From contig NZ_FNKO01000001.1 in assembly GCF_900100925.1 (NCBI RefSeq), positions 744,001-808,000 on the forward strand: DNA of 64,000 bases, written 5' to 3'. Below are positions 1 to 64,000 of the stretch, in pieces (position 1 is the stretch's first letter; each line of letters starts with the position of its first letter). The position numbers were made by a program, and so were the translations under genes. The notes under the pieces were generated by a model, which saw nothing but the letters and a program-made list of their open reading frames with translations, was not told the origin of the DNA and made no database searches. The DNA is from Actinopolyspora saharensis. GTDB taxonomy: Bacteria > Actinomycetota > Actinomycetes > Mycobacteriales > Pseudonocardiaceae.

Positions 1-195
1 GACGATGGCGACCATGCCCAGGAACTGGTCGGTCTCGGTCACGCTCGCGCCTGCGATGAGCAGAGCGGTTTCCCCGGGGACGAGAAACCCCAGCCCGAGG
101 GTGCACTCGCTCAGGGCCAGCACCCCGGCCAGCACCATCACCAGTGGCCACGGAAGCTCCGCCAGGATGGTGAGCCCCTCGCTGATGTTCGGCAT
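1..195 (-). CDS. DedA-family membrane protein, N-terminal part (cut by window edge)
   Basis: The minus strand is open from an ATG at 195 to the window edge, giving 65 residues that begin MPNISEGL. A hydrophobic segment (about residues 15-30) is followed by the GLGFLVPGE stretch, which matches the conserved G-x-x-x-PGE region at the start of DedA/SNARE-associated membrane proteins. These are polytopic inner-membrane proteins linked to lipid flipping and envelope homeostasis. A GAGGAG-like ribosome site precedes the start. The C-terminal two thirds lie outside the window, so the exact subfamily cannot be set. Confidence 0.7.
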   Translation of the reverse strand, partial: MPNISEGLTILAELPWPLVMVLAGVLALSECTLGLGFLVPGETALLIAGASVTETDQFLGMVAIV

Positions 196-402
196 GCACA
201 CTCCTCGTAATCGGGGGCGATGCCGACACCGTACCGACGCTGGTGCTCGTGCGCCGCACCGTTCGGGGCGGCTGTGACGGTATTCGCCGGGGTGTTGCGT
301 GGTGGGCACGCGCTTCCGGGGAGCGGGACGTTCGGGTAGCCGGTGGGCCCGGACACCCGCGGCCGTGGACTCGCTGCGACCGCGGTTGTCTCACAATTCG
401 TC

Positions 403-1134
403 TCAGATTGTGTTGCGTCCGGTTCTGAGATGGCGGTAGAGCGTGGCCCGGGAGACGCCCAGCCGGGAGGCGATCTCCTCGGCGGAGTGCTGTCCGGAGG
501 CGTGGAGCTCGCGGGCGAGTTCGGCGTCGGCGGCGGAGAGCCTCCGGGGGCGCCCGGCGCGAGCGCGGTGGGTGTGCGCCGGTTCCGAGGCCGGCGGGTG
601 GCCGAGCAGGCGCCACACGCCGGTGAGGAGGTGCTCGCGCAGCGCCTCGTCCGACAGGTCCGGCAGCAGCGCGATCGGGTCGGTGAGGGCGGAGAGCGCT
701 TGGGCGAGCACGACCCGCTCGGCGGGGCCCGCGTTCGTGCCCGCCGCGGTGTCGATGGCGCGGTCCATCACCGTCAGCACGCGGGTGAACGCCTCCGAGG
801 GGACGGAGGCCAGCTCGCGCAGCAGTGCGAGCAGGGTTCCGCGGTAGCGCAGGAAGATCTCCACCCAGCCGGTCATCAGTCTCGTGCGCACCGTGCCGAG
901 GTCCTCCTGCCGGGCCGCCTCGGCGAGCACCTGCTCGAGTTCGGTGGTCATCGGGTCGAGCAGGTGGGTGAGGATCTCGGCTTTCGAGGTGAAGTGGTGG
1001 TACAGCGCGGGTTTGGTGATGCCGATCCGGTCGGCGATCTCCTGCAGGGTCGTGGGGTGGTAGCCGCGTTCGACGAACAGCTGCTCCGCCGTGGCCAGGA
1101 TGCGCGTGCGCGTGTCCGCCTGTCGCTCCACCAT
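403..1134 (-). CDS. TetR-family repressor with an extra C-terminal resolvase-like HTH
   Basis: The protein has 243 residues. Residues 8-52 form a TetR_N helix-turn-helix with the signature IADRIGITKPALYHHF. A ligand-binding helical domain follows. Unusually, residues from about 195 to the end carry a second helix-turn-helix (EEIASRLGVSRATLYRHL, preceded by GRPRRLS) of the kind found at the C-terminus of Hin-type resolvases. The gene is divergent from the cytochrome P450, and a CTTACC-AAA-GGTAAG palindrome lies between them, so it probably represses the P450 and itself. The ligand cannot be inferred. Confidence 0.88.
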   Translation of the reverse strand: MVERQADTRTRILATAEQLFVERGYHPTTLQEIADRIGITKPALYHHFTSKAEILTHLLDPMTTELEQVLAEAARQEDLGTVRTRLMTGWVEIFLRYRGTLLALLRELASVPSEAFTRVLTVMDRAIDTAAGTNAGPAERVVLAQALSALTDPIALLPDLSDEALREHLLTGVWRLLGHPPASEPAHTHRARAGRPRRLSAADAELARELHASGQHSAEEIASRLGVSRATLYRHLRTGRNTI

Positions 1135-1174
1135 GCCGGCACTTTACCTCCGGTCGGCACGAGGCGTACCGTCG

Positions 1175-1189
1175 CTTACCAAAGGTAAG
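1175..1189. promoter_or_regulatory. Palindromic operator between tetR and P450
   Basis: Six-base arms CTTACC and GGTAAG are separated by AAA, in the divergent gap between the TetR gene (start 1134) and the P450. A related TTTACC half-site lies at 1143-1148. Symmetry and position fit a TetR operator; binding is inferred. Confidence 0.6.
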
Positions 1190-1214
1190 TGACTTCCGCG
1201 AGGAGATGAGCGGC

Positions 1215-2483
1215 ATGGTGGCCAGTCCCGCAGCAGACGACGGCCCGGTGGTGTCCGAGTCCGGGGCCTGCGCTCCGGAGGTGCGGCACCCGATCACGCT
1301 CGGCAGCCCGGAGTTCGTGGCCGCTCCGCAGGCGCACTGCACCTGGTTGCGGACCCACGCTCCGGTGTATCGGGGCCGGATCGACTCAGCCCTGGTCGAT
1401 CAGGACGTGTGGATCGTGTCCCGCTACGCCGACTGCAAGAGCCTGCTCACCGACGACCGGTTTCCGCGCTCCCCGGCGGGAGGTCCGGCCATCGCCGAGG
1501 GGATGCCCGACCACCTGCGGCTGCTGAGCGAGTCGATGATCTACAAGGACTCCCACGAGCACCGGCGGCTGCGCAGGCTGGTGGCCAAGCCGTTCACCCC
1601 GCGCGCCATCGAGCGGCTGGGGCGGCGGGTGAGCGAGCTGGCCCACGGGCTGCTCGACGAGCTCGAGTCCCGGGAGGTGGTCGATCTGCGCAGCGAGTTC
1701 GCCCTGCCCGTTCCGATGACCGTGATCAGCGAGATGGTCGGTGTGGACGAGGCCGACCGCGAGCGGTTCCATCGCGGGATTCAGGGGTTGCTCAGCGGCA
1801 TGGGCGAGTCCGAGCGGGAGGTCGACCACGACGAGGGGGCCGCGCTGGCGGAGTTCGTGCGCGAGCTGATCGAGCGGCGCAGGAGAGCCCCCGGTGATGA
1901 TCTGCTCACCGGGTTGATCCAGGCCGAGGAGCAGGGCGAGCGACTCGCCGACGACGAGCTGGCGGCGATGGTGTTCACCCTGGTCACCGCGGGCTACGAG
2001 ACCACGTACAACTTGATCACCAACGCGGTGGTGGCTCTGCTGGACCATCCTGACCAGCTCGCGCTGCTGCGGGCCGACCCCGCGTTGATGGGCTCGGCGG
2101 TCGAGGAGGCGGTGCGCTACCTCGGCCCCGTGCAGAGCAGCGAGGCCCTCACTGCGGCCGAGGACGTCACCTGGCACGGTCGGACCATCCCCGCCGGTTC
2201 CCTGGTGCTGCCGCTGCTGGCCGCGGCCAACCACGATCCCGCGGTGTTCGCCGCGCCCGAGACGTTCGACATCACCCGCGGCCCGAACCACCACCTCGGC
2301 TTCGGCCACGGGGAGCACTTCTGCCTCGGCGCCAATCTCGCCCGGATGGAGGCCCGGGTGGCGCTGGACGCGCTGCTGCGGCGCAATCCCGGTCTCGCTC
2401 TCGCCGTGGATCGGGAGCAGCTGGCCCTGGAGGCGGTGCCGATGCTGGTGCGCTACCGCAGCCTTCCCGTGCACCTCGGCTGA
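1215..2483 (+). CDS. Cytochrome P450 (bacterial class I, CYP105/107-like)
   Basis: This 422-residue soluble haem monooxygenase shows the I-helix oxygen-binding motif AGYETT (near residues 258-264), a K-helix region EEAVRYLG, and the haem-ligand loop FGHGEHFCLG with the cysteine thiolate near residue 370. Length is normal for bacterial P450s, and there is no membrane anchor. I chose the ATG at 1215 because AGGAG at 1201-1205 sits nine bases upstream; the ATG at 1206 would have no spacing. No ferredoxin or reductase gene is adjacent, so redox partners must come from elsewhere. The divergent TetR suggests induction by a small molecule. The substrate is unknown. Confidence 0.92.
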   Translation: MVASPAADDGPVVSESGACAPEVRHPITLGSPEFVAAPQAHCTWLRTHAPVYRGRIDSALVDQDVWIVSRYADCKSLLTDDRFPRSPAGGPAIAEGMPDHLRLLSESMIYKDSHEHRRLRRLVAKPFTPRAIERLGRRVSELAHGLLDELESREVVDLRSEFALPVPMTVISEMVGVDEADRERFHRGIQGLLSGMGESEREVDHDEGAALAEFVRELIERRRRAPGDDLLTGLIQAEEQGERLADDELAAMVFTLVTAGYETTYNLITNAVVALLDHPDQLALLRADPALMGSAVEEAVRYLGPVQSSEALTAAEDVTWHGRTIPAGSLVLPLLAAANHDPAVFAAPETFDITRGPNHHLGFGHGEHFCLGANLARMEARVALDALLRRNPGLALAVDREQLALEAVPMLVRYRSLPVHLG

Positions 2484-2724
2484 TCCCGCCGGCATCGCCT
2501 TCGGTGCGGGGCCGCGCCGTCGAGGGCCCGCGCGGCGGCGCGATCCTGCGAAGCAGCGGGCGGGGACGTAGCGTCGCGGTTACGCGAGTGCCGCGAGCGG
2601 GCCGGGCTTCTCCGGCAGGGCGGGGCAGGACCGTGCGGGGCCCGCGGTGTTCCTCCCGGCGTCGGGGGTGCGGATCTTCGGGCCCGCGCCGGTGGAGGGG
2701 AACTCCGATCCGGGGAGGTGCGGA

Positions 2725-3387
2725 GTGAGCGGGAATGCTTCGGAAGCCGGTTCGGCGGGTTCGGCGCGGCAGCCGCATCCGGTTCGCTTCGAGGTCGAGT
2801 ACCCGGATCGGGAGCTCGACCGCGTCGGCACGGTCTTCCGGCTGATTCTGGCCGTGCCGATCCTCGTCGTGCTGAGCAGCGTCGGTGGTCAGGCGATGCA
2901 CTTCGACGGGGGCTCGACGGAGGTGGTGCTGTCCACTGCCGGTGGGATGCTCTTCGTCCCGCCGCTGCTGATGCTCCTGTTCCGGCGCAAGTACCCGCGC
3001 TGGTGGTTCGACTGGAATCGCGAGCTGCTGCGTTTCACCAACCGGGTGATCGTCTACCTGGCTCTGCTGGACGACCGGTATCCCTCCACCGACGAGCACC
3101 AGGCGGTGCGCCTCGATTTCGCCGCTCCCGAGGACCGCGCGCTCAACCGGTGGCTTCCGCTGGTGAAGTGGTTGCTGGCCGTTCCGCACTACGTGGTGTT
3201 GTTCTTCCTGGACATCGCGGCGGTGGTGGTCGTGGTGGCCGCGTGGTTCGCGATCGTGTTCACCGGTCGCCATCCGCGGGGGCTGTTCGACTTCCTGGTG
3301 GGGGTGGGCCGCTGGCACAACCGCGTCATCGCCTACGCCTGGATCCTGGTCACCGACCGCTACCCGCCGTTTCGGCTGGCGCCGTGA
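2725..3387 (+). CDS. DUF4389 domain membrane protein
   Basis: The 220-residue protein has hydrophobic segments near residues 34-52, 65-82 and 146-175. The middle carries the tryptophan- and arginine-rich RKYPRWWFDWNRELLRF stretch, and a similar repeat closes the protein (GVGRWHNRVIAYAW). This layout is typical of DUF4389 proteins, which have no established function. The GTG at 2725 is preceded by GGGAGG at about 2714, better than any upstream start. It stands alone on the plus strand after the P450. Confidence 0.8.
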   Translation: MSGNASEAGSAGSARQPHPVRFEVEYPDRELDRVGTVFRLILAVPILVVLSSVGGQAMHFDGGSTEVVLSTAGGMLFVPPLLMLLFRRKYPRWWFDWNRELLRFTNRVIVYLALLDDRYPSTDEHQAVRLDFAAPEDRALNRWLPLVKWLLAVPHYVVLFFLDIAAVVVVVAAWFAIVFTGRHPRGLFDFLVGVGRWHNRVIAYAWILVTDRYPPFRLAP

Positions 3388-3519
3388 CCAGGGGGCGGGT
3401 GCTGCTGACCGCTCGGTGACGGATGCCTCGGCGGGCTGCGTCGTCAGCGTCCGTCGTGGCACTCGTCGAACGGGGTATCTAACTGTTGGCGTTTCTGTGT
3501 CTTTGTGTGTCAGAGCGTG

Positions 3520-3717
3520 TCATTTCGTGCTGCGTCGGGGTGGGTGTTCGTGACGCCAGGCGTGTAGCGCGGTGGGGTCATACAGCACAGTGCGGCCTAC
3601 CTTCACCGGCCGAGGGAAGTCGTCATAGACGTAGGAGTTGCGGTAGAGCGTCTTCACGCTGATACCCAGCAGTTCAGCAGCTTGCGGAGCGGAAACCAGC
3701 CCATCCAAGTTAGCCAT
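3520..3717 (-). CDS. AlpA/excisionase-like small HTH protein
   Basis: The 65-residue protein is almost entirely one winged-helix DNA-binding domain: SAPQAAELLGISVKTLYR followed by a wing containing FPRPVKVGRTVLYD. This is the AlpA/Xis-like (HTH_17) arrangement. It is divergent from the adjacent tnpB, and its ATG lies inside a perfect CCATACT-CA-AGTATGG palindrome, which would suit autoregulation. No integrase is present nearby, so it is either an accessory gene of the insertion sequence or a leftover from a larger element. It lacks the serine-recombinase domain of an IS607 TnpA. Confidence 0.75.
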   Translation of the reverse strand: MANLDGLVSAPQAAELLGISVKTLYRNSYVYDDFPRPVKVGRTVLYDPTALHAWRHEHPPRRSTK

Positions 3718-3729
3718 ACTCAAGTATGG
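3714..3729. promoter_or_regulatory. Palindrome at the divergent hth/tnpB start region
   Basis: Perfect seven-base arms CCATACT and AGTATGG with a CA spacer overlap the start codon of the small HTH gene (3715-3717) and lie 43 bases before the tnpB start. This is likely an autoregulatory operator or an element-end structure. Binding is inferred from symmetry only. Confidence 0.5.
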
Positions 3730-3771
3730 TGTCCTGTGATCAGTCGATCCGCCAGTAGGGAGGTGAACAGC

Positions 3772-5105
3772 ATGGCCACGGTGTTGCAGGCGTACCAGTT
3801 CGCGTTGGCCCCCACCGGGCAGCAGCGGGCCGCGCTGTCCTCCCACTGTGGCGCCCAGCGGTTCGCCTACAACTGGGGGCTGGCTCGTGTGAAGGCGGTG
3901 TGGGACCAGCGGGCAGCGGAACGCACCTACGGCATCGACGAGGACCAGCTCACCCCGAGCGTGTCGTGGTCGGCCTATAGCCTGCGGAAATCCTGGAACA
4001 CCGCTAAGGACGAGGTGGCCCCGTGGTGGGCCGAGAACTCCAAGGAGGCGTATTCCTCCGGACTGGCGAACCTGGCTGAGGCGCGTTGGACAACTGGCAC
4101 ACGTCCCGCACCGGTAAACGCGCCGGCAAGCGGGTGGGGTTCCCTCGGTTCCGGTCCAAGCGCCACCGCTTGTCGTGCCGGTTCTCCACCGGCTCGTTCG
4201 GGCTGTCCGAGTCGGATCGGCGGCATGTGCAGCTGCCCCGTATCGGGCTGGTGCGCACGCACGAATCCACCCGCAAACTCGCCCGACACGTGGAGCGTGG
4301 CACCGCCCGCATCCGGTCGGCGACCGTGTCGTTGCAACGCGGCCGGTGGCACGTGTCCTTTTCCGTGGAGATCACCAAGACTGAACCCACGCCCGCGACC
4401 ACAGGCGGGGAGGTCGGTGTGGACCTTGGCGTGAAGCACCTGGCGGTGCTGTCCACCGGCGAAAGCATCGCCAACCCGAAGCACCTCGACGCCGCGCAGC
4501 GGGAGTTGCGCCGGTGGCAGCGCCAAGCCGCCCGACGCCAAGGCCCAGACAAACGCACCAAGCAGAAACCATCGAACCGGTGGCGCACAACCCAAGCACG
4601 CATCGCCAAGCTGCACACCGCCGTGGCCAACGCGCGCCGCGACGGGCTGCACAAGCTGTCCACCCGGTTGGTGGCCGAGTTCGACACCGTCGTGGTGGAA
4701 GACCTCCACGTGGCCGGGATGGTGCGCAACCGCCGGTTGGCCCGAGCCGTCTCCGACGTGGGCATGGGCGAGCTGCGGCGTCAGCTCGACTACACAACCA
4801 CCTGGTCAGGCCGACAGCTGGTGGTGGCCGACCGTGGGTATCCCAGTTCGAAGACCTGCAACGACTGTGGTGCGGTGACAGCCAAACTGCGCCTGTCCGA
4901 GCGGACATTCACCTGCGATCACTGCGGCTACCGCACTGATCGCGACCTGAACGCGGCCCGCAACCTCGCCGACCTGACGTCCTCCCCGAGTTGCGGGGCG
5001 ACGAAAAACGAGCCCGCTGGAAACCCACATAAGACCAGCCCCGCTGGCAGCGGGTATCGCCACGGGAAGACCCCGACCCAACGGGCCGGGGCCAACGCCG
5101 CGTAG
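3772..5105 (+). pseudogene. tnpB: TnpB-type RNA-guided nuclease, frameshifted
   Basis: TnpB proteins are the RNA-guided DNA nucleases of IS200/IS605 and IS607 elements. Frame one runs from the ATG at 3772 (good AGGGAGGTG ribosome site) through the N-terminal OrfB domain to about 4083. The family sequence then continues in another frame from about 4086, beginning LDNWHTSRTGKR. A net one-base loss, or two-base gain, near 4083-4087 therefore breaks the gene. Downstream everything expected is present: the RuvC aspartate in GVDLGVKHL, the glutamate in VVEDLHV, the zinc ribbon CNDCG/CDHCG and the final aspartate in TDRDLNAARNL. It is either recently inactivated or contains a sequencing error at this point. 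Confidence 0.85.
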
Positions 5106-5160
5106 CAATACGACGGCTCAGGAACGCTTTCACACCTTTCCTGAACGGTGAATGTGAAGA
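4980..5160 (+). ncRNA. Candidate omegaRNA / right-end structure of the tnpB element
   Basis: In TnpB systems the guide RNA scaffold comes from the 3' end of tnpB and the transposon right end. Here the last 100 bases of tnpB are GC-rich and hairpin-prone, and a TCAGGAA (5118-5124) / TTCCTGA (5138-5144) stem lies just past the stop codon. The exact RNA and guide boundary cannot be set from one copy. Confidence 0.4.
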
Positions 5161-5298
5161 CGGTGTTGCCATCCCGTGATCACGGAGTTCGGTGCACGAG
5201 ATCCGGGGAGCACGGGGTGGCCGCGGCGAGCTCGTCCGCTCCGGAACGGGCGAGCAGCCGCTCGTCGTCCCGATTCAGCGTCGAGGGACAGCGCGCTG

Positions 5299-5670
5299 TC
5301 AGTGGCTCAGCCAGCAGTCGAGCACCCAACCGCGCAAGGGGTCGTTGCTCATCTCCACGAAACGCCACTGGTTGGAGGAGTAGTCGCCGCACGAGGCCCA
5401 GTCGCCGGTGGCCTCGTCGCCGTACAGCACGCAGTACTGTCCCTGGCTGGCGTACCCGTTGACCGCGGAATCGAGGAAGGGCGCACGACGTACCCGGATG
5501 TTGGTGCCGAGGAAGTCGCCGCACTTCATCGGGGAGACCTGCTGCTCAGCTACGTGATTCTCGCTCCCCGCGGCCCCTTCGGAGGGGGCGGCCCAAGCGG
5601 GTGTCGCCGGTGCGAGGGCGAGCAGTGCGGCTCCGGCGGTGGCCAGGACGGTTTTCCCGAGTGTTTTCAC
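5299..5670 (-). CDS. Small secreted SH3-like protein
   Basis: The 123-residue protein starts with a clear Sec signal peptide (basic start, hydrophobic run to about residue 22, cleavage after PATPAWA). The mature part includes CGDFLGTNIRVRRAPFLDS and a cysteine-rich tail, which resembles bacterial SH3-like domains that bind cell-wall peptides. Four cysteines suggest disulfides outside the cell. The GTG at 5670 has GGGAGCT upstream. It is transcribed toward the tnpB element, and its function is not known. Confidence 0.7.
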   Translation of the reverse strand: MKTLGKTVLATAGAALLALAPATPAWAAPSEGAAGSENHVAEQQVSPMKCGDFLGTNIRVRRAPFLDSAVNGYASQGQYCVLYGDEATGDWASCGDYSSNQWRFVEMSNDPLRGWVLDCWLSH

Positions 5671-5992
5671 GAGAGCTCCCGGTGTTCTCGATGAGATCCG
5701 TTCTGCTGTCGACGATTCTTCGTCGATCGACGCGGCAGAGCTTAGAGGACGTCGACGAGTACGTGCGGGGAAATCGCGAAAAACGGGAAGTCGGTTCGGT
5801 GCGGACCGGCGTCGTGGTGTTGCGGGAAGGCCCTGGAGGGGCGGCACTGTTTCGTCGCCGCTCGGTTCTCGTGAACGCTTCGGTGCGGTTCGCCGGGATG
5901 TGTCCGAGACGCCGCGGACGGGTCGTGCTCGTGGCTGTTCACGCTTCGGGCCAGCTCCGCGGACCCGATATGGGGAGGAGTGGCCCGAGCGA
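5671..5992. other. Intergenic, no gene seen
   Basis: I see no convincing coding sequence. It holds the upstream region of the secreted SH3-like gene, including a perfect TCGACGA-TTCT-TCGTCGA inverted repeat at 5709-5726 that could be an operator or a 5' hairpin for that gene. Confidence 0.4.
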
Positions 5993-7207
5993 CTACGCGC
6001 GGGCTGGGCCGCGCGGTTCGTAGGCCCAGTGCATCGCCGATTCGAGCGGGCCGCGCCGGAAGCGGCGCAGCCACCACGAGGCCAGCGTCATGAACGTGCC
6101 CACGACCGCGCACCACGCGGCGAGGACCCACCACGGGCGGGCGGGGTCGAGGGTCGTCGCGAGCCCGAGCCCCCAGCCGTAGCACAGCGCGCTGCTGAGC
6201 AGGTTCTGGAACACGTAGCAGGACATGGCCGTCCGCCCGGTCGAGGCCAGACCGCTGCGCAGTGGACCCGGGCGGCCGCTGGTGCGGTGCGCGAGTTCGA
6301 CGATCAGGCCGAGCAGGCCGAACGCGACGACGGGCGGCAGGACGTAGCGGTCCACGAAGAACCACTCCTGCCCGGCGAAGCTGGTCACCAGGTTCGCCGG
6401 GACGCCGAGCCCGAGTCCCCAGCGGATCAGCCGGGTGCGGATCGCGGTCCCGTGCGGGGCGTCGGCGAACGCGCCCGCGCGCATCAGCTCGATGCCGGCC
6501 AGGAACAGGACCGTGCTCATCGGGATCACGATGACCAGCTCGGCCCGGTAGGTTCCGATCTCGGTGATGCGGGCCTGGAGCTGTTCGAGCCAACCGCCGT
6601 GGCTGTACAGCGTGGTGCCCGTCCAGCCCGGGGGTGACAGGGCGACGTGTCCGGTGCGCATCCCGAGGGTGAGCACCGTGATCATGCCGGTGTGCAGCAG
6701 CGCCGCGGTGGCCATCCACCAGTGCCGCACCTTCCTGCGGGCCCCGACGAGCACGGACACGTACATCGCCACCAGCGCGTAGCCCATGAGCACGTCGAAC
6801 TCGAAGATCAGCAGGTAGTGCAGTGCTCCCTCGAGCAGCAGCAGCGCGCACCGCCACAGGTATCTGCCGGGCCATGCTCGTCCGCGGCGGCGCGCGGACT
6901 GGTACTGCAGCTCGAGCCCGACCCCGAACATGATGGACAGCAGCGCCACGGACTTGCCGTTGACGAGGAACAGCAGCAGCGATTCGACCACGTCGGCGAG
7001 TGATCCGTCGCGGTTGCCCATCGCCCGCAGCCATCCGGCGGGCCCGTCGGGGTCGGTGAAGATCCAGATGTTGGTGCCGAGCGTGCCCAGGATCGCCGCG
7101 CCGCGCACCAGGTCGAGTGCCTCGATGCGCTGCGTCGTGCTCGTCGTCGCGGCTTGATCCGGGGTGTGCGCGGGGTGTGTGCTGGGCGCGGGTCGCTGCT
7201 GCTTCAC
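5993..7207 (-). CDS. DUF418 family polytopic membrane protein
   Basis: The 404-residue protein begins with a short polar region, then the RIEALDLVRGAAILGTLGTN motif that opens DUF418/YeiB-type proteins. About ten hydrophobic segments follow, including GKSVALLSIMFGVGLEL, a conserved family stretch. The C-terminal DUF418 region contains PARPWWVLAAWCAVVG and ends after a short basic tail. These proteins are thought to be inner-membrane transporters or acyltransferase-like enzymes, with no proven function. It lies downstream of the two-component system on the same strand, 78 bases away, and may be its target. Confidence 0.82.
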   Translation of the reverse strand: MKQQRPAPSTHPAHTPDQAATTSTTQRIEALDLVRGAAILGTLGTNIWIFTDPDGPAGWLRAMGNRDGSLADVVESLLLFLVNGKSVALLSIMFGVGLELQYQSARRRGRAWPGRYLWRCALLLLEGALHYLLIFEFDVLMGYALVAMYVSVLVGARRKVRHWWMATAALLHTGMITVLTLGMRTGHVALSPPGWTGTTLYSHGGWLEQLQARITEIGTYRAELVIVIPMSTVLFLAGIELMRAGAFADAPHGTAIRTRLIRWGLGLGVPANLVTSFAGQEWFFVDRYVLPPVVAFGLLGLIVELAHRTSGRPGPLRSGLASTGRTAMSCYVFQNLLSSALCYGWGLGLATTLDPARPWWVLAAWCAVVGTFMTLASWWLRRFRRGPLESAMHWAYEPRGPARA

Positions 7208-7285
7208 GCTCGTCGAGCGTAGGAATGCGGACGCGCGCAGTCCTGCACCCGCGGGTGGAATCGCGGGTGGAGATCCGGTGGGAGC

Positions 7286-7969
7286 CTAATCCCGCGTCAG
7301 GCCGTGCTCGTAGGCGTAGCGCACGGCCTCGGCCCGGTGGCGTGCCCCGATCTTGGCGAAGGCGTTGTTGATGTGGGACTTGACCGTGGCTTCGCCGATG
7401 AACAGCTCGCCCGCGATCTCGGCGTTGCTCAGTCCCGCGGCGATGAGCGCGAGCACCTCGCCTTCCCGGGCCGTGAGGCCGTCGGGCGGGTGGTGCTCGC
7501 GGGCAGCGTGCTGGGCTTCGGCGGAAGGCTCTCCGGCAGGGTCGGTCAGCGCCGCGACGAGCCGTTGCGAGACGGGGGCGTTGAACGTGGACTGTCCGGT
7601 GACGGCGGCGCGCAGCGCGGCCTCGATCTCCCCGCGTCCGGTGTCCTTGGTCAGGTAGCCGAGCGCGCCCGCCCGCAGCGCCGCGCTGATCGACCCGTCG
7701 TCCGAGTAGGTCGTGAGCACCACGACCGCGATCTCCGGGTGCTCGGCGCGCAGTCGTTGCGTCGCCTGAACACCGTCCAGCACCGGCATCCGCAGGTCCA
7801 TCAGCACCACGTCGCAGGGGACGGTGGTGATCAGTTCCAGTACCCGGCTGCCGTCGGCGGCGCTGCCGACCACCTCGACACCGTTGATCAGGCCCAGCAG
7901 CGCGACGAGTCCTTCGCGGGTGATCTGCTGGTCGTCGGCGACGATCACTCGGATCGGGTTCGCGGTCAC
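7286..7969 (-). CDS. NarL/LuxR-family response regulator
   Basis: The 227-residue protein has an N-terminal receiver domain (acidic pair at residues 12-13, phospho-acceptor Asp57 in VVLMDLRMP, lysine in YLTKDTG) and a C-terminal LuxR helix-turn-helix from about residue 160 (LTAREGEVLALIAAGLSNAEIA). The GTG at 7969 overlaps the stop of the kinase gene by four bases (GTGA), so the pair is translationally coupled. It would be phosphorylated by the adjacent kinase and act as a transcription factor. The regulon is unknown; DUF418 is the nearest candidate. Confidence 0.93.
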   Translation of the reverse strand: MTANPIRVIVADDQQITREGLVALLGLINGVEVVGSAADGSRVLELITTVPCDVVLMDLRMPVLDGVQATQRLRAEHPEIAVVVLTTYSDDGSISAALRAGALGYLTKDTGRGEIEAALRAAVTGQSTFNAPVSQRLVAALTDPAGEPSAEAQHAAREHHPPDGLTAREGEVLALIAAGLSNAEIAGELFIGEATVKSHINNAFAKIGARHRAEAVRYAYEHGLTRD

Positions 7970-9180
7970 CGGTGGCTCCCCTCGGTCACCGGGACGTCGG
8001 CGGTCACCGACCACCCTCCGGCCCCGTCCGGTCCTGCCGTTAAGCGCCCATCGACCAGCGCGAGGCGTTCGCGCATTCCCGTGAGCCCGAAGCCGTCGGC
8101 GCGGAGGTCTCCGTCGTCGGGGTCGTCGTCGAGCGTGGCCGGGGAGTTCGCTGCTTCGGGCACATCGGCATTGTGCACCCGCAGCCGGATGGAGGACTCA
8201 CCGTAGTCGAGGGTGATGGCGATCGCGGCTGTCGGGGCGTGCTTGGCCGCGTTGGTCAGCGCCTCGCGGGCGGTGTCGAGCAGGGACACCGTCACCCCCG
8301 ACGGCAGGGAGCGTCCGGTTCCGGTGGTGTGCACCGATACGTCGGTGTGCTGATCGCGTCGGTGGTTGTCGGCCAGTTCGTCGAGCGCCGCGGGCAGCGA
8401 GGGGATGTCGCGGCGCAGCGCCGCTACCGCGTTGCGTGCTTCGGCGAGTCCGTCGGCGGCCAGTCGTCGGGAGCGCCGCACGTGCTGCAGCGCGGTTTCG
8501 GGGTCCTTCTGCTCGTTCAGCAGTGCTTCGGCGACCTCCAGCTGCATGCCCAGGCCTCCGAGGGAGTGCGCGAGCACGTCGTGCATCTCCCTGGCGATCC
8601 TGGCGCGTTCGTCCAGCGCGGCGGCCCGTGTCCGGGCCTGCTGTGCCTGGCGGAGCTCTTCGAGCAGCTGCGCCGTGCGCTGCGCGTGGATCTGGTACTG
8701 CCGCCTGCTGAGCCCGAGCAGGATGAGCACGAGCATCACGGGGATCGCGCTGAGCAGCACGATCGGAGAGGTCTCCGAGGTCAGGACGGAGGCGCTGACC
8801 AGGGTCATGTCCAGTGCGCAAACGCCGGCGATGAGCCGGGCGCCGGGGGTGGGGTGCGAGGCGAGGATCCCGACGGAGACCGCGGCGATGATGATCGCCG
8901 GGCCCTGCGCGGTGCCGACGGTCGCCGCGGACAGCACCGAGCACACGGCCAGCGCGGTCGTGGCGCTGCGTGGCGAGTACCGCTCCGCTCCCAGGAATGT
9001 CACCCAGCACCCCATGCTCGTGACGAGCGCGGCCGAGATCCACAGCGGTGGGCCCTGCCGCAGCACGGTGAAGAGGGGCCAGGCCAGCAGCAGGGTGCTG
9101 AGCAGCTCGGCGATCCACCAGGTGTTGGAGTAGTGGTCCATGAAACGCGGCGTGCGGGCAGACCGTGCGTCGGTGGTCAT
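7966..9180 (-). CDS. Histidine kinase, HisKA_3 (NarL-system) type
   Basis: The 404-residue sensor kinase has five or six N-terminal membrane helices (about residues 22-155), a short coiled-coil linker, the HisKA_3 dimerisation box REMHDVLAHSLGG with phospho-accepting His near residue 200, and a HATPase domain (EALTNAAKHA, then GFGLTGMRERL). There is no large extracellular loop, so the signal is probably sensed in or at the membrane. I placed the start at 9180 (ATG, GGGAGC upstream); an upstream extension would be arginine-rich and unlike the family. Confidence 0.9.
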   Translation of the reverse strand: MTTDARSARTPRFMDHYSNTWWIAELLSTLLLAWPLFTVLRQGPPLWISAALVTSMGCWVTFLGAERYSPRSATTALAVCSVLSAATVGTAQGPAIIIAAVSVGILASHPTPGARLIAGVCALDMTLVSASVLTSETSPIVLLSAIPVMLVLILLGLSRRQYQIHAQRTAQLLEELRQAQQARTRAAALDERARIAREMHDVLAHSLGGLGMQLEVAEALLNEQKDPETALQHVRRSRRLAADGLAEARNAVAALRRDIPSLPAALDELADNHRRDQHTDVSVHTTGTGRSLPSGVTVSLLDTAREALTNAAKHAPTAAIAITLDYGESSIRLRVHNADVPEAANSPATLDDDPDDGDLRADGFGLTGMRERLALVDGRLTAGPDGAGGWSVTADVPVTEGSHR

Positions 9181-9866
9181 GCGCTGCTCCCGGGGTCGAG
9201 GTCGTCCGCGGCACGTCGGCGTCACGGCGCTCGCCCGGCCCGCCGTGCCCCAGCGCTTCGGCGTCCGGCGTCGTTGTGCGATCGCCTGTGGAGGCCGCCG
9301 GTTCGGGGGTGCGATCGTAGTAGTGATCGCGGTGCCAGGGGTGTCCGTGGTGGGGACCACCGCCCCCGGCGAACGTGCGGCCCGGTTTCCTGTCCGCCAA
9401 TGTGGAATCGCTGTTCGTCGGTGCGGTCCTGCTGGTCGTCGGTCTGGTTCTGGCGTTCACCGCGGAAGGGGCGGCTGCCCGTCGTCGCTCCGGACGGGGG
9501 CGGTGTGGTGCTGGCGGTTCTGGGTGGGGTCGAACTGGTCGTCACGGCCGGGGCGATGCTCTTTCCGCCGCGGAGCGGTGATCTCGACCGAGAGCAGCGG
9601 TCGGTTGTGGATCGCCGACAGCACTTGTGCTCGTCATCCCGGTTCACGCGGATGTGGTGGTGGTTCTCTGGGTTGGGGTGTTCGGCAGGCGTGCTGAATC
9701 CCGTGTGAACGTCGTCGCGCGAACGGATGACCGTTGGTGGACGAGGTCGTCAAATGGGGGCAGGTGTCATTGCCGCGGAGTGATCATCGCGTCCACCGTG
9801 TTCGGTGAGACTGATCGAGGCGATACCCGAAACGGTGGGTATGCGACGGGGGAAGGGGGCGGTGTC
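9181..9866. other. Long intergenic region upstream of the kinase and DUF2278 genes
   Basis: Apart from the possible broken membrane gene (9375-9660) I see no coding sequence. An ATACCC (9823-9828) / GGGTAT (9837-9842) inverted repeat with an eight-base spacer sits just before the DUF2278 ribosome site and may be its operator. Confidence 0.4.
9375..9660 (+). pseudogene. Possible broken two-helix membrane protein
   Basis: An ATG at 9375 opens a frame with one good membrane helix (SLFVGAVLLVVGLVLAF) that degenerates into arginine and glycine after about residue 33. A second frame then gives LPVVAPDGGGVVLAVLGG and a further hydrophobic run up to about 9600. Joining the two near 9468 would give one coherent small membrane protein, so a frameshift is plausible. 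The case rests on hydrophobicity only. Confidence 0.3.
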
Positions 9867-10562
9867 ATGCCGCTGCGTTCGTACGGTGTTGTGACGGCTC
9901 GCGTGGTGGACACTCGTCGTGAGGGCAGTTCCGAGGACACGCCGCACTACCAGATTCATCTCGTCGACGACGGGGGAACGCACTACCGCGCCGCGGTCAA
10001 CGTCAAGTCCGCGCAGCCTCCGTGGGAGTTGTTGTACTTCGCCGCCGAGGACTTCCGGCACTCGTTGATCGAGCAGCTGCCCGCGGCGGGCTCGGGGTGG
10101 AACGCCCTGTCGTCGGAATCGGGCGGGGCGAGCCTGGACTACGTCCGTGCCGATCTGGTGGAGCGTTCGCAGATGCGTCCCGTGCCTCCGGACGTCGACG
10201 GGGCCGACAACGATCTGGCCGATTTCCTGGACCGCTACGTGAACCGGGCGCAGCAGGATTCGTCGGCCTACGCCTACGTGTTCGGCGAGCCGTGGGGGCC
10301 GGAGGAACAGCCGGACAAGGTGTTCGGGTTCGAGCCGGGCAACGGTGTGCACAGCGTGCACATGAACCAGGGCAACAGCGAGGAGTACCGCGAGGACGAC
10401 GGCGTGTGGCAGGACGGTGGGTTGCTGCTGCACTTCGCCGAGGAGGACCGCTGGGTGGCCATCTTCCTGGCGTTCCAGAGCCAGTCGTGGAACACCGACG
10501 ACGAGACCGGGCACGCGCCCGAGAGCGAGGTGTCGCGGCCGGAGCAGAAGGCCGCGGTGTGA
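9867..10562 (+). CDS. DUF2278 (YukJ-like) protein
   Basis: The 231-residue soluble protein opens with PLRSYGVVTARVVD and continues with PHYQIHLVDDGGTHYRAAVNVKS, the typical beginning of DUF2278/YukJ proteins. The middle has LADFLDRYVNRAQQDSSAYAYVFGE and a histidine-rich IHMNQGNS-like segment (here VHSVHMNQGNS). The C-terminus has LLLHFAEEDRWVAIFLAFQSQSW, which fits the family. The function is unproven. The ATG at 9867 follows a strong GGAAGGGGGC site. It appears monocistronic. Confidence 0.8.
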   Translation: MPLRSYGVVTARVVDTRREGSSEDTPHYQIHLVDDGGTHYRAAVNVKSAQPPWELLYFAAEDFRHSLIEQLPAAGSGWNALSSESGGASLDYVRADLVERSQMRPVPPDVDGADNDLADFLDRYVNRAQQDSSAYAYVFGEPWGPEEQPDKVFGFEPGNGVHSVHMNQGNSEEYREDDGVWQDGGLLLHFAEEDRWVAIFLAFQSQSWNTDDETGHAPESEVSRPEQKAAV

Positions 10563-10865
10563 GCGGCGGCGTCGCGCAGGCCACGGGCGGGGCGGGGAAC
10601 CCTTCCGCTGTTCGGGGCGGTTCCTCGTCGCCGTCCTCATCGCGCTGGCCGGGTTTTCGGCGATATCGGCGGAATTCACCGTCGACTGACCCCTGCCGGC
10701 AGACCGCTGTCGGCAGACCACTGTCGGCCGGGGTACCGGAGGGTGCCCGCGGCTGGCTCGGCGGTGTTTGGCCCGGTTGCTTCCGCTGCGTTCGAGCGTA
10801 TTTCGCCCACCACGGTGCTCGGATCCCTGCTACGTTCGGAAACCCAGCACGGGGAGAATCCGAAC
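10563..10865. other. Intergenic with a small tandem repeat
   Basis: No supported gene. A 14-base unit (CGGCAGACCGCTGT, then CGGCAGACCACTGT) is repeated in tandem at 10697-10724. One reading frame across 10600-10689 is hydrophobic near its end, but it has no convincing start. Confidence 0.4.
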
Positions 10866-11060
10866 GTGGTCAAGCCGGTGGGTAACTGGGAAACCATCGT
10901 GTGGGGCTCGGCGGCGGTGATGCTGGTGTGTGCCGTGATCATCGCTGTGGTGCAGAACGATCCGTCCGGAACCCTGGGCATACTTCTGGCTGCGGCTGCG
11001 ATGCTGTTCGCCGCAGCGGGGCAGCGTCGACGGACGCGGCAGCGGTCCACTCATTCCTGA
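10866..11060 (+). CDS. Small two-helix membrane protein
   Basis: The 64-residue frame starts at a GTG preceded by GGGGAG and has two hydrophobic segments (about residues 10-27 and 34-48), ending in a basic tail (RRRTRQR). The pattern fits a small integral membrane protein with an inside C-terminus. I do not recognise a family. It is isolated between the DUF2278 and monooxygenase genes. Confidence 0.5.
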   Translation: MVKPVGNWETIVWGSAAVMLVCAVIIAVVQNDPSGTLGILLAAAAMLFAAAGQRRRTRQRSTHS

Positions 11061-11340
11061 AGTGACGATCCCGGGCAGTTGTGGCCGGGCTGCTGTTGGT
11101 GGCTCTGGTGGCGTGTTCCTCTCCCACGACTGCTCGTGAGTGAGTCCGCGCTTTTCGCGGGGTTCTTCGGGGGCGCGACTGGTTCCCGTTCCGGGGGATT
11201 CTGCACAGCAGAACGAGCTGTTCCGCGAGGTATGAGTCGCCGCACGATGGGTGGAACGTGCCACCCGGTGCTCGGTTGCGGGGCTCGGCGGGCCTTCGCT
11301 TCGACGACCGGGGAGTTCGACACCCGGAGGAGTCAGATCA

Positions 11341-13275
11341 GTGCAGTTCTACCTCGACGGTTACAAGCCGGGAGACCCCTTCGTCGCGGAGCCCCACCCG
11401 TCCCTGGCGGAGCGTCCGGCCGGCTTGCCGGAGGAAGCCGACGTCGTGATCATCGGATGCGGCCCGGCCGGTTTGCTCCTGGCGGCCCAGCTCGCAGAGT
11501 TCCCCGACATCCACACCGTGATCGTCGACCGGCGGGACGGGCCGCTCGAGGTCGGCCAGGCCGACGGCGTCGCGTGCCGCACGGTGGAGATGTTCGAGGC
11601 CTTCGGGCTGGCTGACCAGCTCGTCCACGAGGGTTACCAGGTCAACGAGGTGACCTTCTGGCGGCCGGATCCCGGCGACAGGTCCTCGATCGTGCGCACC
11701 GGACGCATCAACGACGTCGAGGACGATCTGTCCGAGATGCCGCACATGATCGTCAACCAGGCGCGGATGCTGTCCTACCTGCGGGATCACATGCGCCGCT
11801 CGGCCACCCGCGCCGAGCCTTTCCACGGGTTGCACACCACCGATGTGCGGGTGGATGCCGACGGCGAGTCCGAACACCCGGTCGCGGTCACGATGCGGCA
11901 CGTGGAGAGCTCCGAGCCGACCGGCGAGATCTCGACCGTCCGCGCCCGGTACGTGGTCGGGTGCGACGGTGCACGCAGCACCACCCGGCAGGCCATCGGT
12001 CGTCGTCTCGAGGGTGACGCGACCAACCAGTCCTGGGGTGTGCTGGACGTGCTCGCCGTCACCGACTTTCCCGACATCCGGCTCAAGTCCGTTGTCCACT
12101 CCGAGCAGGGCAGCATCCTGATCATCCCGCGTGAGGGCGGTTACCTGGTCCGGCTCTACATCGAGCTCGACAACGACCGCGACGCCGAGATGCTGCGCGA
12201 CCGCAGCGTGACCCCGGACAAGCTCACCGCGGTGGCCAATCGGATCCTGCATCCCTACAGCATCGATGTGAAGCATGTCGGCTGGTGGTCGGTCTACGAG
12301 GTCGGCCAGCGCCTGTGCGACCGCTTCGACGACGTCGGTGACACCGAGACCGACCCCCGTCCGCCCCGGGTGTTCCTCGCTGGCGACGCCTGCCACACCC
12401 ACAGTGCGAAGGCCGGGCAGGGCATGAACGTCTCGATGGCCGACGCCTGGAATCTCGGCTGGAAGCTCGGCACGGTGCTGCGGGGGACCGCGCGGCCCGA
12501 GGTGCTGCGCACCTACTCCGCGGAACGGCAGGAGGTCGCCCGGGAGCTCATCGACTTCGACCGCGAGTTCGCGGCGCTGTTCAGTGAGCGGCCGGACGAC
12601 GACGGCGACGCGGACCCGGGGCGGTTCCAGCGCTACTTCCGCGAGCAGGGGCGGTTCACCGCGGGCGTCGCGGTCCGCTACGGACCCTCAGTGCTCACCG
12701 CGGAACCGACCCACCAGCACCTGGCGGAGGGTTTCCGGCTCGGGATGCGGTTCCACTCCGCGCCGGTGGTGCGGCTGGCCGATGCCAAGCCGATGCACCT
12801 CGGTCACGCGGCCCGGGCCGACGGTGCCTGGCGGCTCTACGCGTTCGCCGATCGGCCGCGTCCGGACGACCCCGGTTCCCGACTGCGGGAGCTGGCGGAT
12901 TTCCTGGCGACGGAGAACTCGCCGATTGCCCGGTTCACCCCGCCCGGTGCCGATCCCGATTCGGTGCTCGACGTGCGGGCCGTGCTCCAGCAGGGGCATC
13001 GCGACGTCACCGTCGCGGACCTGCCGCCGGTCCTGCTGCCGCGCAAGGGGCCGTTCGGACTCGTCGACCACGAGAAGGTCTTCTGCCCCGATACGGCCAC
13101 CGACGTCTTCGAACTGCGTGGCCTGGACCGGCAGGAGGGGGCTCTCGTGGTCGTGCGGCCGGACCAGTACGTGGCGAACGTGCTTCCGCTCGACGCCCAC
13201 CGCGAGCTGGTCGACTTCCTCGGCGGAGCGCTGGTCGAGGTCGGTCCACCCGCCGGTCCGTCCGGTCGCGACTAG
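11341..13275 (+). CDS. mobA: 3-hydroxybenzoate 4-monooxygenase-like flavoprotein (MobA type)
   Basis: The 644-residue FAD- and NAD(P)H-dependent aromatic hydroxylase has the dinucleotide fold GCGPAGLLLAAQLA at residues 39-52, the ARYVVGCDGARS region, and the second FAD motif FLAGDACHTHSAKAGQGMN near 345-363. A C-terminal thioredoxin-like domain ends in VVRPDQYVANVLPLDAH. As I recall it, the Comamonas MobA sequence shares several long stretches with this protein, including GQADG-ACRT-EMFEAF and WGV-DVLAVTDFPD, so hydroxylation of 3-hydroxybenzoate to protocatechuate is the best guess. Phenol hydroxylase is the main alternative. The GTG at 11341 has GGAGGAG upstream. No ring-cleavage genes are adjacent. 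Confidence 0.8.
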   Translation: MQFYLDGYKPGDPFVAEPHPSLAERPAGLPEEADVVIIGCGPAGLLLAAQLAEFPDIHTVIVDRRDGPLEVGQADGVACRTVEMFEAFGLADQLVHEGYQVNEVTFWRPDPGDRSSIVRTGRINDVEDDLSEMPHMIVNQARMLSYLRDHMRRSATRAEPFHGLHTTDVRVDADGESEHPVAVTMRHVESSEPTGEISTVRARYVVGCDGARSTTRQAIGRRLEGDATNQSWGVLDVLAVTDFPDIRLKSVVHSEQGSILIIPREGGYLVRLYIELDNDRDAEMLRDRSVTPDKLTAVANRILHPYSIDVKHVGWWSVYEVGQRLCDRFDDVGDTETDPRPPRVFLAGDACHTHSAKAGQGMNVSMADAWNLGWKLGTVLRGTARPEVLRTYSAERQEVARELIDFDREFAALFSERPDDDGDADPGRFQRYFREQGRFTAGVAVRYGPSVLTAEPTHQHLAEGFRLGMRFHSAPVVRLADAKPMHLGHAARADGAWRLYAFADRPRPDDPGSRLRELADFLATENSPIARFTPPGADPDSVLDVRAVLQQGHRDVTVADLPPVLLPRKGPFGLVDHEKVFCPDTATDVFELRGLDRQEGALVVVRPDQYVANVLPLDAHRELVDFLGGALVEVGPPAGPSGRD

Positions 13276-13418
13276 CTCCGGAAGACCGGTGGCACCGTTC
13301 TGGAGTCCATCGGGGAGAGAGTTTGCGGCAGATCCGTTTTCGCGAAGTGGGCGCACTCGTCGGTGCCCGCGAGTAGCATCCTCCGACACGTTCGCGCAGC
13401 CGGATCCGAGGAGGCCCG

Positions 13419-16208
13419 GTGGAGTCGGATCGATCCCGCCCGCACTTCGCGGGGTTGCACGCCCTGCTGACGCTGATCCAGAGCCTGTACCACCGGCCGC
13501 GGTTCTTCACCGCACCGTCGTCGCACGATCGTCGCGGGGACCAGCCGCTTCCGCTCGTGTGCCTGCACCGCGACCGCTCGGCGGCGAACTTCCTGCCCGC
13601 TTTGAAGGAATCCCTGGACAGCACGCTGCCGCAGGTTCCGCACACCCTCCTCGACGCGGACGAGGTCGCCGACACGGCCGCGGATGATGCCGCGGAGCCC
13701 CTCCTGCCGCTGCTGCACGCGCTCCAGCGGGAGCTCGGCAAGGACGAACTCACCTCGGGCGGCCTCGGTGAGTTCGACAACTACAAGCTCGTCGAGTGGC
13801 TCACTCGGCAGCACCTGCCACCGGAGCAGGGCAAACGGGACAGGCCGGTGGTCAACCTGCTCCGGGAGTGGACCGGTGGCCGCCCCGGGGGTGGAGGGTT
13901 GCGCTCGGTCGTGGCCGAGGTGCCGCACGCGTTGACCAGGTTCGTGCTGAGCGTGGTGCTCTGGATCGGGCAGCTGCTGGGTATGCGGTGGCTGGCGGGG
14001 CGGGTTCCGGGGCTGGGGGCCGAGGCCCGCTGGATCATGGGGCAGCGGTTCATGGTGCCGCGCCACTCCACCAGCTTCCAGGGGTTCGCCGAGCGCCTGA
14101 CCCTCGACAGGCGGGCCTCCGAGAGCGAGGAGCAGATCAAGAAGCTGCTGCTGCACGCGTTCCTGGAGGACCTCCGCATCGCCTACCGGCGCAGGCGGTG
14201 GCGGATCGTCCCGCGCAGGCCGGGGTGGCGCCGCACCACCTACGTCACCGTGCTGCTGGACAACATCGGCGAGGCCAACGGCGGCTGGGAACTGCTGCGG
14301 TTGATCAACGAGGTGCGCAACGAGACGGGCAGGCTCGATCCGCTCCTGGTCGTGGCGGCCACGGACGATCCACCTCGGCATCCGGAGGAACCCGCCCCCT
14401 CGTTCAACTCGGCGGTGCACGCGAACGAGGCGCTGTCCGAGTGGCGGCGACGGTTGCCCACTCGGCGGCAGAAACTCGCTCCCGACGCGCGCTACCTGCA
14501 CATCGAACTGCCGGTCGATGCCTCCGCTGCGGAGCTCTCCCAGGAGGACCACACGGCCTGGCAGGACCGGGTGGGCTGGCATCCCAGGCGTGCTCCGCTG
14601 CTGGCGCGGCGCTACCTCTGCGAGGCGCTCGTGCTGGTCCTGCTGACCGCGGGGCTGATTCAGCCCACCCTCACGGTCAGCGAGTCCGTGGGCGCGAACT
14701 GCGCGGTGGTCGGTCCGTGGTCGTCGGGAACCGTCTCCACTCGGGTGAGCGACCTCGGTCCCGCCGGTACCCAGTGTCTCGGCTACAGCGACAGCGCCGC
14801 GCAGGTGTTCGGGAGCAACGAGCGGCTGCGTTACGCGCAGTCGGCGGTGCACGCGCAGAACGAGCGGGCGAAGAGGTTGCACGAGGGGAATCCGGACCGG
14901 CCCTACGTCACCCTGGTCTACTTCGCGGGGTTGACGAACAGCAGTTCCGGTCCCAGGACCGATCACGCCGTGGCGGAGGAGCTGGAGGGGCTGCTGCTGC
15001 GTCAGCGGGAGCAGAACACGCGGTCCGATTCGGAGCCGCTGCTGCGCATCGTCGTCGCGAACGGCGGCACGGGGATGCGGGGCGCGCCCGAGGTGGCCCG
15101 GGAGCTGCTCGTGCCGCTGGTCGAGTCCGACCCCACGATCCTCGGTGTCGTCGGGATGGACCGCAGCGTGGTCGAGACCGAACAGGCCATCCGCATCCTC
15201 GGCGAGCACGGCGTTCCCGTGCTGGGGTCCACTCTGACCAGTACTGGGCTGGCCGAGTTGACTCCGTTGTACTTCCAGCTCGTGCCGGGCAACGAGCGGC
15301 AGGCCGAGCTTCTCGGCTCCTACGCGGCGCACGTCGACGCCTCGAGGATCACGGTCTATCACCCGCCGACGACCGGGCGGAACACCTATGCGGCGACCCT
15401 CCTGCGAGAGCTCACCCAACGGCTCCGGGACACGGGCATCGCGCTGGACAAGCGTGGTTGGAAGCGCTCGGTCAGCGAGTTGGAGCCACTGTGCGCCGAG
15501 CGCACCGACCGTCGTCGGGAAATCGCGTTCTACGCGGGCCGGGAGAACGCCTTCGGGGACTTCCTGCGGGCCGTCCGGCGCAACTGCACCGATTCCGCCG
15601 AGCTTCCCAGGATCGTGGCCTCGGATGCGGTGTCCCGGTTCGTCGCGGACAGCCGCAGTCGCGAGCACGCCGATTTCAACGGGGTGACGGTGTCCTACGT
15701 CGGCCTGGGCAGCCCGGTGGTGCTGGCCGGGCGGGACTGCGTGGCCGGCCGTGCCGATTCGCTGCCGGGAGCGGGACCGCAGCTCAGCGCGTTCTGCGCC
15801 GGCTACCACGGACTGCGCGAGGAGCTCCGCAGCGAGTTGCCGGACTCGGAGGTTCCGGACATGCCCTGGCCGGGTGAGCGGGTCGGTGGTCTGTACGACG
15901 CCGCGGGGTTGTTCGTCGACGCGGTCTTTGCCATCCGGCTCCAGCGGGGACCGGCGGGGGACGGTGTCACGCCGCACCGGGCCGAGGTGGCTCAGCAGCT
16001 CCGGGCGCTCACGTTCGAGGGGGCCACGGGCACGATCGATTTCGGCCGGTCCCGGATCGCCGACGAGCGCAGCCTCGCCGTGCTGCGGATCCGCAACATC
16101 AACGAGCTCGCCGGCCCGGAGGGGACGCCGTCCTGCGTCCATCTCATCGGGACGGTCTACGGCGGGGGGCACCCCGACACGGCGACGGGGTGCCCGCGGG
16201 GAGGGTGA
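13419..16208 (+). CDS. Membrane fusion of a degenerate NTPase-like domain with a periplasmic binding domain
   Basis: The 929-residue protein has three parts. Residues 1 to about 390 are cytoplasmic and resemble a STAND-like P-loop fold: there is a Walker-B-like VTVLLDNIGEANGG (279-289) and a following LLVVAATDD strand, but no Walker A lysine motif where one is expected. A single membrane helix follows near 397-416 (LVLVLLTAGLIQP). Residues from about 480 to the end form an extracellular type-1 periplasmic binding fold like the Leu/Ile/Val and receptor-family binding proteins (GVVGMDRSVVETEQAI, LTSTGLAE). No permease or ATPase of an ABC importer is nearby, so a sensor or receptor role is more likely than import. 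The GTG at 13419 has GAGGAG upstream. Confidence 0.75.
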   Translation: MESDRSRPHFAGLHALLTLIQSLYHRPRFFTAPSSHDRRGDQPLPLVCLHRDRSAANFLPALKESLDSTLPQVPHTLLDADEVADTAADDAAEPLLPLLHALQRELGKDELTSGGLGEFDNYKLVEWLTRQHLPPEQGKRDRPVVNLLREWTGGRPGGGGLRSVVAEVPHALTRFVLSVVLWIGQLLGMRWLAGRVPGLGAEARWIMGQRFMVPRHSTSFQGFAERLTLDRRASESEEQIKKLLLHAFLEDLRIAYRRRRWRIVPRRPGWRRTTYVTVLLDNIGEANGGWELLRLINEVRNETGRLDPLLVVAATDDPPRHPEEPAPSFNSAVHANEALSEWRRRLPTRRQKLAPDARYLHIELPVDASAAELSQEDHTAWQDRVGWHPRRAPLLARRYLCEALVLVLLTAGLIQPTLTVSESVGANCAVVGPWSSGTVSTRVSDLGPAGTQCLGYSDSAAQVFGSNERLRYAQSAVHAQNERAKRLHEGNPDRPYVTLVYFAGLTNSSSGPRTDHAVAEELEGLLLRQREQNTRSDSEPLLRIVVANGGTGMRGAPEVARELLVPLVESDPTILGVVGMDRSVVETEQAIRILGEHGVPVLGSTLTSTGLAELTPLYFQLVPGNERQAELLGSYAAHVDASRITVYHPPTTGRNTYAATLLRELTQRLRDTGIALDKRGWKRSVSELEPLCAERTDRRREIAFYAGRENAFGDFLRAVRRNCTDSAELPRIVASDAVSRFVADSRSREHADFNGVTVSYVGLGSPVVLAGRDCVAGRADSLPGAGPQLSAFCAGYHGLREELRSELPDSEVPDMPWPGERVGGLYDAAGLFVDAVFAIRLQRGPAGDGVTPHRAEVAQQLRALTFEGATGTIDFGRSRIADERSLAVLRIRNINELAGPEGTPSCVHLIGTVYGGGHPDTATGCPRGG
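16168..16196. terminator. Strong hairpin at the end of the receptor-like gene
   Basis: A perfect ten-base stem, GGGCACCCCG at 16168-16177 and CGGGGTGCCC at 16187-16196, lies inside the last codons of the gene. It is followed at once by a second hairpin with a T-run. Confidence 0.5.
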
Positions 16209-16209
16209 G

Positions 16210-16230
16210 ACCGCCACGCGGCGGTGTTTT
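16210..16230 (+). terminator. Rho-independent terminator
   Basis: ACCGCC (16210-16215) and GGCGGT (16220-16225) form a stem with an ACGC loop, followed by GTTTT. This is the most canonical terminator in the window. It sits between two convergent genes. Confidence 0.7.
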
Positions 16231-16323
16231 CCGGTGTGGACGGTGCTGCGGCCTCTCCCCGGCGTGGTGGTTGCCGCGCCGGGGAGCTCGTTCGTCGCTG
16301 CCGGGTGTTGCCGCGCGCGGTGT

Positions 16324-17352
16324 TCATCCGGTCGTGGTGCCGGTGGGCTGTCGGTGCGGTCTCCGACCGCGCCGCATGACGGGTTGTTCGATGAACCGCC
16401 AGCTCAGCGCCGCCGCCACGATGGTCAGCACCAGGGCGAGCGGTCCGGCCATCTGCCCGAGACCGGGCCGCAGCCACATGGTCAGCGGGTAGTTCCACAG
16501 GTAGGCGCCGTAGGACACGAGCCCGAGCGCCGCCAGCCCCCGGGACAGCAGCGCCTTGTCGGGCACCTCCTCCCAGCGGGACCAGGCCAGCACCAGCGCG
16601 GCGGTCAGGGCGGCGATGGCCGGGCCCGCGAGCAGGTAGGTCAGGGCGTGACCGCGCAGGGGGACGACCGACAGCACTGCCAGGCCCGTCAGGGTGAGCG
16701 GCACCAGTTTGGGCGAGATCCATTCTGCGTTGCCGCGCAACCGGGTCGCGGCGCCGATCACGAAGCACACGAACCACGAGGTGGGCAGCCCGTAGGCGTT
16801 GTCGGGGTGGGGCCACAGCCAGACGAGCGTTGCCACACAGCAGGCCAGCACGACCACCGCGGTGGCCACGAGCGCGGCCGTGACCTTCCGGCGGGGCCAG
16901 GCCAGCGCCAGCAGCGCGGGCCAGACCAGGTAGAACTGTTCCTCGGTGGCCAGTGTCCAGCAGTGGAACACGGCTCCGCTCAGGTGGATGATCGGAAGGT
17001 TGCCGGTAAACGTCAGCAGCGTCACCACGGTGACCGGCAGCCGGCTGTCGCCGTCGTCCAGCGGGGCGAGGGTCGTTGTCACCACGACGAACACGACGAT
17101 CATCACCAGCAGCGCGGGCAGCAGTCTGCGGGCCCGGCGCAGGTAGAAGCGCCGGTAGTCGATGCGTCCCCTGGTGGCCAGCTCCTTGGTCAACACCCCG
17201 GTGATCAGGTATCCGCTGAGCGTGAAGAACATGACGATGCCGACCACACCGGCGCCGGGGAACACGTCGGGGAACGCGTGACGCAGCATGACGAGCAGGA
17301 CAGCGATCCCGCGCAGCACGTTGAGGCCGGCGATCTGCCCTCCGCGGCTCAC
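16324..17352 (-). CDS. Acyltransferase-3 family membrane protein (candidate split VanT membrane half)
   Basis: The 342-residue protein has about ten membrane helices and OafA/YrhL features: an N-terminal GLNVLRGIAVLLVMLRHAF with the conserved Arg-His pair, FFTLSGYLITGVL, and HCWTLATEEQFYLVWP. The GTG at 17352 overlaps the stop of the ligase gene by four bases, so it is the last gene of the van-like operon. In VanT serine racemases of enterococci the racemase is fused to a membrane domain of this general family; here the two parts are separate proteins in one operon. A general O-acetyltransferase role is the alternative. Confidence 0.8.
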   Translation of the reverse strand: MSRGGQIAGLNVLRGIAVLLVMLRHAFPDVFPGAGVVGIVMFFTLSGYLITGVLTKELATRGRIDYRRFYLRRARRLLPALLVMIVVFVVVTTTLAPLDDGDSRLPVTVVTLLTFTGNLPIIHLSGAVFHCWTLATEEQFYLVWPALLALAWPRRKVTAALVATAVVVLACCVATLVWLWPHPDNAYGLPTSWFVCFVIGAATRLRGNAEWISPKLVPLTLTGLAVLSVVPLRGHALTYLLAGPAIAALTAALVLAWSRWEEVPDKALLSRGLAALGLVSYGAYLWNYPLTMWLRPGLGQMAGPLALVLTIVAAALSWRFIEQPVMRRGRRPHRQPTGTTTG

Positions 17353-18344
17353 CGGACGACCTGCGCCTGTGCGTTCCCGGCGGGAAGGGACGAGCGGACG
17401 AGGCGGTCCAGCAGGTCCGGGTAGGTCATCCCCTCGGCGGCGAACATCTTGGGCACTTGGGATTCGGCGGTCATGCCGGGCATCGTGTTCACCTCGTTGA
17501 GCACGGGCCCCTCGGGGGTGAGGAAGAAGTCGACCCGGGCGATTCCGCGGCAGCCGAGCGCCTCGTACATCCGCAGGGCCGACTCGGTCAGCGCCGTGCT
17601 CTCGGCGTCGGTCAGCTGGGCCGGGACGGTGAAGGCGGCGGTGCCGTCGTACTTGGTGGTGTTGTCGAACAAGCCGTCGTCGAGCAGGATCTCCAGCGGT
17701 GGCCCCACCCGGCGCCCGTGCTCCGGGTCGTCGAGCACCGCGAGGTCGATCTCCCGGCCGGCTGCGGTGTGCTCGACCAGCACCCGCTCGTCCAGTTCCA
17801 GCGCGGCCCGCAGGGCCGGTTGGAGTTGCTCGGCGGTCTCGACCAGGCGCACCCCGAAGCTCGATCCCGCGGCGATGGGTTTGACCACCACGGGCCGCTC
17901 GAAGACCACGGTGGGCAGGTCGGCTGCGGTGACCAGCTCGCCCGCCACGGTGCGCACGCCGACGGCCTCGGCCACCTGCTTGGTCGCCCACTTGTCCATC
18001 GCGAGCGCGCCTGCCCGCACCGGCGCGCCGACGTAGGGCACTCCGGCCAGTTCGCACAGCGCGGCAAGCGTCCCGTCCTCACCGCGCGGCCCGTGCAGCA
18101 GCGGCAGCACCACGTCGCAGCTTGCCAGCACCGTCAGCGCGGCGGCCAGGCTCTCGCCCGCCGCGGAGCCGAGCGGCTGGTCGTCGGGGCCCAACCAGCT
18201 GCCGTCGCGGAGGATGGTCAACGCCACCGTCTCGTAGGTGTCCGGGTCGAGCGCGGCACGCGCCGAGGCCGCGGAGGCCAGGGAGACCTCGTGCTCGCTG
18301 TTCTGCCCTCCGCCGACCACGGCCACCCGCAGTCGTTCGTTCAT
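17349..18344 (-). CDS. D-Ala-D-Ala / D-Ala-D-Ser ligase family (Ddl/VanC-like)
   Basis: The 331-residue ATP-grasp ligase joins D-alanine to a second D-residue for peptidoglycan. It shows the N-terminal substrate motif SEHEVSLASA (residues 16-25), the serine loop GSSFGV near 160, the Lys-Tyr omega loop TKYDG near 230, and the C-terminal metal site NEVNTMPG. Tyrosine in the omega loop argues against a D-lactate (VanA-type) ligase, which has histidine there. D-Ala-D-Ala and D-Ala-D-Ser activity cannot be separated by eye. ARVDFF and ALGCRGIARVD resemble Van-type ligases. It overlaps both neighbours by four bases. Confidence 0.88.
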   Translation of the reverse strand: MNERLRVAVVGGGQNSEHEVSLASAASARAALDPDTYETVALTILRDGSWLGPDDQPLGSAAGESLAAALTVLASCDVVLPLLHGPRGEDGTLAALCELAGVPYVGAPVRAGALAMDKWATKQVAEAVGVRTVAGELVTAADLPTVVFERPVVVKPIAAGSSFGVRLVETAEQLQPALRAALELDERVLVEHTAAGREIDLAVLDDPEHGRRVGPPLEILLDDGLFDNTTKYDGTAAFTVPAQLTDAESTALTESALRMYEALGCRGIARVDFFLTPEGPVLNEVNTMPGMTAESQVPKMFAAEGMTYPDLLDRLVRSSLPAGNAQAQVVR

Positions 18345-19489
18345 CGCATGCTCCTTCTGACTCGGTGACCGATGCCGGTCACGATTTCGTGGGGGATGGT
18401 GTCGGCCCAGCGCGCCCAGTCATCGACGGTCGGTTCGCCCTCCTCACCGGGGCCGAACACCACCGCCTCGGTGTCCGGCTCGACCAGCTGATCCCCCAGG
18501 TCGGCCACGAGCTGGTCCATCGAGATCATGCCCACGACCGGGCATCTTCGGCCCGCCACCGTGACCTGGGCCCGGTTCGAGGCGGCGCGGGGCACGCCGT
18601 CGGCGTAGCCGATCGGCAGCAGCGCCAGGTTGGTCGCGCGGTCGGTCACGTGGGTGTGCCCGTAGCCGAGCCCGGTGCCCGCGGGCACGCGGCGCACTTG
18701 GACGACGGGCGCGGTGAGGCGCAGCGCGGGGCGCAGGCGCGTGCTGCCGGAGGGGTCGATGCCGGCCAGCCCGGCGCCGATCCGGACCAGGTCCAGATGG
18801 GTGTCGGGGTCGGTCAACGTGGCGGCGGTGGCGGCCAAGTGGCGCACCGAGGGGCGCAGCCCGGCCTGCTCGGCCAGCGCGACCCCGCGGAGGAATTCCT
18901 GCCGCCCGGTCGTGTTCGGTGAGGGCCCCGGTTCGCCTGCCCGGGGCAGGTGTCCCATCACTCCCTCGACCGTGATGTGCCCGGCGCGTTCGGCGTGCCG
19001 GGCTGTGGCCATCAGCTCGGGCCACTCGTGCGGGGCGGCGCCGTCGCGGGCCATCCCCGTGTCGAGCTGGAGGTGCACCCGCGCCCGGTGCCCGGAGCGG
19101 GTGCAGGACTCGACCACGGCCGCGAGGTGTCGGCCGCTGGGCACGGCCAGGTCGATCCGGTGCTCGCAGGCGGTCGTCACGTCGGCGTCCACCGGGTTCA
19201 GCCAGCTCAGCACCGGCGCGTCCGCATCGGCCGCGCGTGCCTGGACGGCCTCGGCGATCGACGTGGCCCCGAGCCAGGTCGCGCCGTTCGCGAGGGCGGT
19301 TCTGGCCATCCTGTCCAGCCCGTGCCCGAATCCGTCGGCCTTGACCACGGCCATCACTTCTCCGCCGGTGGTGTGGGTGAAGTGGCGGGTGTTGGCGGCC
19401 ACGGCGGACAGGTCGATCTCCAGCAGGGGAGAGCGGGGCCCGGTGGTGGTTCGCGGCGGGTGCCGGGGGCGGGCCGCCGGTGCGCTCAT
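18341..19489 (-). CDS. Alanine racemase family (alanine or serine racemase)
   Basis: The 382-residue PLP enzyme has the cofactor lysine at residue 50 in VVKADGFGHG, a catalytic tyrosine near 275 in GLGYGHTHV, and the LLPIGYADGVPR and MISMDQL segments of the C-terminal beta domain. It would make D-alanine, or D-serine if it is a VanT-like racemase. ATGA overlaps link it to the dipeptidase upstream and the ligase downstream. The ATG at 19489 was chosen because of this overlap; an upstream extension is arginine-rich. It is probably not the housekeeping copy, given its operon partners. Confidence 0.87.
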   Translation of the reverse strand: MSAPAARPRHPPRTTTGPRSPLLEIDLSAVAANTRHFTHTTGGEVMAVVKADGFGHGLDRMARTALANGATWLGATSIAEAVQARAADADAPVLSWLNPVDADVTTACEHRIDLAVPSGRHLAAVVESCTRSGHRARVHLQLDTGMARDGAAPHEWPELMATARHAERAGHITVEGVMGHLPRAGEPGPSPNTTGRQEFLRGVALAEQAGLRPSVRHLAATAATLTDPDTHLDLVRIGAGLAGIDPSGSTRLRPALRLTAPVVQVRRVPAGTGLGYGHTHVTDRATNLALLPIGYADGVPRAASNRAQVTVAGRRCPVVGMISMDQLVADLGDQLVEPDTEAVVFGPGEEGEPTVDDWARWADTIPHEIVTGIGHRVRRSMR

Positions 19490-20097
19490 GCGGCCGTCTC
19501 CGCGTCGATCGGCCCGTAGATGGCGTGGTCGGTTCCGGTCAGCAGCGCCCAGTACCGGTCGCCGTAGGACCAGTGCCACCACTCGGTGGGGTAGTTGACC
19601 AGACCGGCGTCACCGAGGGCTCGCGCCAGCGTTGTCCGGTTGCGCCGCGCCGTCCGGTCCACCTCGGCGCCGAACCAGCACGCGCCGTCGCTGCTCTCGG
19701 GGGTGGCGTCGATCGGCGTTCCCATCCACAGTTCCTCTCCTGCCTCGTCGACCAGCGTCAGGTCGACCGCCGCTCCGGCCACGTGCGGAGCGACCGCGAT
19801 CGGGGAGACGAACCGGCTGGACAGCCGGTCCAGCTTGGTCTGATCGGCCTCGGGGTGCAGCAGGCGCAGCTCGTTGGTGTACTCGGTGATGATGGCTTGC
19901 TGGTCGCTCGCGCTGCGGTGCCCCTCCACGACCCGCAGTTCCACACCGGACGGAAGCGCGCCGCGTGCTTCGTCCAACCGGGCGGCGAGGCCTGCGCGCA
20001 CCAGCACACCCGGTGCGAAGTCCAGAGGCACCAGCGGGTCACCGTTGTCGTGGACCCGGACCGCGCGGACGCGCGGGTCGGCTAACAGAATTGTCAT
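19486..20097 (-). CDS. VanX-like D-Ala-D-Ala dipeptidase (peptidase M15D)
   Basis: The 203-residue zinc D,D-peptidase has the M15D ligands in the expected spacing: His105 and Asp112 (HVAGAAVD, seven residues apart as in VanX) and Glu172/His175 (TEWWH). Arg61 in EGHRS matches the catalytic arginine region. VanX hydrolyses D-Ala-D-Ala so that an altered precursor can replace it. The start is uncertain: the ATG at 20097 has no clear ribosome site and may be near-leaderless, and a GTG at 20133 is possible. It is the first gene of the four-gene operon. Confidence 0.82.
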   Translation of the reverse strand: MTILLADPRVRAVRVHDNGDPLVPLDFAPGVLVRAGLAARLDEARGALPSGVELRVVEGHRSASDQQAIITEYTNELRLLHPEADQTKLDRLSSRFVSPIAVAPHVAGAAVDLTLVDEAGEELWMGTPIDATPESSDGACWFGAEVDRTARRNRTTLARALGDAGLVNYPTEWWHWSYGDRYWALLTGTDHAIYGPIDAETAA

Positions 20098-20642
20098 ATA
20101 GCAGGACGCTATGTGCGTTTCGAATGCTGCCACATCGGTCAGAAGTACTGTGCTTACGTCTGAACGGCCGGGTTTTCGTTGGTGTGAATAGTCCGATCGG
20201 TCATTCGTCGGGGTGTTCCCGGCCGGAGCAGCGGGTTCCGCGCGGAATCCACGGCGTGGCACGCATGTGGGGTGCCCGGGCGGAATTGTGCTGTGGTCGG
20301 TGCGGTTGCCGTTCTCGGCCGAACGGATGAGGTGATGGTCGGCTCCGCGTGGGTGAGCCGACCTCGCGGGAGGCTGCGGGCGGCAGATGCAGCCGCTTTA
20401 CCCGGCCCAGGTCGATTTGAGTGCCCAACCCCGAGCTGTGGCCAGTTATTGGGGCTGTATCCAGCGCTGCTTGGCTGATCTGTACCCCGAGCTACCCTGG
20501 CCGGTGCAGTTTGCCGCTTCGGCCTCGTGCGGCTCGTGTGTGTTCGGCGGTAACATCGCTGGGTGTGGGGGTTGCGTGGGCTTCCTGGGCGCCTACGCTT
20601 CGACCTGCCTGTTCAGTTGCGCGAACATGTAAGGATTCTGGC
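20098..20642. other. Intergenic, no gene seen
   Basis: It contains the promoter side of the van-like operon near 20100-20160. The rest, to 20640, has lower and uneven GC content and broken frames. Together with the insertion-sequence remnant just downstream this looks like decayed mobile DNA. I cannot support a gene here. Confidence 0.4.
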
Positions 20643-20810
20643 GTGATCCTGCTGGTCGTGCGCGTGTTCGTGGGCCTCGCGCTGGTAGTGGTGGCCCTGT
20701 ACCCAGGTATTCCGCCGTACTGGCGCGGGGCCGTTGCACTGACGGTGACTTGTGGAGTGCTCTACTTGCTGGGGCGCACCGCCTGGCGCTGGTGGCAGCG
20801 TCCCCGGTGA
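20643..20810 (+). CDS. Small membrane peptide
   Basis: The 55-residue frame starts at a GTG with AAGGA nine bases upstream. It has two hydrophobic segments (VILLVVRVFVGLALVVVAL and ALTVTCGVLYLLG) and a basic, tryptophan-rich end. I do not recognise a family. The good ribosome site is the main evidence that it is expressed. Confidence 0.45.
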   Translation: MILLVVRVFVGLALVVVALYPGIPPYWRGAVALTVTCGVLYLLGRTAWRWWQRPR

Positions 20811-21313
20811 ACCCCAGTACCCGACGGGACTGGTATCCACGGGTATGCGGTGATGGTTCTGGCACTACCTGCAGCCCCGCCGTGGGGATCGCTACAGGTC
20901 CCAGTTCTCCGGTTGCTACGTCCAGCCCTCCCAGTCAGAAGCAGATCGACGCGCCGTCCTCCCAGAATTCCTGCACTGATACAACTTCCACCGAGACCAC
21001 ACCAGCATCGGCGGCCCACCAACCACCCGCATACCCAACCTCACCGGACAGAACAGCTAGTAGGCCCAGGCCCGGATCCGGTCGCGGGGTCGACCGCGTG
21101 GTTCCGGTCAGCGCTCGCGGGCGGGACTGCGGGAGTCCCGCCCGACCCGGGGATCAGCAGTCCCTCCCGCGTTCGGGTGGTCGGTGGCATGTTCGGTGTC
21201 GTGACGTGCCGCTGCGGAATCTCCGTGGTGTAGTGCTCACCGGCCGGGGCGGGGCGGTGCCCGCGTCCCGGAGACCGTGCACGACGATTCGCGCAGAAAG
21301 CATCAGTGAGTTC
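20811..21313. other. Intergenic holding the IS481 remnant
   Basis: Apart from the transposase fragment (about 20900-21060) I see no gene. The stretch 21061-21313 precedes the PPOX gene and shows no clear promoter. Confidence 0.4.
20900..21060 (+). pseudogene. IS481-family transposase, C-terminal remnant
   Basis: The frame ending at the TAG at 21058-21060 reads RRAVLPEFLH, an in-frame TGA, then YNFHRDHTSIGG and IPNLTGQNS. This matches the conserved C-terminus of IS481-type DDE transposases (HYN-HRPHT-GG, then NLTGQN). The TGA replaces a residue that is normally aromatic, and everything upstream of about 20900 is lost, so this is dead debris. Confidence 0.7.
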
Positions 21314-21778
21314 ATGCCACGTGTCGCCACTGCTGAGCGCGTCGATCGGGACGCGCTGCTCGAGTTCCTGCGCCCGCGTCATCGCGGGATCCTGATGACC
21401 ACCCGCTCCGGGGGACGTCCCCAGATGTCGCCGGTGACCTGCGGGGTCGACCCCGCGGGGCGGATCGTGGTCTCCACCTATCCGGAGCGGGCCAAGACCC
21501 GCAACGCCCGCCGCGAGCCGGGGGTGTCGATCTGCGTGCTCTCCGAGGAGTGGGACGGGCCGTACGTGCAGGTCGACGGCCGTGCCCGGGTGCTGGACAT
21601 GCCGGAGGCGCTGGACGGGCTCGTCGACTACTTCCGCTGCATCTCCGGTGAGCATCCGGACTGGGCCGAGTACCGGGAGGCGATGGCCCGGCAGGGCAAG
21701 TCCCTGATCCGCGTCGAGATCGAGGACTGGGGACCGATCGCCACCGGCGGGTTCCCGCCGCACCTCGTGGACTCCTGA
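21314..21778 (+). CDS. PPOX-class (pyridoxamine-oxidase fold) flavin or F420 enzyme
   Basis: The 154-residue split-barrel protein carries LLEFLRPRHRGILMTTRSGGRPQMSPVTCGVDPAGRIVVST, the opening of the actinobacterial PPOX-class F420-dependent family. KTRNARREPGVSICVLS and YVQVDGRARVLD follow. It probably binds F420 or FMN and reduces small substrates or degrades haem-like molecules; the cofactor is inferred from the family. The ATG at 21314 has only a weak AGAAAG site. It precedes the aromatic-acid genes but has no visible link to them. Confidence 0.82.
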   Translation: MPRVATAERVDRDALLEFLRPRHRGILMTTRSGGRPQMSPVTCGVDPAGRIVVSTYPERAKTRNARREPGVSICVLSEEWDGPYVQVDGRARVLDMPEALDGLVDYFRCISGEHPDWAEYREAMARQGKSLIRVEIEDWGPIATGGFPPHLVDS

Positions 21779-21900
21779 TTCGGGGAGCGGGGTCGCCTCC
21801 GGGTGCGACTGCCCGGAGTGGTCCATCAGGATTTCTGATTAATGATGAGCGGGGCAACCCGTCCCGGCCGCAGCGAGGTGCGGTCGGGACGGGTGACACG

Positions 21901-22419
21901 ATGACCCGCGTGACCGACCACGCCGAGGACGATGGCCCCGACGCGTCCGATGTCGACGCGCCGTTGACGCTGTACCTGGTCAAGCGGCTCGAGATGGTCA
22001 TGCGGGCGCTCATGGACGACGCGCTGCGCCCGCACGGCCTGACCACGCTGCAGTACACCGCGCTGACCGTGCTGGAACGGCGCGGGGAGCTGTCCTCGGC
22101 CCAGCTCGCGCGGCGCTCGTTCGTGACCCCGCAGACCATGCACGAGATGGTGCGGTGGCTGGAGCGGCACGAACTGGTGCACCGCAGGCGCGACGAGACC
22201 AACCGCCGCGTGCTGCTGATCGGTCTGACCCGGCGTGGCCGCGAGGTCGTGGCCACCTGCGCTCCCCTGATCGATGCTCTCGAGCGGCGCGTGCTGGACG
22301 CGATGAACCCGGGTGAGCGCCTGGTGTTCCGGGAGTGCCTCGAGCGTGGTCACGCCGCGCTGGCTCCGCTCGTGGACCGCGGGGCCGGCTCGGGCGAGTC
22401 CGCGGCCGCGGAGTCCTGA
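21901..22419 (+). CDS. MarR-family regulator, likely controls the ferulate genes
   Basis: The 172-residue winged-helix repressor has the MarR core LQYTALTVLERRGELSSAQLARRSFVTPQTMHEMVRWLERHELV and a wing with DETNRRVLLIGLT. MarR proteins of this type sense aromatic acids or their CoA thioesters (as CouR, FerC and FerR do), and this one lies just upstream of the crotonase and AMP-ligase. The order marR, hydratase-lyase, CoA-ligase matches known hydroxycinnamate operons, so repression relieved by feruloyl- or coumaroyl-CoA is the best inference. Confidence 0.85.
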   Translation: MTRVTDHAEDDGPDASDVDAPLTLYLVKRLEMVMRALMDDALRPHGLTTLQYTALTVLERRGELSSAQLARRSFVTPQTMHEMVRWLERHELVHRRRDETNRRVLLIGLTRRGREVVATCAPLIDALERRVLDAMNPGERLVFRECLERGHAALAPLVDRGAGSGESAAAES

Positions 22420-22609
22420 GGTCGCCGCGGACCGGGCGGTCGGTTCCCGCGTCCGCTGCCTCGCGATGCCGCCCGAACGGAGTATTGCGGCCGAGTTCGT
22501 CCTGTGTGCATTATCAGGAAACCTGATCAATTTGCTGCTGCCGCAGTGGGGACGGGTCTCGCTTCCGCGATCCCGTCCCGCCCCCGTTCCCCGCGCAAGG
22601 AGCCACTCG

Positions 22610-23461
22610 GTGACCACCACCCGCGAATCCGCCCCGGACCGGTACGAGACCGTCGCGATCGAGGTCGACGACTCCGGGATCGGCTGGCTCTCGTTCGACC
22701 GGCCGGCCAAGCGCAACGCGATGAACCCGACGTTGAACCGCGAGATGATCCTGGCGCTGGAACGGCTCGAAGCCGACGAGCGGGTCCGCGTGGTGGTGCT
22801 GACCGGCAACGGCCAGGCCTGGTCGGCCGGTATGGACCTCAAGGAGTACTTCCGCGAGGTCGAGCAGGCCCCGCCGCACGTGGAGAACCGGGCCCGCCGG
22901 GAGAGCGCCGAGTGGCAGTGGCGACGTCTGATCCACTTCGCCAAGCCCACCATCGCCATGGTCAACGGGTGGTGCTTCGGCGGCGCGTTCACACCGCTGG
23001 TGTGCTGTGACCTGGCCATCGCCGACGAGGACGCGACGTTCGGCTTGTCCGAGGTCAACTGGGGCATTCCACCCGGTGGGCTCGTCTCCCGCGCACTGGC
23101 CGAGACCGTGCCCTCGCGGGACGCGCTGTGGTTCATCATGACCGGCGAGACCTTCGACGGGTGCCGCGCGGAGCGGATGCGCCTGGTCAACGAGGCCGTG
23201 CCCACCGAGCGGTTGCGTGCGCGCACCGTGGAGGTGGCCACCCGGCTCGCGGGGATGAACACCCACGTGCTGCGCGCCGCGAAGGTCGGTTTCAAGAAGG
23301 TGCAGCAGCTGTCCTGGGACCAGGCCGAGGATTACCTCTACGCCAAGCTCGACGCCGCCACCGGCCACGACCCGGAGCAGGGCAAGCAGCAGGGGCTCAC
23401 CCAGTTCCTGGACGAGAAGAGCTATCGGCCGGGGCTCGGCGCCTACGAGAACGAGGCGTAG
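22610..23461 (+). CDS. ech: p-Hydroxycinnamoyl-CoA (feruloyl-CoA) hydratase-lyase
   Basis: This 283-residue crotonase-fold enzyme converts feruloyl-CoA to vanillin and acetyl-CoA. Family marks are GIGWLSFDRPAKRNAMNP at the start, the oxyanion loop GQAWSAGMDLKEYFRE, the WCFGGAFTPLVCCDLAIA helix, and FGLSEVNWGIPPG, which holds the catalytic glutamate of HCHL enzymes. The C-terminal KSYRPGLGAY tail is also typical. The GTG at 22610 follows AAGGAG. It lies 89 bases upstream of the CoA-ligase, in one operon. Confidence 0.88.
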   Translation: MTTTRESAPDRYETVAIEVDDSGIGWLSFDRPAKRNAMNPTLNREMILALERLEADERVRVVVLTGNGQAWSAGMDLKEYFREVEQAPPHVENRARRESAEWQWRRLIHFAKPTIAMVNGWCFGGAFTPLVCCDLAIADEDATFGLSEVNWGIPPGGLVSRALAETVPSRDALWFIMTGETFDGCRAERMRLVNEAVPTERLRARTVEVATRLAGMNTHVLRAAKVGFKKVQQLSWDQAEDYLYAKLDAATGHDPEQGKQQGLTQFLDEKSYRPGLGAYENEA

Positions 23462-23550
23462 CCGCGAGTGCCGCGGAACTGCCCCCCCCGTGATCGCGTC
23501 GCAGCGGGAGCGCGCACGGCGCCCGCCGCGGCGGGAGAGGTGAGACAGGC

Positions 23551-25068
23551 ATGCGCAACCAGGGACTGGGCTCCTGGCCTGCCCGGCGCGCTCGCAGCAC
23601 TCCGGACGGCATCGCCACGGTCCACCGGGGACGCACCCGGACCTACGGTGAGCTGTGCGGGCGCGTCCACGCGCTGGCCAACGGGCTGCACGGCCGCGGC
23701 CTCGGGCGCGGCGACCGGATCGCCTACCTCGGGCCGAACCACCCGGCGCTGCTGGAGACGCTGTTCGCCGCCGGGGTGCTCGGGGCCGTCTTCGTCCCGC
23801 TGAACACCAGGCTGGCCACGGACGAGCTCGCGTTCATGCTGGACGACTCCGGCGCCGGGGTGCTCGTCCACGACCGCCGGCACGCAGGCACCGCCCGCGC
23901 GCTGCGGGAGCGCTTCCCCGGGCTGGAGCTGGTCGTGGTGGCCGACGACGCGGCGGTGGCCGACGGTTTCGAGGCGCTGATCGCGGGTGCTTCGGACGAG
24001 CCGCGCGACGAACCCGTCGCCGCCGAGGACACGGCGCTGGTGCTGTACACATCCGGCACCACCGGGCGGCCGAAGGGGGCTCGGATCAGCCACGGCAACG
24101 CCGTGTGGAACGCGCTCAACGTGGTGGTGGACGTCGACCTCACCAGCACCGAGGTCACCCTGCTCAACGCTCCGCTGTTCCACAGCGCCACGTTGGGGAT
24201 GACCTGCCTGCCCACGCTGCTCAAGGGCGGCACGGTCGTGCTGGAGGAGGCCTTCGACGTCGAGGCCACCTTCGACCTCATCGAGCAGCGGCGGATCACG
24301 CTGGTTTTCGGGGTTCCGACCATGTTCGACGCGTTGAGCCGTTGTCCACGTTGGTCGACGGCCGATCTGTCGAGCCTGCGCTTCCTGCTGTGCGGCGGGG
24401 CGCCGGTTCCCGAGGAGCTCATCCGGCGCTACAGCGAACGGGGGCTGACCTTCATGCAGGGCTACGGCATGACCGAGGCCTCGCCCGGGGTGCTGCTGCT
24501 GAGCGCGGCCGACAGCACGGAGCGGGTCGGTTGCGCGGGCAAGCCCGCCTTCTTCAGCGACGTCCGGCTGGAGCGGGCGGACGGGTCGGTGCCCGCGGTC
24601 GGCGAGCCCGGTGAGGTCCTGGTCGCGGGCCCCAACGTCGTGGACGGCTACTGGCGGCGGCCGGGGGAGACGGCCGAGGCGTTCACCGCGGACGGCTGGT
24701 TCCGCTCCGGCGATGTGGCCACTGTCGACGGGGACGGGTTTCACCGCATCGTGGATCGGATCAAGGACATGTTCGTCTCCGGTGGGGAGAACGTTTACCC
24801 GGCCGAGGTGGAGGCGGTGCTGCACGAGCACCCCGCGGTCGCGGACGTGGCCGTGGTCGGCGTGCCCGATCCCACGTGGGGCGAGGTGGGCAAGGCGGTG
24901 GTCGTCGTCCAGCCGGGCGGGCGGGTCGAGACCGCCGAGCTCACCGCGTTCGCGGCCGAGCGGCTCGGCAAGTACAAGGTGCCCAAGAGCATCGCCCTGG
25001 TCGACGAGCTGCCGTGCGGTGCCACGGGCAAGGTGGACAAGGCCGCGCTTCGGCGCGAGCACGGCTGA
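23551..25068 (+). CDS. fcs: Acyl-CoA synthetase, probably feruloyl-CoA synthetase
   Basis: The 505-residue ANL-superfamily ligase has the AMP-binding signature LYTSGTTGRPKG, the GYGMTEASP motif, the DGWFRSGDVA hinge and the catalytic-lysine region LPCGATGKVDKAALRR. It would activate ferulate, coumarate or caffeate to CoA thioesters for the adjacent hydratase-lyase. Substrate choice rests on context only; a general fatty- or aromatic-acid ligase is the alternative. GGGAGAGG precedes the ATG. Confidence 0.85.
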   Translation: MRNQGLGSWPARRARSTPDGIATVHRGRTRTYGELCGRVHALANGLHGRGLGRGDRIAYLGPNHPALLETLFAAGVLGAVFVPLNTRLATDELAFMLDDSGAGVLVHDRRHAGTARALRERFPGLELVVVADDAAVADGFEALIAGASDEPRDEPVAAEDTALVLYTSGTTGRPKGARISHGNAVWNALNVVVDVDLTSTEVTLLNAPLFHSATLGMTCLPTLLKGGTVVLEEAFDVEATFDLIEQRRITLVFGVPTMFDALSRCPRWSTADLSSLRFLLCGGAPVPEELIRRYSERGLTFMQGYGMTEASPGVLLLSAADSTERVGCAGKPAFFSDVRLERADGSVPAVGEPGEVLVAGPNVVDGYWRRPGETAEAFTADGWFRSGDVATVDGDGFHRIVDRIKDMFVSGGENVYPAEVEAVLHEHPAVADVAVVGVPDPTWGEVGKAVVVVQPGGRVETAELTAFAAERLGKYKVPKSIALVDELPCGATGKVDKAALRREHG

Positions 25069-25652
25069 GCTCGGGCGCTGAGCGGGGCGGTCAGCGCGAC
25101 GTCGGGGGCAGGCTGGAGGCCCAGGCCGGGGCGATGGTTTCGTCCCGGGGGGGGCAGGGGAGCGCACGGCCCCGGGCAGCTCGCGTCGGTTCCGCTCGTG
25201 TTCCCGACGGTGCAGGGGGGTGATCCCTCGGTCGGGTGAAATCTGGACGGCGGCTGGGAAGCGCATCGCGCGTGACGTTCCGGGAGTGCGCCGCGGACCG
25301 GTGCGTGTCCCGGGGCATCGCGGCTTGGTGGTTGGCTCCCGCCGCGGGCGAGTCCGCGGGATGCGGGTATGCTGCCAGGACGATCTGCGCGGCCCGTGGG
25401 AGCCGTCCGCGCAGGATCGTGATCACGTGTTCTCGTCTTCCCCGCACGTCCGAACCACCGGTCGACGGCTCGGCGACCTCGTCGCGGGCCGCAAGTGCTG
25501 GTCGGTGTGGGCGTGCCGCGGGCTTCGGCGCTGCCGCGCCGGGATGAGTCCTGCTTTCACCAGCAATCCGACCGAACATCATCAGTCGAACATCGCGCGT
25601 GGCAGGCACGGTCGTCAGGGCCGTGCCGGACGGCGCGGAAGGGATGTGGCCA
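25069..25652. other. Intergenic, no gene seen
   Basis: It contains the hairpin at 25075 and a ten-base palindrome CGTGATCACG at 25418-25427, of unknown role. No frame shows family resemblance or a good start. Confidence 0.35.
25075..25097 (+). terminator. Hairpin after the CoA-ligase gene
   Basis: GCGCTGA (25075-25081) and TCAGCGC (25091-25097) form a perfect seven-base stem with a nine-base loop shortly after the stop codon. There is no T-run, so this is terminator-like only. Confidence 0.4.
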
Positions 25653-26390
25653 GTGAACCTTCGTTTCGAGGAACTCGATTGGCGGACGACGCCGCTCGGC
25701 GTGATCAGCTTGCGGCGTCGTCGGGACCGCGCGTCGGACCAGGACGTCTACGAGATCAAGCTGGACGAGGAGTTCCTCATGTCCAGCCTGTTCACCGTGG
25801 CGGAGACCGATCTCGCGCGGCTCGGCCTGGCCGCCTCGTCCGCGTCCGAGCTCGACGTCGTCGTCGGTGGTCTCGGGCTCGGTTACACCGCCTACGCCGC
25901 TCTCGAGGACCAGCGGGTGCGTTCGTTGCAGGTGGTGGAGTCCCTCGGCGAGGTCATCGAGTGGCACCGCAGTGGTCTGCTGCCGCTGGGTGAGGAGCTG
26001 ACCGCGGACCCGCGCACCCGTCCGGTGCACGGGGACTTCTTCGCGATGACCGCCTCCGAGGAGGGGTTCGACCCCGAGGCGCCGGGGCGGCGCTTCCACG
26101 CCGTGCTGCTCGACATCGACCACTCGCCGACGAACGTGCTGGACCCGAGTCACGCCTGGCTGTACGAGGTGGAGGGACTGCGGCGGCTCGCCGGACATCT
26201 CCATCCGGGCGGGGTGTTCGCGCTGTGGTCGGACGATCCGCCGCAGGAGGAGGTCATCGCGGCCCTGGCCGAGGTGTTCGCCGTGGTGCGGGCGCACGTG
26301 GTCACCTTCGACAACCCCTACACCCGGGGCGCTTCCAGCAACACCGTCTACACCGCCGTGCTGGACGGCCCCGAGCAGAACCGTTCCTGA
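25653..26390 (+). CDS. Spermidine-synthase-like SAM/aminopropyl-transferase-fold protein
   Basis: The 245-residue Rossmann protein has the glycine-rich nucleotide loop VVVGGLGLGYTAYAAL, an acidic VVESLGEVIEWH strand and the HAVLLDIDHSP motif, which together resemble spermidine synthase-family proteins often annotated spermine/spermidine synthase. It lacks the N-terminal beta domain of true SpeE. The polyamine role is therefore doubtful, and a methyltransferase role is possible. The GTG at 25653 is nine bases after GGAAGGG; an ATG at 25644 would leave no spacing. Confidence 0.7.
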   Translation: MNLRFEELDWRTTPLGVISLRRRRDRASDQDVYEIKLDEEFLMSSLFTVAETDLARLGLAASSASELDVVVGGLGLGYTAYAALEDQRVRSLQVVESLGEVIEWHRSGLLPLGEELTADPRTRPVHGDFFAMTASEEGFDPEAPGRRFHAVLLDIDHSPTNVLDPSHAWLYEVEGLRRLAGHLHPGGVFALWSDDPPQEEVIAALAEVFAVVRAHVVTFDNPYTRGASSNTVYTAVLDGPEQNRS

Positions 26391-26538
26391 GGCCTCGGCC
26401 TCGCTTGCGGATCCGGGCGGGCCCTTTTCGACCGTGTGCGGATTCGGGGTGGTCTCGGCGGCGGCTGGGTGGTTCCGTGTGGTGAAGGGCCGCGGCCGCC
26501 TCGGTTCCGCCGCGGCTGTCTTCGGGAAGGGAGCAGCC

Positions 26539-27165
26539 GTGCCCACGACCACCAACGCCGGTGTGCGCCGGTTCTTCGACCGGGTCGCCGAGCGCTACGA
26601 CCGCCAGATCGGCTCGTGCGAGCGGTTCCTGTTCCCCGGTGGTCGGCGGTGGGCCGTCGACCACGCCCGGGGTCGGGTCGTCGAGATCGCGGTGGGCACC
26701 GGGTTGAACCTGCCGCTGTACCCGGAGGGGGTCACCGTCGTCGGGGTCGAGCTGTCCGAGCGGATGCTGCGGCTGGCGCGCCAGCGCGTCGCCGCCGCGG
26801 GGCTGGCCGACCGGGTCGAGCTGTGCCAGGGCGACGTTCAGCAGCTGGACCTGCCGGACGCCAGCGCGGACACGGTGGTGTCGACCTTCGCGATCTGCAC
26901 CATTCCGGATCCGGTCGCCGCGCTGCGCGAGGCCCACCGCGTGCTGCGTCCCGGGGGACGGTGCGTGCTGGTCGAGCACGGGCCGTCGGACAACGCGCTC
27001 GTGCGGGCGGGCATGCGCCTGGCCGAGCACGGGACCGCTCGTTTCCTGGCCGATCATCTCACGCGTGATCCGCGTCCGCTGCTGGAGCGGGCGGGTTTTC
27101 GGGTCGCGTCCGTCTCGCGGGCCAAGGCCGGGGTGGCCTTCCACGTGCTCGCCGAGCGGCCGTGA
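26539..27165 (+). CDS. Class I SAM methyltransferase (PmtA/UbiE-like)
   Basis: The 208-residue enzyme begins VRRFFDRVAERYDRQIGSCE, then motif I VVEIAVGTGLNLPLYP, the acidic VVGVELSERML strand, and motif IV STFAICTIPDPVAALREAHRVLRPGGR. This order is seen in phosphatidylethanolamine and quinone methyltransferases. The substrate cannot be fixed. The GTG at 26539 is preceded by GGGAAGGGAG. It follows the spermidine-synthase-like gene by about 150 bases and may be its own unit. Confidence 0.82.
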   Translation: MPTTTNAGVRRFFDRVAERYDRQIGSCERFLFPGGRRWAVDHARGRVVEIAVGTGLNLPLYPEGVTVVGVELSERMLRLARQRVAAAGLADRVELCQGDVQQLDLPDASADTVVSTFAICTIPDPVAALREAHRVLRPGGRCVLVEHGPSDNALVRAGMRLAEHGTARFLADHLTRDPRPLLERAGFRVASVSRAKAGVAFHVLAERP

Positions 27166-27581
27166 GCCGAAGCGTGCCCGGGATCGGGCTCCGGGCCGGA
27201 AGTCCGGCGCGGAGTGGCGGGGGCACCGCAGCCGAGCGGGCGCGAGTCGCTGACGAGGCCCCTACCCCCAGTGAAGGGGCCTCGTGGGGTCGTGCTCGGC
27301 GAGGCGGAGTGCCGGGTCGAACGAGTGAACCGGTGGCCGGTGGAGCAGCGGCGCGTGCTCGCTCCGGGGCGTGCGGTCAAGGATCTCGTTCAGCTGCGGG
27401 TGCGGTGCCAACGCCTCCTTCCTCGCTGCGCCTGATGCAGGCTGTCGGTCAGCTCATCGTGTCAGATATTCTTGACGCAGTTGGGAACATACGACCGACG
27501 GCACCAGTTGTCAAATATCGGCGACAGTGCTGTTGTAGATATTTGACGCGGGGGTGGCTGGGGAGCGATTGGAGGCCCGGC
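27166..27581. promoter_or_regulatory. Promoter/operator region of the XRE-ImmA operon
   Basis: After the hairpin at 27253 there is an AT-rich block, unusual for this genome. GTCAAATATC (27510-27519) and GATATTTGAC (27538-27547) form perfect ten-base inverted arms 18 bases apart, and a third half-site GTCAGATAT lies at 27461-27469. This arrangement fits binding by the XRE repressor encoded just downstream. Confidence 0.6.
27253..27285. terminator. Hairpin downstream of the methyltransferase
   Basis: A perfect 11-base stem, ACGAGGCCCCT (27253-27263) and AGGGGCCTCGT (27275-27285), with an 11-base loop. There is no T-run. It probably ends transcription of the methyltransferase and insulates the XRE promoter. 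Confidence 0.5.
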
Positions 27582-27959
27582 GTGGCAGACGAGGGGCGCG
27601 CGGCGTTCGCGAACCGGTTGTACGAGCTGATGGACGAGCAGGTCCAGGACGACGGGCGTCCGTGGTCGATTCCGGCGCTGGCGCGTGCGCTGACCGAGCG
27701 GGGGCATCCCATTTCCCGGCAGCACCTGCACGGCGTGGCCAAGCAGAAGCACGTGCCGACCTGGGACCTGGTGCGTGCGCTGGCCGAGCTGTTCGGCACG
27801 ACGACGGACTCGTTCACGGGCCGTGGCGCCGGTGTGGACGAGGAGCTGCCCGTCCTGCTGAACCGGGCGGGCGAGCTGGACGAGAACGGCCGCGCGGAAG
27901 TCGCGGACTTCATCCGGTTCCTGCACCAGAAGCGCAGGCGGACCGGGCCGGGCGAGTGA
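27582..27959 (+). CDS. XRE-family DNA-binding regulator
   Basis: The 125-residue protein has a lambda-repressor-like helix-turn-helix (IPALARALTERGHPISRQHLHGVAKQKHVPTW, residues 28-60) and a short C-terminal helical tail (ELDENGRAEVADFIRFLHQKRR). The GTG at 27582 follows GGAGG. It is the first gene of an operon with an ImmA-like peptidase, a membrane protein and an amidohydrolase. In comparable pairs the peptidase cleaves the repressor to switch the operon on. It likely binds the three GTCARATAT sites upstream. Confidence 0.85.
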   Translation: MADEGRAAFANRLYELMDEQVQDDGRPWSIPALARALTERGHPISRQHLHGVAKQKHVPTWDLVRALAELFGTTTDSFTGRGAGVDEELPVLLNRAGELDENGRAEVADFIRFLHQKRRRTGPGE

Positions 27960-28027
27960 GTTCTGCGCGGCCGGTGCACCGCGACCGGCCGTACCGACGG
28001 AGGAATTCGGGCGAGCGAGGGAGAAGC

Positions 28028-28567
28028 GTGTCGTTGCGGCAGGTCTGGAGACGAAACCGGGAGGAGGCCCGGCTGCGGAGGCAGCTGCGTGCGACGCTGC
28101 GTCGGGCGGGCATCGCCGAGCCCACCGACATGCTCGAGGTCTGCGAGCGCCTCAGCGCGATCTGGCCGGTGCCGATCGTGGCCGCGCCGTTCGACCTTCC
28201 CGCGCACGGGCCGTTCGGGCTCACCATCCGGTACGCGCCGGAACCGCGGGAGGAGGCGATCTACATCCTGTACCAGCGGGTGGCGACCCCGTTGCACCAG
28301 CAGCACGTCGTGGCGCACGAGCTCGGGCACGTTCTCGGCGGGCACCCTCTCGAACCGGTCGGCGATCTGTCCGAGATCGACTCGAACGGCAGCACGGGCA
28401 CGCTCCGCCGCACCTCGTACACCTCCCGCGTCGAGCGGGAGGCCGAGACGATCGCGACCGTCCTGCTCGGCCGCGCCGCCGCGCAGGACGGTGTCACCCT
28501 GCCGTCGAGCGGTGCCCGGGAGCACCGGTTGCGGCGTGTGCTTGGAGACAAGGTCGAATGGTTGTGA
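28028..28567 (+). CDS. ImmA/IrrE-type metallopeptidase
   Basis: The 179-residue protein carries the zinc motif HVVAHELGHVLGGHP (HExxH within VVAHELGH), followed by SNGSTGTLRRTSYTS and VEREAETIATVLLG, the typical C-terminal glutamate helix of COG2856 peptidases. These enzymes cleave XRE-type repressors under stress. The GTG at 28028 has GAGGGAGAAG upstream. The end overlaps the next gene by ten bases. The likely substrate is the XRE protein encoded immediately before it. Confidence 0.85.
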   Translation: MSLRQVWRRNREEARLRRQLRATLRRAGIAEPTDMLEVCERLSAIWPVPIVAAPFDLPAHGPFGLTIRYAPEPREEAIYILYQRVATPLHQQHVVAHELGHVLGGHPLEPVGDLSEIDSNGSTGTLRRTSYTSRVEREAETIATVLLGRAAAQDGVTLPSSGAREHRLRRVLGDKVEWL

Positions 28568-29739
28568 CACCGGTCGAGCTGCTCGAACTGGTGATGACCG
28601 GCTGGTTCGGGTATCGCCTCGTGCGCAGTCCCCGCGACCGCGGGCTGTGGGTCATCGTGGTCGCGCTGGTGCTGTTGCTGCTCGGTGAGGCGTTCGTGAT
28701 CAGCGCGCTGCGGACGTGGAGCGAGGGCGTGATCACCGCGGGCATGGGCAAGCTCATCCAGAACTGCGCGCTGGTGCTCGGGTTCTGCGCGGTGCTGCTG
28801 TTCTTCCTGCTGTCGGCGTCCGGGGCGCGCTACGCCTCCGGTCGCCCGGAGGAGCGGCCGCGCGTGCCGCTGCGGGGGTGGTGCGACGGTGCCGCGGCCG
28901 TGGTGGTGTGCGTGGTGGTGACCCTGTCGATGGCGGCCACCCCGCCGCGGCTGCAGGCCGGTGCCTACCCGGCCAGTGGTCGCCTGCAGGACGCGGCTCT
29001 CGACCGTCCCGAGGTTGTGGCCTTCTACGCGGTGGCGCTCGTCTACTTCACCTACTCCTGCGGTGCTGCCGCGTTCTGGGCGGTGCGCTACGGGCGCGAG
29101 TCCGGCTCGCGCGTGCGGTTCGGGCTGTGGTTGGCCGCGGCGGGCATGGTGCTGTTCGGCCTCGCCTCGGCCGGGCGCGGGGTGTACGTCGCCGCGGCCG
29201 GGCTCGGTGCGGCCGCTCCGGACGCGCTGGCCGGTGGTGCCAGCTCGCTCATCGAGGTCGGCGCGGTGCTGTGGATCAGCGGGTTGCTCGCGGTCGGGGT
29301 CGCCGCCCGGTGGGCCACGTTGCGGGTGTGGTTGCACCACCGGCGCCAGTACCGGGCCCTGCGGCCGCTGTGGGAGCGGCTGCACCGGGCCTTTCCCGAG
29401 GACGCGCTCGACCACACCCGCCGGGAGCCGGGTCGGCTCTGGCGGGACCGGTTCTCCGCGGCACAGGTGCACCGGGCGTTCTGGCGCCGGGCGATCGAGT
29501 GCCGTGACGGGTTGTCCAAGCTCAGCCCCTGGCTGCGCGACGTCGGCTGCGATCCCGAGGCGGATCCGGCCGAGCAGGCCGAGGCCGTGCAGCGCGCGCT
29601 CGAGTTGCGCGCGAGCGGGCACACCCCCTCCTCGTCGGCGCCCCTGCTGGTGGCGGCGCCGAGCACGACAGCGGCCACTGTGGACACTGATGTGAGCCAG
29701 TTGGTTCGGCTCGCCCGAGCCCTCGACATCCACGACTGA
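28558..29739 (+). CDS. DUF6545 / MAB_1171c-like membrane protein
   Basis: The 393-residue protein has about seven hydrophobic segments in residues 5-275, then a cytoplasmic helical tail with RPLWERLHRAFPE and FWRRAIECRDGLSKLSPWL, the hallmark of MAB_1171c-like proteins in actinomycetes. These are repeatedly found next to XRE and ImmA genes, but their function is unknown. It overlaps immA by ten bases, so the two are co-translated. Transport or signalling at the membrane is a guess. Confidence 0.8.
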   Translation: MVVTPVELLELVMTGWFGYRLVRSPRDRGLWVIVVALVLLLLGEAFVISALRTWSEGVITAGMGKLIQNCALVLGFCAVLLFFLLSASGARYASGRPEERPRVPLRGWCDGAAAVVVCVVVTLSMAATPPRLQAGAYPASGRLQDAALDRPEVVAFYAVALVYFTYSCGAAAFWAVRYGRESGSRVRFGLWLAAAGMVLFGLASAGRGVYVAAAGLGAAAPDALAGGASSLIEVGAVLWISGLLAVGVAARWATLRVWLHHRRQYRALRPLWERLHRAFPEDALDHTRREPGRLWRDRFSAAQVHRAFWRRAIECRDGLSKLSPWLRDVGCDPEADPAEQAEAVQRALELRASGHTPSSSAPLLVAAPSTTAATVDTDVSQLVRLARALDIHD

Positions 29740-29751
29740 AAGCTGGAGTCC

Positions 29752-30957
29752 ATGCAACAACTCATCACCGCCGACCAGGTCGTGCCCGGACCGGCCGGGC
29801 AGCGGATCGCCGACGGCGCGGTGCTCGTCGACGGGGACGCGATCACCGCCGTGGGCCCCCGGGCCGAGGTCGAACCGCTCGCTGACGACGCGCGGCGCCA
29901 CACCGCGGTGGGCGGCACCGTGCTGCCCGGGCTCGTCAACGCCCACGTCCACCTGTCGTGGGACGCGGGATTCGGCATGCTCGAGCGCTTCCGGGCGGCC
30001 GACGACGCGGAGCTGCTGCTGGGCATCGCCGGGCGCGCGCAGCAGGCGCTGCGGGCGGGGGTGACCACGCTGCGGGACCTCGGTGACCGCGACGGGCTGG
30101 TGCTGCGGGTGCGCGACGCAATCGCTCGTGGTGTTCTCGCGGGGCCGCGCCTGCTCGGTTCCGGCCCGCCGCTGACCCCGCCGCAGGGGCACTGCTGGTT
30201 CTTCGGCGGCGAGGTATCCGGCGCCGATCAGATCCGCGAGCGCATCCGGGGCAACGTCGCCCTCGGCGCCGACGTCATCAAGGTGATGGCCTCGGGCGGG
30301 GAGATGACGCCCGACTCGCCGCCCACCTGGCAGAGCCAGTTCTCGGCCGAGGAGCTGGCGCTGGTGGTGCGCGAGGCCCACGCGGCCGGGCTTCCGGTGG
30401 CCGCGCACGCGCACGGCACCGAGGCGATCGCGGCCGCGGCCGCGGCCGGGGTGGACACCATCGAGCACTGCTCGTGGCAGGGCGCGGACAACGTAGGCTC
30501 GGACCTGCGGGACGAGGTCGCCCGCGAGATCGCCGAGCGGGGGATCGCGGTCTGCCACGCCTACCCGCCGGACTGGCGGACCTTCCAGCGGGTCGTGGTC
30601 GGCGAGCAGCGTTCGCAGGCCGCCCTGGACCGGCTCCACTGGATGGACGAGCACGGCGTCCGGTTCGTGCCCGGCACCGACGGCGGGCTACCCACCTCGG
30701 TGTTCGACAACTACGTCGGCGCGCTGAGCTACTACGTCGACGCGGTGGGCTGGTCCCCGGCGCGTGTGATCGACATGGCCACCACCGGGGCGGCTCGCGC
30801 GCTCGGTCTGGAGCGGGTCGGGTCGCTGGCCGCCGGGCACGCCGCGGATCTGCTCGTGGTCGACGGGGATCCGCTCGCCGACGTGACCGCGCTGCACCGG
30901 CAGCGGCTCGTGCTCGCCCGGGGGCGTGCGGTCACCCCCGATGCCGCCGTCGGCTGA
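29752..30957 (+). CDS. Metal-dependent amidohydrolase (imidazolonepropionase-like)
   Basis: The 401-residue TIM-barrel hydrolase shows the metal histidines in NAHVHLSW (His65 and His67), a lysine region DVIKVMASGGE near 178, AAHAHGTEAI and TIEHCSW for the next two histidines, and the aspartate in VPGTDGG near 308. This is the standard binuclear amidohydrolase set. It starts 12 bases after the DUF6545 gene with a GGAG site, so it closes the XRE/ImmA operon. The substrate is unknown; cyclic amides and carbamates are common for relatives. Confidence 0.85.
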   Translation: MQQLITADQVVPGPAGQRIADGAVLVDGDAITAVGPRAEVEPLADDARRHTAVGGTVLPGLVNAHVHLSWDAGFGMLERFRAADDAELLLGIAGRAQQALRAGVTTLRDLGDRDGLVLRVRDAIARGVLAGPRLLGSGPPLTPPQGHCWFFGGEVSGADQIRERIRGNVALGADVIKVMASGGEMTPDSPPTWQSQFSAEELALVVREAHAAGLPVAAHAHGTEAIAAAAAAGVDTIEHCSWQGADNVGSDLRDEVAREIAERGIAVCHAYPPDWRTFQRVVVGEQRSQAALDRLHWMDEHGVRFVPGTDGGLPTSVFDNYVGALSYYVDAVGWSPARVIDMATTGAARALGLERVGSLAAGHAADLLVVDGDPLADVTALHRQRLVLARGRAVTPDAAVG

Positions 30958-31100
30958 CGCCCGGTCGGGGAAGCTCCGCGGATCCTGCCCGGGGATCCGG
31001 TTGCCGGATTTCGGTGCGCGCGGAGTCGGGCTAGGCTGAACGGCTGCGAGATCGGCGAGGAACCACGGCGTGCGCCCAGCGCGGGAGTCGGGAGTGGACG

Positions 31101-31721
31101 ATGAGTTACCCGCCATCACCGTGGCGGTTGTGCGGCGAGCTGTCGGTGTCGCTGTGGCGGCTGCCGCGGCGACTGCTGCCCGCTGTCCCGGAGGGACTGT
31201 CGCCGGTGCTGCTGGGGGAGGCGGGTGTGGTCGGCACCGCGTGGGTGCTCTACCGGTCCGGCAGCGTGCTGGAGTACAACGAGCTGCTCGTCGCGGTGCT
31301 CGTGCGGCGTGGGGCCCGGTTGCGCGCGTGCCTCACCCAGATCTGGGTGGACAGCGCGGCCTCCCTGCGGGGTGGTCGTGCGTTGTGGGGCATTCCCAAG
31401 GAGCGGGCCGAGTTCGGGGTCGAGTCCGTGGAGCCGTTGCGGATCCGGGCGCACGGGATCGCTGCGGGGTCGTCGACCGACCGGGTGCGGCTGCCGGGGA
31501 GGTGGCCGCTGGGGTATCGGATCGCGCAGTCGATGGCCGGTGGTCTCGCGGAGAGCAGGCTGCGGGTGCGCGGTCGCGTGGCCGCGCGCACCGCCTCGTG
31601 GCACCCGGAGCCGGACGGCCCGCTGGGGTGGCTGCACGGCCGCAGGCCGTTCGTGAGCCTGGCGCTGCACGACTTCGAGATGCGGTTCGGCACGGAGGCC
31701 GACGCACCCGTCAGTCGGTGA
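31101..31721 (+). CDS. Acetoacetate-decarboxylase-fold protein
   Basis: The 206-residue protein has VLEYNELLVAVLV, IWVDSAASLRGGRALWGIPKERAEF, and a C-terminal beta-rich segment. The GG-ALWGIPK stretch corresponds to the GRE-FGFPK region of acetoacetate decarboxylase-like proteins, which holds the Schiff-base lysine in active members. Whether this one decarboxylates acetoacetate is unknown; many relatives act on polyketide-like compounds. It is a single gene after the amidohydrolase. Confidence 0.65.
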   Translation: MSYPPSPWRLCGELSVSLWRLPRRLLPAVPEGLSPVLLGEAGVVGTAWVLYRSGSVLEYNELLVAVLVRRGARLRACLTQIWVDSAASLRGGRALWGIPKERAEFGVESVEPLRIRAHGIAAGSSTDRVRLPGRWPLGYRIAQSMAGGLAESRLRVRGRVAARTASWHPEPDGPLGWLHGRRPFVSLALHDFEMRFGTEADAPVSR

Positions 31722-31866
31722 CGGGCCGACTCCGAGCGAGCGCGATGCGCCTTCCTCGGCGGGGAACCGGCGCGGGAAAACCCGCCGCAGCGCGGCGAGA
31801 CCGCCCGTGTCGATGATCACCTCGTGAATCGTGACCGACACGGGGCGTTGCTGCGAGGATGCGGGC

Positions 31867-32727
31867 ATGGAGGGGAATCACGGAAGCGACGCCGCTCGTT
31901 GCGCCGACCAGCCGCCCACCGGCGAGGTCGATCACTCGACACCGAACATCGCGCGGATGTACGACTACTTGTTGGGCGGGGCGGCCAACTTCGAGGTCGA
32001 CCGCGACGCGGCTGAGGAGTTCAACGCGTCCGTGCCGGGCAACGTCGAGTGGGCCTACAGCCACGCCCGGTCCAACCGGGCGTTTCTCGGTCGGGCGGTT
32101 CGCTACTGCGTGAGCCGGGGAATCGACCAGTTCCTGGATCTGGGTTCGGGCGTGCCGACCAAGGGCAACGTCCACGAGATCGCCCAGCAGCACGACCCGC
32201 ACGCGCGGGTGGCCTACGTGGATGTGGAACCGATCGCGGTGCACCACGCGCGGCAGCTGCTCGACGGGCACTCGCGGGTGACGGTGACCCGGGCCGATGC
32301 CCGGAAGCCCGACCAGGTGCTCGCGGCGTCCGGTGTGGCCGAGTTGTTGGACTTCACCCGCCCGGTGGCGGTGTTGGCCGTGGCGCTCCTGGAGGTGCTG
32401 GGGGAGGTGGACCCGGTGGAGCTGATCGCCGCTTACCGGGAGGCGTGCGCGCCCGGCAGCGTGCTCGTGCTGTCGCACATGACTCAGCTGTCGTTGACGG
32501 ACGAGCAGGTGGACGCGTTCCGCGCGATGATGGCGTCCACACCCACCCCGAACGTGCGCTTCGTCAGCCGTGAGCAGCTTGACCTGGTCGGGGCCGGGTA
32601 TCAGTGGGCCGAGCCGGGAGTGGTGCCGTTGGACCACTGGCGTCCCGAGCGGGCCGTCAGCGACGAGCAGGCCCGGCGGGCCAATTCCTACGCCGCCGTG
32701 GGGGTGCTGGAGGACGCGCGGCGGTGA
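31867..32727 (+). CDS. DUF574 SAM-dependent methyltransferase, copy 1
   Basis: The 286-residue protein is of the actinobacterial DUF574 (Methyltransf_19) family. It has TPNIARMYDYLLGGAANFEVDR near the start, the SAM loop FLDLGSGVPTKGNVHEIA, the VAYVDVEPIAVHHAR acidic strand, and an ARR end. Substrates of this family are unknown. The ATG at 31867 is used because homology starts shortly after it. A second, clearly related copy follows directly. Confidence 0.85.
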   Translation: MEGNHGSDAARCADQPPTGEVDHSTPNIARMYDYLLGGAANFEVDRDAAEEFNASVPGNVEWAYSHARSNRAFLGRAVRYCVSRGIDQFLDLGSGVPTKGNVHEIAQQHDPHARVAYVDVEPIAVHHARQLLDGHSRVTVTRADARKPDQVLAASGVAELLDFTRPVAVLAVALLEVLGEVDPVELIAAYREACAPGSVLVLSHMTQLSLTDEQVDAFRAMMASTPTPNVRFVSREQLDLVGAGYQWAEPGVVPLDHWRPERAVSDEQARRANSYAAVGVLEDARR

Positions 32728-32934
32728 CCGCCCACGCCGGGTCCGCTCCGGTGTTGCGTGTCGTCACCGGTGTGCTGGTGCTGGACGGACTCGGTCGTGC
32801 GGTGCGGTCGGGCTCGTTGCTGGTCTCGTGCGGAAGGCTCCAGCGGCGCTGCGCGTGGTTGAACCGGCCGGGGTCGGGAGGGGAGGATCCCCGAGCGCGG
32901 GAGGCACCGCGGCGTGCAGAGGAGGAAGCAGTAC

Positions 32935-33777
32935 GTGAGCACCGAGCACTCGGGAGACGAGCATCAGCTGCGGATCGACCCGGGCGAGGTCGACCTGGAC
33001 ACCCCCAACATCGCTCGCATGTACGACTACTTTCTGGGGGGAGCGGCGCACTTCGCCGTGGACCGCCAGGCAGCGGAGGAGCTGCTGGCGGTGTTTCCCG
33101 GCAACACCGACTGGGCCAGGATCAACCGGGCTTTTCTCGGGCGGGCGGTGCGTGAACTGTCCCGCCGGGGCATCGACCAGTTCCTGGATCTGGGCTCGGG
33201 CATCCCGACGAAGGGCAATGTGCACGAGATCGCCCAGCAGCACGACCCGCACGCGCGAGTGGCCTACGTCGACATCGAGCCCGTGGCGGTCTCCCACGCC
33301 AGTCATCTGCTGCGGGAGAACTCCCACGTCACGGTCACCCAGGCCGACATCAGGGAGCCGGAGGCGGTGTTGAGCGCACCCGGTGTGGCCGGGTTGTTGG
33401 ACTTCACCCGCCCGGTGGCGGTGTTGGCCGTGGCGGTGCTGGACATCATCGCTGTCGACGATCCGGCCGAGCTGGTGGCCGCATACCAGCGGGCGTGTAC
33501 GCCGGGCAGTGCTTTCGTGCTCTCCCACGGGGCGCAGCTGCAGGCCAGTGACGTGGAGTGGGCCGGCGCGAAGGAGGTTTTCCGGGAGACCACCACCCCA
33601 CATCCTCAGGTGCGCACCTGCGGTGAGATCGCCGAGTTGTGCGCGGGCTACACCCTGATCGAACCTGGTTTGGTCCCCAGCGCCCAGTGGCGTCCCGAGC
33701 GGCCCGTTTCCGAAGAGGAGGCCGCGCGCAGCAACGGCTACGCCGCTGTGGGGGTGCTGGAGGACGCGCGGCGGTGA
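32935..33777 (+). CDS. DUF574 SAM-dependent methyltransferase, copy 2
   Basis: The 280-residue paralogue of the preceding gene has TPNIARMYDYFLGGAAHFAVDR, FLDLGSGIPTKGNVHEIAQQ and LLDFTRPVAVLAVAVLD. The GTG at 32935 has AGGAGGAAG upstream. Identity is near complete in blocks (for example the DNA for LLDFTRPVAVLAVA) and at the 3' end, where both genes share the last codons, the stop and the next dozen or more bases. It is convergent with the regulator that follows. Confidence 0.87.
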   Translation: MSTEHSGDEHQLRIDPGEVDLDTPNIARMYDYFLGGAAHFAVDRQAAEELLAVFPGNTDWARINRAFLGRAVRELSRRGIDQFLDLGSGIPTKGNVHEIAQQHDPHARVAYVDIEPVAVSHASHLLRENSHVTVTQADIREPEAVLSAPGVAGLLDFTRPVAVLAVAVLDIIAVDDPAELVAAYQRACTPGSAFVLSHGAQLQASDVEWAGAKEVFRETTTPHPQVRTCGEIAELCAGYTLIEPGLVPSAQWRPERPVSEEEAARSNGYAAVGVLEDARR

Positions 33778-33791
33778 CCGCCCACGCCGGG

Positions 33792-34907
33792 TCAGCTGGC
33801 CGGGGGCTCGGTGTTGTCGGCGGTGGCCCCGCAGGTTTCGCGCACGTGCAGGGTGGGCCACAGCTGCACGCGGTGCACCGGCCGGTCGGTGTTCTCCACA
33901 GTTCTGCTCAGCGCGAGTTCGGCGGCGAGCGCGCCGACGCGGTGCTTGGGTGGGCGTATCGCCGTCAGCGGTGGGTCCGCGGCCGCGGCGACCTCGTCGT
34001 CGTAGGCCAGCACGGCGAGTTCGCCGGGCACGTCGATGCCGAGGTCGCGGGCCCGCTCGACCATGCCGACCGCCTCGCGGTCGGAGTGCACGAGCAGCCC
34101 GGTGACGCCCTCCCGGCTGCAGCGGCGCAGCACCTCGTCGTAGGCCTCGCCCCACCCGACCGAGCCGTAGGTGGGCACTTCGACCTCGAGGTCGTCGGTG
34201 TCGGGGATGTCCAGCGAGTCGATCGCTTCCTTCCACCCGCGACGCAGCATTCTGCTGGTGGGGCTGGACCGGGAGGTGAGGATCCCCAGTTTCCGGTGGC
34301 CGAGCGTGATCAGGTGACGCATCGCCAGTCCCGCCCCCACGTGGTGCGCGGAGGTGACCGCGTCCAGCGCCAGCGTGGGCAGTTCGGGCGGGGGCAGCCG
34401 TTCCAGCAGCACGACGGGCACGCGCAGCGCGCCGAGCCATCTGAGCAGCTCGGCGCCGTCGTGGCCGGTGGTCGTCGGTGCCGCCAGCAGCACCTGCACG
34501 CCGTGCTCGAGCAGTTTGGTGACCTGCCGTTTGTCCTCGCTGGAGTCGTAGGCGGAGGCGCGCAGCACGAGTCTGCCGTTGGAGGAGGCCATCGTCGCCT
34601 GCGCGCCTTTGATCACGGCGGGCCAGTAGTACTCCACCGAGGGGGTGACCATGCCGGCCAGGGTTCGTCCGGATCCGGTCGTCGCGGTGCCCTCGGTGCC
34701 GGGCTGGTCGGGGTTCTCGGAGCGCTGCGGCAGGGTGATCCCGCCGTGGACGCGGGTGACCAGTCCTCGGTCGGCCAGTTCCTTGACGTCGCGGCGGACG
34801 GTCACGGCGGTGACCGCCAAGCGCTCGACGAGGTCGGCTGTCCGGACGGCGCCGTGCTGGCGAACGGCGGCGAGGATGAGTTTCTGCCGTTCGGCGGAAA
34901 GAGTCAT
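33792..34907 (-). CDS. DeoR-type HTH fused to LacI-type sensor: sugar operon regulator
   Basis: The 371-residue protein has a DeoR winged helix-turn-helix at residues 4-56 (LILAAVRQHGAVRTADLVERLAVTAVTVRRDVKEL, then RVHGG) and a LacI/PBP1 sugar-binding domain from about residue 85 (AGMVTPSVEYYWPAVIKGA, then MRHLITLGHRKLGIL and LAVLAYDDEVAAAADPPLTAIRPP). Usual LacI proteins have a different N-terminal HTH. It is divergent from the sugar importer, and is likely its repressor with a sugar inducer. The probable operator lies at 35048-35118. Confidence 0.87.
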   Translation of the reverse strand: MTLSAERQKLILAAVRQHGAVRTADLVERLAVTAVTVRRDVKELADRGLVTRVHGGITLPQRSENPDQPGTEGTATTGSGRTLAGMVTPSVEYYWPAVIKGAQATMASSNGRLVLRASAYDSSEDKRQVTKLLEHGVQVLLAAPTTTGHDGAELLRWLGALRVPVVLLERLPPPELPTLALDAVTSAHHVGAGLAMRHLITLGHRKLGILTSRSSPTSRMLRRGWKEAIDSLDIPDTDDLEVEVPTYGSVGWGEAYDEVLRRCSREGVTGLLVHSDREAVGMVERARDLGIDVPGELAVLAYDDEVAAAADPPLTAIRPPKHRVGALAAELALSRTVENTDRPVHRVQLWPTLHVRETCGATADNTEPPAS

Positions 34908-35047
34908 GGTCTGTCCGGTTTCCACCACCGCTGAGCGCGTCGAACGTCCGTCCGACCGGGTCGGACGGGGCGTTCGGTGGCACCCGTTCGTCCGATTCGG
35001 CCAGTCGGATTCACCACGAACGCACAGCAGGCGGTTTCGTTTCTGAT

Positions 35048-35118
35048 CGATTGTGAACGCTTGGTTGCGATTGTGTTGACTCGGAACTATGCCACGGGGT
35101 GAGGTGACTGTCATCACC
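35048..35118. promoter_or_regulatory. Operator module A upstream of the sugar importer
   Basis: Direct repeats CGATTGTG at 35048-35055 and 35068-35075 (20-base period) are followed by TTGACT at 35076-35081, a -35-like box, and the 16-base near-palindrome GGTGACTGTCATCACC at 35103-35118, 27 bases after the TTGACT. The same set, with the same internal spacing, recurs at 46723-46793. Regulation by the DeoR/LacI hybrid is inferred from position. Confidence 0.65.
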
Positions 35119-35144
35119 CAGCCACGGAGAGAGCGGGAGGCTTC

Positions 35145-36500
35145 ATGGGCGAAGCGAGAGGTGGCGAGCCCCGTTCCGGTGGACGGCCGGCGACCGTCTC
35201 CCGCCGCACGCTGCTGCGCACGGTGGGTGCGGCTGGTGCGGGAGCGGTGTTGGCCGGTGGTCTGTCCGGGTGCTCCTCGCGCACGGCAGCTTCCGGAGCC
35301 ACCAGGGTCACGATGTGGTCCTGGTTGACGGGCATGGATCGGTACGTGGAGGCCTTCAACGCGGCGCAGAGCGAGGTCTTCGTCGAGCTGAACGTGCTCG
35401 CGGGCGGACTGTCCGGTGGTTACGCCCAGCAGACCAACGCCATCCGCGCGCACAACGCGCCGGACATCATGCACGTCGAGTACCAGGGGCTTCCGCAGGT
35501 GCTGACCACCGGTGGGCTGCGCGAGATCACCGAGGACGTGTCCGATCTCGGCGCGGACTACTCCTCCGCGGCGTGGCGGTCGGTCCGGCCGGACGGGCGG
35601 ACCTGGGCGGTGCCCTTCGACGTGGCCCCGATGGTGCTGTACTACCGCAAGGACCTGTTCGACGCCCACGGGCTCGCCGTGCCGAGCGACTGGGAGCAGT
35701 TCCGCACCACCGCCGAGGAGGTGCGGCGGATCGATCCGCGTGCCCGGTTGACCACGTTCCCGCTCAACGACGGGTCGTTCTTCGCCGGGATGGCCTGGCA
35801 GGCCCGCGACCCGTGGTGGCGGATCCGCGGGAGCAGCTGGCAGGTCGACATCGCCGGTGCGGGCACCCTGCGCACTGCGCGCTACTGGCAGGAGCTGATC
35901 GACGCGGACCTGGTGCGCAGCCACGGCACCGGCACCCAGGACTGGATCGCGGCGATGCACGAGGGCAGGTTGTGGAGCCTGCTGGGCGCGGCGTGGAGCG
36001 CCGGGACGTTGAACAAGTCCATCCCGCAGGACTCGGGGCGGTGGGCGGTGACGACCTTGCCGACCTGGGACGGGGTGCCCTCGACCGGGATGCAGGGCGG
36101 CAGCGCCTTCGCGGTCTCGGCCGACAGCGAGGTGCCCGAGGCGGCGTTGACCTTCCTGCGCTGGCTCAGCACCGCTCCCGAGGTGCCGGAGATCGCCGCC
36201 TCGTTCACCACGCTGCTGCCCGCCTACGTGCCCAACCGCGCGGTGGCCCGGGAGAGCTACGACGGCGGCTACTTCCTCGGCGAGCCCATCTACGACGTGC
36301 TCGACGAGGCGGTGCGGCGGGTGTCCGACTGGACCTGGGGGCCGACGGCGCTCGGGCTCTTCTCGACTCTGGAGAACCGGTTCAGCCCGGTGACCACCGG
36401 GGGACGCACGCTGCCGGAGGCGATCGAGCGGGTCCAGCGCGATGCGGTGCGGTCCATGCGCGGTTCGGGGTTGTCGGTCATCGAGGGGAGTGCGACATGA
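35145..36500 (+). CDS. Sugar ABC transporter substrate-binding lipoprotein
   Basis: The 451-residue secreted lipoprotein has a twin-arginine-like SRRTLLR at residues 19-25 and a lipobox LSGC with Cys43. The mature part has the family-1 binding fold (MWSWLTGMDRYVEAFNAAQ, APDIMHVEYQGLPQ, WAVPFDVAPMVLYYRKDLFDAHG). It would bind an oligosaccharide outside the membrane for the two permeases that follow; the ATPase (MsiK-type) is not in the window. Its stop overlaps the first permease (ATGA). Confidence 0.9.
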   Translation: MGEARGGEPRSGGRPATVSRRTLLRTVGAAGAGAVLAGGLSGCSSRTAASGATRVTMWSWLTGMDRYVEAFNAAQSEVFVELNVLAGGLSGGYAQQTNAIRAHNAPDIMHVEYQGLPQVLTTGGLREITEDVSDLGADYSSAAWRSVRPDGRTWAVPFDVAPMVLYYRKDLFDAHGLAVPSDWEQFRTTAEEVRRIDPRARLTTFPLNDGSFFAGMAWQARDPWWRIRGSSWQVDIAGAGTLRTARYWQELIDADLVRSHGTGTQDWIAAMHEGRLWSLLGAAWSAGTLNKSIPQDSGRWAVTTLPTWDGVPSTGMQGGSAFAVSADSEVPEAALTFLRWLSTAPEVPEIAASFTTLLPAYVPNRAVARESYDGGYFLGEPIYDVLDEAVRRVSDWTWGPTALGLFSTLENRFSPVTTGGRTLPEAIERVQRDAVRSMRGSGLSVIEGSAT

Positions 36501-37432
36501 CGCGGAGTCTCTCCGGTGGTGCGCGTTCCGGCGCCCGCGCCGTGCTCGGCAGGACCTCGTCGGGGCGGATGCCGCGTTTCGGTGGCGCGGCGGTGCTGCT
36601 GTGCGCGCCCTTCGCCCTGCTGCTGTTGGGCACGGTGCTGGCCCCGGTGGCCTACGCGCTGTACCTGAGCCTGTTCACCGAGCGGTTGAGCGGGTTGGGC
36701 TTCTCGGGGCCGAGTCGTGCTTTCGTCGCCCTGGGCAACTACGCCGAGGTGGTCACCGATCCCGATTTCCTGCGCGGTGTCGGCAACGTCGCGCTCTACG
36801 CCGTGATTCAGGTGCCGCTGATGCTGGGTGGTGCGCTGGTCGTGGCGCTGCTGATCGATTCCGCGGTGGCGCGGTTGAAGCAGGTCTGGTTGCTGGCGGT
36901 GTTTCTGCCCTACGCGGTTCCCGGGGTGATCGCCGGGCTGATCTGGGGCTATCTCTACAGCCCCGGCATCGGCCCGGTCAGCGCCATCGCTCCGATCGAC
37001 CCGCTGGGGGCCAGCGGCATCCTGCCGTCGGTGGTCAACATCGCCACCTGGCAGTGGATGGGCTACAACATGATCATTTTCTACACCGCGTTGCAGACGG
37101 TGCCCCGCGAGCTGCTGGAAGCGGCCCGGGTGGACGGTGCGGGGCCGATACGCACCGCCGTGTCGGTCAAGCTGCCCTCGATCAGACCCACCCTGTTCGT
37201 GGGGCTGGTGTTCACCATCATCGGCGCGTTGCAGCTGTTCACCGAACCGCTCGTGCTGCAGAGCTTCACCGGGGCGGTGACCAGCACCTGGACGCCCAGT
37301 CTCTACGTCTACGACTCGGCCTTCGTCGCCGGTGACTACGGCCGGGCGGCGGCCGCCTCCGTGCTGCTGGGCCTGGTCTCGGCGGTGCTGTCGGCCGTGG
37401 TGATGCGGTTCTCGGCTCGGAGGTCACGATGA
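36497..37432 (+). CDS. Sugar ABC transporter permease 1 (MalF-like)
   Basis: The 311-residue inner-membrane protein has six predicted helices and the binding-protein-dependent EAA loop ELLEAARVDGAGPIRTAVSVKLP. LFLAVFLPYAVPGVIAGLIWGYLYS-like segments (here LLAVFLPYAVPGVIAG) are typical of MalF/UgpA permeases. It overlaps genes on both sides by four bases, so binding protein, permease 1 and permease 2 are made together. Confidence 0.9.
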   Translation: MTRSLSGGARSGARAVLGRTSSGRMPRFGGAAVLLCAPFALLLLGTVLAPVAYALYLSLFTERLSGLGFSGPSRAFVALGNYAEVVTDPDFLRGVGNVALYAVIQVPLMLGGALVVALLIDSAVARLKQVWLLAVFLPYAVPGVIAGLIWGYLYSPGIGPVSAIAPIDPLGASGILPSVVNIATWQWMGYNMIIFYTALQTVPRELLEAARVDGAGPIRTAVSVKLPSIRPTLFVGLVFTIIGALQLFTEPLVLQSFTGAVTSTWTPSLYVYDSAFVAGDYGRAAAASVLLGLVSAVLSAVVMRFSARRSR

Positions 37433-38346
37433 GTGCGTCCACGACGGTCAAGGCCACGTCCGCGGTCGGCGGCCCCTCGGGGCCGGGAGGTCGCCGTGGT
37501 GGCAGGCAGCCCTCACCGTGGACCTCGCGGACCGTGGTCCACGCCATGTTGGGCATCGCCGCGCTGTACAGCCTGCTGCCCCTGGTGTGGCTGGTGACCT
37601 CCTCGACGAAGTCGCTCGGGGACTTCTCCACGACCTCGGCACTCGAATTCGCCGACTGGAATCTTCCCGCGAACCTGCAGGCCCTGTTCTCCGAGGCCGA
37701 CGGGGTGTTCGTGGCCTGGGCGCGCAATTCCGTGCTGTACGCCGGGGTCGGTGCCGTGCTCGGGGCGTTGATCTGCACCGCGTGCGGCTACGCGGTGGCC
37801 AAGTTGGACTTTCCGGGGCGGCGCACGCTGTTCGCGGTGACCCTGACCGGGGTGCTGGTGCCGACCACGGCCCTGGCGCTGCCGCTGTACCTGATGGCCT
37901 CCGAGCTGCGGCTGGTCGACACGTTCTGGGCGGTGTTCCTGCCGTTGCTGACCAATCCGTTCGGGGTGTACCTGGCGCGGGTCTACGCCGAGGCGGCGGT
38001 GCCGGACGAGGTGCTCGAGGCCGCGCGCATCGACGGTTCGGGAGAGCTGAAGACGTTCTTCAGGGTGGCGCTGCCCATGATGCGTCCCGGGTTCGTGACC
38101 ATCATCCTCTTCCAGTTCGTCCAGATCTGGAACAACTTCTTCCTGCCGCTGGTGATGTTGACCGATCCGAGGCTGTTTCCGCTCAGCCTGGGGCTGTACC
38201 AGTGGAGCACGCGCGTCTCGCAGTTCCCGCAGTACAACCCCCTGGTGGTTACGGGGTCGCTGCTGGCCGTGTTCCCGATCATCGTTGCGTTCTTGGTGCT
38301 GCAACGACAATGGCGGTCCGGTTTGACCGCGGGGAGTGTGAAATGA
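37429..38346 (+). CDS. Sugar ABC transporter permease 2 (MalG-like)
   Basis: The 305-residue MalG/UgpE-type permease has YSLLPLVWLVTSSTKS near its first helix, the VPTTALALPLYLMASELRLVDTFWAV segment, and the EAA loop EVLEAARIDGSGELKTFFRVALPMM. It forms the importer with permease 1. ATGA overlaps occur at both ends. The cognate ATPase is not in the operon, as is common in actinomycetes with a shared MsiK. Confidence 0.9.
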   Translation: MSASTTVKATSAVGGPSGPGGRRGGRQPSPWTSRTVVHAMLGIAALYSLLPLVWLVTSSTKSLGDFSTTSALEFADWNLPANLQALFSEADGVFVAWARNSVLYAGVGAVLGALICTACGYAVAKLDFPGRRTLFAVTLTGVLVPTTALALPLYLMASELRLVDTFWAVFLPLLTNPFGVYLARVYAEAAVPDEVLEAARIDGSGELKTFFRVALPMMRPGFVTIILFQFVQIWNNFFLPLVMLTDPRLFPLSLGLYQWSTRVSQFPQYNPLVVTGSLLAVFPIIVAFLVLQRQWRSGLTAGSVK

Positions 38347-39341
38347 GTTCGGAGCGCCCGGAAGCGCTGCTGGTGATGGACCGGAAAACCCTGCTCGCCC
38401 AGTTCGGTGAGCGGGAGATGGCGCGCTTGCGTGAACTGGCGGCGCTGGGTGATCCCGTCAGCAGCGCGGAACTGAGCTCGGCCGGGGTGCGCCGGCGGTT
38501 GGCCGAGGTGGAGGTGCTGATCACCTCCTGGGGATGTCCCCCGCTGGACGCGGAGGTCATGGCCGCGGCTCCCGAGCTGCGGGCGGTGCTGCACGCGGCG
38601 GGCAGTGTGCGCGGGCACGTCGGCGAGGAGGTCTTCGACCGGCAGGTGCTGGTCACCACCGCCGCCGATGTCAACGCGGAGCCGGTGGCGCGCTACACCC
38701 TGGCCGCGGTCCTCTGGTCGGGCAAGAAGGTGCCGTTCCTGTTCGGCCGGTCGGACTCCTGGGACGGTGATCGGCAGGTGCGCATGCGCGACGAGCAGAC
38801 CGTCGTGGTGGTGGGGTTCTCGCGGGTCGGCCGGCGCGTGGTCGAGCTGCTGCGGGAGTTCGACTCGTACCGGGTGCTGGTGGTCGATCCCGTGGCCGAG
38901 CCGGCGGAGATCACCGCGGCCGGGGCGGTGCCGGCCACGTTGGAGCAGGCGCTGCCGCAGGCCGACGTGCTGAGCCTGCACGCGCCGCTGCTGCCGCGAA
39001 CCCGGGGGTTGATCGGCGAGTCCGAGTTGGAGGAGCTGCCGCCCGGTGCCGTGCTGATCAACACCGCCCGGGGCGGGCTGGTGGACACCGCCGCTCTGGA
39101 GCGGGCCTGCCGGACGCGGGAGCTCTACGCCGTCCTCGACGTCACCGACCCGGAGCCGCTGCCCGCCGACTCCGCGTTGCACGGGTTGTCCAACGTGGTG
39201 CTGACCCCGCACGTGGCCGGTTCCCTCGGCGAGGAGACCCGGCGCATGAGCGCGGCGGCCCTGGAGGAGCTGGAGCGCTACGTGGCGGGGCGGCCGCCCA
39301 GGGCCCCCGTGACGCGGCGGAGTCTGGAGGTGCAGGCGTGA
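38343..39341 (+). CDS. D-2-hydroxyacid dehydrogenase family
   Basis: The 332-residue NAD(P)-dependent dehydrogenase has the nucleotide loop VVVVGFSRVGRRVVELL (a variant of GxGxxG), LINTARGGLVDTAALE with the catalytic arginine near 242, and LTPHVAGS with the catalytic histidine near 290. Members oxidise or reduce 2-hydroxy or 2-keto acids. Being inside the importer operon, it probably handles a sugar acid released from the polysaccharide, perhaps a glucuronate product. Four-base overlaps on both sides show tight coupling. Confidence 0.87.
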   Translation: MSSERPEALLVMDRKTLLAQFGEREMARLRELAALGDPVSSAELSSAGVRRRLAEVEVLITSWGCPPLDAEVMAAAPELRAVLHAAGSVRGHVGEEVFDRQVLVTTAADVNAEPVARYTLAAVLWSGKKVPFLFGRSDSWDGDRQVRMRDEQTVVVVGFSRVGRRVVELLREFDSYRVLVVDPVAEPAEITAAGAVPATLEQALPQADVLSLHAPLLPRTRGLIGESELEELPPGAVLINTARGGLVDTAALERACRTRELYAVLDVTDPEPLPADSALHGLSNVVLTPHVAGSLGEETRRMSAAALEELERYVAGRPPRAPVTRRSLEVQA

Positions 39342-41311
39342 CACCGGAGAAGAACTGCGAGCTGAGCCCGTGCACGGGTTGGACGCGGCAGCACTGGGCG
39401 AGCACGGCCGACGGGCTGCTGCGGGCGGTCCAGCGGTACCGCTCCCCGGCGGGGGCGCGTTTCGACCTGCCGGGCCCGGTCAGCGCGAACGGAGCGAGCG
39501 CGGACGGCCTCGAGGGGTTCGCGCGCACGTTCCTGCTGCAGGGGTTCCGGGTGGTCGGTGAGCAGGGGCGTGATCCGACCGGCCTGCTGGAGCGCTACGC
39601 CGAGGGGCTGGCCGCGGGCACGGACCCGGCTTCGCCGGAACGCTGGCCCCGGCCGGACGAGCTGGGGCAGGCCAAGGTCGAGGCGGCCTCGATCGCGCTG
39701 ATCCTGCAGGTCACGCGGCCCTGGTTGTGGGACGAGCTCGACGAGCGCGTGCGCGGGCGGGTGGTGGACTGGCTGTCCACCGTGGTCGGGCAGCCGTACC
39801 CGCCGATCAACTGGGTGTGGTTCCGCGTGGTCGTGGAGTCCTTCCTGCGGGAGGTGGGCGGGCCCTGGTCGGCCGCCGAAATCGAGGAGGACCTCGCGGT
39901 GCACGCCGCGCTGCGGCGCGGCGGGGGCTGGTACAGCGACGGGCAGGAGCGGGCCTTCGACCACTACGTCGGGTGGGCGCTGCACCTGTACCCGATGCTG
40001 TGGACGCACTGGTTCGACGTGGTGGGCTCGTTGTGCCCGGTCGGGACCTATCGCACGTGGGCCGCGGACCTGGCCCGGTACCTGGACGACGCGGTTCACC
40101 TCGTCGGCGCCGACGGTTCGCCGCTGCTGCAGGGGCGCAGCCTGGTCTACCGCTTCGCCGCGGCGGCACCGTTCTGGGTCGGTGCCCTCACCGGGCACGG
40201 CGGCCTGGCCCCGGGGCTGGTGCGGCGGGTGTGCAGCGGTGTGCTGCGGCACTTCACGGACCGCGGGGTGCCCGATGCGGACGGTTTGCTGAACCTGGGC
40301 TGGCACGGCGCCTGGCCGGGGATGCGGCAGGCCTACTCCGGGGCGGGCTCGCCGTACTGGGCGAGCAAGGGGATGCTCGGGCTGGCCCTGCCCGCCCACC
40401 ACCCGGTCTGGAACGCGGTCGAGGAGCCGCTGCCCAGTGAGACGTCCGACCACGGTCGGGTGGTGTCCCCGCCGGGGTGGCTGGTCTCTCACCGCCGCGC
40501 CGACGGGGTGTCGATCGTGCTCAACCACGGCACCGATCACGCCGAGCCCGGCGCGCGCCGCTCCGATTCCGCGCTGTACGCCCGGCTCGGCTACTCCACG
40601 GCCACGGTGCCTCCGCTGATCGGGTCCACTGTGGCCGATCCGGTGGACAACGCGGTGGCGATCGTCGACGCGGAGGGCGCCGCCACGCACCGGACCGGTT
40701 TCGAGCGGTTGTACGCCCGCGAGGCCGACGGTGGGGCCCTGGCGGCGGCCAGCCGCGGCCGGGTGTGCTGGGTCGACGCGCGCGAGGACACCACGGCCGA
40801 CCACGGCTACGGCAGGCGCGGCGCGGTGGTCGAGGGGCCGGTGGTGACGGTCGCTTCGGTGCTGCGCGCGGGGCTCGAGGTGCGGTTGGTTCGGGTGGAT
40901 CCCGCAGGCTGGGAGGAGCCGGGGGCGGGCTGCTTCGTCCGGATGGGCGGCTGGCCGGTCGCCTCCGACGGTGAACCCGCGGCGCGGGGCGGGCCGCGGC
41001 AGCGGCGGGTGTCCTTCGCCAGCGCCGCGCTGCGTTCGCTGGTGTCCGGCGTTCGCGGGTTCACCGGCTGCGGGCTGGCCGCGCAGGCGGGCACGACCCC
41101 GCTCGGCGCGTGGACGGCCGTGCCGTGGCTGGCCACCGACGGCGTCCCGGCGGGCGAGGTGCTGGCCGGGAGCGTGCTGCTCGACCGCGGGGGGCGGGAG
41201 CCGGTGGATCCCGCGGTGCTGGTGCGACCTGACGGGGAGGGCGGGCACGAGGTGACCGTGGCCTGGCCCGACGGGGAGGGCACCACGGTCGAGCTGCCCG
41301 GAGTCCCGTGA
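39338..41311 (+). CDS. DUF2264 protein, probable (alpha/alpha)6 glycosidase (GH154-like)
   Basis: The 657-residue cytoplasmic protein (no signal peptide) has a helical N-terminal half with ADGLEGFARTFLLQGF, INWVWFRVVVESFLREVGG, GWYSDGQERAFDHYVGWALHLYP and YWASKGMLGLALPA, the markers of DUF2264, followed by a beta-rich C-terminal half. To my knowledge DUF2264-like proteins include beta-glucuronidase-type enzymes now placed in GH154; activity here is inferred. The GTG overlaps the dehydrogenase stop. It lies between importer genes and the GH42, in an operon for breaking down an imported oligosaccharide. Confidence 0.75.
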   Translation: MTPEKNCELSPCTGWTRQHWASTADGLLRAVQRYRSPAGARFDLPGPVSANGASADGLEGFARTFLLQGFRVVGEQGRDPTGLLERYAEGLAAGTDPASPERWPRPDELGQAKVEAASIALILQVTRPWLWDELDERVRGRVVDWLSTVVGQPYPPINWVWFRVVVESFLREVGGPWSAAEIEEDLAVHAALRRGGGWYSDGQERAFDHYVGWALHLYPMLWTHWFDVVGSLCPVGTYRTWAADLARYLDDAVHLVGADGSPLLQGRSLVYRFAAAAPFWVGALTGHGGLAPGLVRRVCSGVLRHFTDRGVPDADGLLNLGWHGAWPGMRQAYSGAGSPYWASKGMLGLALPAHHPVWNAVEEPLPSETSDHGRVVSPPGWLVSHRRADGVSIVLNHGTDHAEPGARRSDSALYARLGYSTATVPPLIGSTVADPVDNAVAIVDAEGAATHRTGFERLYAREADGGALAAASRGRVCWVDAREDTTADHGYGRRGAVVEGPVVTVASVLRAGLEVRLVRVDPAGWEEPGAGCFVRMGGWPVASDGEPAARGGPRQRRVSFASAALRSLVSGVRGFTGCGLAAQAGTTPLGAWTAVPWLATDGVPAGEVLAGSVLLDRGGREPVDPAVLVRPDGEGGHEVTVAWPDGEGTTVELPGVP

Positions 41312-41361
41312 GCCGGCTCGGGGCGGGCATGTCGAGCCGGCCGAACCGAACAGGAGGCATC

Positions 41362-43413
41362 GTGTCGTACCGACCGCTTTCGGCGAACTGGTTCACCGCG
41401 ACCCGGTGGGAGGGCCGGTTGGCCTACGGCGCCGATTACAACCCCGAGCAGTGGTCGCGTCCCGTCTGGCAGGAGGACGTGCGGCTGATGAACGAGGCCG
41501 GGGTGAACATCGTCTCGCTGGGGATCTTCTCCTGGGCCCGCATCGAGCCCGAGCCGGGGGTGCACGACTTCGGCTGGCTGGACGAGGTCATGGACCTGCT
41601 GCACGAGCACGGGATCGCGGTGGACCTGGCCACGGCCACGGCCTCGCCCCCGCCGTGGTTGACCGCGCGCCACCCGGAGGTCCTGCCGGTGGACCGGCAG
41701 GGGCGGACCCTGTGGCCGGGCGGGCGCCAGCACTGGCGGCCCACCTCGCCGGTGTTCCGCGACTACGCGCTGCGGCTCGTGCGGGTGCTCGCCGAGCGGT
41801 ACCGCGACCACCCGGGGCTGGTCGCCTGGCACGTGTCCAACGAGCTGGGCTGCCACAACGTCTACGACTACTCCGAGGACGCCGCGCGCGCGTTCCGGAA
41901 CTGGCTGCGCTCCCGCTACGGGACGGTGGAGCGGCTCAACGAGGTCTGGGCGACGGATTTCTGGTCGCAGCGCTACGGCGACTGGGCCGAGATCCTGCCG
42001 CCGCGGTGGGCCGCGGCGTTCCCGAACCCGACGCAGCAGCTCGATTTCCAGCGTTTCTGCTCGGACGCGCTCAAGGACCACTTCCGCGCCGAGCGGGAGG
42101 TGCTGCGCTCGGTCACCCCGTCGGTTCCGGTGACGACCAATTTCATGCTCATGGGCAACGCCAAGGGGATGAACTACGCGGACTGGGCGGGCGAGGTCGA
42201 CTTCGTGTCCAACGACCACTACCTGAACCCGGGGCCGCGGGCGCTGGACGAGCTGTCCTTCTCGGCGGCGCTGACCGGCGGGATCGCGGGGGGACGGCCC
42301 TGGTTCCTCATGGAGCACGCCACCGGTGCGGTCAACTGGCGCGCGGTGAACAAGCCCAAGAAACCGGGCGAGCTGGCCCGGGACTCGCTGGTCCACGTCG
42401 CCCACGGGGCCGATGCGGTGTGCTTCTTCCAGTGGCGGCAGTCGCGCGCCGGGGCGGAGAAGTACCACTCGGCGATGCTGCCGCACGCCGGGGAGGACAG
42501 CGACACGTTCCGCGCGGTCCGGCAGCTGGGCGGGGTCCTGGAGGATCTGTCCACCGTGGTGGGGTCCGAGCGCGGTCGGGCGCGGGTCGCCGTGCTGTTC
42601 GACTGGGAGTCGTGGTGGGTCAGCGAGTTCGACTCGCACCCCACCTGCCTGCTGGACTACCGGCGGGAGGCCCTGGACTGGTACTCGGCGCTGGTCGAGC
42701 TGGGGATGGTGGTCGACGTGGTGCCCACCGACGCCCCGCTCGAGCGGTACGAGGTGGTCATCGCCCCGGTGCTGCACGTCGTGCCGGACGAGCTGTCCGA
42801 GCGGCTGCACCGGTTCGTCGCCGGTGGTGGGCATCTCGTGACCACGTACTTCTCCGGCACGGTCGACGAGCACGACCACGTCCGGCTCGGTGGCTACCCC
42901 GGGGCGTTGCGCGAGTTGCTGGGCATCCGCATCGAGGAGTTCGGGCCGCTGTTCGAGGGGGAGTCGGTCGAGCTCGACGACGGGGCGACCGGCACGCTCT
43001 GGACCGATCGAATCGAGCTCACCGGCGAGGACGTCGAGGTGTTGGCCTCCTACCGAAGCGGTGACCACGCGGGGCGTCCGGCGATCACGCGCCGGCGGTG
43101 GGGGAGCGGTTCGGCCTGCTACGTGTCCACCCGGCTGGGCGTGGCCGGGCTGGAGCGCGTGCTGGGCACGGTCCTCGACCGGGCGGGTGTGGTCAGCGAG
43201 CTGCCCGAATCGCTGCGGGGGCGCGTGCAGCCGGTGGTGCGGCAGGGCGCGCAGCGCCGCTACTGGTTCCTGATCAACCGCACGGAGCAGGACGTGGAGT
43301 TGACCGGGCTGGTGGGCGCGGAGCTCGCTCGCAGCGCGCGTGCCCAGCACTCCGATGCTGCCTCCGTGCTTCCGGCCCGGGGCGTGGTGGTGCTGGAGAG
43401 CAGCCCCGAGTGA
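41362..43413 (+). CDS. GH42 beta-galactosidase
   Basis: The 683-residue intracellular glycosidase is of family GH42. The barrel starts with LAYGADYNPEQW, with acid/base Glu161 in WHVSNELGCH and nucleophile Glu318 in WFLMEHATGAVNW, and trimerisation and beta domains follow. No signal peptide, so it acts on imported galactosides. The GTG at 41362 has a perfect AGGAGG; a GTG at 41308 overlapping the DUF2264 stop is possible but would add an unconserved leader. It ends in a very strong hairpin. Confidence 0.9.
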   Translation: MSYRPLSANWFTATRWEGRLAYGADYNPEQWSRPVWQEDVRLMNEAGVNIVSLGIFSWARIEPEPGVHDFGWLDEVMDLLHEHGIAVDLATATASPPPWLTARHPEVLPVDRQGRTLWPGGRQHWRPTSPVFRDYALRLVRVLAERYRDHPGLVAWHVSNELGCHNVYDYSEDAARAFRNWLRSRYGTVERLNEVWATDFWSQRYGDWAEILPPRWAAAFPNPTQQLDFQRFCSDALKDHFRAEREVLRSVTPSVPVTTNFMLMGNAKGMNYADWAGEVDFVSNDHYLNPGPRALDELSFSAALTGGIAGGRPWFLMEHATGAVNWRAVNKPKKPGELARDSLVHVAHGADAVCFFQWRQSRAGAEKYHSAMLPHAGEDSDTFRAVRQLGGVLEDLSTVVGSERGRARVAVLFDWESWWVSEFDSHPTCLLDYRREALDWYSALVELGMVVDVVPTDAPLERYEVVIAPVLHVVPDELSERLHRFVAGGGHLVTTYFSGTVDEHDHVRLGGYPGALRELLGIRIEEFGPLFEGESVELDDGATGTLWTDRIELTGEDVEVLASYRSGDHAGRPAITRRRWGSGSACYVSTRLGVAGLERVLGTVLDRAGVVSELPESLRGRVQPVVRQGAQRRYWFLINRTEQDVELTGLVGAELARSARAQHSDAASVLPARGVVVLESSPE

Positions 43414-43418
43414 GACCG

Positions 43419-43462
43419 CGTGACCGCGGCCGGGGCGCAGCGTCGTCCCGGCCGCGGTCACG
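43419..43462. terminator. 16-bp perfect hairpin after GH42
   Basis: CGTGACCGCGGCCGGG (43419-43434) pairs perfectly with 43447-43462 across a 12-base loop. There is no T-run, which is usual for actinomycete hairpin terminators. Confidence 0.6.
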
Positions 43463-43513
43463 AGCACCGCGCACGCGCTGCGGCGTGCGCGTCGAACGGA
43501 AGGCAGGAGACCG

Positions 43514-44776
43514 ATGGTGAGACGATTTCGCGCACGTGCTTTTCGGCTGGTCCCGCTGTGCCTGGCGCTGGGGTCGGCGCTGCTGCTGGGTTCCTCGGTG
43601 CTCGCGCCGACCGCGGTTTCGGCCGGGACCGGCGAGGCGTCCGGACGCGAGGGCACCGCGACGGCGATCACCGGTGTGCGGCTGGACTCGCTCAAGACCG
43701 AGGCGCTCATCGACGAGGAGGCGGGCACGGTGGTGCTGCCGGTCGAGCCCGGCACGGAGTTGCGCAAGCTGCGGCCGGAGTTCGACATCGCCGAGCGTTC
43801 GACGATTCGTCCCGGCAACGGCAGTACCCAGGACTTCACCACTCCGGTGGAGTACGAGGTGCGCAGCAGGGGCCACGAGTCCCGGACCTGGACGGTGCGG
43901 GCGGTGGAGATGAACAGTCCCAGCCTGCCCGGCTACAACGCCGACCCGAACATCGTGCGTTTCGGCGATACCTACTACATCTACGCCACCACGGACGGTT
44001 TCCCGGGGTGGGGCAGCGACTCGTTCAAGACCTGGTCGAGCACGAACCTGGTCGACTGGACCGAGCACGACACGATCCTCGACCTCGGTGCGGATGTCTC
44101 CTGGGCCGACGGGAGAGCGTGGGCGCCTGCGGCGATCGAGAAGAACGGTAAATATTATTTCTACTTCACCGCCGACACCAAGATCGGTGTGGCCGTGGCG
44201 GACAGTCCCACCGGGCCGTTCGTCGATTCGGGCGAGCCGCTGGTCGCGGCGAATCCGCACGGCGGGCAGGCCATCGATCCGGCCGTGTTCACCGACGAGG
44301 ACGGCCAGTCCTATCTGTACTGGGGCAACGGGCACGCCTACGTGGTGCCGCTGAACGACGACATGGTTTCGTTCGACTGGTCCGCGGTCAAGCACCTGAC
44401 CGGGTTGGACGGCTTCCGCGAGGGGCTGTTCATGCACGAGCGCGCCGGCACCTACTACTTGAGCTGGTCCATCGGCGACACCCGCAGCGAGGACTACCGC
44501 GTCGGGTACGCGACCGGCACCAGCCCCATGATGGCGAACATGCGCAATCGGGGCGAGATCCTCACCAAGCGGCCGTCGCTGGGCATCTACGGCACCGGAC
44601 ACCACTCGACGGTGCGGGATCCCGAGACCGGCGAGTGGTTCATCGCCTACCACCGCCACGCGGTCCCGGACGGGGACGGCACGCACCGGGAGGTCACCAT
44701 CGACCGGCTGCGCTACGCCGCGGACGGCACGATTCGCCGGGTCGAGCCCACGCTTTCCGGGATCGATCCGGTCTGA
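43514..44776 (+). CDS. Secreted GH43 arabinanase / arabinosidase-like enzyme
   Basis: The 420-residue exported enzyme has a signal peptide in residues 1-37 (AAP-like cleavage after AVSA), an N-terminal Ig-like domain (residues 48-130: ITGVRLDSLKTEALID), and a five-bladed GH43 propeller. The three acidic residues are Asp144 (YNADPNI), Asp255 (AIDPAVFT) and Glu303 (FREGLFM). It likely removes arabinose or xylose side chains outside the cell. A G-G-A-G ribosome site precedes the ATG. Exact linkage cannot be read by eye. Confidence 0.87.
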   Translation: MVRRFRARAFRLVPLCLALGSALLLGSSVLAPTAVSAGTGEASGREGTATAITGVRLDSLKTEALIDEEAGTVVLPVEPGTELRKLRPEFDIAERSTIRPGNGSTQDFTTPVEYEVRSRGHESRTWTVRAVEMNSPSLPGYNADPNIVRFGDTYYIYATTDGFPGWGSDSFKTWSSTNLVDWTEHDTILDLGADVSWADGRAWAPAAIEKNGKYYFYFTADTKIGVAVADSPTGPFVDSGEPLVAANPHGGQAIDPAVFTDEDGQSYLYWGNGHAYVVPLNDDMVSFDWSAVKHLTGLDGFREGLFMHERAGTYYLSWSIGDTRSEDYRVGYATGTSPMMANMRNRGEILTKRPSLGIYGTGHHSTVRDPETGEWFIAYHRHAVPDGDGTHREVTIDRLRYAADGTIRRVEPTLSGIDPV

Positions 44777-44835
44777 GCTCGGCGGGCCCGGCTGAGCGGG
44801 CTCCGGGTGCCGCACCGCCGGCGGAGAGGTGGAGG

Positions 44836-44875
44836 TCCCGCCGGCCGCAGGCGTGGCGCGCTGCGGCCGGCGGGA
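44836..44875. terminator. 15-bp perfect hairpin between convergent GH43 and BNR_4 genes
   Basis: TCCCGCCGGCCGCAG (44836-44850) pairs perfectly with 44861-44875 over a ten-base loop. It can act in both directions between the two convergent genes. Confidence 0.6.
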
Positions 44876-44885
44876 GCCGGGAGGC

Positions 44886-46322
44886 TCAGCCGAGCCGGAG
44901 GTTGGCGACGTGGATGGGCGAGGGGGTGGTTCCCGTGGAGGACTCCTGGTACAGCACGGACAGCACGCCGTCGGCGGCCAGCCGGGAGGTGTCCACGTTG
45001 ACCTCGCCGAAGGCGTTCATGTCGGGGCGGTTGAACACCACGGTCCAGTCGGTCCAGTCGCTGGCTGCGCTGGCCGCCACGATCTTGCCCTTCGGCATGA
45101 TGAGGTAGGCGTTGTCGTGCTGGTCGAAGACCAGCTGGGTCCGCTGGGTGGAGTGCGGCGGGACGGGAACTTCGCGCTTGGTCCAGTCACCGTCATCGCC
45201 GCGGACGAGGTGGAACGTGCGGGCGTGCTCGCTGCGCTGCTGGGAGTAGTCCGTCACGCACTGGGTGAACCGGCCGGGCACGTAGCTGATCACCGCGTGG
45301 GGCGTGTTGGTGGAGTCGACCGCCTGGCTCTCCTGGTTCATGAGCCCGTGGTTGGGGCCGAGCGGGTCGGCCACGATCCCCGGGGAGTTCACGCCCACCG
45401 GGTCCCGACCGGTGACGCCGACGGTCTCGCCGGCACCGTTGTGCCAGGTCCGGCCCTGGTCGTCGCTGTAGACGTAGCCGGTGTCGTGGTTGGCCAGTCC
45501 GCCCGGGTCGCACAGCACCGACCGGTTGCCCTCGCGCCAGGTGAAGTTCGCGTGCAGCCGTCCGGTGTCGTCGTAGGTCAACCCGTGCAGGTACATGTTG
45601 CGGGTGGTCGACACCTCCCCGTTCGGGGCGGTCCAGGCCCCGGTCGCCGAGCTCCAGCCGCCGAGCTTGTCCCAGCTGCCGTCGGCGTACTCGGCCAGTT
45701 CGTTGACGCCGTCGCCCGAGCCTCCGGTGCGGTAGCTGAACTGGAGCTTGCCCTGCGGGGTGACGAGGAATCGCGGGTAGGTCATCGCCCCGAGCTGCTC
45801 GTCGCCCAGCGTGCGCTGGACCTCGCCGAACATCGCGGAGGTCCAGGGATGGGCGGCGGGGCGGGAAGCCAGCCCTGCCACGGACCTGACGTAGTGGATC
45901 CGGCTGTTGTGCGTGTCCATCGCCACGTGCAGCCGCCCGTCGGCGGGCGAGATCCCGAGGGAGATGACGTTGTGCGAGTCGTCGACGCTGAGCTCGTGCG
46001 GCAGCGTCACGGTCTGCCACCCGCCGTTGCCGTGCAGCGGTTTGCGGCCCACGACGGCGTTGCGGCTGTCGGTGTACCAGGCGGCGTACTGGTAGCCGGC
46101 GTAGGTGCGGATGGCGTCCTGCTGGAACGAGTTGTTGTTGACGATTCCGTCGTAGGAGACGAAGTACAGCGCGGACGGGTCGAGCACCGTGTCCGACAGC
46201 AGGCTCGCCTCGGGGGCGGCGTTTCCGGAGTTCTGGGCGAACTCCGGCGGCTCGGCCGCGGCGTGGGTGGGCATCACGAGCGCCGCGGTGACCAGCAGCG
46301 TGGTGAGTACGGCTCTGCGCAT
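44886..46322 (-). CDS. Secreted BNR_4 beta-propeller, possible polysaccharide lyase
   Basis: The 478-residue exported protein has a signal peptide (MRRAVLTTLLVTAALVMPTHA) and a BNR_4-type propeller. Conserved marks are FVSYDGIVNNNSFQQDAIRTYAGYQYAAWY, SVDDSHNVISLGISPADGRLHVAMDTHN and MTYPRFLVTPQGKLQFSYRTG. Proteins with this fold include rhamnose-glucuronate lyases acting on gum arabic and arabinogalactan side chains (PL42) and ulvan lyases (PL24). The neighbours make the arabinogalactan choice attractive, but it is an inference. It is transcribed opposite to the other hydrolases, with a LacI-type operator at its 5' side (46401-46412). Confidence 0.75.
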   Translation of the reverse strand: MRRAVLTTLLVTAALVMPTHAAAEPPEFAQNSGNAAPEASLLSDTVLDPSALYFVSYDGIVNNNSFQQDAIRTYAGYQYAAWYTDSRNAVVGRKPLHGNGGWQTVTLPHELSVDDSHNVISLGISPADGRLHVAMDTHNSRIHYVRSVAGLASRPAAHPWTSAMFGEVQRTLGDEQLGAMTYPRFLVTPQGKLQFSYRTGGSGDGVNELAEYADGSWDKLGGWSSATGAWTAPNGEVSTTRNMYLHGLTYDDTGRLHANFTWREGNRSVLCDPGGLANHDTGYVYSDDQGRTWHNGAGETVGVTGRDPVGVNSPGIVADPLGPNHGLMNQESQAVDSTNTPHAVISYVPGRFTQCVTDYSQQRSEHARTFHLVRGDDGDWTKREVPVPPHSTQRTQLVFDQHDNAYLIMPKGKIVAASAASDWTDWTVVFNRPDMNAFGEVNVDTSRLAADGVLSVLYQESSTGTTPSPIHVANLRLG

Positions 46323-46400
46323 CTCAGGCGCCCCTTTCCCGCGGTGTCGGGTGCGGTAACTCGGCGGTTTCCCGGTGCGTGCGCATGTTTCCTCCTGGGT

Positions 46401-46412
46401 TGAAACGTTTTA
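46401..46412. promoter_or_regulatory. LacI-type operator upstream of BNR_4
   Basis: TGAAACGTTTTA has the AAACGTTT core typical of LacI/GalR-family sites with a central CG. It lies about 80 bases upstream of the BNR_4 start. The repressor is not identified in this window. Confidence 0.6.
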
Positions 46413-46557
46413 GGATGTGCTGAAGTTAAGTGAGTCACAGCGCTCCGTCAAGAGGTGTCGGCCTTGCGTGGGGGTCTCGTCGGAGTGGTTGCGGGGATTT
46501 GCCGGGGGGTGTGTGGGCTGGTGTGGCTCGTTCGGGCGCGCTTCGCGTCGTTGTTCG

Positions 46558-46569
46558 TAAAACGTTTTA
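46558..46569. promoter_or_regulatory. LacI-type operator, perfect palindrome
   Basis: TAAAACGTTTTA is a perfect 12-base palindrome with the same AAACGTTT core as the site at 46401, 157 bases away. The pair could allow looping by one LacI-type repressor. Confidence 0.6.
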
Positions 46570-46722
46570 TCGATGTGTTGCGGCCCGCCGGAGTCGCAGG
46601 GGGTGTGGGGCTGTCGTGCTGCTTTTCGGGGTCTGCCGCGGTCGGCCCGGGGTGTGGGGGCTCATTCCGGAGGGGAGTGGATCGATTCCGGGCGGGCGGG
46701 GCGAGGTGGTTTCGCTTCTGAT

Positions 46723-46793
46723 CGATTGTGATCGTTTGGGTGCGATTGTGTTGACTTGGCGCCGCGCCGCGCGGTGCAGTGACTGGCGTCACT
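46723..46793. promoter_or_regulatory. Operator module B, copy of the importer operator
   Basis: CGATTGTG at 46723-46730 and 46743-46750, TTGACT at 46751-46756, and the perfect-arm palindrome AGTGACTGGCGTCACT at 46778-46793 repeat module A (35048-35118). Repeat period and TTGACT-to-palindrome distance (27 bases) are the same. It is followed at 46817 by ATGGGCGAAG, as in the importer gene, but that frame soon stops being like the importer. It probably drives the GH5 gene. Confidence 0.6.
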
Positions 46794-47001
46794 CGAACGC
46801 GGAAGGGGAGGGCTGCATGGGCGAAGTCAGGTGTCCACAGTTTCCGGACCGTCCCGCTCCGCCGAGCGCTTGCGGCCGTGGCACGCGCGGAAGTCCTTCC
46901 TCGTGGGCGGGGTCGCCGGCGCTTCGGGCGAGCCGACCTTCCGGACGTTGGTCACCGGCCCGCGCAGCACGGTCCCGGACAGCATCGACCTTGGGGTAAC
47001 C

Positions 47002-48192
47002 ATGATTCCGTTATTCGCCAAGCGCACCCCCGAGCGGGAGCGTTCCACCGGTCCCGCGCGGGCGCGTCGCCGTCGTCGTGTTCTGGCGGCCACGCTCTCG
47101 GCGTGTCTCGCCGTGCCGTTCTCCGCGCTGTCGTACACCTCGGCCGCAGCGGCGGACAGCCCCGCGGACCGGTCCGCGGGCCAGGCGGTGGGCCGGGCTC
47201 ACTCGGCCGCCGATTTCCAGGGGGTGAACTGGGCCAGGCCCAAGGACAACTTCGTCGACGGCCCCGTCGTTCCCGAGGGGCTGGACGTCTCCGACGACTA
47301 CGCCACCGTCAAGGCCAAGGCCGGCGCCATCTACGAGGAGTTCCGGGAGACGAGCGGGGCCAACACCGTTCGGCTGCCGATCAACACGTACTCCGTTCCC
47401 GGAACGGAGTGGGGCGATGCCTACGCCGGGGCCGTCGACGCCGCCACGGAGAACGGTTTCAAGGTGATCCTGTCCTACTGGGAGGACGGGGCCTCCTCGG
47501 ACGGGCGGATCGTCGACACGCAGGCCTTCAACGCGATGTGGGACGCGGTGACCTCCCGCTGGCGGTCCGACAGCCGGGTCTACTTCGAACCGATGAACGA
47601 ACCGCACGGGTACAGCGCCGCCGAGTGGACCGACGTGGCCGCCCAGTGGATCGACGACCGCCCGTGGATCCCGCGCAAGCGGATCTTCGTCAGCGGGCAC
47701 GGCTACAACGGTGACGTCACGACTGTGTGCAACGACAGCAGGCTGGCCGGGACGTACCTGTCGCTGCACCTGTACGCGTTCCAGTTCGACTCGATGAGCT
47801 ACGACCAGTGGCGGGAGCTGTTCGACTCCCGGATCGGTGACTGCGGTTCCCGCACGGTGCTGGACGAGTTCGGCGCTCCGACGGACGACGGCAGGGATTA
47901 CGGCGCGGCCGGCAGCGCGGACAACTTCGTCCGCTACATCCGCGCGGCCACCGACGCGGTCCGCGCCCACGACATGGGGGCGGTCTACTGGCCCGCCCTG
48001 GGCGGCAAGCACACCTACCGGCCCGACTACGACTGGTACTCCCTCTACGCCCTGGAGGGCAGCGGCACCGACCTGTCGCTGCGGGTGCGCAACGACAGCA
48101 TGATCGAGCGGCTCCGCCACGCCTGGGACGGCGCGGGCCACGCTGCTCCCGCCGCAGGTGAGCACCGCTCCTCGGTTCCGGCGGGCCGGTGA
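47002..48192 (+). CDS. Secreted GH5 glycoside hydrolase
   Basis: The 396-residue exported enzyme has an N-terminal basic run (RARRRRR) and hydrophobic segment ending near SAAAA (about residue 50). The TIM barrel carries acid/base Glu200 in FEPMNEPHG and nucleophile Glu289 in TVLDEFGAP, the two GH5 glutamates. The subfamily, and therefore the backbone it cuts (galactan, glucan or mannan), cannot be assigned by eye. The ATG at 47002 has a weak GGGG site; a GTG at 46831 would add an unconserved leader. It ends at a 17-bp hairpin. Confidence 0.82.
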   Translation: MIPLFAKRTPERERSTGPARARRRRRVLAATLSACLAVPFSALSYTSAAAADSPADRSAGQAVGRAHSAADFQGVNWARPKDNFVDGPVVPEGLDVSDDYATVKAKAGAIYEEFRETSGANTVRLPINTYSVPGTEWGDAYAGAVDAATENGFKVILSYWEDGASSDGRIVDTQAFNAMWDAVTSRWRSDSRVYFEPMNEPHGYSAAEWTDVAAQWIDDRPWIPRKRIFVSGHGYNGDVTTVCNDSRLAGTYLSLHLYAFQFDSMSYDQWRELFDSRIGDCGSRTVLDEFGAPTDDGRDYGAAGSADNFVRYIRAATDAVRAHDMGAVYWPALGGKHTYRPDYDWYSLYALEGSGTDLSLRVRNDSMIERLRHAWDGAGHAAPAAGEHRSSVPAGR

Positions 48193-48214
48193 CGGATCGA
48201 CGGGCTGACGAGCG

Positions 48215-48264
48215 CGGAGCGCGGCACGCCCGGCGGTGCCCGCCCCGGGGCGTGCCGCGCTCCG
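48215..48264. terminator. 17-bp perfect hairpin after GH5
   Basis: The arm 48215-48231 (CGGAGCGCGGCACGCCC) pairs perfectly with 48248-48264 across a 16-base loop. There is no T-run. It is the longest perfect stem noted in the window. Confidence 0.6.
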
Positions 48265-48339
48265 TCTCGCCGTCCCACCCACCCCCGCCGCAGCGACGCT
48301 GCGGCAGGGCGCGGAGTCCCACAGTGGAAGGAGTCGGTG

Positions 48340-49818
48340 GTGACGATGTCCCCGACAGCACGGCGCGGAGCCCCCGGGCGGGGTGCACGCGGTCTCTGGG
48401 CGCTGGTGACGGTGGCGTGCCTGAGTCTCCTCGGTGCCACCGTGCTCGTGGCGCCGCCGGCGCAGGCGGATCCCGTCACCGTCCGCAACGGCACCCAGTT
48501 CACCGATCCGAACGGCGAGCCGGTGCACGCGCACGGCGGAGGCGTCATCGAGGTCGACGGCTACTACTACTGGTTCGGGGAGAACCGCGCCGCGGACGAC
48601 TCCTTCGGGCACGTGTCGGTGTACCGCTCGACCGATCTGAAGCACTGGCAGTTCCGCAACCACGTGCTGAGCGCCTCCTCCGCGCCGGAGTTGGAAAGCG
48701 CCAACATCGAGCGGCCGAAGGTGGTGTACAACGAGTCGACCGGCCGGTTCGTCATGTGGATGCACAAGGAGAACGACCAGGACTACAGCCAGGCCCGCGC
48801 GGCCGTGGCCGTGGCCGACACCGTCGACGGGGACTACAGCTGGCAGGGCAGCTTCCGGCCGCTGGGCAACATGTCCCGTGATCTCACGCTCTTCGTCGAC
48901 GACGACGGCACCGGCTACATGGCCTCGGCCGCCAACGAGAACCTGGATCTGCACATCTACCGGCTCACCGAGGACTACACGGCGGTGGAGAGCCTGGTGG
49001 CCAACCCGTGGCCCGGGGGCCACCGCGAGGCCCCGGCGCTGTTCAAGCGCGACGGCGTCTACTTCATGCTCACCTCGGGGGCCACGGGCTGGGATCCCAA
49101 TCAGCAGCAGTACGCCACCTCGACCAGCCTCGACGGCGGCTGGAGCGGGATGCGGGACGTGGGCGATTCCACCGCCTACGGGTCGCAGACCGCCTGGGTG
49201 CTGCCGATCCAGGGCACCGGGGCCACTTCCTACCTGTATCTCGGTGACCGCTGGGCGGGCGCCTGGGGCGGGCCGGTCGACGAGTCGCGCTACGTGTGGC
49301 TGCCGCTGCGGTTCCCCGACGAGCGCACCCTCCGGATGGACTGGGCGCCGGAGGTGACCGTCGACACCGCGGCGGGCACTCTCGGAACGAGCGGTGGGCC
49401 CTACGAGACCCTGACCGCCCGGCACTCCGGCAAGTGCGTGGACGTTCCCGCGGGGTCCCAGCTCGCGGGCGAGCAGGTGGCGCAGTACCCCTGCAACCGC
49501 GGCGGCAACCAGCGGTTCTGGCTGGAGGAGGTCGGTGGTGACTACGTCCGGCTGGTCACCCGGCACAGCTCGATGTGCCTGGCGGTGGAAGGCGCGTCCA
49601 CAGGCGACGGTGCGGCCGTGGTCCAGCAGCGGTGCGGCTCCGGGCAGGAGCAGCAGTGGCGGGTGAGTGACGCCGGTGACGGCTCGGTCACCTTCACCGC
49701 CCGGCACAGCGGCAAGTGCCTGGACGTGTCCGACGAGTCCACTGCCGACGGTGCCCGCCTCATCCAGTACACCTGCTCCGGTGCCGCCTGGCAGCGGTTC
49801 CGGCGCGCGGCGGTGTGA
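48340..49818 (+). CDS. Exo-beta-1,3-galactanase-like GH43_24 with ricin-type lectin domain
   Basis: The 492-residue exported protein has a signal peptide ending near PPAQA. The GH43 propeller carries VHAHGGGVIEVDGYYYWFGEN, NIERPKVVYN and HREAPALFKRDGVYF, the typical GH43_24 stretches; these enzymes release galactose from beta-1,3-galactan backbones of arabinogalactan. From about residue 355 to the end a ricin-B/CBM13-like domain repeats HSGKCVDV, HSSMCLAV and HSGKCLDV with QW-type motifs, for carbohydrate binding. The start is among GTG 48337, GTG 48340 and ATG 48346; AAGGAG at 48328 favours 48340. Confidence 0.85.
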   Translation: MTMSPTARRGAPGRGARGLWALVTVACLSLLGATVLVAPPAQADPVTVRNGTQFTDPNGEPVHAHGGGVIEVDGYYYWFGENRAADDSFGHVSVYRSTDLKHWQFRNHVLSASSAPELESANIERPKVVYNESTGRFVMWMHKENDQDYSQARAAVAVADTVDGDYSWQGSFRPLGNMSRDLTLFVDDDGTGYMASAANENLDLHIYRLTEDYTAVESLVANPWPGGHREAPALFKRDGVYFMLTSGATGWDPNQQQYATSTSLDGGWSGMRDVGDSTAYGSQTAWVLPIQGTGATSYLYLGDRWAGAWGGPVDESRYVWLPLRFPDERTLRMDWAPEVTVDTAAGTLGTSGGPYETLTARHSGKCVDVPAGSQLAGEQVAQYPCNRGGNQRFWLEEVGGDYVRLVTRHSSMCLAVEGASTGDGAAVVQQRCGSGQEQQWRVSDAGDGSVTFTARHSGKCLDVSDESTADGARLIQYTCSGAAWQRFRRAAV

Positions 49819-49934
49819 GTGTGGTGCGGTGGTCCGGTGCGGGAGCGGTCGTTGGGCTCGTGCGACGGGGTCGGTCCCGTGTGGTGCTCGCGCGCCCGCG
49901 GGTGCTGTCCGGGAGTGAGTGAGGTGAGGGTTCC

Positions 49935-50717
49935 ATGAGTTGGAAGTTCGCGGTGAGCACGCTCGGGATGCCGGGCGTGCCGGTGCGGGAGGCCGCGCGG
50001 GTCGCGCGGGAGCGCGGTTGCCACGGTGTGGAGCTGCGGGTGCACCCGGACGAGGAGGTTCGGCCGGGGATGGCGCCGCGGGAGGTCGCCGAGGCGCGCC
50101 GGCTGATCGAGGGCGCGGGGCTCGAGGTGGCGTGCCTGGCGGGCTACGTGAAGGTGTGCGCGCCGGGTTCGGACGCGTCTGGGGTCGCGGAGCTGCGTTC
50201 CCTGGTCGAGCTGGCCGGGTTGATCGGTGCGCCCGCGGTGCGGGTCTTTCCGGGTGGGGAGTCCGGTGCGGACGGTCCCGCGCGGGAGCGGATCGGGGCC
50301 GTGCTGCCGGATCTGGAGCGGCAGGGGGTCACTCTGCTCGTCGAGACCCACGACTCGCACCCCACGGGCGAGCTCGCGCGTCGGTTGGTGGAGCCGTTCG
50401 GTGCCCCGGAGACCGTGGCGGTGCTGTGGGACGCGCTGCATCCGTGGCGGACGGGCGAGTCGCCGGCGCAGACCCGGCGGCTGCTGGGCGAGTACCTCGG
50501 TTATTTCCAGGTCAAGGACGCGCGGAGGGCGGATTCCTGGACGCCGGTTCCACCGGGTGAGGGCGATGTCCCGCTGGCCGACTGCGGGAGCCTGCTGCGC
50601 TCGTGGTCGGGGTGGGTCTCGCTGGAGTGGGAGCGTGCCTGGTACCCGGACATCGCTCCCGTCTCGGTGCCGCTGCGCGCCGCTGCCGACTGGTTCGAGC
50701 GGTGGCGCCCGGAGTGA
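49935..50717 (+). CDS. Sugar phosphate isomerase/epimerase-like TIM barrel
   Basis: The 260-residue AP-endonuclease-2 barrel (xylose-isomerase-like) contains FAVSTLGMPGVPVREAARVARERGCHGVELR, AVRVFPGG, LLVETHDSHPTG, WDALHPWR and VSLEWERAWYP. The acidic and histidine residues of the metal site are present (Glu in LLVETH, Asp in WDALH, Glu in LEWE). It probably isomerises or epimerises a sugar or ketose from the polysaccharide. GAGGTGAGG precedes the ATG. Confidence 0.82.
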   Translation: MSWKFAVSTLGMPGVPVREAARVARERGCHGVELRVHPDEEVRPGMAPREVAEARRLIEGAGLEVACLAGYVKVCAPGSDASGVAELRSLVELAGLIGAPAVRVFPGGESGADGPARERIGAVLPDLERQGVTLLVETHDSHPTGELARRLVEPFGAPETVAVLWDALHPWRTGESPAQTRRLLGEYLGYFQVKDARRADSWTPVPPGEGDVPLADCGSLLRSWSGWVSLEWERAWYPDIAPVSVPLRAAADWFERWRPE

Positions 50718-51099
50718 GTCGTGCGGAACGGGCGCTCCCGGTTCCCGCCCGGGGGTGTGCGATCGCGGCGCCCGTTCCGCGGCTGGCACCGGTGAGCAGG
50801 GCGGTTTCATCTGCGAGGTGGTTCGCCGGGACTCCCGCGGCGCGTGTGGTGCCGCATCATGCGGGCCACCGGCGCGAGGGCGTGGTCTTGCCGACCACCC
50901 CGCCTCCGAGCCCGGCCACCACGACGAGGAGTTCTCGCGCGGTGGCCGGGGCGAAGACGAGCGAGCGGAACGATCAGCGGGACCGCACCGGCCGTGCGTC
51001 ATCCGCAGGGGAGCCGTGTGGTTCGTCTTCGGCCCCAGCGCGGTACCGCTCCGGGCGCCAGCTCGGTCGCCGCGTGGCGTGTCCGGTCGGCCACGGTGC
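50718..51099. other. Intergenic, no gene seen
   Basis: Beyond the hairpin at 50723 there is no frame with family features. It separates the plus-strand isomerase from the minus-strand dehydrogenase, which converge here. Confidence 0.4.
50723..50780. terminator. 13-bp hairpin after the isomerase gene
   Basis: GCGGAACGGGCGC (50723-50735) pairs perfectly with 50768-50780, with a 32-base loop that can itself fold. Probable end of the polysaccharide locus. Confidence 0.5.
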
Positions 51100-52128
51100 T
51101 CACGCCGACTGCGTCCCGGGTTCCATGATCAGTTTGATGGTCTCGCCCGGGCCCTCGGCGGTGATGCGCGTAATCGCTTCGGCGCCCTCTTCGAGGCTGA
51201 CGCGATCGGTGATCACCGCGTCGGCGATTTCCGGCCGGTCGGCCAGCAGCTGCGCGGCGGTGATGAAGTCCTGCCGGTTGTACATGGCGGTTCCCACGAG
51301 GCTGATCTCGCGGACCTGCAGCTGCCCGACGGGCACGGCCACATCGGTGTTGAAGACAGCTACCTGCACCACGGTGCCGCCCGAGACGCACCGGTCGATG
51401 GCTTCGGACACCAGGTCAGGAACCCCGACGGCGACGAACGCGGAGTCGAACGGCTCGTCCGAGCTCCGCTCCTGGTTCGGGTCGCGCACGTCGGTGGCCC
51501 CCAGCCGGCGCAGCACGCGTGCGTTCTGCTCCCGCGGCTCGCTGACGACGATCTTGCCTGGACACTGGTAGGACAGCACCGCGGTGATCAGCGCGCCGAT
51601 CGGCCCGCCCCCGAGCACCAGGTGGTGGAACTGCTCGCCGTGGCTCTCGGCGAGAGCGGCCTGGCGCACGGCGTGGGCGGCGACCGCCAGCGGTTCCACC
51701 AGGGCCAGCGCGTGATCGGGGATGGACTCGGGAACCGGAACGATCGTGTAGTCGGGCACCTTGACGTAGTCGGCGAACGAGCCGTCCCACTCGGTGATGC
51801 CCAACATCTGCTTGCTCTCGCAGACGTGGTAGTTGCCCGCGTTGCAGTGGTTGCAGTTCCGGCAGGGACGCTGGGGCTCGATCACCACCCGGTCCCCCAC
51901 GTCGATCTCGGAGACGTCCGAGCCGACGGCGGAGATCACCCCACCGGCCTCGTGGCCGGAGATCAGCGGTGGGAAGCGGAACGGGTGCTTGCCCTTCAGC
52001 GCAGCGAAGTCGGAGCCGCAGGCACCCGTGGAGAGGACTTGGACGATGACCTCCTTCGGGCCGGGTTCTGGGCGCGGGACCGTGACGACCGCGGCGGTGC
52101 CGTCCGTGTCGAATTTCATCGCTCGCAT
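51100..52128 (-). CDS. Zinc-dependent alcohol/polyol dehydrogenase (MDR)
   Basis: The 342-residue medium-chain dehydrogenase has catalytic zinc ligands Cys37 (GACGSDF) and His59/Glu60 (SGHEAGG), the structural zinc lobe CRNCNHCNAGNYHVC with four cysteines, and the NAD loop VLGGGPIGALI. It is close to sorbitol/threonine dehydrogenases. It would oxidise a hydroxyl of a sugar acid or polyol. The ATG at 52128 has GAGGAG upstream. The permease gene lies 30 bases upstream on the same strand, so the two are one operon. Confidence 0.9.
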   Translation of the reverse strand: MRAMKFDTDGTAAVVTVPRPEPGPKEVIVQVLSTGACGSDFAALKGKHPFRFPPLISGHEAGGVISAVGSDVSEIDVGDRVVIEPQRPCRNCNHCNAGNYHVCESKQMLGITEWDGSFADYVKVPDYTIVPVPESIPDHALALVEPLAVAAHAVRQAALAESHGEQFHHLVLGGGPIGALITAVLSYQCPGKIVVSEPREQNARVLRRLGATDVRDPNQERSSDEPFDSAFVAVGVPDLVSEAIDRCVSGGTVVQVAVFNTDVAVPVGQLQVREISLVGTAMYNRQDFITAAQLLADRPEIADAVITDRVSLEEGAEAITRITAEGPGETIKLIMEPGTQSA

Positions 52129-52158
52129 GGGTTCTCCTCGGGTCGTCGGGAAGGGGGA

Positions 52159-53202
52159 TCAGGAGGTCTGCAGCTCTTCGGCGGCGTCGTCGGTGGAGGA
52201 GCCGTTGAGAGCCGGGTCGTCGTACTCCTGGTACGGATCCACGCCGCGCTTCGTCTGCCAGCGGTGGATCAGCACGGTGACGATCGGGGTCAGGACCGCG
52301 GTGGTCACCACGGAGCCGGCCACTTGCACCGTGGCCACGTCCTTCAGCGCCTCGTAGGCGGGGTCTGCTGCGGCGACGACGGCGGGTGTGGCCACTGCCG
52401 CCCCGGCGGTCGAGGACTCGGCCGCGCCGGAGATGACGTTGCGTCGCGTCTTGGGGCGGCGACGGACGACGTGCACCAGCCACAGGAGCAGCACCGCGCC
52501 GCCGCCGGAGAACGCCACGGTGAACAGGCCCAGCAGGATTCCGGGCGGGCCGGCCTCGACGACGTCGGGCAGGCTGATGCTGGCTCCCAGCGGGAAGGCG
52601 AAGAACGGGATGAGCAGGCGCTCGCCCTTCTTCAGGAACGACCGCATCTCGGGATCGAGGTTGCCCAGGACGAATCCGATGATGATGGGGGCCAGTACCG
52701 CCACGAAGGACAGCAGCGGAATGTTGGCCATACCGGCTGCGCCCAGCACCACCAGGGTCAGGAACGGGCCGTCGTTCAGCGAGATGACGGCGACGGCGCC
52801 GCGGTCGGTCTTGTTGCCGAACTCTTGGGTCAGCGCCGCGTAGAGCCCGGTGTTCGAGTTGCTCATGGCGGCGACGATGGCCAGCGGTGTCAGCGTCCAG
52901 AGCGTGCCACCGGGCATGACGAACCCGGTGAGCAGGCCGACCGCGACGGCGGCCAGCAGCTTGCCGATGAGGATGGCGAAGCCCTTCTCCGCCACGGGAG
53001 CCGCTGCCTTGAGGGGCAGCTGGGCACCCATGCAGACCAGGAACAGCCCGATGACCGCCATTGCCCCGTCCTTGAACAGCGCCTGCGTGAACCCGCCGAT
53101 TTCCAGGGCTTCGGGGACGAAGGTGTTGAACAGGACTCCCAGCAGCAGGGGGATGATCATCAACCCACCGGGAACCTTATCCACTGCTCGAAGGATTGGC
53201 AT
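52159..53202 (-). CDS. KdgT-like 2-keto-3-deoxygluconate / sugar-acid permease
   Basis: The 347-residue permease has about ten hydrophobic segments. KVPGGLMIIPLLLGVLFNTF at the start and AMSNSNTGLYAALTQEFG in the middle are typical of the KdgT family, which imports 2-keto-3-deoxygluconate and related acids. A charged C-terminal tail is present. The ATG at 53202 follows GAGGAGAAAC. It is divergent from the OtnK kinase, so it probably imports the kinase pathway's sugar acid (a tetronate-like acid). Confidence 0.85.
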   Translation of the reverse strand: MPILRAVDKVPGGLMIIPLLLGVLFNTFVPEALEIGGFTQALFKDGAMAVIGLFLVCMGAQLPLKAAAPVAEKGFAILIGKLLAAVAVGLLTGFVMPGGTLWTLTPLAIVAAMSNSNTGLYAALTQEFGNKTDRGAVAVISLNDGPFLTLVVLGAAGMANIPLLSFVAVLAPIIIGFVLGNLDPEMRSFLKKGERLLIPFFAFPLGASISLPDVVEAGPPGILLGLFTVAFSGGGAVLLLWLVHVVRRRPKTRRNVISGAAESSTAGAAVATPAVVAAADPAYEALKDVATVQVAGSVVTTAVLTPIVTVLIHRWQTKRGVDPYQEYDDPALNGSSTDDAAEELQTS

Positions 53203-53541
53203 GTTTCTCCTCGGGAGCGAACTGAGGCAGGCGTGGCCCTGGGGCGAGCCCGCGTGCCCGAACTGTCGGTGCGGCGACTCCTCGCCACTCGAATGTTCCT
53301 CTGTGTGAAAACATCGCGTAGTGTTAACGGAAAGTACCATGAACTTTGGGGGAACGTGAAGCCAGTCACGAGTCCTGAGTCACGCAGGGAAGTGTCGTCG
53401 CGTGCGTTTGTCCCCGTCAGTTCGGGGATGGGTATCTCGTGGTCGTCGTCGAGTCGATGTGTTAGTTTTTGTGAAACACTGCAACAGCTTGTTCGTTTCG
53501 CGGAGCCCCGCGGGTTGGCGCAACGTAGAAGGAGTCCCCAC
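53203..53541. other. Divergent intergenic region (kdgT-like / otnK-like)
   Basis: No gene is seen. It holds the two TGTGAAA sites and the ribosome site AAGGAG of the kinase gene. Confidence 0.4.
53304..53479. promoter_or_regulatory. Divergent operator region with two TGTGAAA sites
   Basis: TGTGAAAACA (53304-53313) and TGTGAAACAC (53470-53479) are near-identical direct sites. The second also forms GTGTT (53459-53463) / AACAC (53475-53479) arms. They flank the start regions of the kdgT-like and otnK-like genes and are likely bound by the DeoR protein encoded at 54828. A TCCCCG/CGGGGA hairpin lies between (about 53411-53428). Confidence 0.5.
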
Positions 53542-54831
53542 GTGTCGCTGCGTATTGGCGTGATCGCCGATGACTTCACCGGAGCCACGGACATCGCCGG
53601 CTTCCTCGTCTCCGCAGGGTTGCGCACCGTGCAGCTCAACCGCCCCGGCAGTGCTCGTGACCTGCCCGAAGACATGGCCGTCGATGCCGTGGTGATCAGC
53701 CTCAAGACGCGCTCGATCCAGCGCGACTCGGCCGTCGAGGAGAGTCTCCGGGCGCTGCGGATCCTGCAGGACCTGGACGCCGAGCGGATCCTGTTCAAGT
53801 ACTGCTCCACCTTCGACAGCACGGCGGAGGGAAACATCGGTCCGGTCGCTGACGCGCTCCTCGAGGCCCTGGAGGAGTCGGCGACTGCCATGGTGCCCGG
53901 CCTGCCGGTCAACGACCGCACCGTCTACCGGGGACACCTCTTCGTCGAGGGGGTGCCGCTCCACGAGTCGGGGATGCGGCACCACCCGGTCACGCCGATG
54001 ACGGACTCCAACCTGATGCGCCTGACCGAGGCGCAGGGTCGTGGCACCGCCCGCAACGTGCCGTGCGGCGTGGTGAACCGGGGAAGTCGGGCGGTGCACG
54101 AGGCCTTCCAGGAGGCCGCCTCCGACGGCGTGCGGTATCTGGTGCCGGACACGCTGGACGACAACCACCTCGACGTCCTGGGGGAGGCGTTCCAGGACCT
54201 CCGGTTGGTCACCGGGGGCTCCGGTATCGGGTGGGGGATCGCTCGAGCACTGACCCGCCGTGAAGCCGCGGGGGCTCGCCGCGCGGCGGCGGACCGTTGG
54301 CGGTTCACCTCCGGGCGAGGCGTGGTGCTCTCCGGATCGGCCTCGGAGATGACCAACCGGCAGGTGGATCACTACCGCTCAGTGGCCCCAGCCCGCGCCC
54401 TGGAGGTCCCCCGAGTGCTCGACGACGCCGAGGCCTACCGCCGTGAACTGCGGGAATGGGTCCTGCGGACACCACCGGAGGACCTGGCCCCGCTGGTTTA
54501 CGCCACTGTGGAGCCCGAGCAGCTCAAAAGCCTTCAGCGCCGCCACGGAGCTGACGAACTTTCCCGGGCCATCGAGGGGTTCTTCGCGGACTTGGCGAGC
54601 GAGCTGCGCGAGCACGGGGTGACCCGCTTCATCGTGGCCGGCGGGGAGACCTCGGGGGCGGTCACGCAGGCCCTGGACGTCTCCGGGTTCGAGGTTGGTC
54701 CGCAGATCGCCCCGGGGGTGCCGTGGACGCGTTCTGTCGATGGTGAGCTCGACATCGCGTTGAAATCCGGCAACTTCGGCGACGTGGAGTTCTTCCGCGC
54801 CGCGCAAGTGGAGGTGACGACCCACGCATGA
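53542..54831 (+). CDS. otnK: Four-carbon acid sugar kinase (OtnK/DtnK family)
   Basis: The 429-residue kinase begins RIGVIADDFTGATDIAGFLVSAG, the hallmark of four-carbon acid sugar kinases, and has GGSGIGWGIA and VVLSGSASEMTNRQVDHY mid-protein, and a C-terminal VAGGETSGAVTQAL nucleotide-binding loop. Such enzymes phosphorylate 3-oxo-tetronate, D-threonate or erythronate; OtnC downstream favours 3-oxo-tetronate. The GTG at 53542 follows AAGGAG. ATGA overlaps the DeoR gene. Confidence 0.88.
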   Translation: MSLRIGVIADDFTGATDIAGFLVSAGLRTVQLNRPGSARDLPEDMAVDAVVISLKTRSIQRDSAVEESLRALRILQDLDAERILFKYCSTFDSTAEGNIGPVADALLEALEESATAMVPGLPVNDRTVYRGHLFVEGVPLHESGMRHHPVTPMTDSNLMRLTEAQGRGTARNVPCGVVNRGSRAVHEAFQEAASDGVRYLVPDTLDDNHLDVLGEAFQDLRLVTGGSGIGWGIARALTRREAAGARRAAADRWRFTSGRGVVLSGSASEMTNRQVDHYRSVAPARALEVPRVLDDAEAYRRELREWVLRTPPEDLAPLVYATVEPEQLKSLQRRHGADELSRAIEGFFADLASELREHGVTRFIVAGGETSGAVTQALDVSGFEVGPQIAPGVPWTRSVDGELDIALKSGNFGDVEFFRAAQVEVTTHA

Positions 54832-55628
54832 TCCCTGACGAACGACGACGGCGCCTGATGCACATCGTGGAGGAGCGCGGTTCGGCCAGCGTGGCTGACC
54901 TGACCGAGGAGCTCGGCGTCTCGCACATGACCGTGCGGCGCGACATCCGAGTGCTGGAGGACTCGGGGCGGATCATCTCGGTCAGCGGCGGTGTCGCGAT
55001 GCCGTCGCGGATCGCTCTCGACGCCACGCGGCAGGCCAAGCTCGGCCAGCACACTCGGGAGAAGGACGCGATCGCCGCTCGAGCTGCGGAACTGGTGCAG
55101 CCGGGAGGGTTGATCTACCTGGATGCCGGGACGACGATGCTGGCGCTGGCCCGCGCCCTCATTCAGCAGGTGGGGGCGGCGCAGCTGGACGTGGTCACCA
55201 ACGATCTGATGGTGGCCTTCACCCTCGGCGAGCAGGAGCAGGCGCGCGTTCACGTGCTCGGAGGCCAGTTGGACAGTCCGAACATGTCGACGCACGGCAC
55301 CATCACCGCCGAAGAGCTGAACCAGTTCAACATCGACGTCGCCTTCGTGTCGGCCTCGTCGTTCGACCTGCGTGGACTCTCGGTGCCCACTGAGGCCAAG
55401 TCGGTGGTGAAACGAGCGATCGTCGAGAACTCGAGCCGGGCCTACCTGGCAACGGACAGCAGCAAGTACGGAAGAGTGGCCGCGTTCAAAGCACTCCCCA
55501 TGGCCTCGTTCGAGGGGTTGGTCATCGACTCGGGGCTTCCGGACACCGCCCAGGAGCGCGTGCAGAACCTGGGGGTCGAACTGCTTATCGCTGGATCCGC
55601 CGGCCGATCCGAGAGGAAGAATCCGTGA
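54828..55628 (+). CDS. DeoR/GlpR-family regulator
   Basis: The 266-residue repressor has the DeoR winged HTH (LMHIVEERGSASVADLTEELGVSHMTVRRDIRVLEDSG) and a phosphosugar-sensing C-terminal domain (YLDAGTTMLALARAL, then DVVTNDLMVAFTL and YLATDSSKYG). It overlaps both neighbours by four bases, and is probably an autoregulator for the kinase, aldolase and permease genes. The inducer may be a phosphorylated tetronate. Confidence 0.9.
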   Translation: MIPDERRRRLMHIVEERGSASVADLTEELGVSHMTVRRDIRVLEDSGRIISVSGGVAMPSRIALDATRQAKLGQHTREKDAIAARAAELVQPGGLIYLDAGTTMLALARALIQQVGAAQLDVVTNDLMVAFTLGEQEQARVHVLGGQLDSPNMSTHGTITAEELNQFNIDVAFVSASSFDLRGLSVPTEAKSVVKRAIVENSSRAYLATDSSKYGRVAAFKALPMASFEGLVIDSGLPDTAQERVQNLGVELLIAGSAGRSERKNP

Positions 55629-56254
55629 CTGACCAGAACCTGGCAGACAGCGAGCTGCGACGTCAGATCGTTGTGCTGTCCAAGAGCCTGTTCGACCGTG
55701 GCTACTCGGCGGGCAGCGCGGGCAACATCAGCGTGCGCGTCGAGGGCGGGTTCCTGATGACCCCCACCAATTCCTCCCTGGGCAGGCTCGAGTCGGACCA
55801 GCTCTCCGAGCTCAACGAGCGGGGCGAGCACGTCGCCGGACCGAAGCCCTCCAAAGAGGTGGTCATGCACCAGGCCATGTATCGGGCGCGTCCGGAGTCA
55901 GCGGCGATCGTCCACCTGCACTCCACCTACGTCACCGCGATCAGCTGCCTGCGCGACGAGGACGCCATCCCGCCGCTGACCCCGTACTTCGTGATGCGAC
56001 TGGGGCGGGAGGTGCCGACCGTGCCCTACTACAAGCCCGGCTCGGACGCCATACTCGACGACATCGTGGCCGCGGGAAAGCGCGGGCCCGCCGTCATTCT
56101 GGCCAACCACGGCTCCATCGTGGCCGGGTCCACCTTGGAGGAGGCGGTCAACGCCTCCGAGGAGTTGGAGGCCTCGGCCCAGCTGGCCTTCCTGCTCGAA
56201 GGGCGCCGCGCCAGACCGCTGACCGAATCCCAGATCGACGAGCTGCTGACGTGA
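55625..56254 (+). CDS. otnC: Class II aldolase family, 3-oxo-tetronate-4-phosphate decarboxylase (OtnC)
   Basis: The 209-residue metal-dependent enzyme has the substrate loop GYSAGSAGNISVRV, acid Glu78 in PSKEVV, metal histidines 97 and 99 in VHLHSTY, and a third near 161 in LANHGS. OtnC turns the phosphorylated 3-oxo-tetronate into dihydroxyacetone phosphate with loss of CO2. The GTG overlaps the DeoR stop by four bases. An aldolase role (fuculose-phosphate-like) is the alternative. Confidence 0.87.
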   Translation: MTDQNLADSELRRQIVVLSKSLFDRGYSAGSAGNISVRVEGGFLMTPTNSSLGRLESDQLSELNERGEHVAGPKPSKEVVMHQAMYRARPESAAIVHLHSTYVTAISCLRDEDAIPPLTPYFVMRLGREVPTVPYYKPGSDAILDDIVAAGKRGPAVILANHGSIVAGSTLEEAVNASEELEASAQLAFLLEGRRARPLTESQIDELLT

Positions 56255-56441
56255 GTGCTCCGGGTGGGGCGAACCGTCCGACCGTCCGTGAGTCGCGACG
56301 CGGCCGGTCCGGCCGCGCGCCGACAGGGCGCCCCGGTGTCGCGGGCAGCGTGCTCGGCCGTGTCGCGGAATTTCCGCGAGGGACGCCGCAGGTGATCCCT
56401 CTCGCGCGTGACGGACGTGGTGGTCCGCACGTGGGAGCAAG

Positions 56442-56464
56442 TTTATTTCAGCATTTGAAATAAA
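56442..56464. promoter_or_regulatory. 23-bp MarR operator
   Basis: TTTATTTCA (56442-56450) and TGAAATAAA (56456-56464) are perfect nine-base arms around GCATT, in an AT-rich block 15 bases before the marR start. Likely site of autoregulation. Confidence 0.7.
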
Positions 56465-56479
56465 GCGTAGGCTGTCGGT

Positions 56480-56998
56480 ATGGGGAGTTGGCAGAGTTCG
56501 TCGCAGCGCCGAGCCTGGAGACCGTACATCGAGGCGAGTCTGCTGCTGGAGACCCGGCTGGACGAGGACTTGCGCGCGGCCGTCGGGCTGAGCCTGCGGG
56601 ACTACAACGTGCTGCTGGTGCTGTCGGAGGGTCCGGAGCACCGGCTGCGGATGGGGGACCTGGCAGCGCGCATGGTGTTCTCGCCGAGCCGGCTGACCTA
56701 CCAGGTCAAGGCGATGGAGCAGCGCGGTTGGGTGCTGCGCCAGCCCTCGCGGGAGGACAAGCGGGTCAACTACGCGGTGTTGACCGCCAGCGGTCTCGAG
56801 ACGCTGCGCGCCGCCTACCACCACCACGTCGAGACCGTGCAGCGGTTGTTCACCGATGACCTCGACGAGCACGAGCTGGAGGTGCTCGCACGGGTGTTCA
56901 CCCGGCTGCGGGCTCGGTTGCACGGGCCCTGTGAGCAGTCCGGGGAGGCGAGTCCGCCTCCGGCGCTGACCGAGGCTCCGGGCGAGCACGGCGGGTGA
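56480..56998 (+). CDS. MarR-family regulator of the luciferase-like operon
   Basis: The 172-residue MarR protein has the core LRDYNVLLVLSEGPEHRLRMGDLAARMVFSPSRLTYQVKAMEQRGWV and the wing REDKRVNYAVLT. A perfect palindrome (56442-56464) stands just before its start, and the sequence ATTTGAARTA in that site recurs before the monooxygenase gene (57145-57154), so it likely controls both. A disordered C-terminal tail follows the fold. Confidence 0.88.
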   Translation: MGSWQSSSQRRAWRPYIEASLLLETRLDEDLRAAVGLSLRDYNVLLVLSEGPEHRLRMGDLAARMVFSPSRLTYQVKAMEQRGWVLRQPSREDKRVNYAVLTASGLETLRAAYHHHVETVQRLFTDDLDEHELEVLARVFTRLRARLHGPCEQSGEASPPPALTEAPGEHGG

Positions 56999-57144
56999 GC
57001 TCGCGGGGGCTCGGTGGCCGCCGCGCCGGGCAGCCCCGGGGGCGGTGTGCCGGTGCGGGGCCCGGTGGTGCTCGTGTGCTGGGTCACCGGGGGTGCTCGA
57101 GCTGGAATAGCGGCCGCGGCGCTACCGTTTCCCCGCTAGTTAAA

Positions 57145-57154
57145 ATTTGAAGTA
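57145..57154. promoter_or_regulatory. Second MarR-like site before the monooxygenase
   Basis: ATTTGAAGTA matches the ATTTGAAATA of the marR operator at 56453-56462 at nine of ten positions. It lies 16 bases before the luciferase-like start, within a TTAAAATTTGAA context. Confidence 0.45.
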
Positions 57155-57169
57155 GTTGGGAGCGCGGCC

Positions 57170-58264
57170 ATGCAGTTCGGGGTTTTCACGGTCGGGGACG
57201 TCACGCCGGATCCGACGACGGGGCGGACCCCCACCGAGGGGGAGCGGCTCCAGGCGATGGTGACCATCGCCCGCAAGGCCGAGGAGGTGGGCCTGGACGT
57301 GTTCGCCACCGGTGAGCACCACAACCCGCCGTTCGTGCCGTCCTCGCCGACGACGATGCTGGGCTACATCGCGGGGATGACGGAGCGGCTGATCCTGTCG
57401 ACGGCGACGACGCTGATCACCACGAACGATCCGGTCAAGATCGCCGAGGACTTCGCGATGCTGCAGCACATGGCCGGCGGTCGGGTCGATCTGATGCTGG
57501 GACGGGGCAACCAGGGCCCGGTGTACCCGTGGTTCGGGCAGGACATCCGCCAGGGCATTCCGCTGTCGATCGAGAACTACCACCTGCTGCACCGGCTGTG
57601 GCGCGAGGACGTGGTGGACTGGCAGGGCCAGTTCCGCACACCGCTGCAGGGGTTCACCTCCACCCCGCGCCCGCTGGACGGGGTGCCGCCGTTCGTGTGG
57701 CACGGCTCCATCCGCAGCCCCGAGATCGCCGAGCAGGCCGCCTACTACGGCAACGGGTTCTTCCACAACCACATCTTCTGGCCCAAGGAGCACACCCAGC
57801 GCATGGTCGAGCTCTACCGGCAGCGTTTCGAGCACTACGGGCACGGTTCGGCCGATCAGGCCATCGTCGGCCTGGGAGGCCAGGTGTTCATGCGGCGCAA
57901 CTCGCAGGACGCCGTGGCCGAGTTCCGTCCGTACTTCAACGACGCCCCGGTCTACGGCGGAGGGCCGTCATTGGAGCAGTTCATGTCCGAGACCCCGTTG
58001 ACGGTGGGCAGCCCGCAGCAGGTCATCGACCGCACGCTGACCTTCCGGGACTACGTCGGTGACTACCAGCGCCAGATGTTCTTGATCGACCACGCCGGGC
58101 TGCCGCTGAAGACCGTGCTGGAGCAGCTCGACATGCTCGGCGAGGAAGTGGTTCCGGTGCTGCGCAAGGAGTTCGCCGCCCGCAAACCCAGCCACGTGCC
58201 CGAGGCGCCCACCCACGAGTCCCTCCGGGCGCAGCAGCAGAACGCGGAAGGGAGCGCGGAATGA
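57170..58264 (+). CDS. Luciferase-like FMN-dependent monooxygenase (CE1758 type)
   Basis: The 364-residue flavin monooxygenase has the LLM-class barrel: MQFGVFTVGDVT, EEVGLDVFATGEHHNPPFVPSSP, LILSTATTLITTNDPVKIAEDFAML, GGRVDLMLGRGN and YYGNGFFHNH. The next gene is a matching reductase, overlapped by four bases, so this is a two-component monooxygenase system in which reduced FMN is supplied by the partner. The substrate is unknown. GGGAG precedes the ATG. Confidence 0.87.
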   Translation: MQFGVFTVGDVTPDPTTGRTPTEGERLQAMVTIARKAEEVGLDVFATGEHHNPPFVPSSPTTMLGYIAGMTERLILSTATTLITTNDPVKIAEDFAMLQHMAGGRVDLMLGRGNQGPVYPWFGQDIRQGIPLSIENYHLLHRLWREDVVDWQGQFRTPLQGFTSTPRPLDGVPPFVWHGSIRSPEIAEQAAYYGNGFFHNHIFWPKEHTQRMVELYRQRFEHYGHGSADQAIVGLGGQVFMRRNSQDAVAEFRPYFNDAPVYGGGPSLEQFMSETPLTVGSPQQVIDRTLTFRDYVGDYQRQMFLIDHAGLPLKTVLEQLDMLGEEVVPVLRKEFAARKPSHVPEAPTHESLRAQQQNAEGSAE

Positions 58265-58860
58265 CCAGCATCGTCACGATCTCCGGGGGGCTGTCGCAGC
58301 CCTCGTCCACCCGGTTGCTGGCCGACCGGCTGACCACGGCCGTGCGCGGCGAGCTGGGTGAGCAGGCCGCGGGCGAGGTGGTCGAGCTCCGCGACTACGC
58401 CCACGACATCACCGACAACCTGCTCACCGGCTTCGCCAACCAGCGCCTGCGGCAGGTGCTCGAGCTGGTCGACCGGGCCGATGGGCTCGTGCTGGCGAGC
58501 CCGGTGTTCACGGCTTCCTACAGCGGGTTGTTCAAGTCCTTCGTGGACGTGCTCGACCCGGAGTCGGTGCGGTCCAAGCCGGTGCTGCTCGCCGCCACCG
58601 GCGGCACCGAGCGGCACTCGCTGGTGCTGGAGCACGCGCTGCGCCCGCTGCTGTCCTACCTGCGTGCTCAGACCGTGCCCACCGCCGTGTACGCGGCCAG
58701 TTCCGACTGGGGCAACGACACCGAGCTAGGCCAGCGCATCACCCGCGCCGCGGGTGAGCTCGCCGCGGCGGTGCGCGCCAGGCCGGAGCGTGCTCAGTCG
58801 GATCCGTTCACCGATCCGGTACCGTTCGAGCAGCTCTTCCGGAACACCACGGCGCACTGA
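58261..58860 (+). CDS. NADPH-dependent FMN reductase (CE1759 type)
   Basis: The 199-residue flavodoxin-fold enzyme begins IVTISGGLSQPSSTRLLADRL, with the phosphate-binding loop after strand 1, and carries GLVLASPVFTASYSGLFKSFVDVLDP, the conserved flavin-binding loop of NADPH-FMN reductases. It overlaps the luciferase-like gene (ATGA) and likely supplies FMNH2 to it. Confidence 0.87.
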   Translation: MTSIVTISGGLSQPSSTRLLADRLTTAVRGELGEQAAGEVVELRDYAHDITDNLLTGFANQRLRQVLELVDRADGLVLASPVFTASYSGLFKSFVDVLDPESVRSKPVLLAATGGTERHSLVLEHALRPLLSYLRAQTVPTAVYAASSDWGNDTELGQRITRAAGELAAAVRARPERAQSDPFTDPVPFEQLFRNTTAH

Positions 58861-58868
58861 GGACGGTC

Positions 58869-59207
58869 ATGTCCGAGGAATCCCCCGAGGTGGCGGTCGC
58901 CCGGTCGGCGGACCGGGACCGCTACGAGATCACCGTCGATGGCAGGAAAGCGGGCCACGTCGCCTATCTCGACCGCGCTGGTCAGCGCGTCTTCTACCAC
59001 ACCGAGATCGACGAGGAGTTCGGCGGCAGGGGGCTGGGCAGCGTCCTCGTCGGTCGGGCTCTGGCCGAGGCCGGGGAGTCCGGTTTCCGGATCGTGCCGG
59101 TGTGTCCGTTCGTGGCGAGGTATCTCGAGCGGCATCACGAGGTCGACGACCTCGTGGACGCGGTCACCCCGGACGTGAGGGCCGCGGTGCGGGAGCGAAC
59201 CGGCTAG
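58869..59207 (+). CDS. GNAT-fold acetyltransferase-like protein
   Basis: The 112-residue protein has GHVAYLDRAGQRVFYHTEIDEEFGGRGLGSVLVGRALAEAGESGFRIVPVCPFVARYLERHHE. This matches the short GCN5-related N-acetyltransferases of the YidJ-like group (GGRGLGS is the acetyl-CoA loop). The substrate is unknown. It starts nine bases after the reductase stop, so it is in the same operon. Confidence 0.75.
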   Translation: MSEESPEVAVARSADRDRYEITVDGRKAGHVAYLDRAGQRVFYHTEIDEEFGGRGLGSVLVGRALAEAGESGFRIVPVCPFVARYLERHHEVDDLVDAVTPDVRAAVRERTG

Positions 59208-59370
59208 ATCGCGCACGGACGGGTGCGTTCACGCGGCTGCGCCGCCTGCCCGACGCTCGGCCGGGCCGAGCGGGTGCCGGGCGCGGTCCGCGCGGGCGGT
59301 GCGCCGGAGCGTACCGGTGCGGGCGCGGGCAGCGGCCGAGCGCCGCACCGGTAGCTCCGGAACGCGAAGG

Positions 59371-60039
59371 TCACTGCTCGAGCGCCTCCACGATGCGCTC
59401 GGTGGTTTCGTGCATGTGGGTGCGGATGACCTCGCGGGCCCGCTCGACGTCACCTGCCTCGATGGCGTCCACGATCGGCAGGTGGCGTTGCCAGTGCGTG
59501 TTGCGCAGCGCGAGCTCCCGGCCGGAGCGGCTGATCGTGGCCCGGGTCAGCCCGGAGATGTGCTGCCAGGAGTTGACGAGGGTCTCGTTGCCCGTCAGTT
59601 CGCACAGCTGCCGGTGGAAGGCGAGATCGGCTTCGATCAGCTCCGCCAGCTCCTGACCGGTGTCGCTCAACCGGTCCAGTGACTCGCGCAGGGTTCGCAC
59701 GATCTCGGTGCGTTCCTCCTGCTCGCAGAGGGTTTCGACCGCCAGCGTCTCCAGCGAGCGCCGGACCGCGAAGATGTCGCGCACTTCCGCGGTGGTCAGC
59801 GCGCGGACCAGGAGCCTGCCCCGCTCGCCGGTGACCACGAGCCCTTCCTGAACGAGGTGGCGCAGGGCTTCGCGCAGCGTTCCGCGCGATACCGACAGCG
59901 CCTCGCTGAGCTCGGTCTCCACGAGCCGCGTTCCGGGCGCGAGCTGGCCGCTGCTGATCGCCTCGCGCAATTTGTGCAGGCTCTGCTCGCGCAGCGTGTT
60001 GCGGTCCACGCCGCCGAGAGCCGGGACATCCAGGGACAA
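59371..60039 (-). CDS. GntR/FadR-family repressor
   Basis: The 222-residue protein has a GntR winged HTH (LREQSLHKLREAISSGQLAPGTRLVETELSEALSVSRGTLREAL) and an FCD-type helical effector domain (FAVRRSLETLAVETL, DLAFHRQLCELTGNETLVNSW). I place the start at a TTG (60039) preceded by AAAGG; a GTG at 60009 is the alternative. It is divergent from the isomerase gene, with a perfect 26-bp palindrome between them, so it represses the acid-sugar operon. Confidence 0.88.
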   Translation of the reverse strand: MSLDVPALGGVDRNTLREQSLHKLREAISSGQLAPGTRLVETELSEALSVSRGTLREALRHLVQEGLVVTGERGRLLVRALTTAEVRDIFAVRRSLETLAVETLCEQEERTEIVRTLRESLDRLSDTGQELAELIEADLAFHRQLCELTGNETLVNSWQHISGLTRATISRSGRELALRNTHWQRHLPIVDAIEAGDVERAREVIRTHMHETTERIVEALEQ

Positions 60040-60106
60040 CGGGCGCCTTTCGTTGTGGAACGTGTCTGTTCCGCCCCAGTTTAATCGATCCTCCGGTCGC
60101 CTGCTG

Positions 60107-60132
60107 CCAGTTGACTGTTGACAGTCAACTGG
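60107..60132. promoter_or_regulatory. Perfect 26-bp GntR operator
   Basis: Two 12-base arms, CCAGTTGACTGT (60107-60118) and ACAGTCAACTGG (60121-60132), are separated by TG. Perfect symmetry and position between the divergent GntR and isomerase genes mark it as the main operator. Confidence 0.75.
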
Positions 60133-60191
60133 CGACAAGTTTCACTGTGCGCCAACTAACTCGTGAAGCGCCTGTTGCGTGGGAGTCTCGG

Positions 60192-61010
60192 ATGAGTGAA
60201 CTGGGCTGCTCGACGATCTCGTTCCGCCACCGAACGCTGTCGGAGGCGTTGGCGGCGATCTCGCGGCTGGGCATGACGGGCGTCGACCTCGGTGGTCTGC
60301 CCGGGGTGTGCGAGCACTTCCCGGTCGAGCGGGGTCGTGACGTTGAACTCGCGGAGGTGGTCGAGGCGGTCGAGACCTTCCGGGTCGAGGTGTGGGCGCT
60401 CAACGTGGACCCGGGGGCGTTGAACGACCCCGGTCTGGACGAGCGAACCCTGGTGTCGCGGGGGCACGAGCTGGCCGCGCACGCCCGCCGGCTGGGTGCG
60501 GCGCTCATCGTCCCCTGCGGTGCCCCGGCGCGCACGCCGTTCGTCGACGAGGCCGCTGATCTCGCCCGGACGGCGCGGGGGCTGCGCGTGCTGAGTTCCG
60601 TGGCGGCCGGGCACGGGGTGCGCCTGCTCGTGGAAGCACCGCACCACCACCGGTTCTGCCACGGCCTGGAGCGGCTTCGGGCGCTGCTCGAGTTGGTCCC
60701 GGCCGATGTGGCCGGGCTGGTCTACGACGTGAGCCACGTCGTGGCCGGTGGGGTCGACGAGGTGGCGCTGGCCGCCGAACTCGCGGAGCGGATCGAGCAC
60801 GTGCACCTGCGCGATGCCGTTCCGGGCGAGATCAACCGCAGCATCGGTCGCGGTGCCGCCGATTTCGCCGGAGTCGTCGACGCGCTGCGCGAGCGGGGCT
60901 ACGCGGGTCGCTACGTCCTCGAGCTCGAGACGCACGACGTCGCCGAGCACGACCGGGAGGCGGTCGCGGAGAGCTCCCGGGACGCGATCTCGGCCCTGCT
61001 GCGGGCGTGA
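60192..61010 (+). CDS. Hydroxypyruvate-isomerase-like TIM barrel (OtnI/EryH-like)
   Basis: The 272-residue AP-endonuclease-2 barrel contains GCSTISFRHRTLSEALAAISRLGMTGVDLGGLPGV, VRLLVEAPHHHRF, GLVYDVSHVVAGG, IEHVHLRD and YVLELETHD, the metal-binding glutamate, aspartate and histidine positions of this superfamily. It most likely isomerises a four-carbon sugar acid or ketose. The ATG at 60192 has GGGAG seven bases upstream. It is the first gene of the operon controlled by GntR. Confidence 0.8.
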   Translation: MSELGCSTISFRHRTLSEALAAISRLGMTGVDLGGLPGVCEHFPVERGRDVELAEVVEAVETFRVEVWALNVDPGALNDPGLDERTLVSRGHELAAHARRLGAALIVPCGAPARTPFVDEAADLARTARGLRVLSSVAAGHGVRLLVEAPHHHRFCHGLERLRALLELVPADVAGLVYDVSHVVAGGVDEVALAAELAERIEHVHLRDAVPGEINRSIGRGAADFAGVVDALRERGYAGRYVLELETHDVAEHDREAVAESSRDAISALLRA

Positions 61011-61041
61011 GCAGAAGCAACGACACGAAAGGATTCCCGGA

Positions 61042-61809
61042 ATGGCTCTTTCCGCCACCTCCACGGCAGTGATCACCGGTGCGGGTTCGGAACGCGGGAT
61101 CGGCAGGCAGGCCGCCCGGCGGCTGGCCGAGGCGGGGTTCGCGGTCGCGGTGCTCGACGTCGACGAAGTCGCGGCCAAGGCCACCGCCGATCTCGTCGCC
61201 GCGGAGCACGGGGTGCCCGCGCTCGGTACGGGGGCCGACGTCACCGACGGCGACTCCGTCGACCGGGCGGTCGACGTGGTCGAGTCCTCCGAGTTGCCCG
61301 ACATCGCGGCGCTGGTGAACAACGCGGGCATCACGCGGCCGACGCGGTTCCTCGACATCGAGCGGGCCGAGTGGGACGCGGTGTTCGAGGTCAACGTCAC
61401 CGGCACGTACCTGGTCACGCGTCGCGTGCTGCCGGGGCTCGTCGAGCGCGGCTACGGCCGCATCGTCAACCTCTCGTCCGTCAGCGCCGAGCGCGGCGGG
61501 GGCGTGTTCGGCGGGACGCACTACTCAGCGGCGAAGGCCGCGGTGCTCGGGCTCACTCGGGCGCTGTCCCGCGAGGTCGGGCAGCACGGTGTCGTCGTCA
61601 ACTCCGTGGCCCCGGGGTTGATCGACACCGACATCACCGGAGGGATGCTCGAGGGGGAGCGCAAGCAACGGCTCATCGCCGACATCCCGGTGGGGCGCAA
61701 CGGGTGCACCGACGACGTGGCCGGGATGATCGCGTTCCTGGCCGGCTCCGAGGCCGGCTACATCACCGGGGCGACGTTCGACGTGAACGGTGGTTCGCAC
61801 ATCCACTGA
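61042..61809 (+). CDS. Short-chain dehydrogenase/reductase
   Basis: The 255-residue SDR has the NAD loop TGAGSERGIG (12-21), NNAG at 93-96, catalytic Ser148 region NLSSVSAE, Tyr161 and Lys165 in HYSAAK, and VAPGLIDTDI. The acidic residues at the end of strand 2 (VLDVDE) favour NAD. It probably oxidises a polyol or sugar acid of the same pathway. GAAAGGA precedes the ATG, 31 bases after the isomerase. Confidence 0.9.
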   Translation: MALSATSTAVITGAGSERGIGRQAARRLAEAGFAVAVLDVDEVAAKATADLVAAEHGVPALGTGADVTDGDSVDRAVDVVESSELPDIAALVNNAGITRPTRFLDIERAEWDAVFEVNVTGTYLVTRRVLPGLVERGYGRIVNLSSVSAERGGGVFGGTHYSAAKAAVLGLTRALSREVGQHGVVVNSVAPGLIDTDITGGMLEGERKQRLIADIPVGRNGCTDDVAGMIAFLAGSEAGYITGATFDVNGGSHIH

Positions 61810-61922
61810 GGACGAGAAGAGCGGCGAGCACGCCGGTCCTCTCGTTCGAACCGCGCCCTCGTGGAGTGGCGCCAGCACCTTGAATGCGCCTCAACGGTGA
61901 GGCTTGTGGAAAGACCTCTCGT

Positions 61923-63260
61923 ATGTCCGATGCGTTAATCCTGATGCACACCGCTTTCGCGGTCGTCGGCATCGTGCTTCTGATCGTGGTGGCGCGGATC
62001 AATCCGGTCATCATTCTCGTGGTGGGATCGTTGTACCTCGGTCTCGCCACCGGCCTCGGGTTCGACACCACCACAACCGCCGTCGCCCAGGGTTTCGGCG
62101 ATCTCATGGCGGATGTCGGGTTGATCATCGGGTTCGGTGTTCTGCTCGGGTCGCTGCTGTCGACGACCGGGGCGTTGCAGCGCATAGTGGAGCTCTTCCT
62201 CCGCGTGTGCGGGCGCGAGAAGTCCCCCTACGTCCTCGGGCTGACCTCCGGGGTCGTCTTCCCCTCGATCTACTTCGATGTCGCGCTGGTGATGCTGGCG
62301 CCGATCGCCCGCTCCGTGGCCGCGCGGACGGGAGTCGGCATTGCCTCGCTCGGGGGATCCCTGGCGATCGGTCTCGAGGCGGGGCTGTTGATGGTCCTGC
62401 CCGGTGCCGCGGCGCTGGCCGGTGCCGGGGCGCTCGGCGTGCCGCTCGGCACGATGCTGCTGTTCGGCCTTCCCGTGGCGATCGTGTGCATCGTCGTCGG
62501 GATATTCCTGCACAGTGCGCTGATGCGCCGGACGTGGCGGCCGGCCAAGGACGAGAGCACGTTCAACGGCGGCGTGGACGGCATGACCATGGCCGAAGCC
62601 GAGCAGCCCCGGCGGAATCTCGTCCTGCCGGTGGTGCTGCTTCCGATCCTGGTGCCGCTCGCCCTGATCGTGACCGGGACCGTCGCGGACACCGCCGGCG
62701 TGTCCGGCGGTCCGGTCGCGTTCCTGTCGAACCCGATCGTGGCGCTGCTGATCGGGTTGCTGCTGGCCTGCGGGATCACGGTCTACATGCTGTCCCGGGA
62801 CGCCCTGGAGAAGTCCCTGAGCAAGGGGGCGGCCACCAGCGGGACCATCCTGCTGTTCACCGGTGTGGCCGGATCGCTGGGCGAGGTGATCAGCCGCACC
62901 GGGATCGGGGACATCATCTCCGGGCTGTTCACGGCCAGTTCGCTGTCCCCGCTGCTGCTGGCGTGGATCGTGGCTGCGCTGCTGCGGCTGGCGCAGGGGT
63001 CCGGCTCGGTCGCCGCGATCACGGCGGCCACGCTGCTCGCCCCCGTGATGGGTGGTTTGGACACCGCAGCCGTGCTCGTGCTGCTGGCGGCCGCCGCCGG
63101 GGCGAGCTTCGGCGGGCACGTCAGCGACAACACCTTCTGGATGTTTCGCACCCTGCTGGGGCTGTCCACGCGGGGAACCTTCCAGGTCTACACCCTGTCC
63201 CAGTCGATCATGTCGGTTGTGGGGCTGGTCGTGGTGCTGGGACTCAGCGTTTTCGCCTGA
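61923..63260 (+). CDS. GntP-family gluconate/sugar-acid permease
   Basis: The 445-residue permease has twelve or so hydrophobic segments. INPVIILVVGSLYLGLATGLGF, GFGVLLGSLLSTTGALQRI, VFPSIYFDVALVMLAPIA and GASFGGHVSDNTFWMF are GntP-family markers. It would import gluconate-, tetronate- or glycerate-like acids. The ATG at 61923 has GGAAAG upstream; an ATG at 61884 would add an unconserved leader. It lies in the operon between the SDR and the kinase. Confidence 0.88.
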   Translation: MSDALILMHTAFAVVGIVLLIVVARINPVIILVVGSLYLGLATGLGFDTTTTAVAQGFGDLMADVGLIIGFGVLLGSLLSTTGALQRIVELFLRVCGREKSPYVLGLTSGVVFPSIYFDVALVMLAPIARSVAARTGVGIASLGGSLAIGLEAGLLMVLPGAAALAGAGALGVPLGTMLLFGLPVAIVCIVVGIFLHSALMRRTWRPAKDESTFNGGVDGMTMAEAEQPRRNLVLPVVLLPILVPLALIVTGTVADTAGVSGGPVAFLSNPIVALLIGLLLACGITVYMLSRDALEKSLSKGAATSGTILLFTGVAGSLGEVISRTGIGDIISGLFTASSLSPLLLAWIVAALLRLAQGSGSVAAITAATLLAPVMGGLDTAAVLVLLAAAAGASFGGHVSDNTFWMFRTLLGLSTRGTFQVYTLSQSIMSVVGLVVVLGLSVFA

Positions 63261-63296
63261 CTCGACCATGAGTATCCGACGACTCTGTGAGCGGTA

Positions 63297-64000
63297 ATGA
63301 CTTTGCTGTACAACGATCCGGCTCGTTTCACCGACGACGCCCTTCGAGGGTTCTGCGATCTGCACTCGGACCGCGTCCGTGCGGTGACCGGAGGTGTCGT
63401 GCGCGGCACACCGACTCCCGAGGGCAAGGTCGCCGTCGTCATCGGCGGTGGTTCCGGCCACTATCCCGCGTTCACCGGTTTGGTGGGGCCTGGCTTCGCC
63501 GACGGTGCCGTGGCGGGCAACATCTTCACGGCGCCTTCCGCGCAGCAGGTTCACGCAGTGGCCAGAGCAGCGCACTCCGGCGGGGGAGTGCTGTTCGGGT
63601 ACGGCAACTACGCGGGCGATGTCATGAACTTCGGTTCCGCTCAGGAACGACTGCGTGCCGAGGGGATCGACTGCCGGACGATCGTGGTCACCGACGACGT
63701 GGCCTCGAGTGACGACGAGAGTCAGCGGCGCGGTATAGCTGGTGACTTCGCGGTCTTCAAGATCGCCTCGGCAGCAGCCGAGGAAGGACTGGCACTGAGC
63801 GAGGTGGCGGACCTGGCGCGTCGTGCCAACGCACGCACCCGCTCCCTCGGTATCGCCTTCGACGGGTGCACGTTGCCCGGCCAGTCCGAATCCCTGTTCA
63901 CCGTCCCGGCCGGGAAAATGGCTCTGGGATTGGGAATCCACGGTGAACCGGGGATTTCCGAGGTGGACAGCGCGGAGGCGGACAGGGTGGCCGACATCCT
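63297..64000 (+). CDS. DhaK-type ketose kinase, N-terminal part (cut by window edge)
   Basis: The open frame starts at ATG 63297 and runs off the edge with 234 codons. VVIGGGSGHYPAFTGL, GNIFTAPSAQQVHAV, LFGYGNYAGDVMNFG and MALGLGIHGEPGI are the conserved DhaK blocks of dihydroxyacetone/erythrulose kinases. In tetritol pathways such kinases act on L- or D-erythrulose. It follows the GntP permease by 36 bases and is the fourth gene of this operon. The C-terminal DhaL domain, if fused, is outside the window. Confidence 0.85.
   Translation, partial: MTLLYNDPARFTDDALRGFCDLHSDRVRAVTGGVVRGTPTPEGKVAVVIGGGSGHYPAFTGLVGPGFADGAVAGNIFTAPSAQQVHAVARAAHSGGGVLFGYGNYAGDVMNFGSAQERLRAEGIDCRTIVVTDDVASSDDESQRRGIAGDFAVFKIASAAAEEGLALSEVADLARRANARTRSLGIAFDGCTLPGQSESLFTVPAGKMALGLGIHGEPGISEVDSAEADRVADI

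Follow-up and report, generated by a model that had tools for sequence, protein, structure and literature searches.

A dipeptidase-racemase-ligase-acyltransferase operon of Actinobacteria as a possible cell-wall precursor switch

The 64,000-nucleotide stretch of the Actinopolyspora saharensis genome analysed here (the window) carries a four-gene operon that we are inclined, with somewhat more confidence than doubt, to regard as an actinobacterial precursor switch, similar to VanC and VanG but separately evolved, and directed towards D-Ala-D-Ser or another D-Ala-D-X. This reading draws on gene content, gene overlaps, synteny, residue differences, phylogeny and the conservation of an operator in relatives. 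In the proposed mechanism, the racemase would produce D-serine, and perhaps D-Ala too, from the L-amino acid, the ligase would couple D-Ala with D-Ser or another D-amino acid, and a VanX-type dipeptidase, presumably cytosolic, would break down the D-Ala-D-Ala made by the housekeeping ligase. With D-Ala-D-Ala destroyed, we propose that MurF would install the new dipeptide, and lipid II bearing it may bind glycopeptide-type antibiotics less tightly. As an accessory activity, the acyltransferase-3 protein (AT3) could acylate some component of the envelope.

The four genes occupy the minus strand at 16324..20097: the dipeptidase gene at 20097..19486 (203 aa, start ATG at 20097), the racemase gene at 19489..18341 (382 aa), the ligase gene at 18344..17349 (331 aa) and the AT3 gene at 17352..16324 (342 aa, GTG start). 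The preliminary description, made from the letters of the DNA, had proposed an overlapping operon with these limits, and the four-base overlaps (ATGA, ATGA and GTGA, in the above order) bear it out, as do the Pfam domains, each above cut-off, for the enzyme classes that it had assigned to the four products. Third-position GC is 0.86-0.93 across all four genes. The mechanical open reading frame of the dipeptidase runs from a GTG at 20262, yet the matches of most relatives begin at the residue of the ATG at 20097, the start also chosen in that description. Nothing reached the Rfam gathering score within 15000-22000. The same genome has separate racemase (alr) and ligase (ddl) paralogues, which are 48% and 43% identical to the operon copies, respectively.

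A tblastn search for the same gene order in relatives, a check that the preliminary description had put forward, recovered the dipeptidase-racemase-ligase trio, with order and strand preserved, in 73 of the 80 loci kept for the dipeptidase, and the arrangement is thus not a product of chance. Being a count of matches, this figure takes in L027, with truncated matches to both racemase and ligase, and L020, with a racemase match broken into two. By the same method AT3 is present in 37 of the 73 trios and was not found in 36, two of which (L056 and L078) extend no further than the ligase, and a response regulator is linked to 52. The cassette is spread over many actinobacterial families and genera, and its prevalence in the phylum is at least 7 of 396 genomes at E <= 1e-30, a lower bound, as at most 8 first-look candidates were scored per genome. 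From the alignments we left out rows in which the best match contained a stop or extended over <85% of the query, keeping, with the window, 81 dipeptidase, 74 racemase, 73 ligase and 36 AT3 rows. Both racemase and ligase rows were kept in 71 loci, including L062 and L064, which are not trios. Cassette rows were subsampled for the trees (27 in the ligase tree, 22 in the racemase tree of the AU test, from which eight Tyr-type rows were likewise excluded, and 28 in another tree).

An initial neighbourhood clustering was rough, real genes being mixed with shadow frames in GC-rich DNA, and was replaced by the tblastn counts; it gave few widely common neighbours besides one downstream family in 50 loci, which is the two-component region. 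This scarcity of shared neighbours makes it very unlikely that the operon belongs to a natural-product cluster, with D-Ala-D-X as a building block or for self-protection, however well an actinobacterial host and an ATP-grasp-type ligase would suit such a role; the flanking genes scanned are also ordinary (FAD monooxygenase, MarR, enoyl-CoA hydratase, acyl-CoA synthetase and a PNPOx-type protein).

The dipeptidase has Pfam PF01427 (Peptidase_M15) at 52.9 bits, against a cut-off of 27, and scores 24.7 bits with Pfam VanY, for which the cut-off is 25. VanX (1r44, E 5e-12) was the sole match of its profile among PDB chains at E <= 0.01, and hhalign gave 96.6% for VanX and 6.6% for VanXY. The residues that had been singled out as VanX-like, His105, Asp112, Glu172 and His175, do line up with VanX and show no variation across 43 aligned rows. 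On the M15 fold and the VanX alignment, equivalents of VanX Arg71, His116, Asp123, Glu181 and His184, which we take to be the functional residues, are present in the dipeptidase. Because the NCBIfam VanX equivalog cut-off of 320 bits is not reached (33.6 bits), we consider the protein a relative of VanX, not VanX itself; judged by these comparisons of sequence, it is of the VanX type and not of the bifunctional VanXY type. No signal peptide was evident by eye.

The racemase, with Pfam PF01168 and PF00842 (Ala_racemase_N and _C) above cut-off, has His367 in the position of Tyr354 and Ala220-Thr221 at the Asn-Ser phosphate site. Among the 71 racemase-ligase pairs, the first of these positions is His in 68, Asn in 3 and Tyr in none, and it is His in all eight racemases of the order that were fetched beside a cassette-type ligase. 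Tyr is found there in 22 of 22 stand-alone racemases from the order, a non-random set made up of 21 of the 30 best-scoring loci (150 genomes searched) and the second copy of the window genome. In the one VanT compared, that of a VanG-type cluster (L125), the residue is Asn, as in the E. gallinarum VanT (PMC3485190). The pocket pattern FATGYH of the operon racemase contrasts with YASGYN in VanT and with YNSSYY, the pattern of most stand-alone racemases. What is reported of this gate in T. tengcongensis (PMC4517790) points to relaxed specificity: a racemase carrying Gln at the gate shows a relative activity of 28% with Ser, which falls sharply in the Tyr mutant, and its paralogue with His is said to be much broader. 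The operon racemase is thus predicted to be a serine or broad PLP racemase of the alanine-racemase fold. Against its part in a switch, it passes the NCBIfam alanine racemase model (258 against 168 bits) without reaching the VanT models, and the same source has His at the gate of an enzyme named alanine racemase and a 2.2-fold rise in alanine activity when Gln of AlrTt is changed to His (PMC4517790).

In the tree the cassette racemases form a clade of their own, among actinobacterial racemases and apart from VanT, and the AU test speaks against a common clade of VanT and cassette racemases (p 0.0019; one VanT in both analyses), so the likeness of the racemase to VanT is best explained by convergence. 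A Gly in place of Ser264 was dropped as a VanT-like mark, since E. faecalis Alr (L091) also aligns Gly there. Also set aside were the RGI "vanT" labels on the plasmid racemases L091, L092 and L093; with the Tyr gate in all three, and a housekeeping context for L091 and L093, these seem to be ordinary alanine racemases. The L092 record also carries the VanG-type cluster L125.

AT3 is a membrane protein with Pfam PF01757 (Acyl_transf_3; 99 bits against a cut-off of 31) and, in an alignment of 14 of the 36 AT3 rows, the motifs R-x10-H and HxWTLAxEEQFY. The AT3 proteins of the window, L011 and L030 gave no vanT-CELN or vanT-L-mem match at E <= 0.001, whereas a VanT control matches both, and comparison with the membrane part of the L125 VanT gave a BLAST E of 0.8 and an hhalign probability of 0.5%. 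The preliminary description had seen in AT3 and the racemase the two halves of a split VanT. This found no support: the racemase tree, the AU test, the VanT models and the AT3 comparisons led us to reject a split VanT of firmicute origin. The corresponding model, acquisition of a split VanC/VanG operon from Firmicutes, would account for the same functional classes, the acyltransferase-3 domain included, but is scarcely credible given a racemase and a ligase that fall outside the VanT and Van ligase groups, an AT3 unlike the membrane part of VanT, and a VanX-type instead of a VanXY-type peptidase.

The ligase has Pfam PF07478 and PF01820 (Dala_Dala_lig_C and _N) above cut-off and, as ATP-grasp ligase residues, Leu217, Phe226, Lys231-Tyr232 and Gln296. 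Counted on an alignment with 4fu0, positions 217, 226 and 296 are those of VanG Asp243, Phe252 and Arg324, which we take to have a role in the choice of D-Ser. Position 226 is Phe in 71 of 71 cassette ligases and in the VanG, VanA and VanO examples, and Tyr in all 30 housekeeping ligases, a non-random set of the 30 top matches in 61 genomes. At position 296, Gln is found in 70 of the 71 cassette ligases, Arg in the VanG, VanA and VanO examples, and Met (22), Ala (4), Leu (3) or Gln (1, L150) in the housekeeping set, this last ligase weakening the case for a switch; position 217 is Leu in 70 of 71. The Lys-Tyr reported earlier in the omega loop is indeed there, and all 73 aligned ligases have it, but it is by itself no pointer to D-Ser, because housekeeping ligases and VanG share it. 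Gln296 and Leu217, unlike VanG and unlike nearly all the housekeeping ligases compared, raise the alternative that the module makes a D-Ala-D-X in which X is not serine, and would serve wall remodelling and not antibiotic evasion. A His gate suggestive of broad over strict serine specificity (PMC4517790) and the occurrence of the set in many genera, with no known resistance role, would agree with it; as Phe226 is common to Van ligases, and the VanX-type partner and linked two-component genes fit a resistance logic, we hold it to be unlikely.

Other properties of the ligase argue against a switch of the VanG kind: it has neither Arg324 nor Asp243, it lies outside the Van group and it exceeds the NCBIfam D-Ala-D-Ala ligase cut-offs (293 against 262 and 274 against 246 bits). 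None of the NCBIfam Van models listed reaches its cut-off with it; the VanG model gives 240 bits (cut-off 495, passed by a control VanG at 498), less than the 316 bits of the housekeeping ligase of the same genome. In a quick tree VanG, VanA and VanO (one each) come together (99), 29 of 36 cassette-type ligases, that of the window included, form a separate clade (98) and the remaining 7 stand beside housekeeping ones. Ser161 and Tyr232, which we presume to map onto a Ser/Tyr pair in the literature, are kept, which also counts against the switch, although VanG too has Lys-Tyr. That pair has been linked to ligases making D-Ala-D-Ala only (PMC7691350). Its retention, together with the report that an extra Ddl confers D-cycloserine resistance (PMC7691350), favours a stress-induced second supply of D-Ala-D-Ala, against D-cycloserine-like inhibitors or in growth transitions, with the dipeptidase recycling D-Ala-D-Ala. 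We think this rather unlikely, since the ligase product would be degraded again by a VanX-type D-Ala-D-Ala hydrolase from the same transcript, and the racemase and ligase pockets differ from the housekeeping ones, the new residues being kept across many families.

A candidate -10 hexamer, TAGCGT (20106..20111, minus strand), lies eight bases before the ATG; of the 69 loci examined, 38 have TAGNNT shortly before the start and 25 have TAGCGT, and a leaderless mRNA may arise from this promoter. A promoter box is found at -51 to -53 in 48 of 51 regulator-linked loci examined, and the linked response regulator would induce the operon in the 52 trios that have one. Eighteen upstream regions with no regulator known to be linked were scored too: those of 16 loci, of the window, and of L096, whose short flanks may conceal one. 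Among them L011 and L023 pass p 0.02; the set does not include twelve further loci in which no regulator was detected. The window has a possible weak counterpart, ACAGTACTTCTGACCGATGT (20132..20151, minus strand, at -54; score 0.7, p about 0.05), whose equivalence to the operator box of regulator-linked relatives is suggestive only. No regulator gene was seen adjoining the window operon, which, with so weak a box, tells against the switch; its regulator, if any, would lie elsewhere. The best response-regulator match in the genome (53%, C2:1747497) is beside a kinase match (C2:1746568) whose similarity is limited to the catalytic part, a candidate pair that may act on the operon in trans.

Should D-Ala-D-Ser prove to be the product of the ligase, VanC/VanG-like precursor switching would have arisen at least twice, and would occur in many actinobacterial families. 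Actinobacteria are the phylum proposed as the likeliest primary origin of van-like genes (PMC8698665). The acyltransferase domain of VanT, the function of which is described as not considered so far, is where resistance mutations fall (PMC12423673), but introducing the vanT mutations of another study failed to reproduce resistance (PMC11326576). One might speculate, and we regard this as quite doubtful, that Actinobacteria independently invented an inducible D-Ala-D-Ser switch, out of a VanX-type dipeptidase, a re-gated racemase, a re-pocketed ligase and a NarL-type regulator that has a promoter box of its own, and that the acyltransferase-3 partner recurring in both systems, as a domain of VanT and as a separate protein here, points to a step missing from both schemes, in which the new D-Ser hydroxyl or the nearby envelope is acylated to block the antibiotics further. 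A ligase that makes D-Ala-D-Ser would also give a handle on the role of the VanT domain; as AT3 is encoded separately, and in about half of the trios, deletions and comparisons of it would leave the racemase intact.

The operon had been described as a VanC/VanG-type set. The dipeptidase/racemase/ligase logic stands, with distinct paralogues and changed pockets; the VanXY peptidase, the VanT and a ligase of the Van group do not. The VanG-type operon (vanG-vanXY-vanT; L125, from a Subdoligranulum plasmid record) has in common with it a racemase, a D-Ala-D-X ligase and an M15 peptidase, a residue other than Tyr at racemase position 354, the Phe252 equivalent and the Lys-Tyr omega loop. It differs in gene order, in having VanXY where a VanX-type enzyme is found here, and in the Arg324 and Asp243 of its ligase, which are Gln and Leu in the operon; the racemase here is of another lineage and lacks a membrane domain, AT3 being separate and unlike that of VanT. 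VanL resembles the operon in having membrane and racemase functions on separate proteins, and a split VanT is thus already recognised, NCBIfam modelling VanT-L as membrane (vanT-L-mem) and catalytic (vanT-L-cat) subunits; AT3, however, lacks a vanT-L-mem match (E <= 0.001), and the racemase scores 52 bits against a vanT-L-cat cut-off of 750.

The claim that this exact arrangement is not a described Van type holds within the literature searched, where related arrangements are reported in Actinobacteria (PMC8698665). The pdx operon of Micromonosporales has a Ddl-like ligase, a VanX-like dipeptidase and a two-component system, and a D-Ala-D-Ser-like mechanism has been suggested for it; a PALP-type serine-threonine dehydratase, with VanRS-like regulators, takes the place of the alanine-racemase-fold enzyme found here (PMC8698665). 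D-Ala-D-Ser has also been suggested for vanRS-vanY with racemase and ddl in Allonocardiopsis, Murinocardiopsis and some Geodermatophilales, sets that share an M15 peptidase, racemase, Ddl and regulator with the cassette but have a VanY carboxypeptidase, not a VanX-type enzyme, and for which the passages of PMC8698665 drawn on here mention neither AT3 nor a NarL-type system. A VanY-type version occurs beside a cassette-type racemase and ligase in L102. Finally, vanHAX (VanA, VanO; D-Ala-D-Lac) shares with the operon the VanX-type dipeptidase and Phe at ligase position 226, but includes the VanH dehydrogenase, no dehydrogenase being among the four genes here, and the ligases of its two examples have Lys-Gly (VanA) and Ser-Gly (VanO) at positions 231-232, where the operon ligase has Lys-Tyr.

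Coordinates, junctions and Pfam matches for all four products bear out the four-gene overlapping operon of the preliminary description. The minus strand of the window carries, in order, genes for a VanX-type dipeptidase (20097..19486), an enzyme of the alanine-racemase fold (19489..18341), an ATP-grasp ligase of the Ddl family (18344..17349) and an acyltransferase-3 membrane protein, AT3 (17352..16324), adjacent genes sharing four bases at junctions that read ATGA, ATGA and GTGA. The host genome (4.68 Mb in two contigs) has a second racemase and a second ligase elsewhere, 48% and 43% identical to those of the operon, which thus carries paralogues; its sole PF01427 match is the operon dipeptidase. 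Convergent with the operon is a 929-aa open frame (window 13419-16208) with similarity to Peripla_BP_6 near its C terminus, just under the cut-off. The consecutive genes for a MarR regulator, an enoyl-CoA hydratase and an AMP-binding acyl-CoA synthetase (window 21901-25068) probably belong to aromatic or fatty acid catabolism.

The same gene order recurs in other genomes. Dipeptidase relatives gave at least 519 matched stretches in the genome collection, and in the best 80 loci tblastn matches placed a racemase after the dipeptidase in 75 and a ligase next as well, completing the trio, in 73, two with broken or truncated matches (L020 and L027) being counted in. An AT3 match comes next in 37 of the 73 trios, and a NarL-type query detected a linked response regulator in 52 (51 of the 69 with more than 3 kb of downstream sequence). 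Among the loci scanned, L032 and L086 have HisKA_3 kinases, and L086 also a receiver with a LuxR-type DNA-binding domain, giving a NarL-type pair. The genera include Actinopolyspora, Lentzea, Saccharothrix, Nocardioides, Jiangella, Frankia, Oerskovia and Cellulomonas. Occurrence is sporadic: among 396 genomes from the phylum, at least 7 have a dipeptidase match at E <= 1e-30. At L027:8068-10504 (Saccharothrix sp. ALI-22-I), the racemase and ligase matches are truncated, with 43 bases between them, as if a segment across the junction were missing.

The inner-layer Tyr354 of alanine racemase (Geobacillus enzyme) contacts the PLP phosphate and governs specificity (PMC3485190, PMC4517790). At this gate, position 367 of the window racemase, His is found in 68 and Asn in 3 of the 71 cassette racemases from loci in which racemase and ligase were both aligned, and Tyr in none (His 71 and Asn 3 among all 74 aligned). 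All 22 stand-alone racemases fetched from the same order, including the second copy of the host genome, have Tyr, and all 8 fetched from the order with a cassette-type ligase adjoining have His. Across 150 genomes of the order, a His gate and an adjoining ligase go together in 9 of the 30 best-scoring racemase loci, the window among them. Asn occupies the gate in E. gallinarum VanT (PMC3485190) and in the VanT of L125, a VanG-type cluster; the latter, like most cassette racemases, also has the phosphate-site Asn replaced by Ala. (The vanG, vanXY and vanT set at L125:4102-8065 lies on a 335 kb Subdoligranulum variabile record, OY725857.1, labelled plasmid.) According to PMC4517790, a T. tengcongensis racemase with Gln at the gate has 28% relative activity on L-Ser, greatly lowered by mutation to Tyr, and its His-bearing paralogue is reported as broader. 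Such work supports the meaning of a changed gate, though not the exact cassette case; an enzyme with a His gate could still act as an alanine racemase, since the Gln-to-His change raised alanine activity 2.2-fold (PMC4517790).

Variants of the pair were also seen. In two Promicromonospora loci (L062 and L064) the gate is Asn, as in VanT, the ligase gene is divergent from that of the racemase and the dipeptidase lies about 2 kb off. A linear plasmid of Streptomyces coelicoflavus (L094:5986-8247) has a single 753-aa gene, annotated as alanine racemase only, in which a His-type racemase is fused to a Phe/Gln-type ligase. At L102:725-3533 a His-type racemase and a Gln-type ligase have a VanY-type carboxypeptidase upstream in place of the VanX-type enzyme, and a frame on the opposite strand resembles a response regulator when judged by eye. 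At L109:3018-3755 a response regulator with a Trans_reg_C domain (OmpR type) is divergent from a His-type racemase-ligase pair.

Judged by overall sequence, the cassette ligase is not close to VanG, whose model gave the window ligase 240 bits, less than the housekeeping ligase (316 bits). We take Asp243, Phe252 and Arg324 to determine the choice of D-Ser in VanG; alignments to PDB 4fu0 and L125 equate them with Leu217, Phe226 and Gln296 of the window. Position 226 is Phe in every one of the 71 cassette ligases, as in the examples of VanG, VanA and VanO, and Tyr in 30 of 30 housekeeping ligases. Position 296 is Gln in 70 of the 71, Arg in the three Van examples, and Met (22), Ala (4), Leu (3) or Gln (1) in the housekeeping enzymes. 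The pocket resembles that of the Van ligases at one position, the other two being private to the cassette. Lys231-Tyr232, common to cassette, VanG and housekeeping ligases and absent from the VanA and VanO examples, therefore speaks against D-Lac and cannot tell D-Ser from D-Ala. A profile of 43 family dipeptidases, all with unchanged catalytic residues, found VanX alone among solved structures (1r44, E 5e-12), and hhalign gave 96.6% for VanX and 6.6% for VanXY. The window dipeptidase falls well under the cut-off of the NCBIfam VanX model and is, by profile comparison, a relative of VanX.

In a racemase tree built with the trait columns excluded, 31 of the 49 rows, the cassette racemases and the other His-type ones, group in a single clade with support 99/93, and forcing the one VanT into it was rejected (log-likelihood 58 lower, AU p 0.0019). 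A quick tree of the ligases puts 29 of 36 cassette-type sequences, among them that of the window, in one clade (98*), separate from three Van ligases (99*) and 30 housekeeping ligases (99*); the other seven (L062, L064, L090, L094, L100, L105 and L109) are placed beside the housekeeping ligases. From these trees, the VanT-like and VanG-like pocket letters look convergent.

Upstream sequence sufficed in 51 of the 52 regulator-linked loci. A 20-base box (CCGG-C/T-ACCT-C/G-AGG-T/C-GGAGGC) has its best match between -51 and -53, counted from the start codon, in 48 of the 51, and in 48 of the 51 the match exceeds the 99% level of shuffled sequences by leave-one-out scoring. For 38 of 69 loci, a TAGNNT hexamer lies just ahead of the start codon; both sets of counts come from related loci, which are not independent draws. 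The position of the hexamer suggests leaderless messages. The window box is weak (p ~0.05). Eight of 11 Lentzea loci (L012-L017, L019-L022, L025) have a different element, the near-palindrome GAACCGGCCGTTCGGC, some 60-75 bases before the start.

The AT3 protein carries an R-x10-H motif, and an HxWTLAxEEQFY stretch is invariant in its 14-row alignment. It shares a Pfam family with the membrane part of VanT, yet the two are distant (BLAST E 0.8, hhalign 0.5%) and AT3 gave no match to VanT models, so that describing it as one half of a split VanT is unjustified. The link keeps its interest because, according to PMC12423673, no function has been considered for the VanT acyltransferase domain, though resistance mutations are said to map there, and because in another lineage (L105:2613-3773) an acyltransferase-3 gene of a different kind (PF01757, 113 bits) immediately precedes a His-type racemase and ligase. 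The vanT mutations of PMC11326576 did not reproduce resistance.

The preliminary interpretation thus stands in part: the split VanT is given up, and we lean slightly towards the operon as a predicted D-Ala-D-Ser-type (or D-Ala-D-X) precursor switch. Literature searches, within the library covered, found no description of the dipeptidase-racemase-ligase-AT3 set, in agreement with the earlier view that the arrangement is not a described type. No mention of the trio was found in passages of PMC8698665, and the word 'Nocardioides' is absent from its main text. That paper proposes D-Ala-D-Ser for rare vanY-vanRS-racemase-ddl groups in Actinobacteria and likewise for an actinobacterial 'pdx' operon (dehydratase, Ddl and VanX-like), so a D-Ser route in Actinobacteria had been suggested before; what appears new here is the cassette itself, the pocket evidence, the convergence, the AT3 partner and the promoter box.
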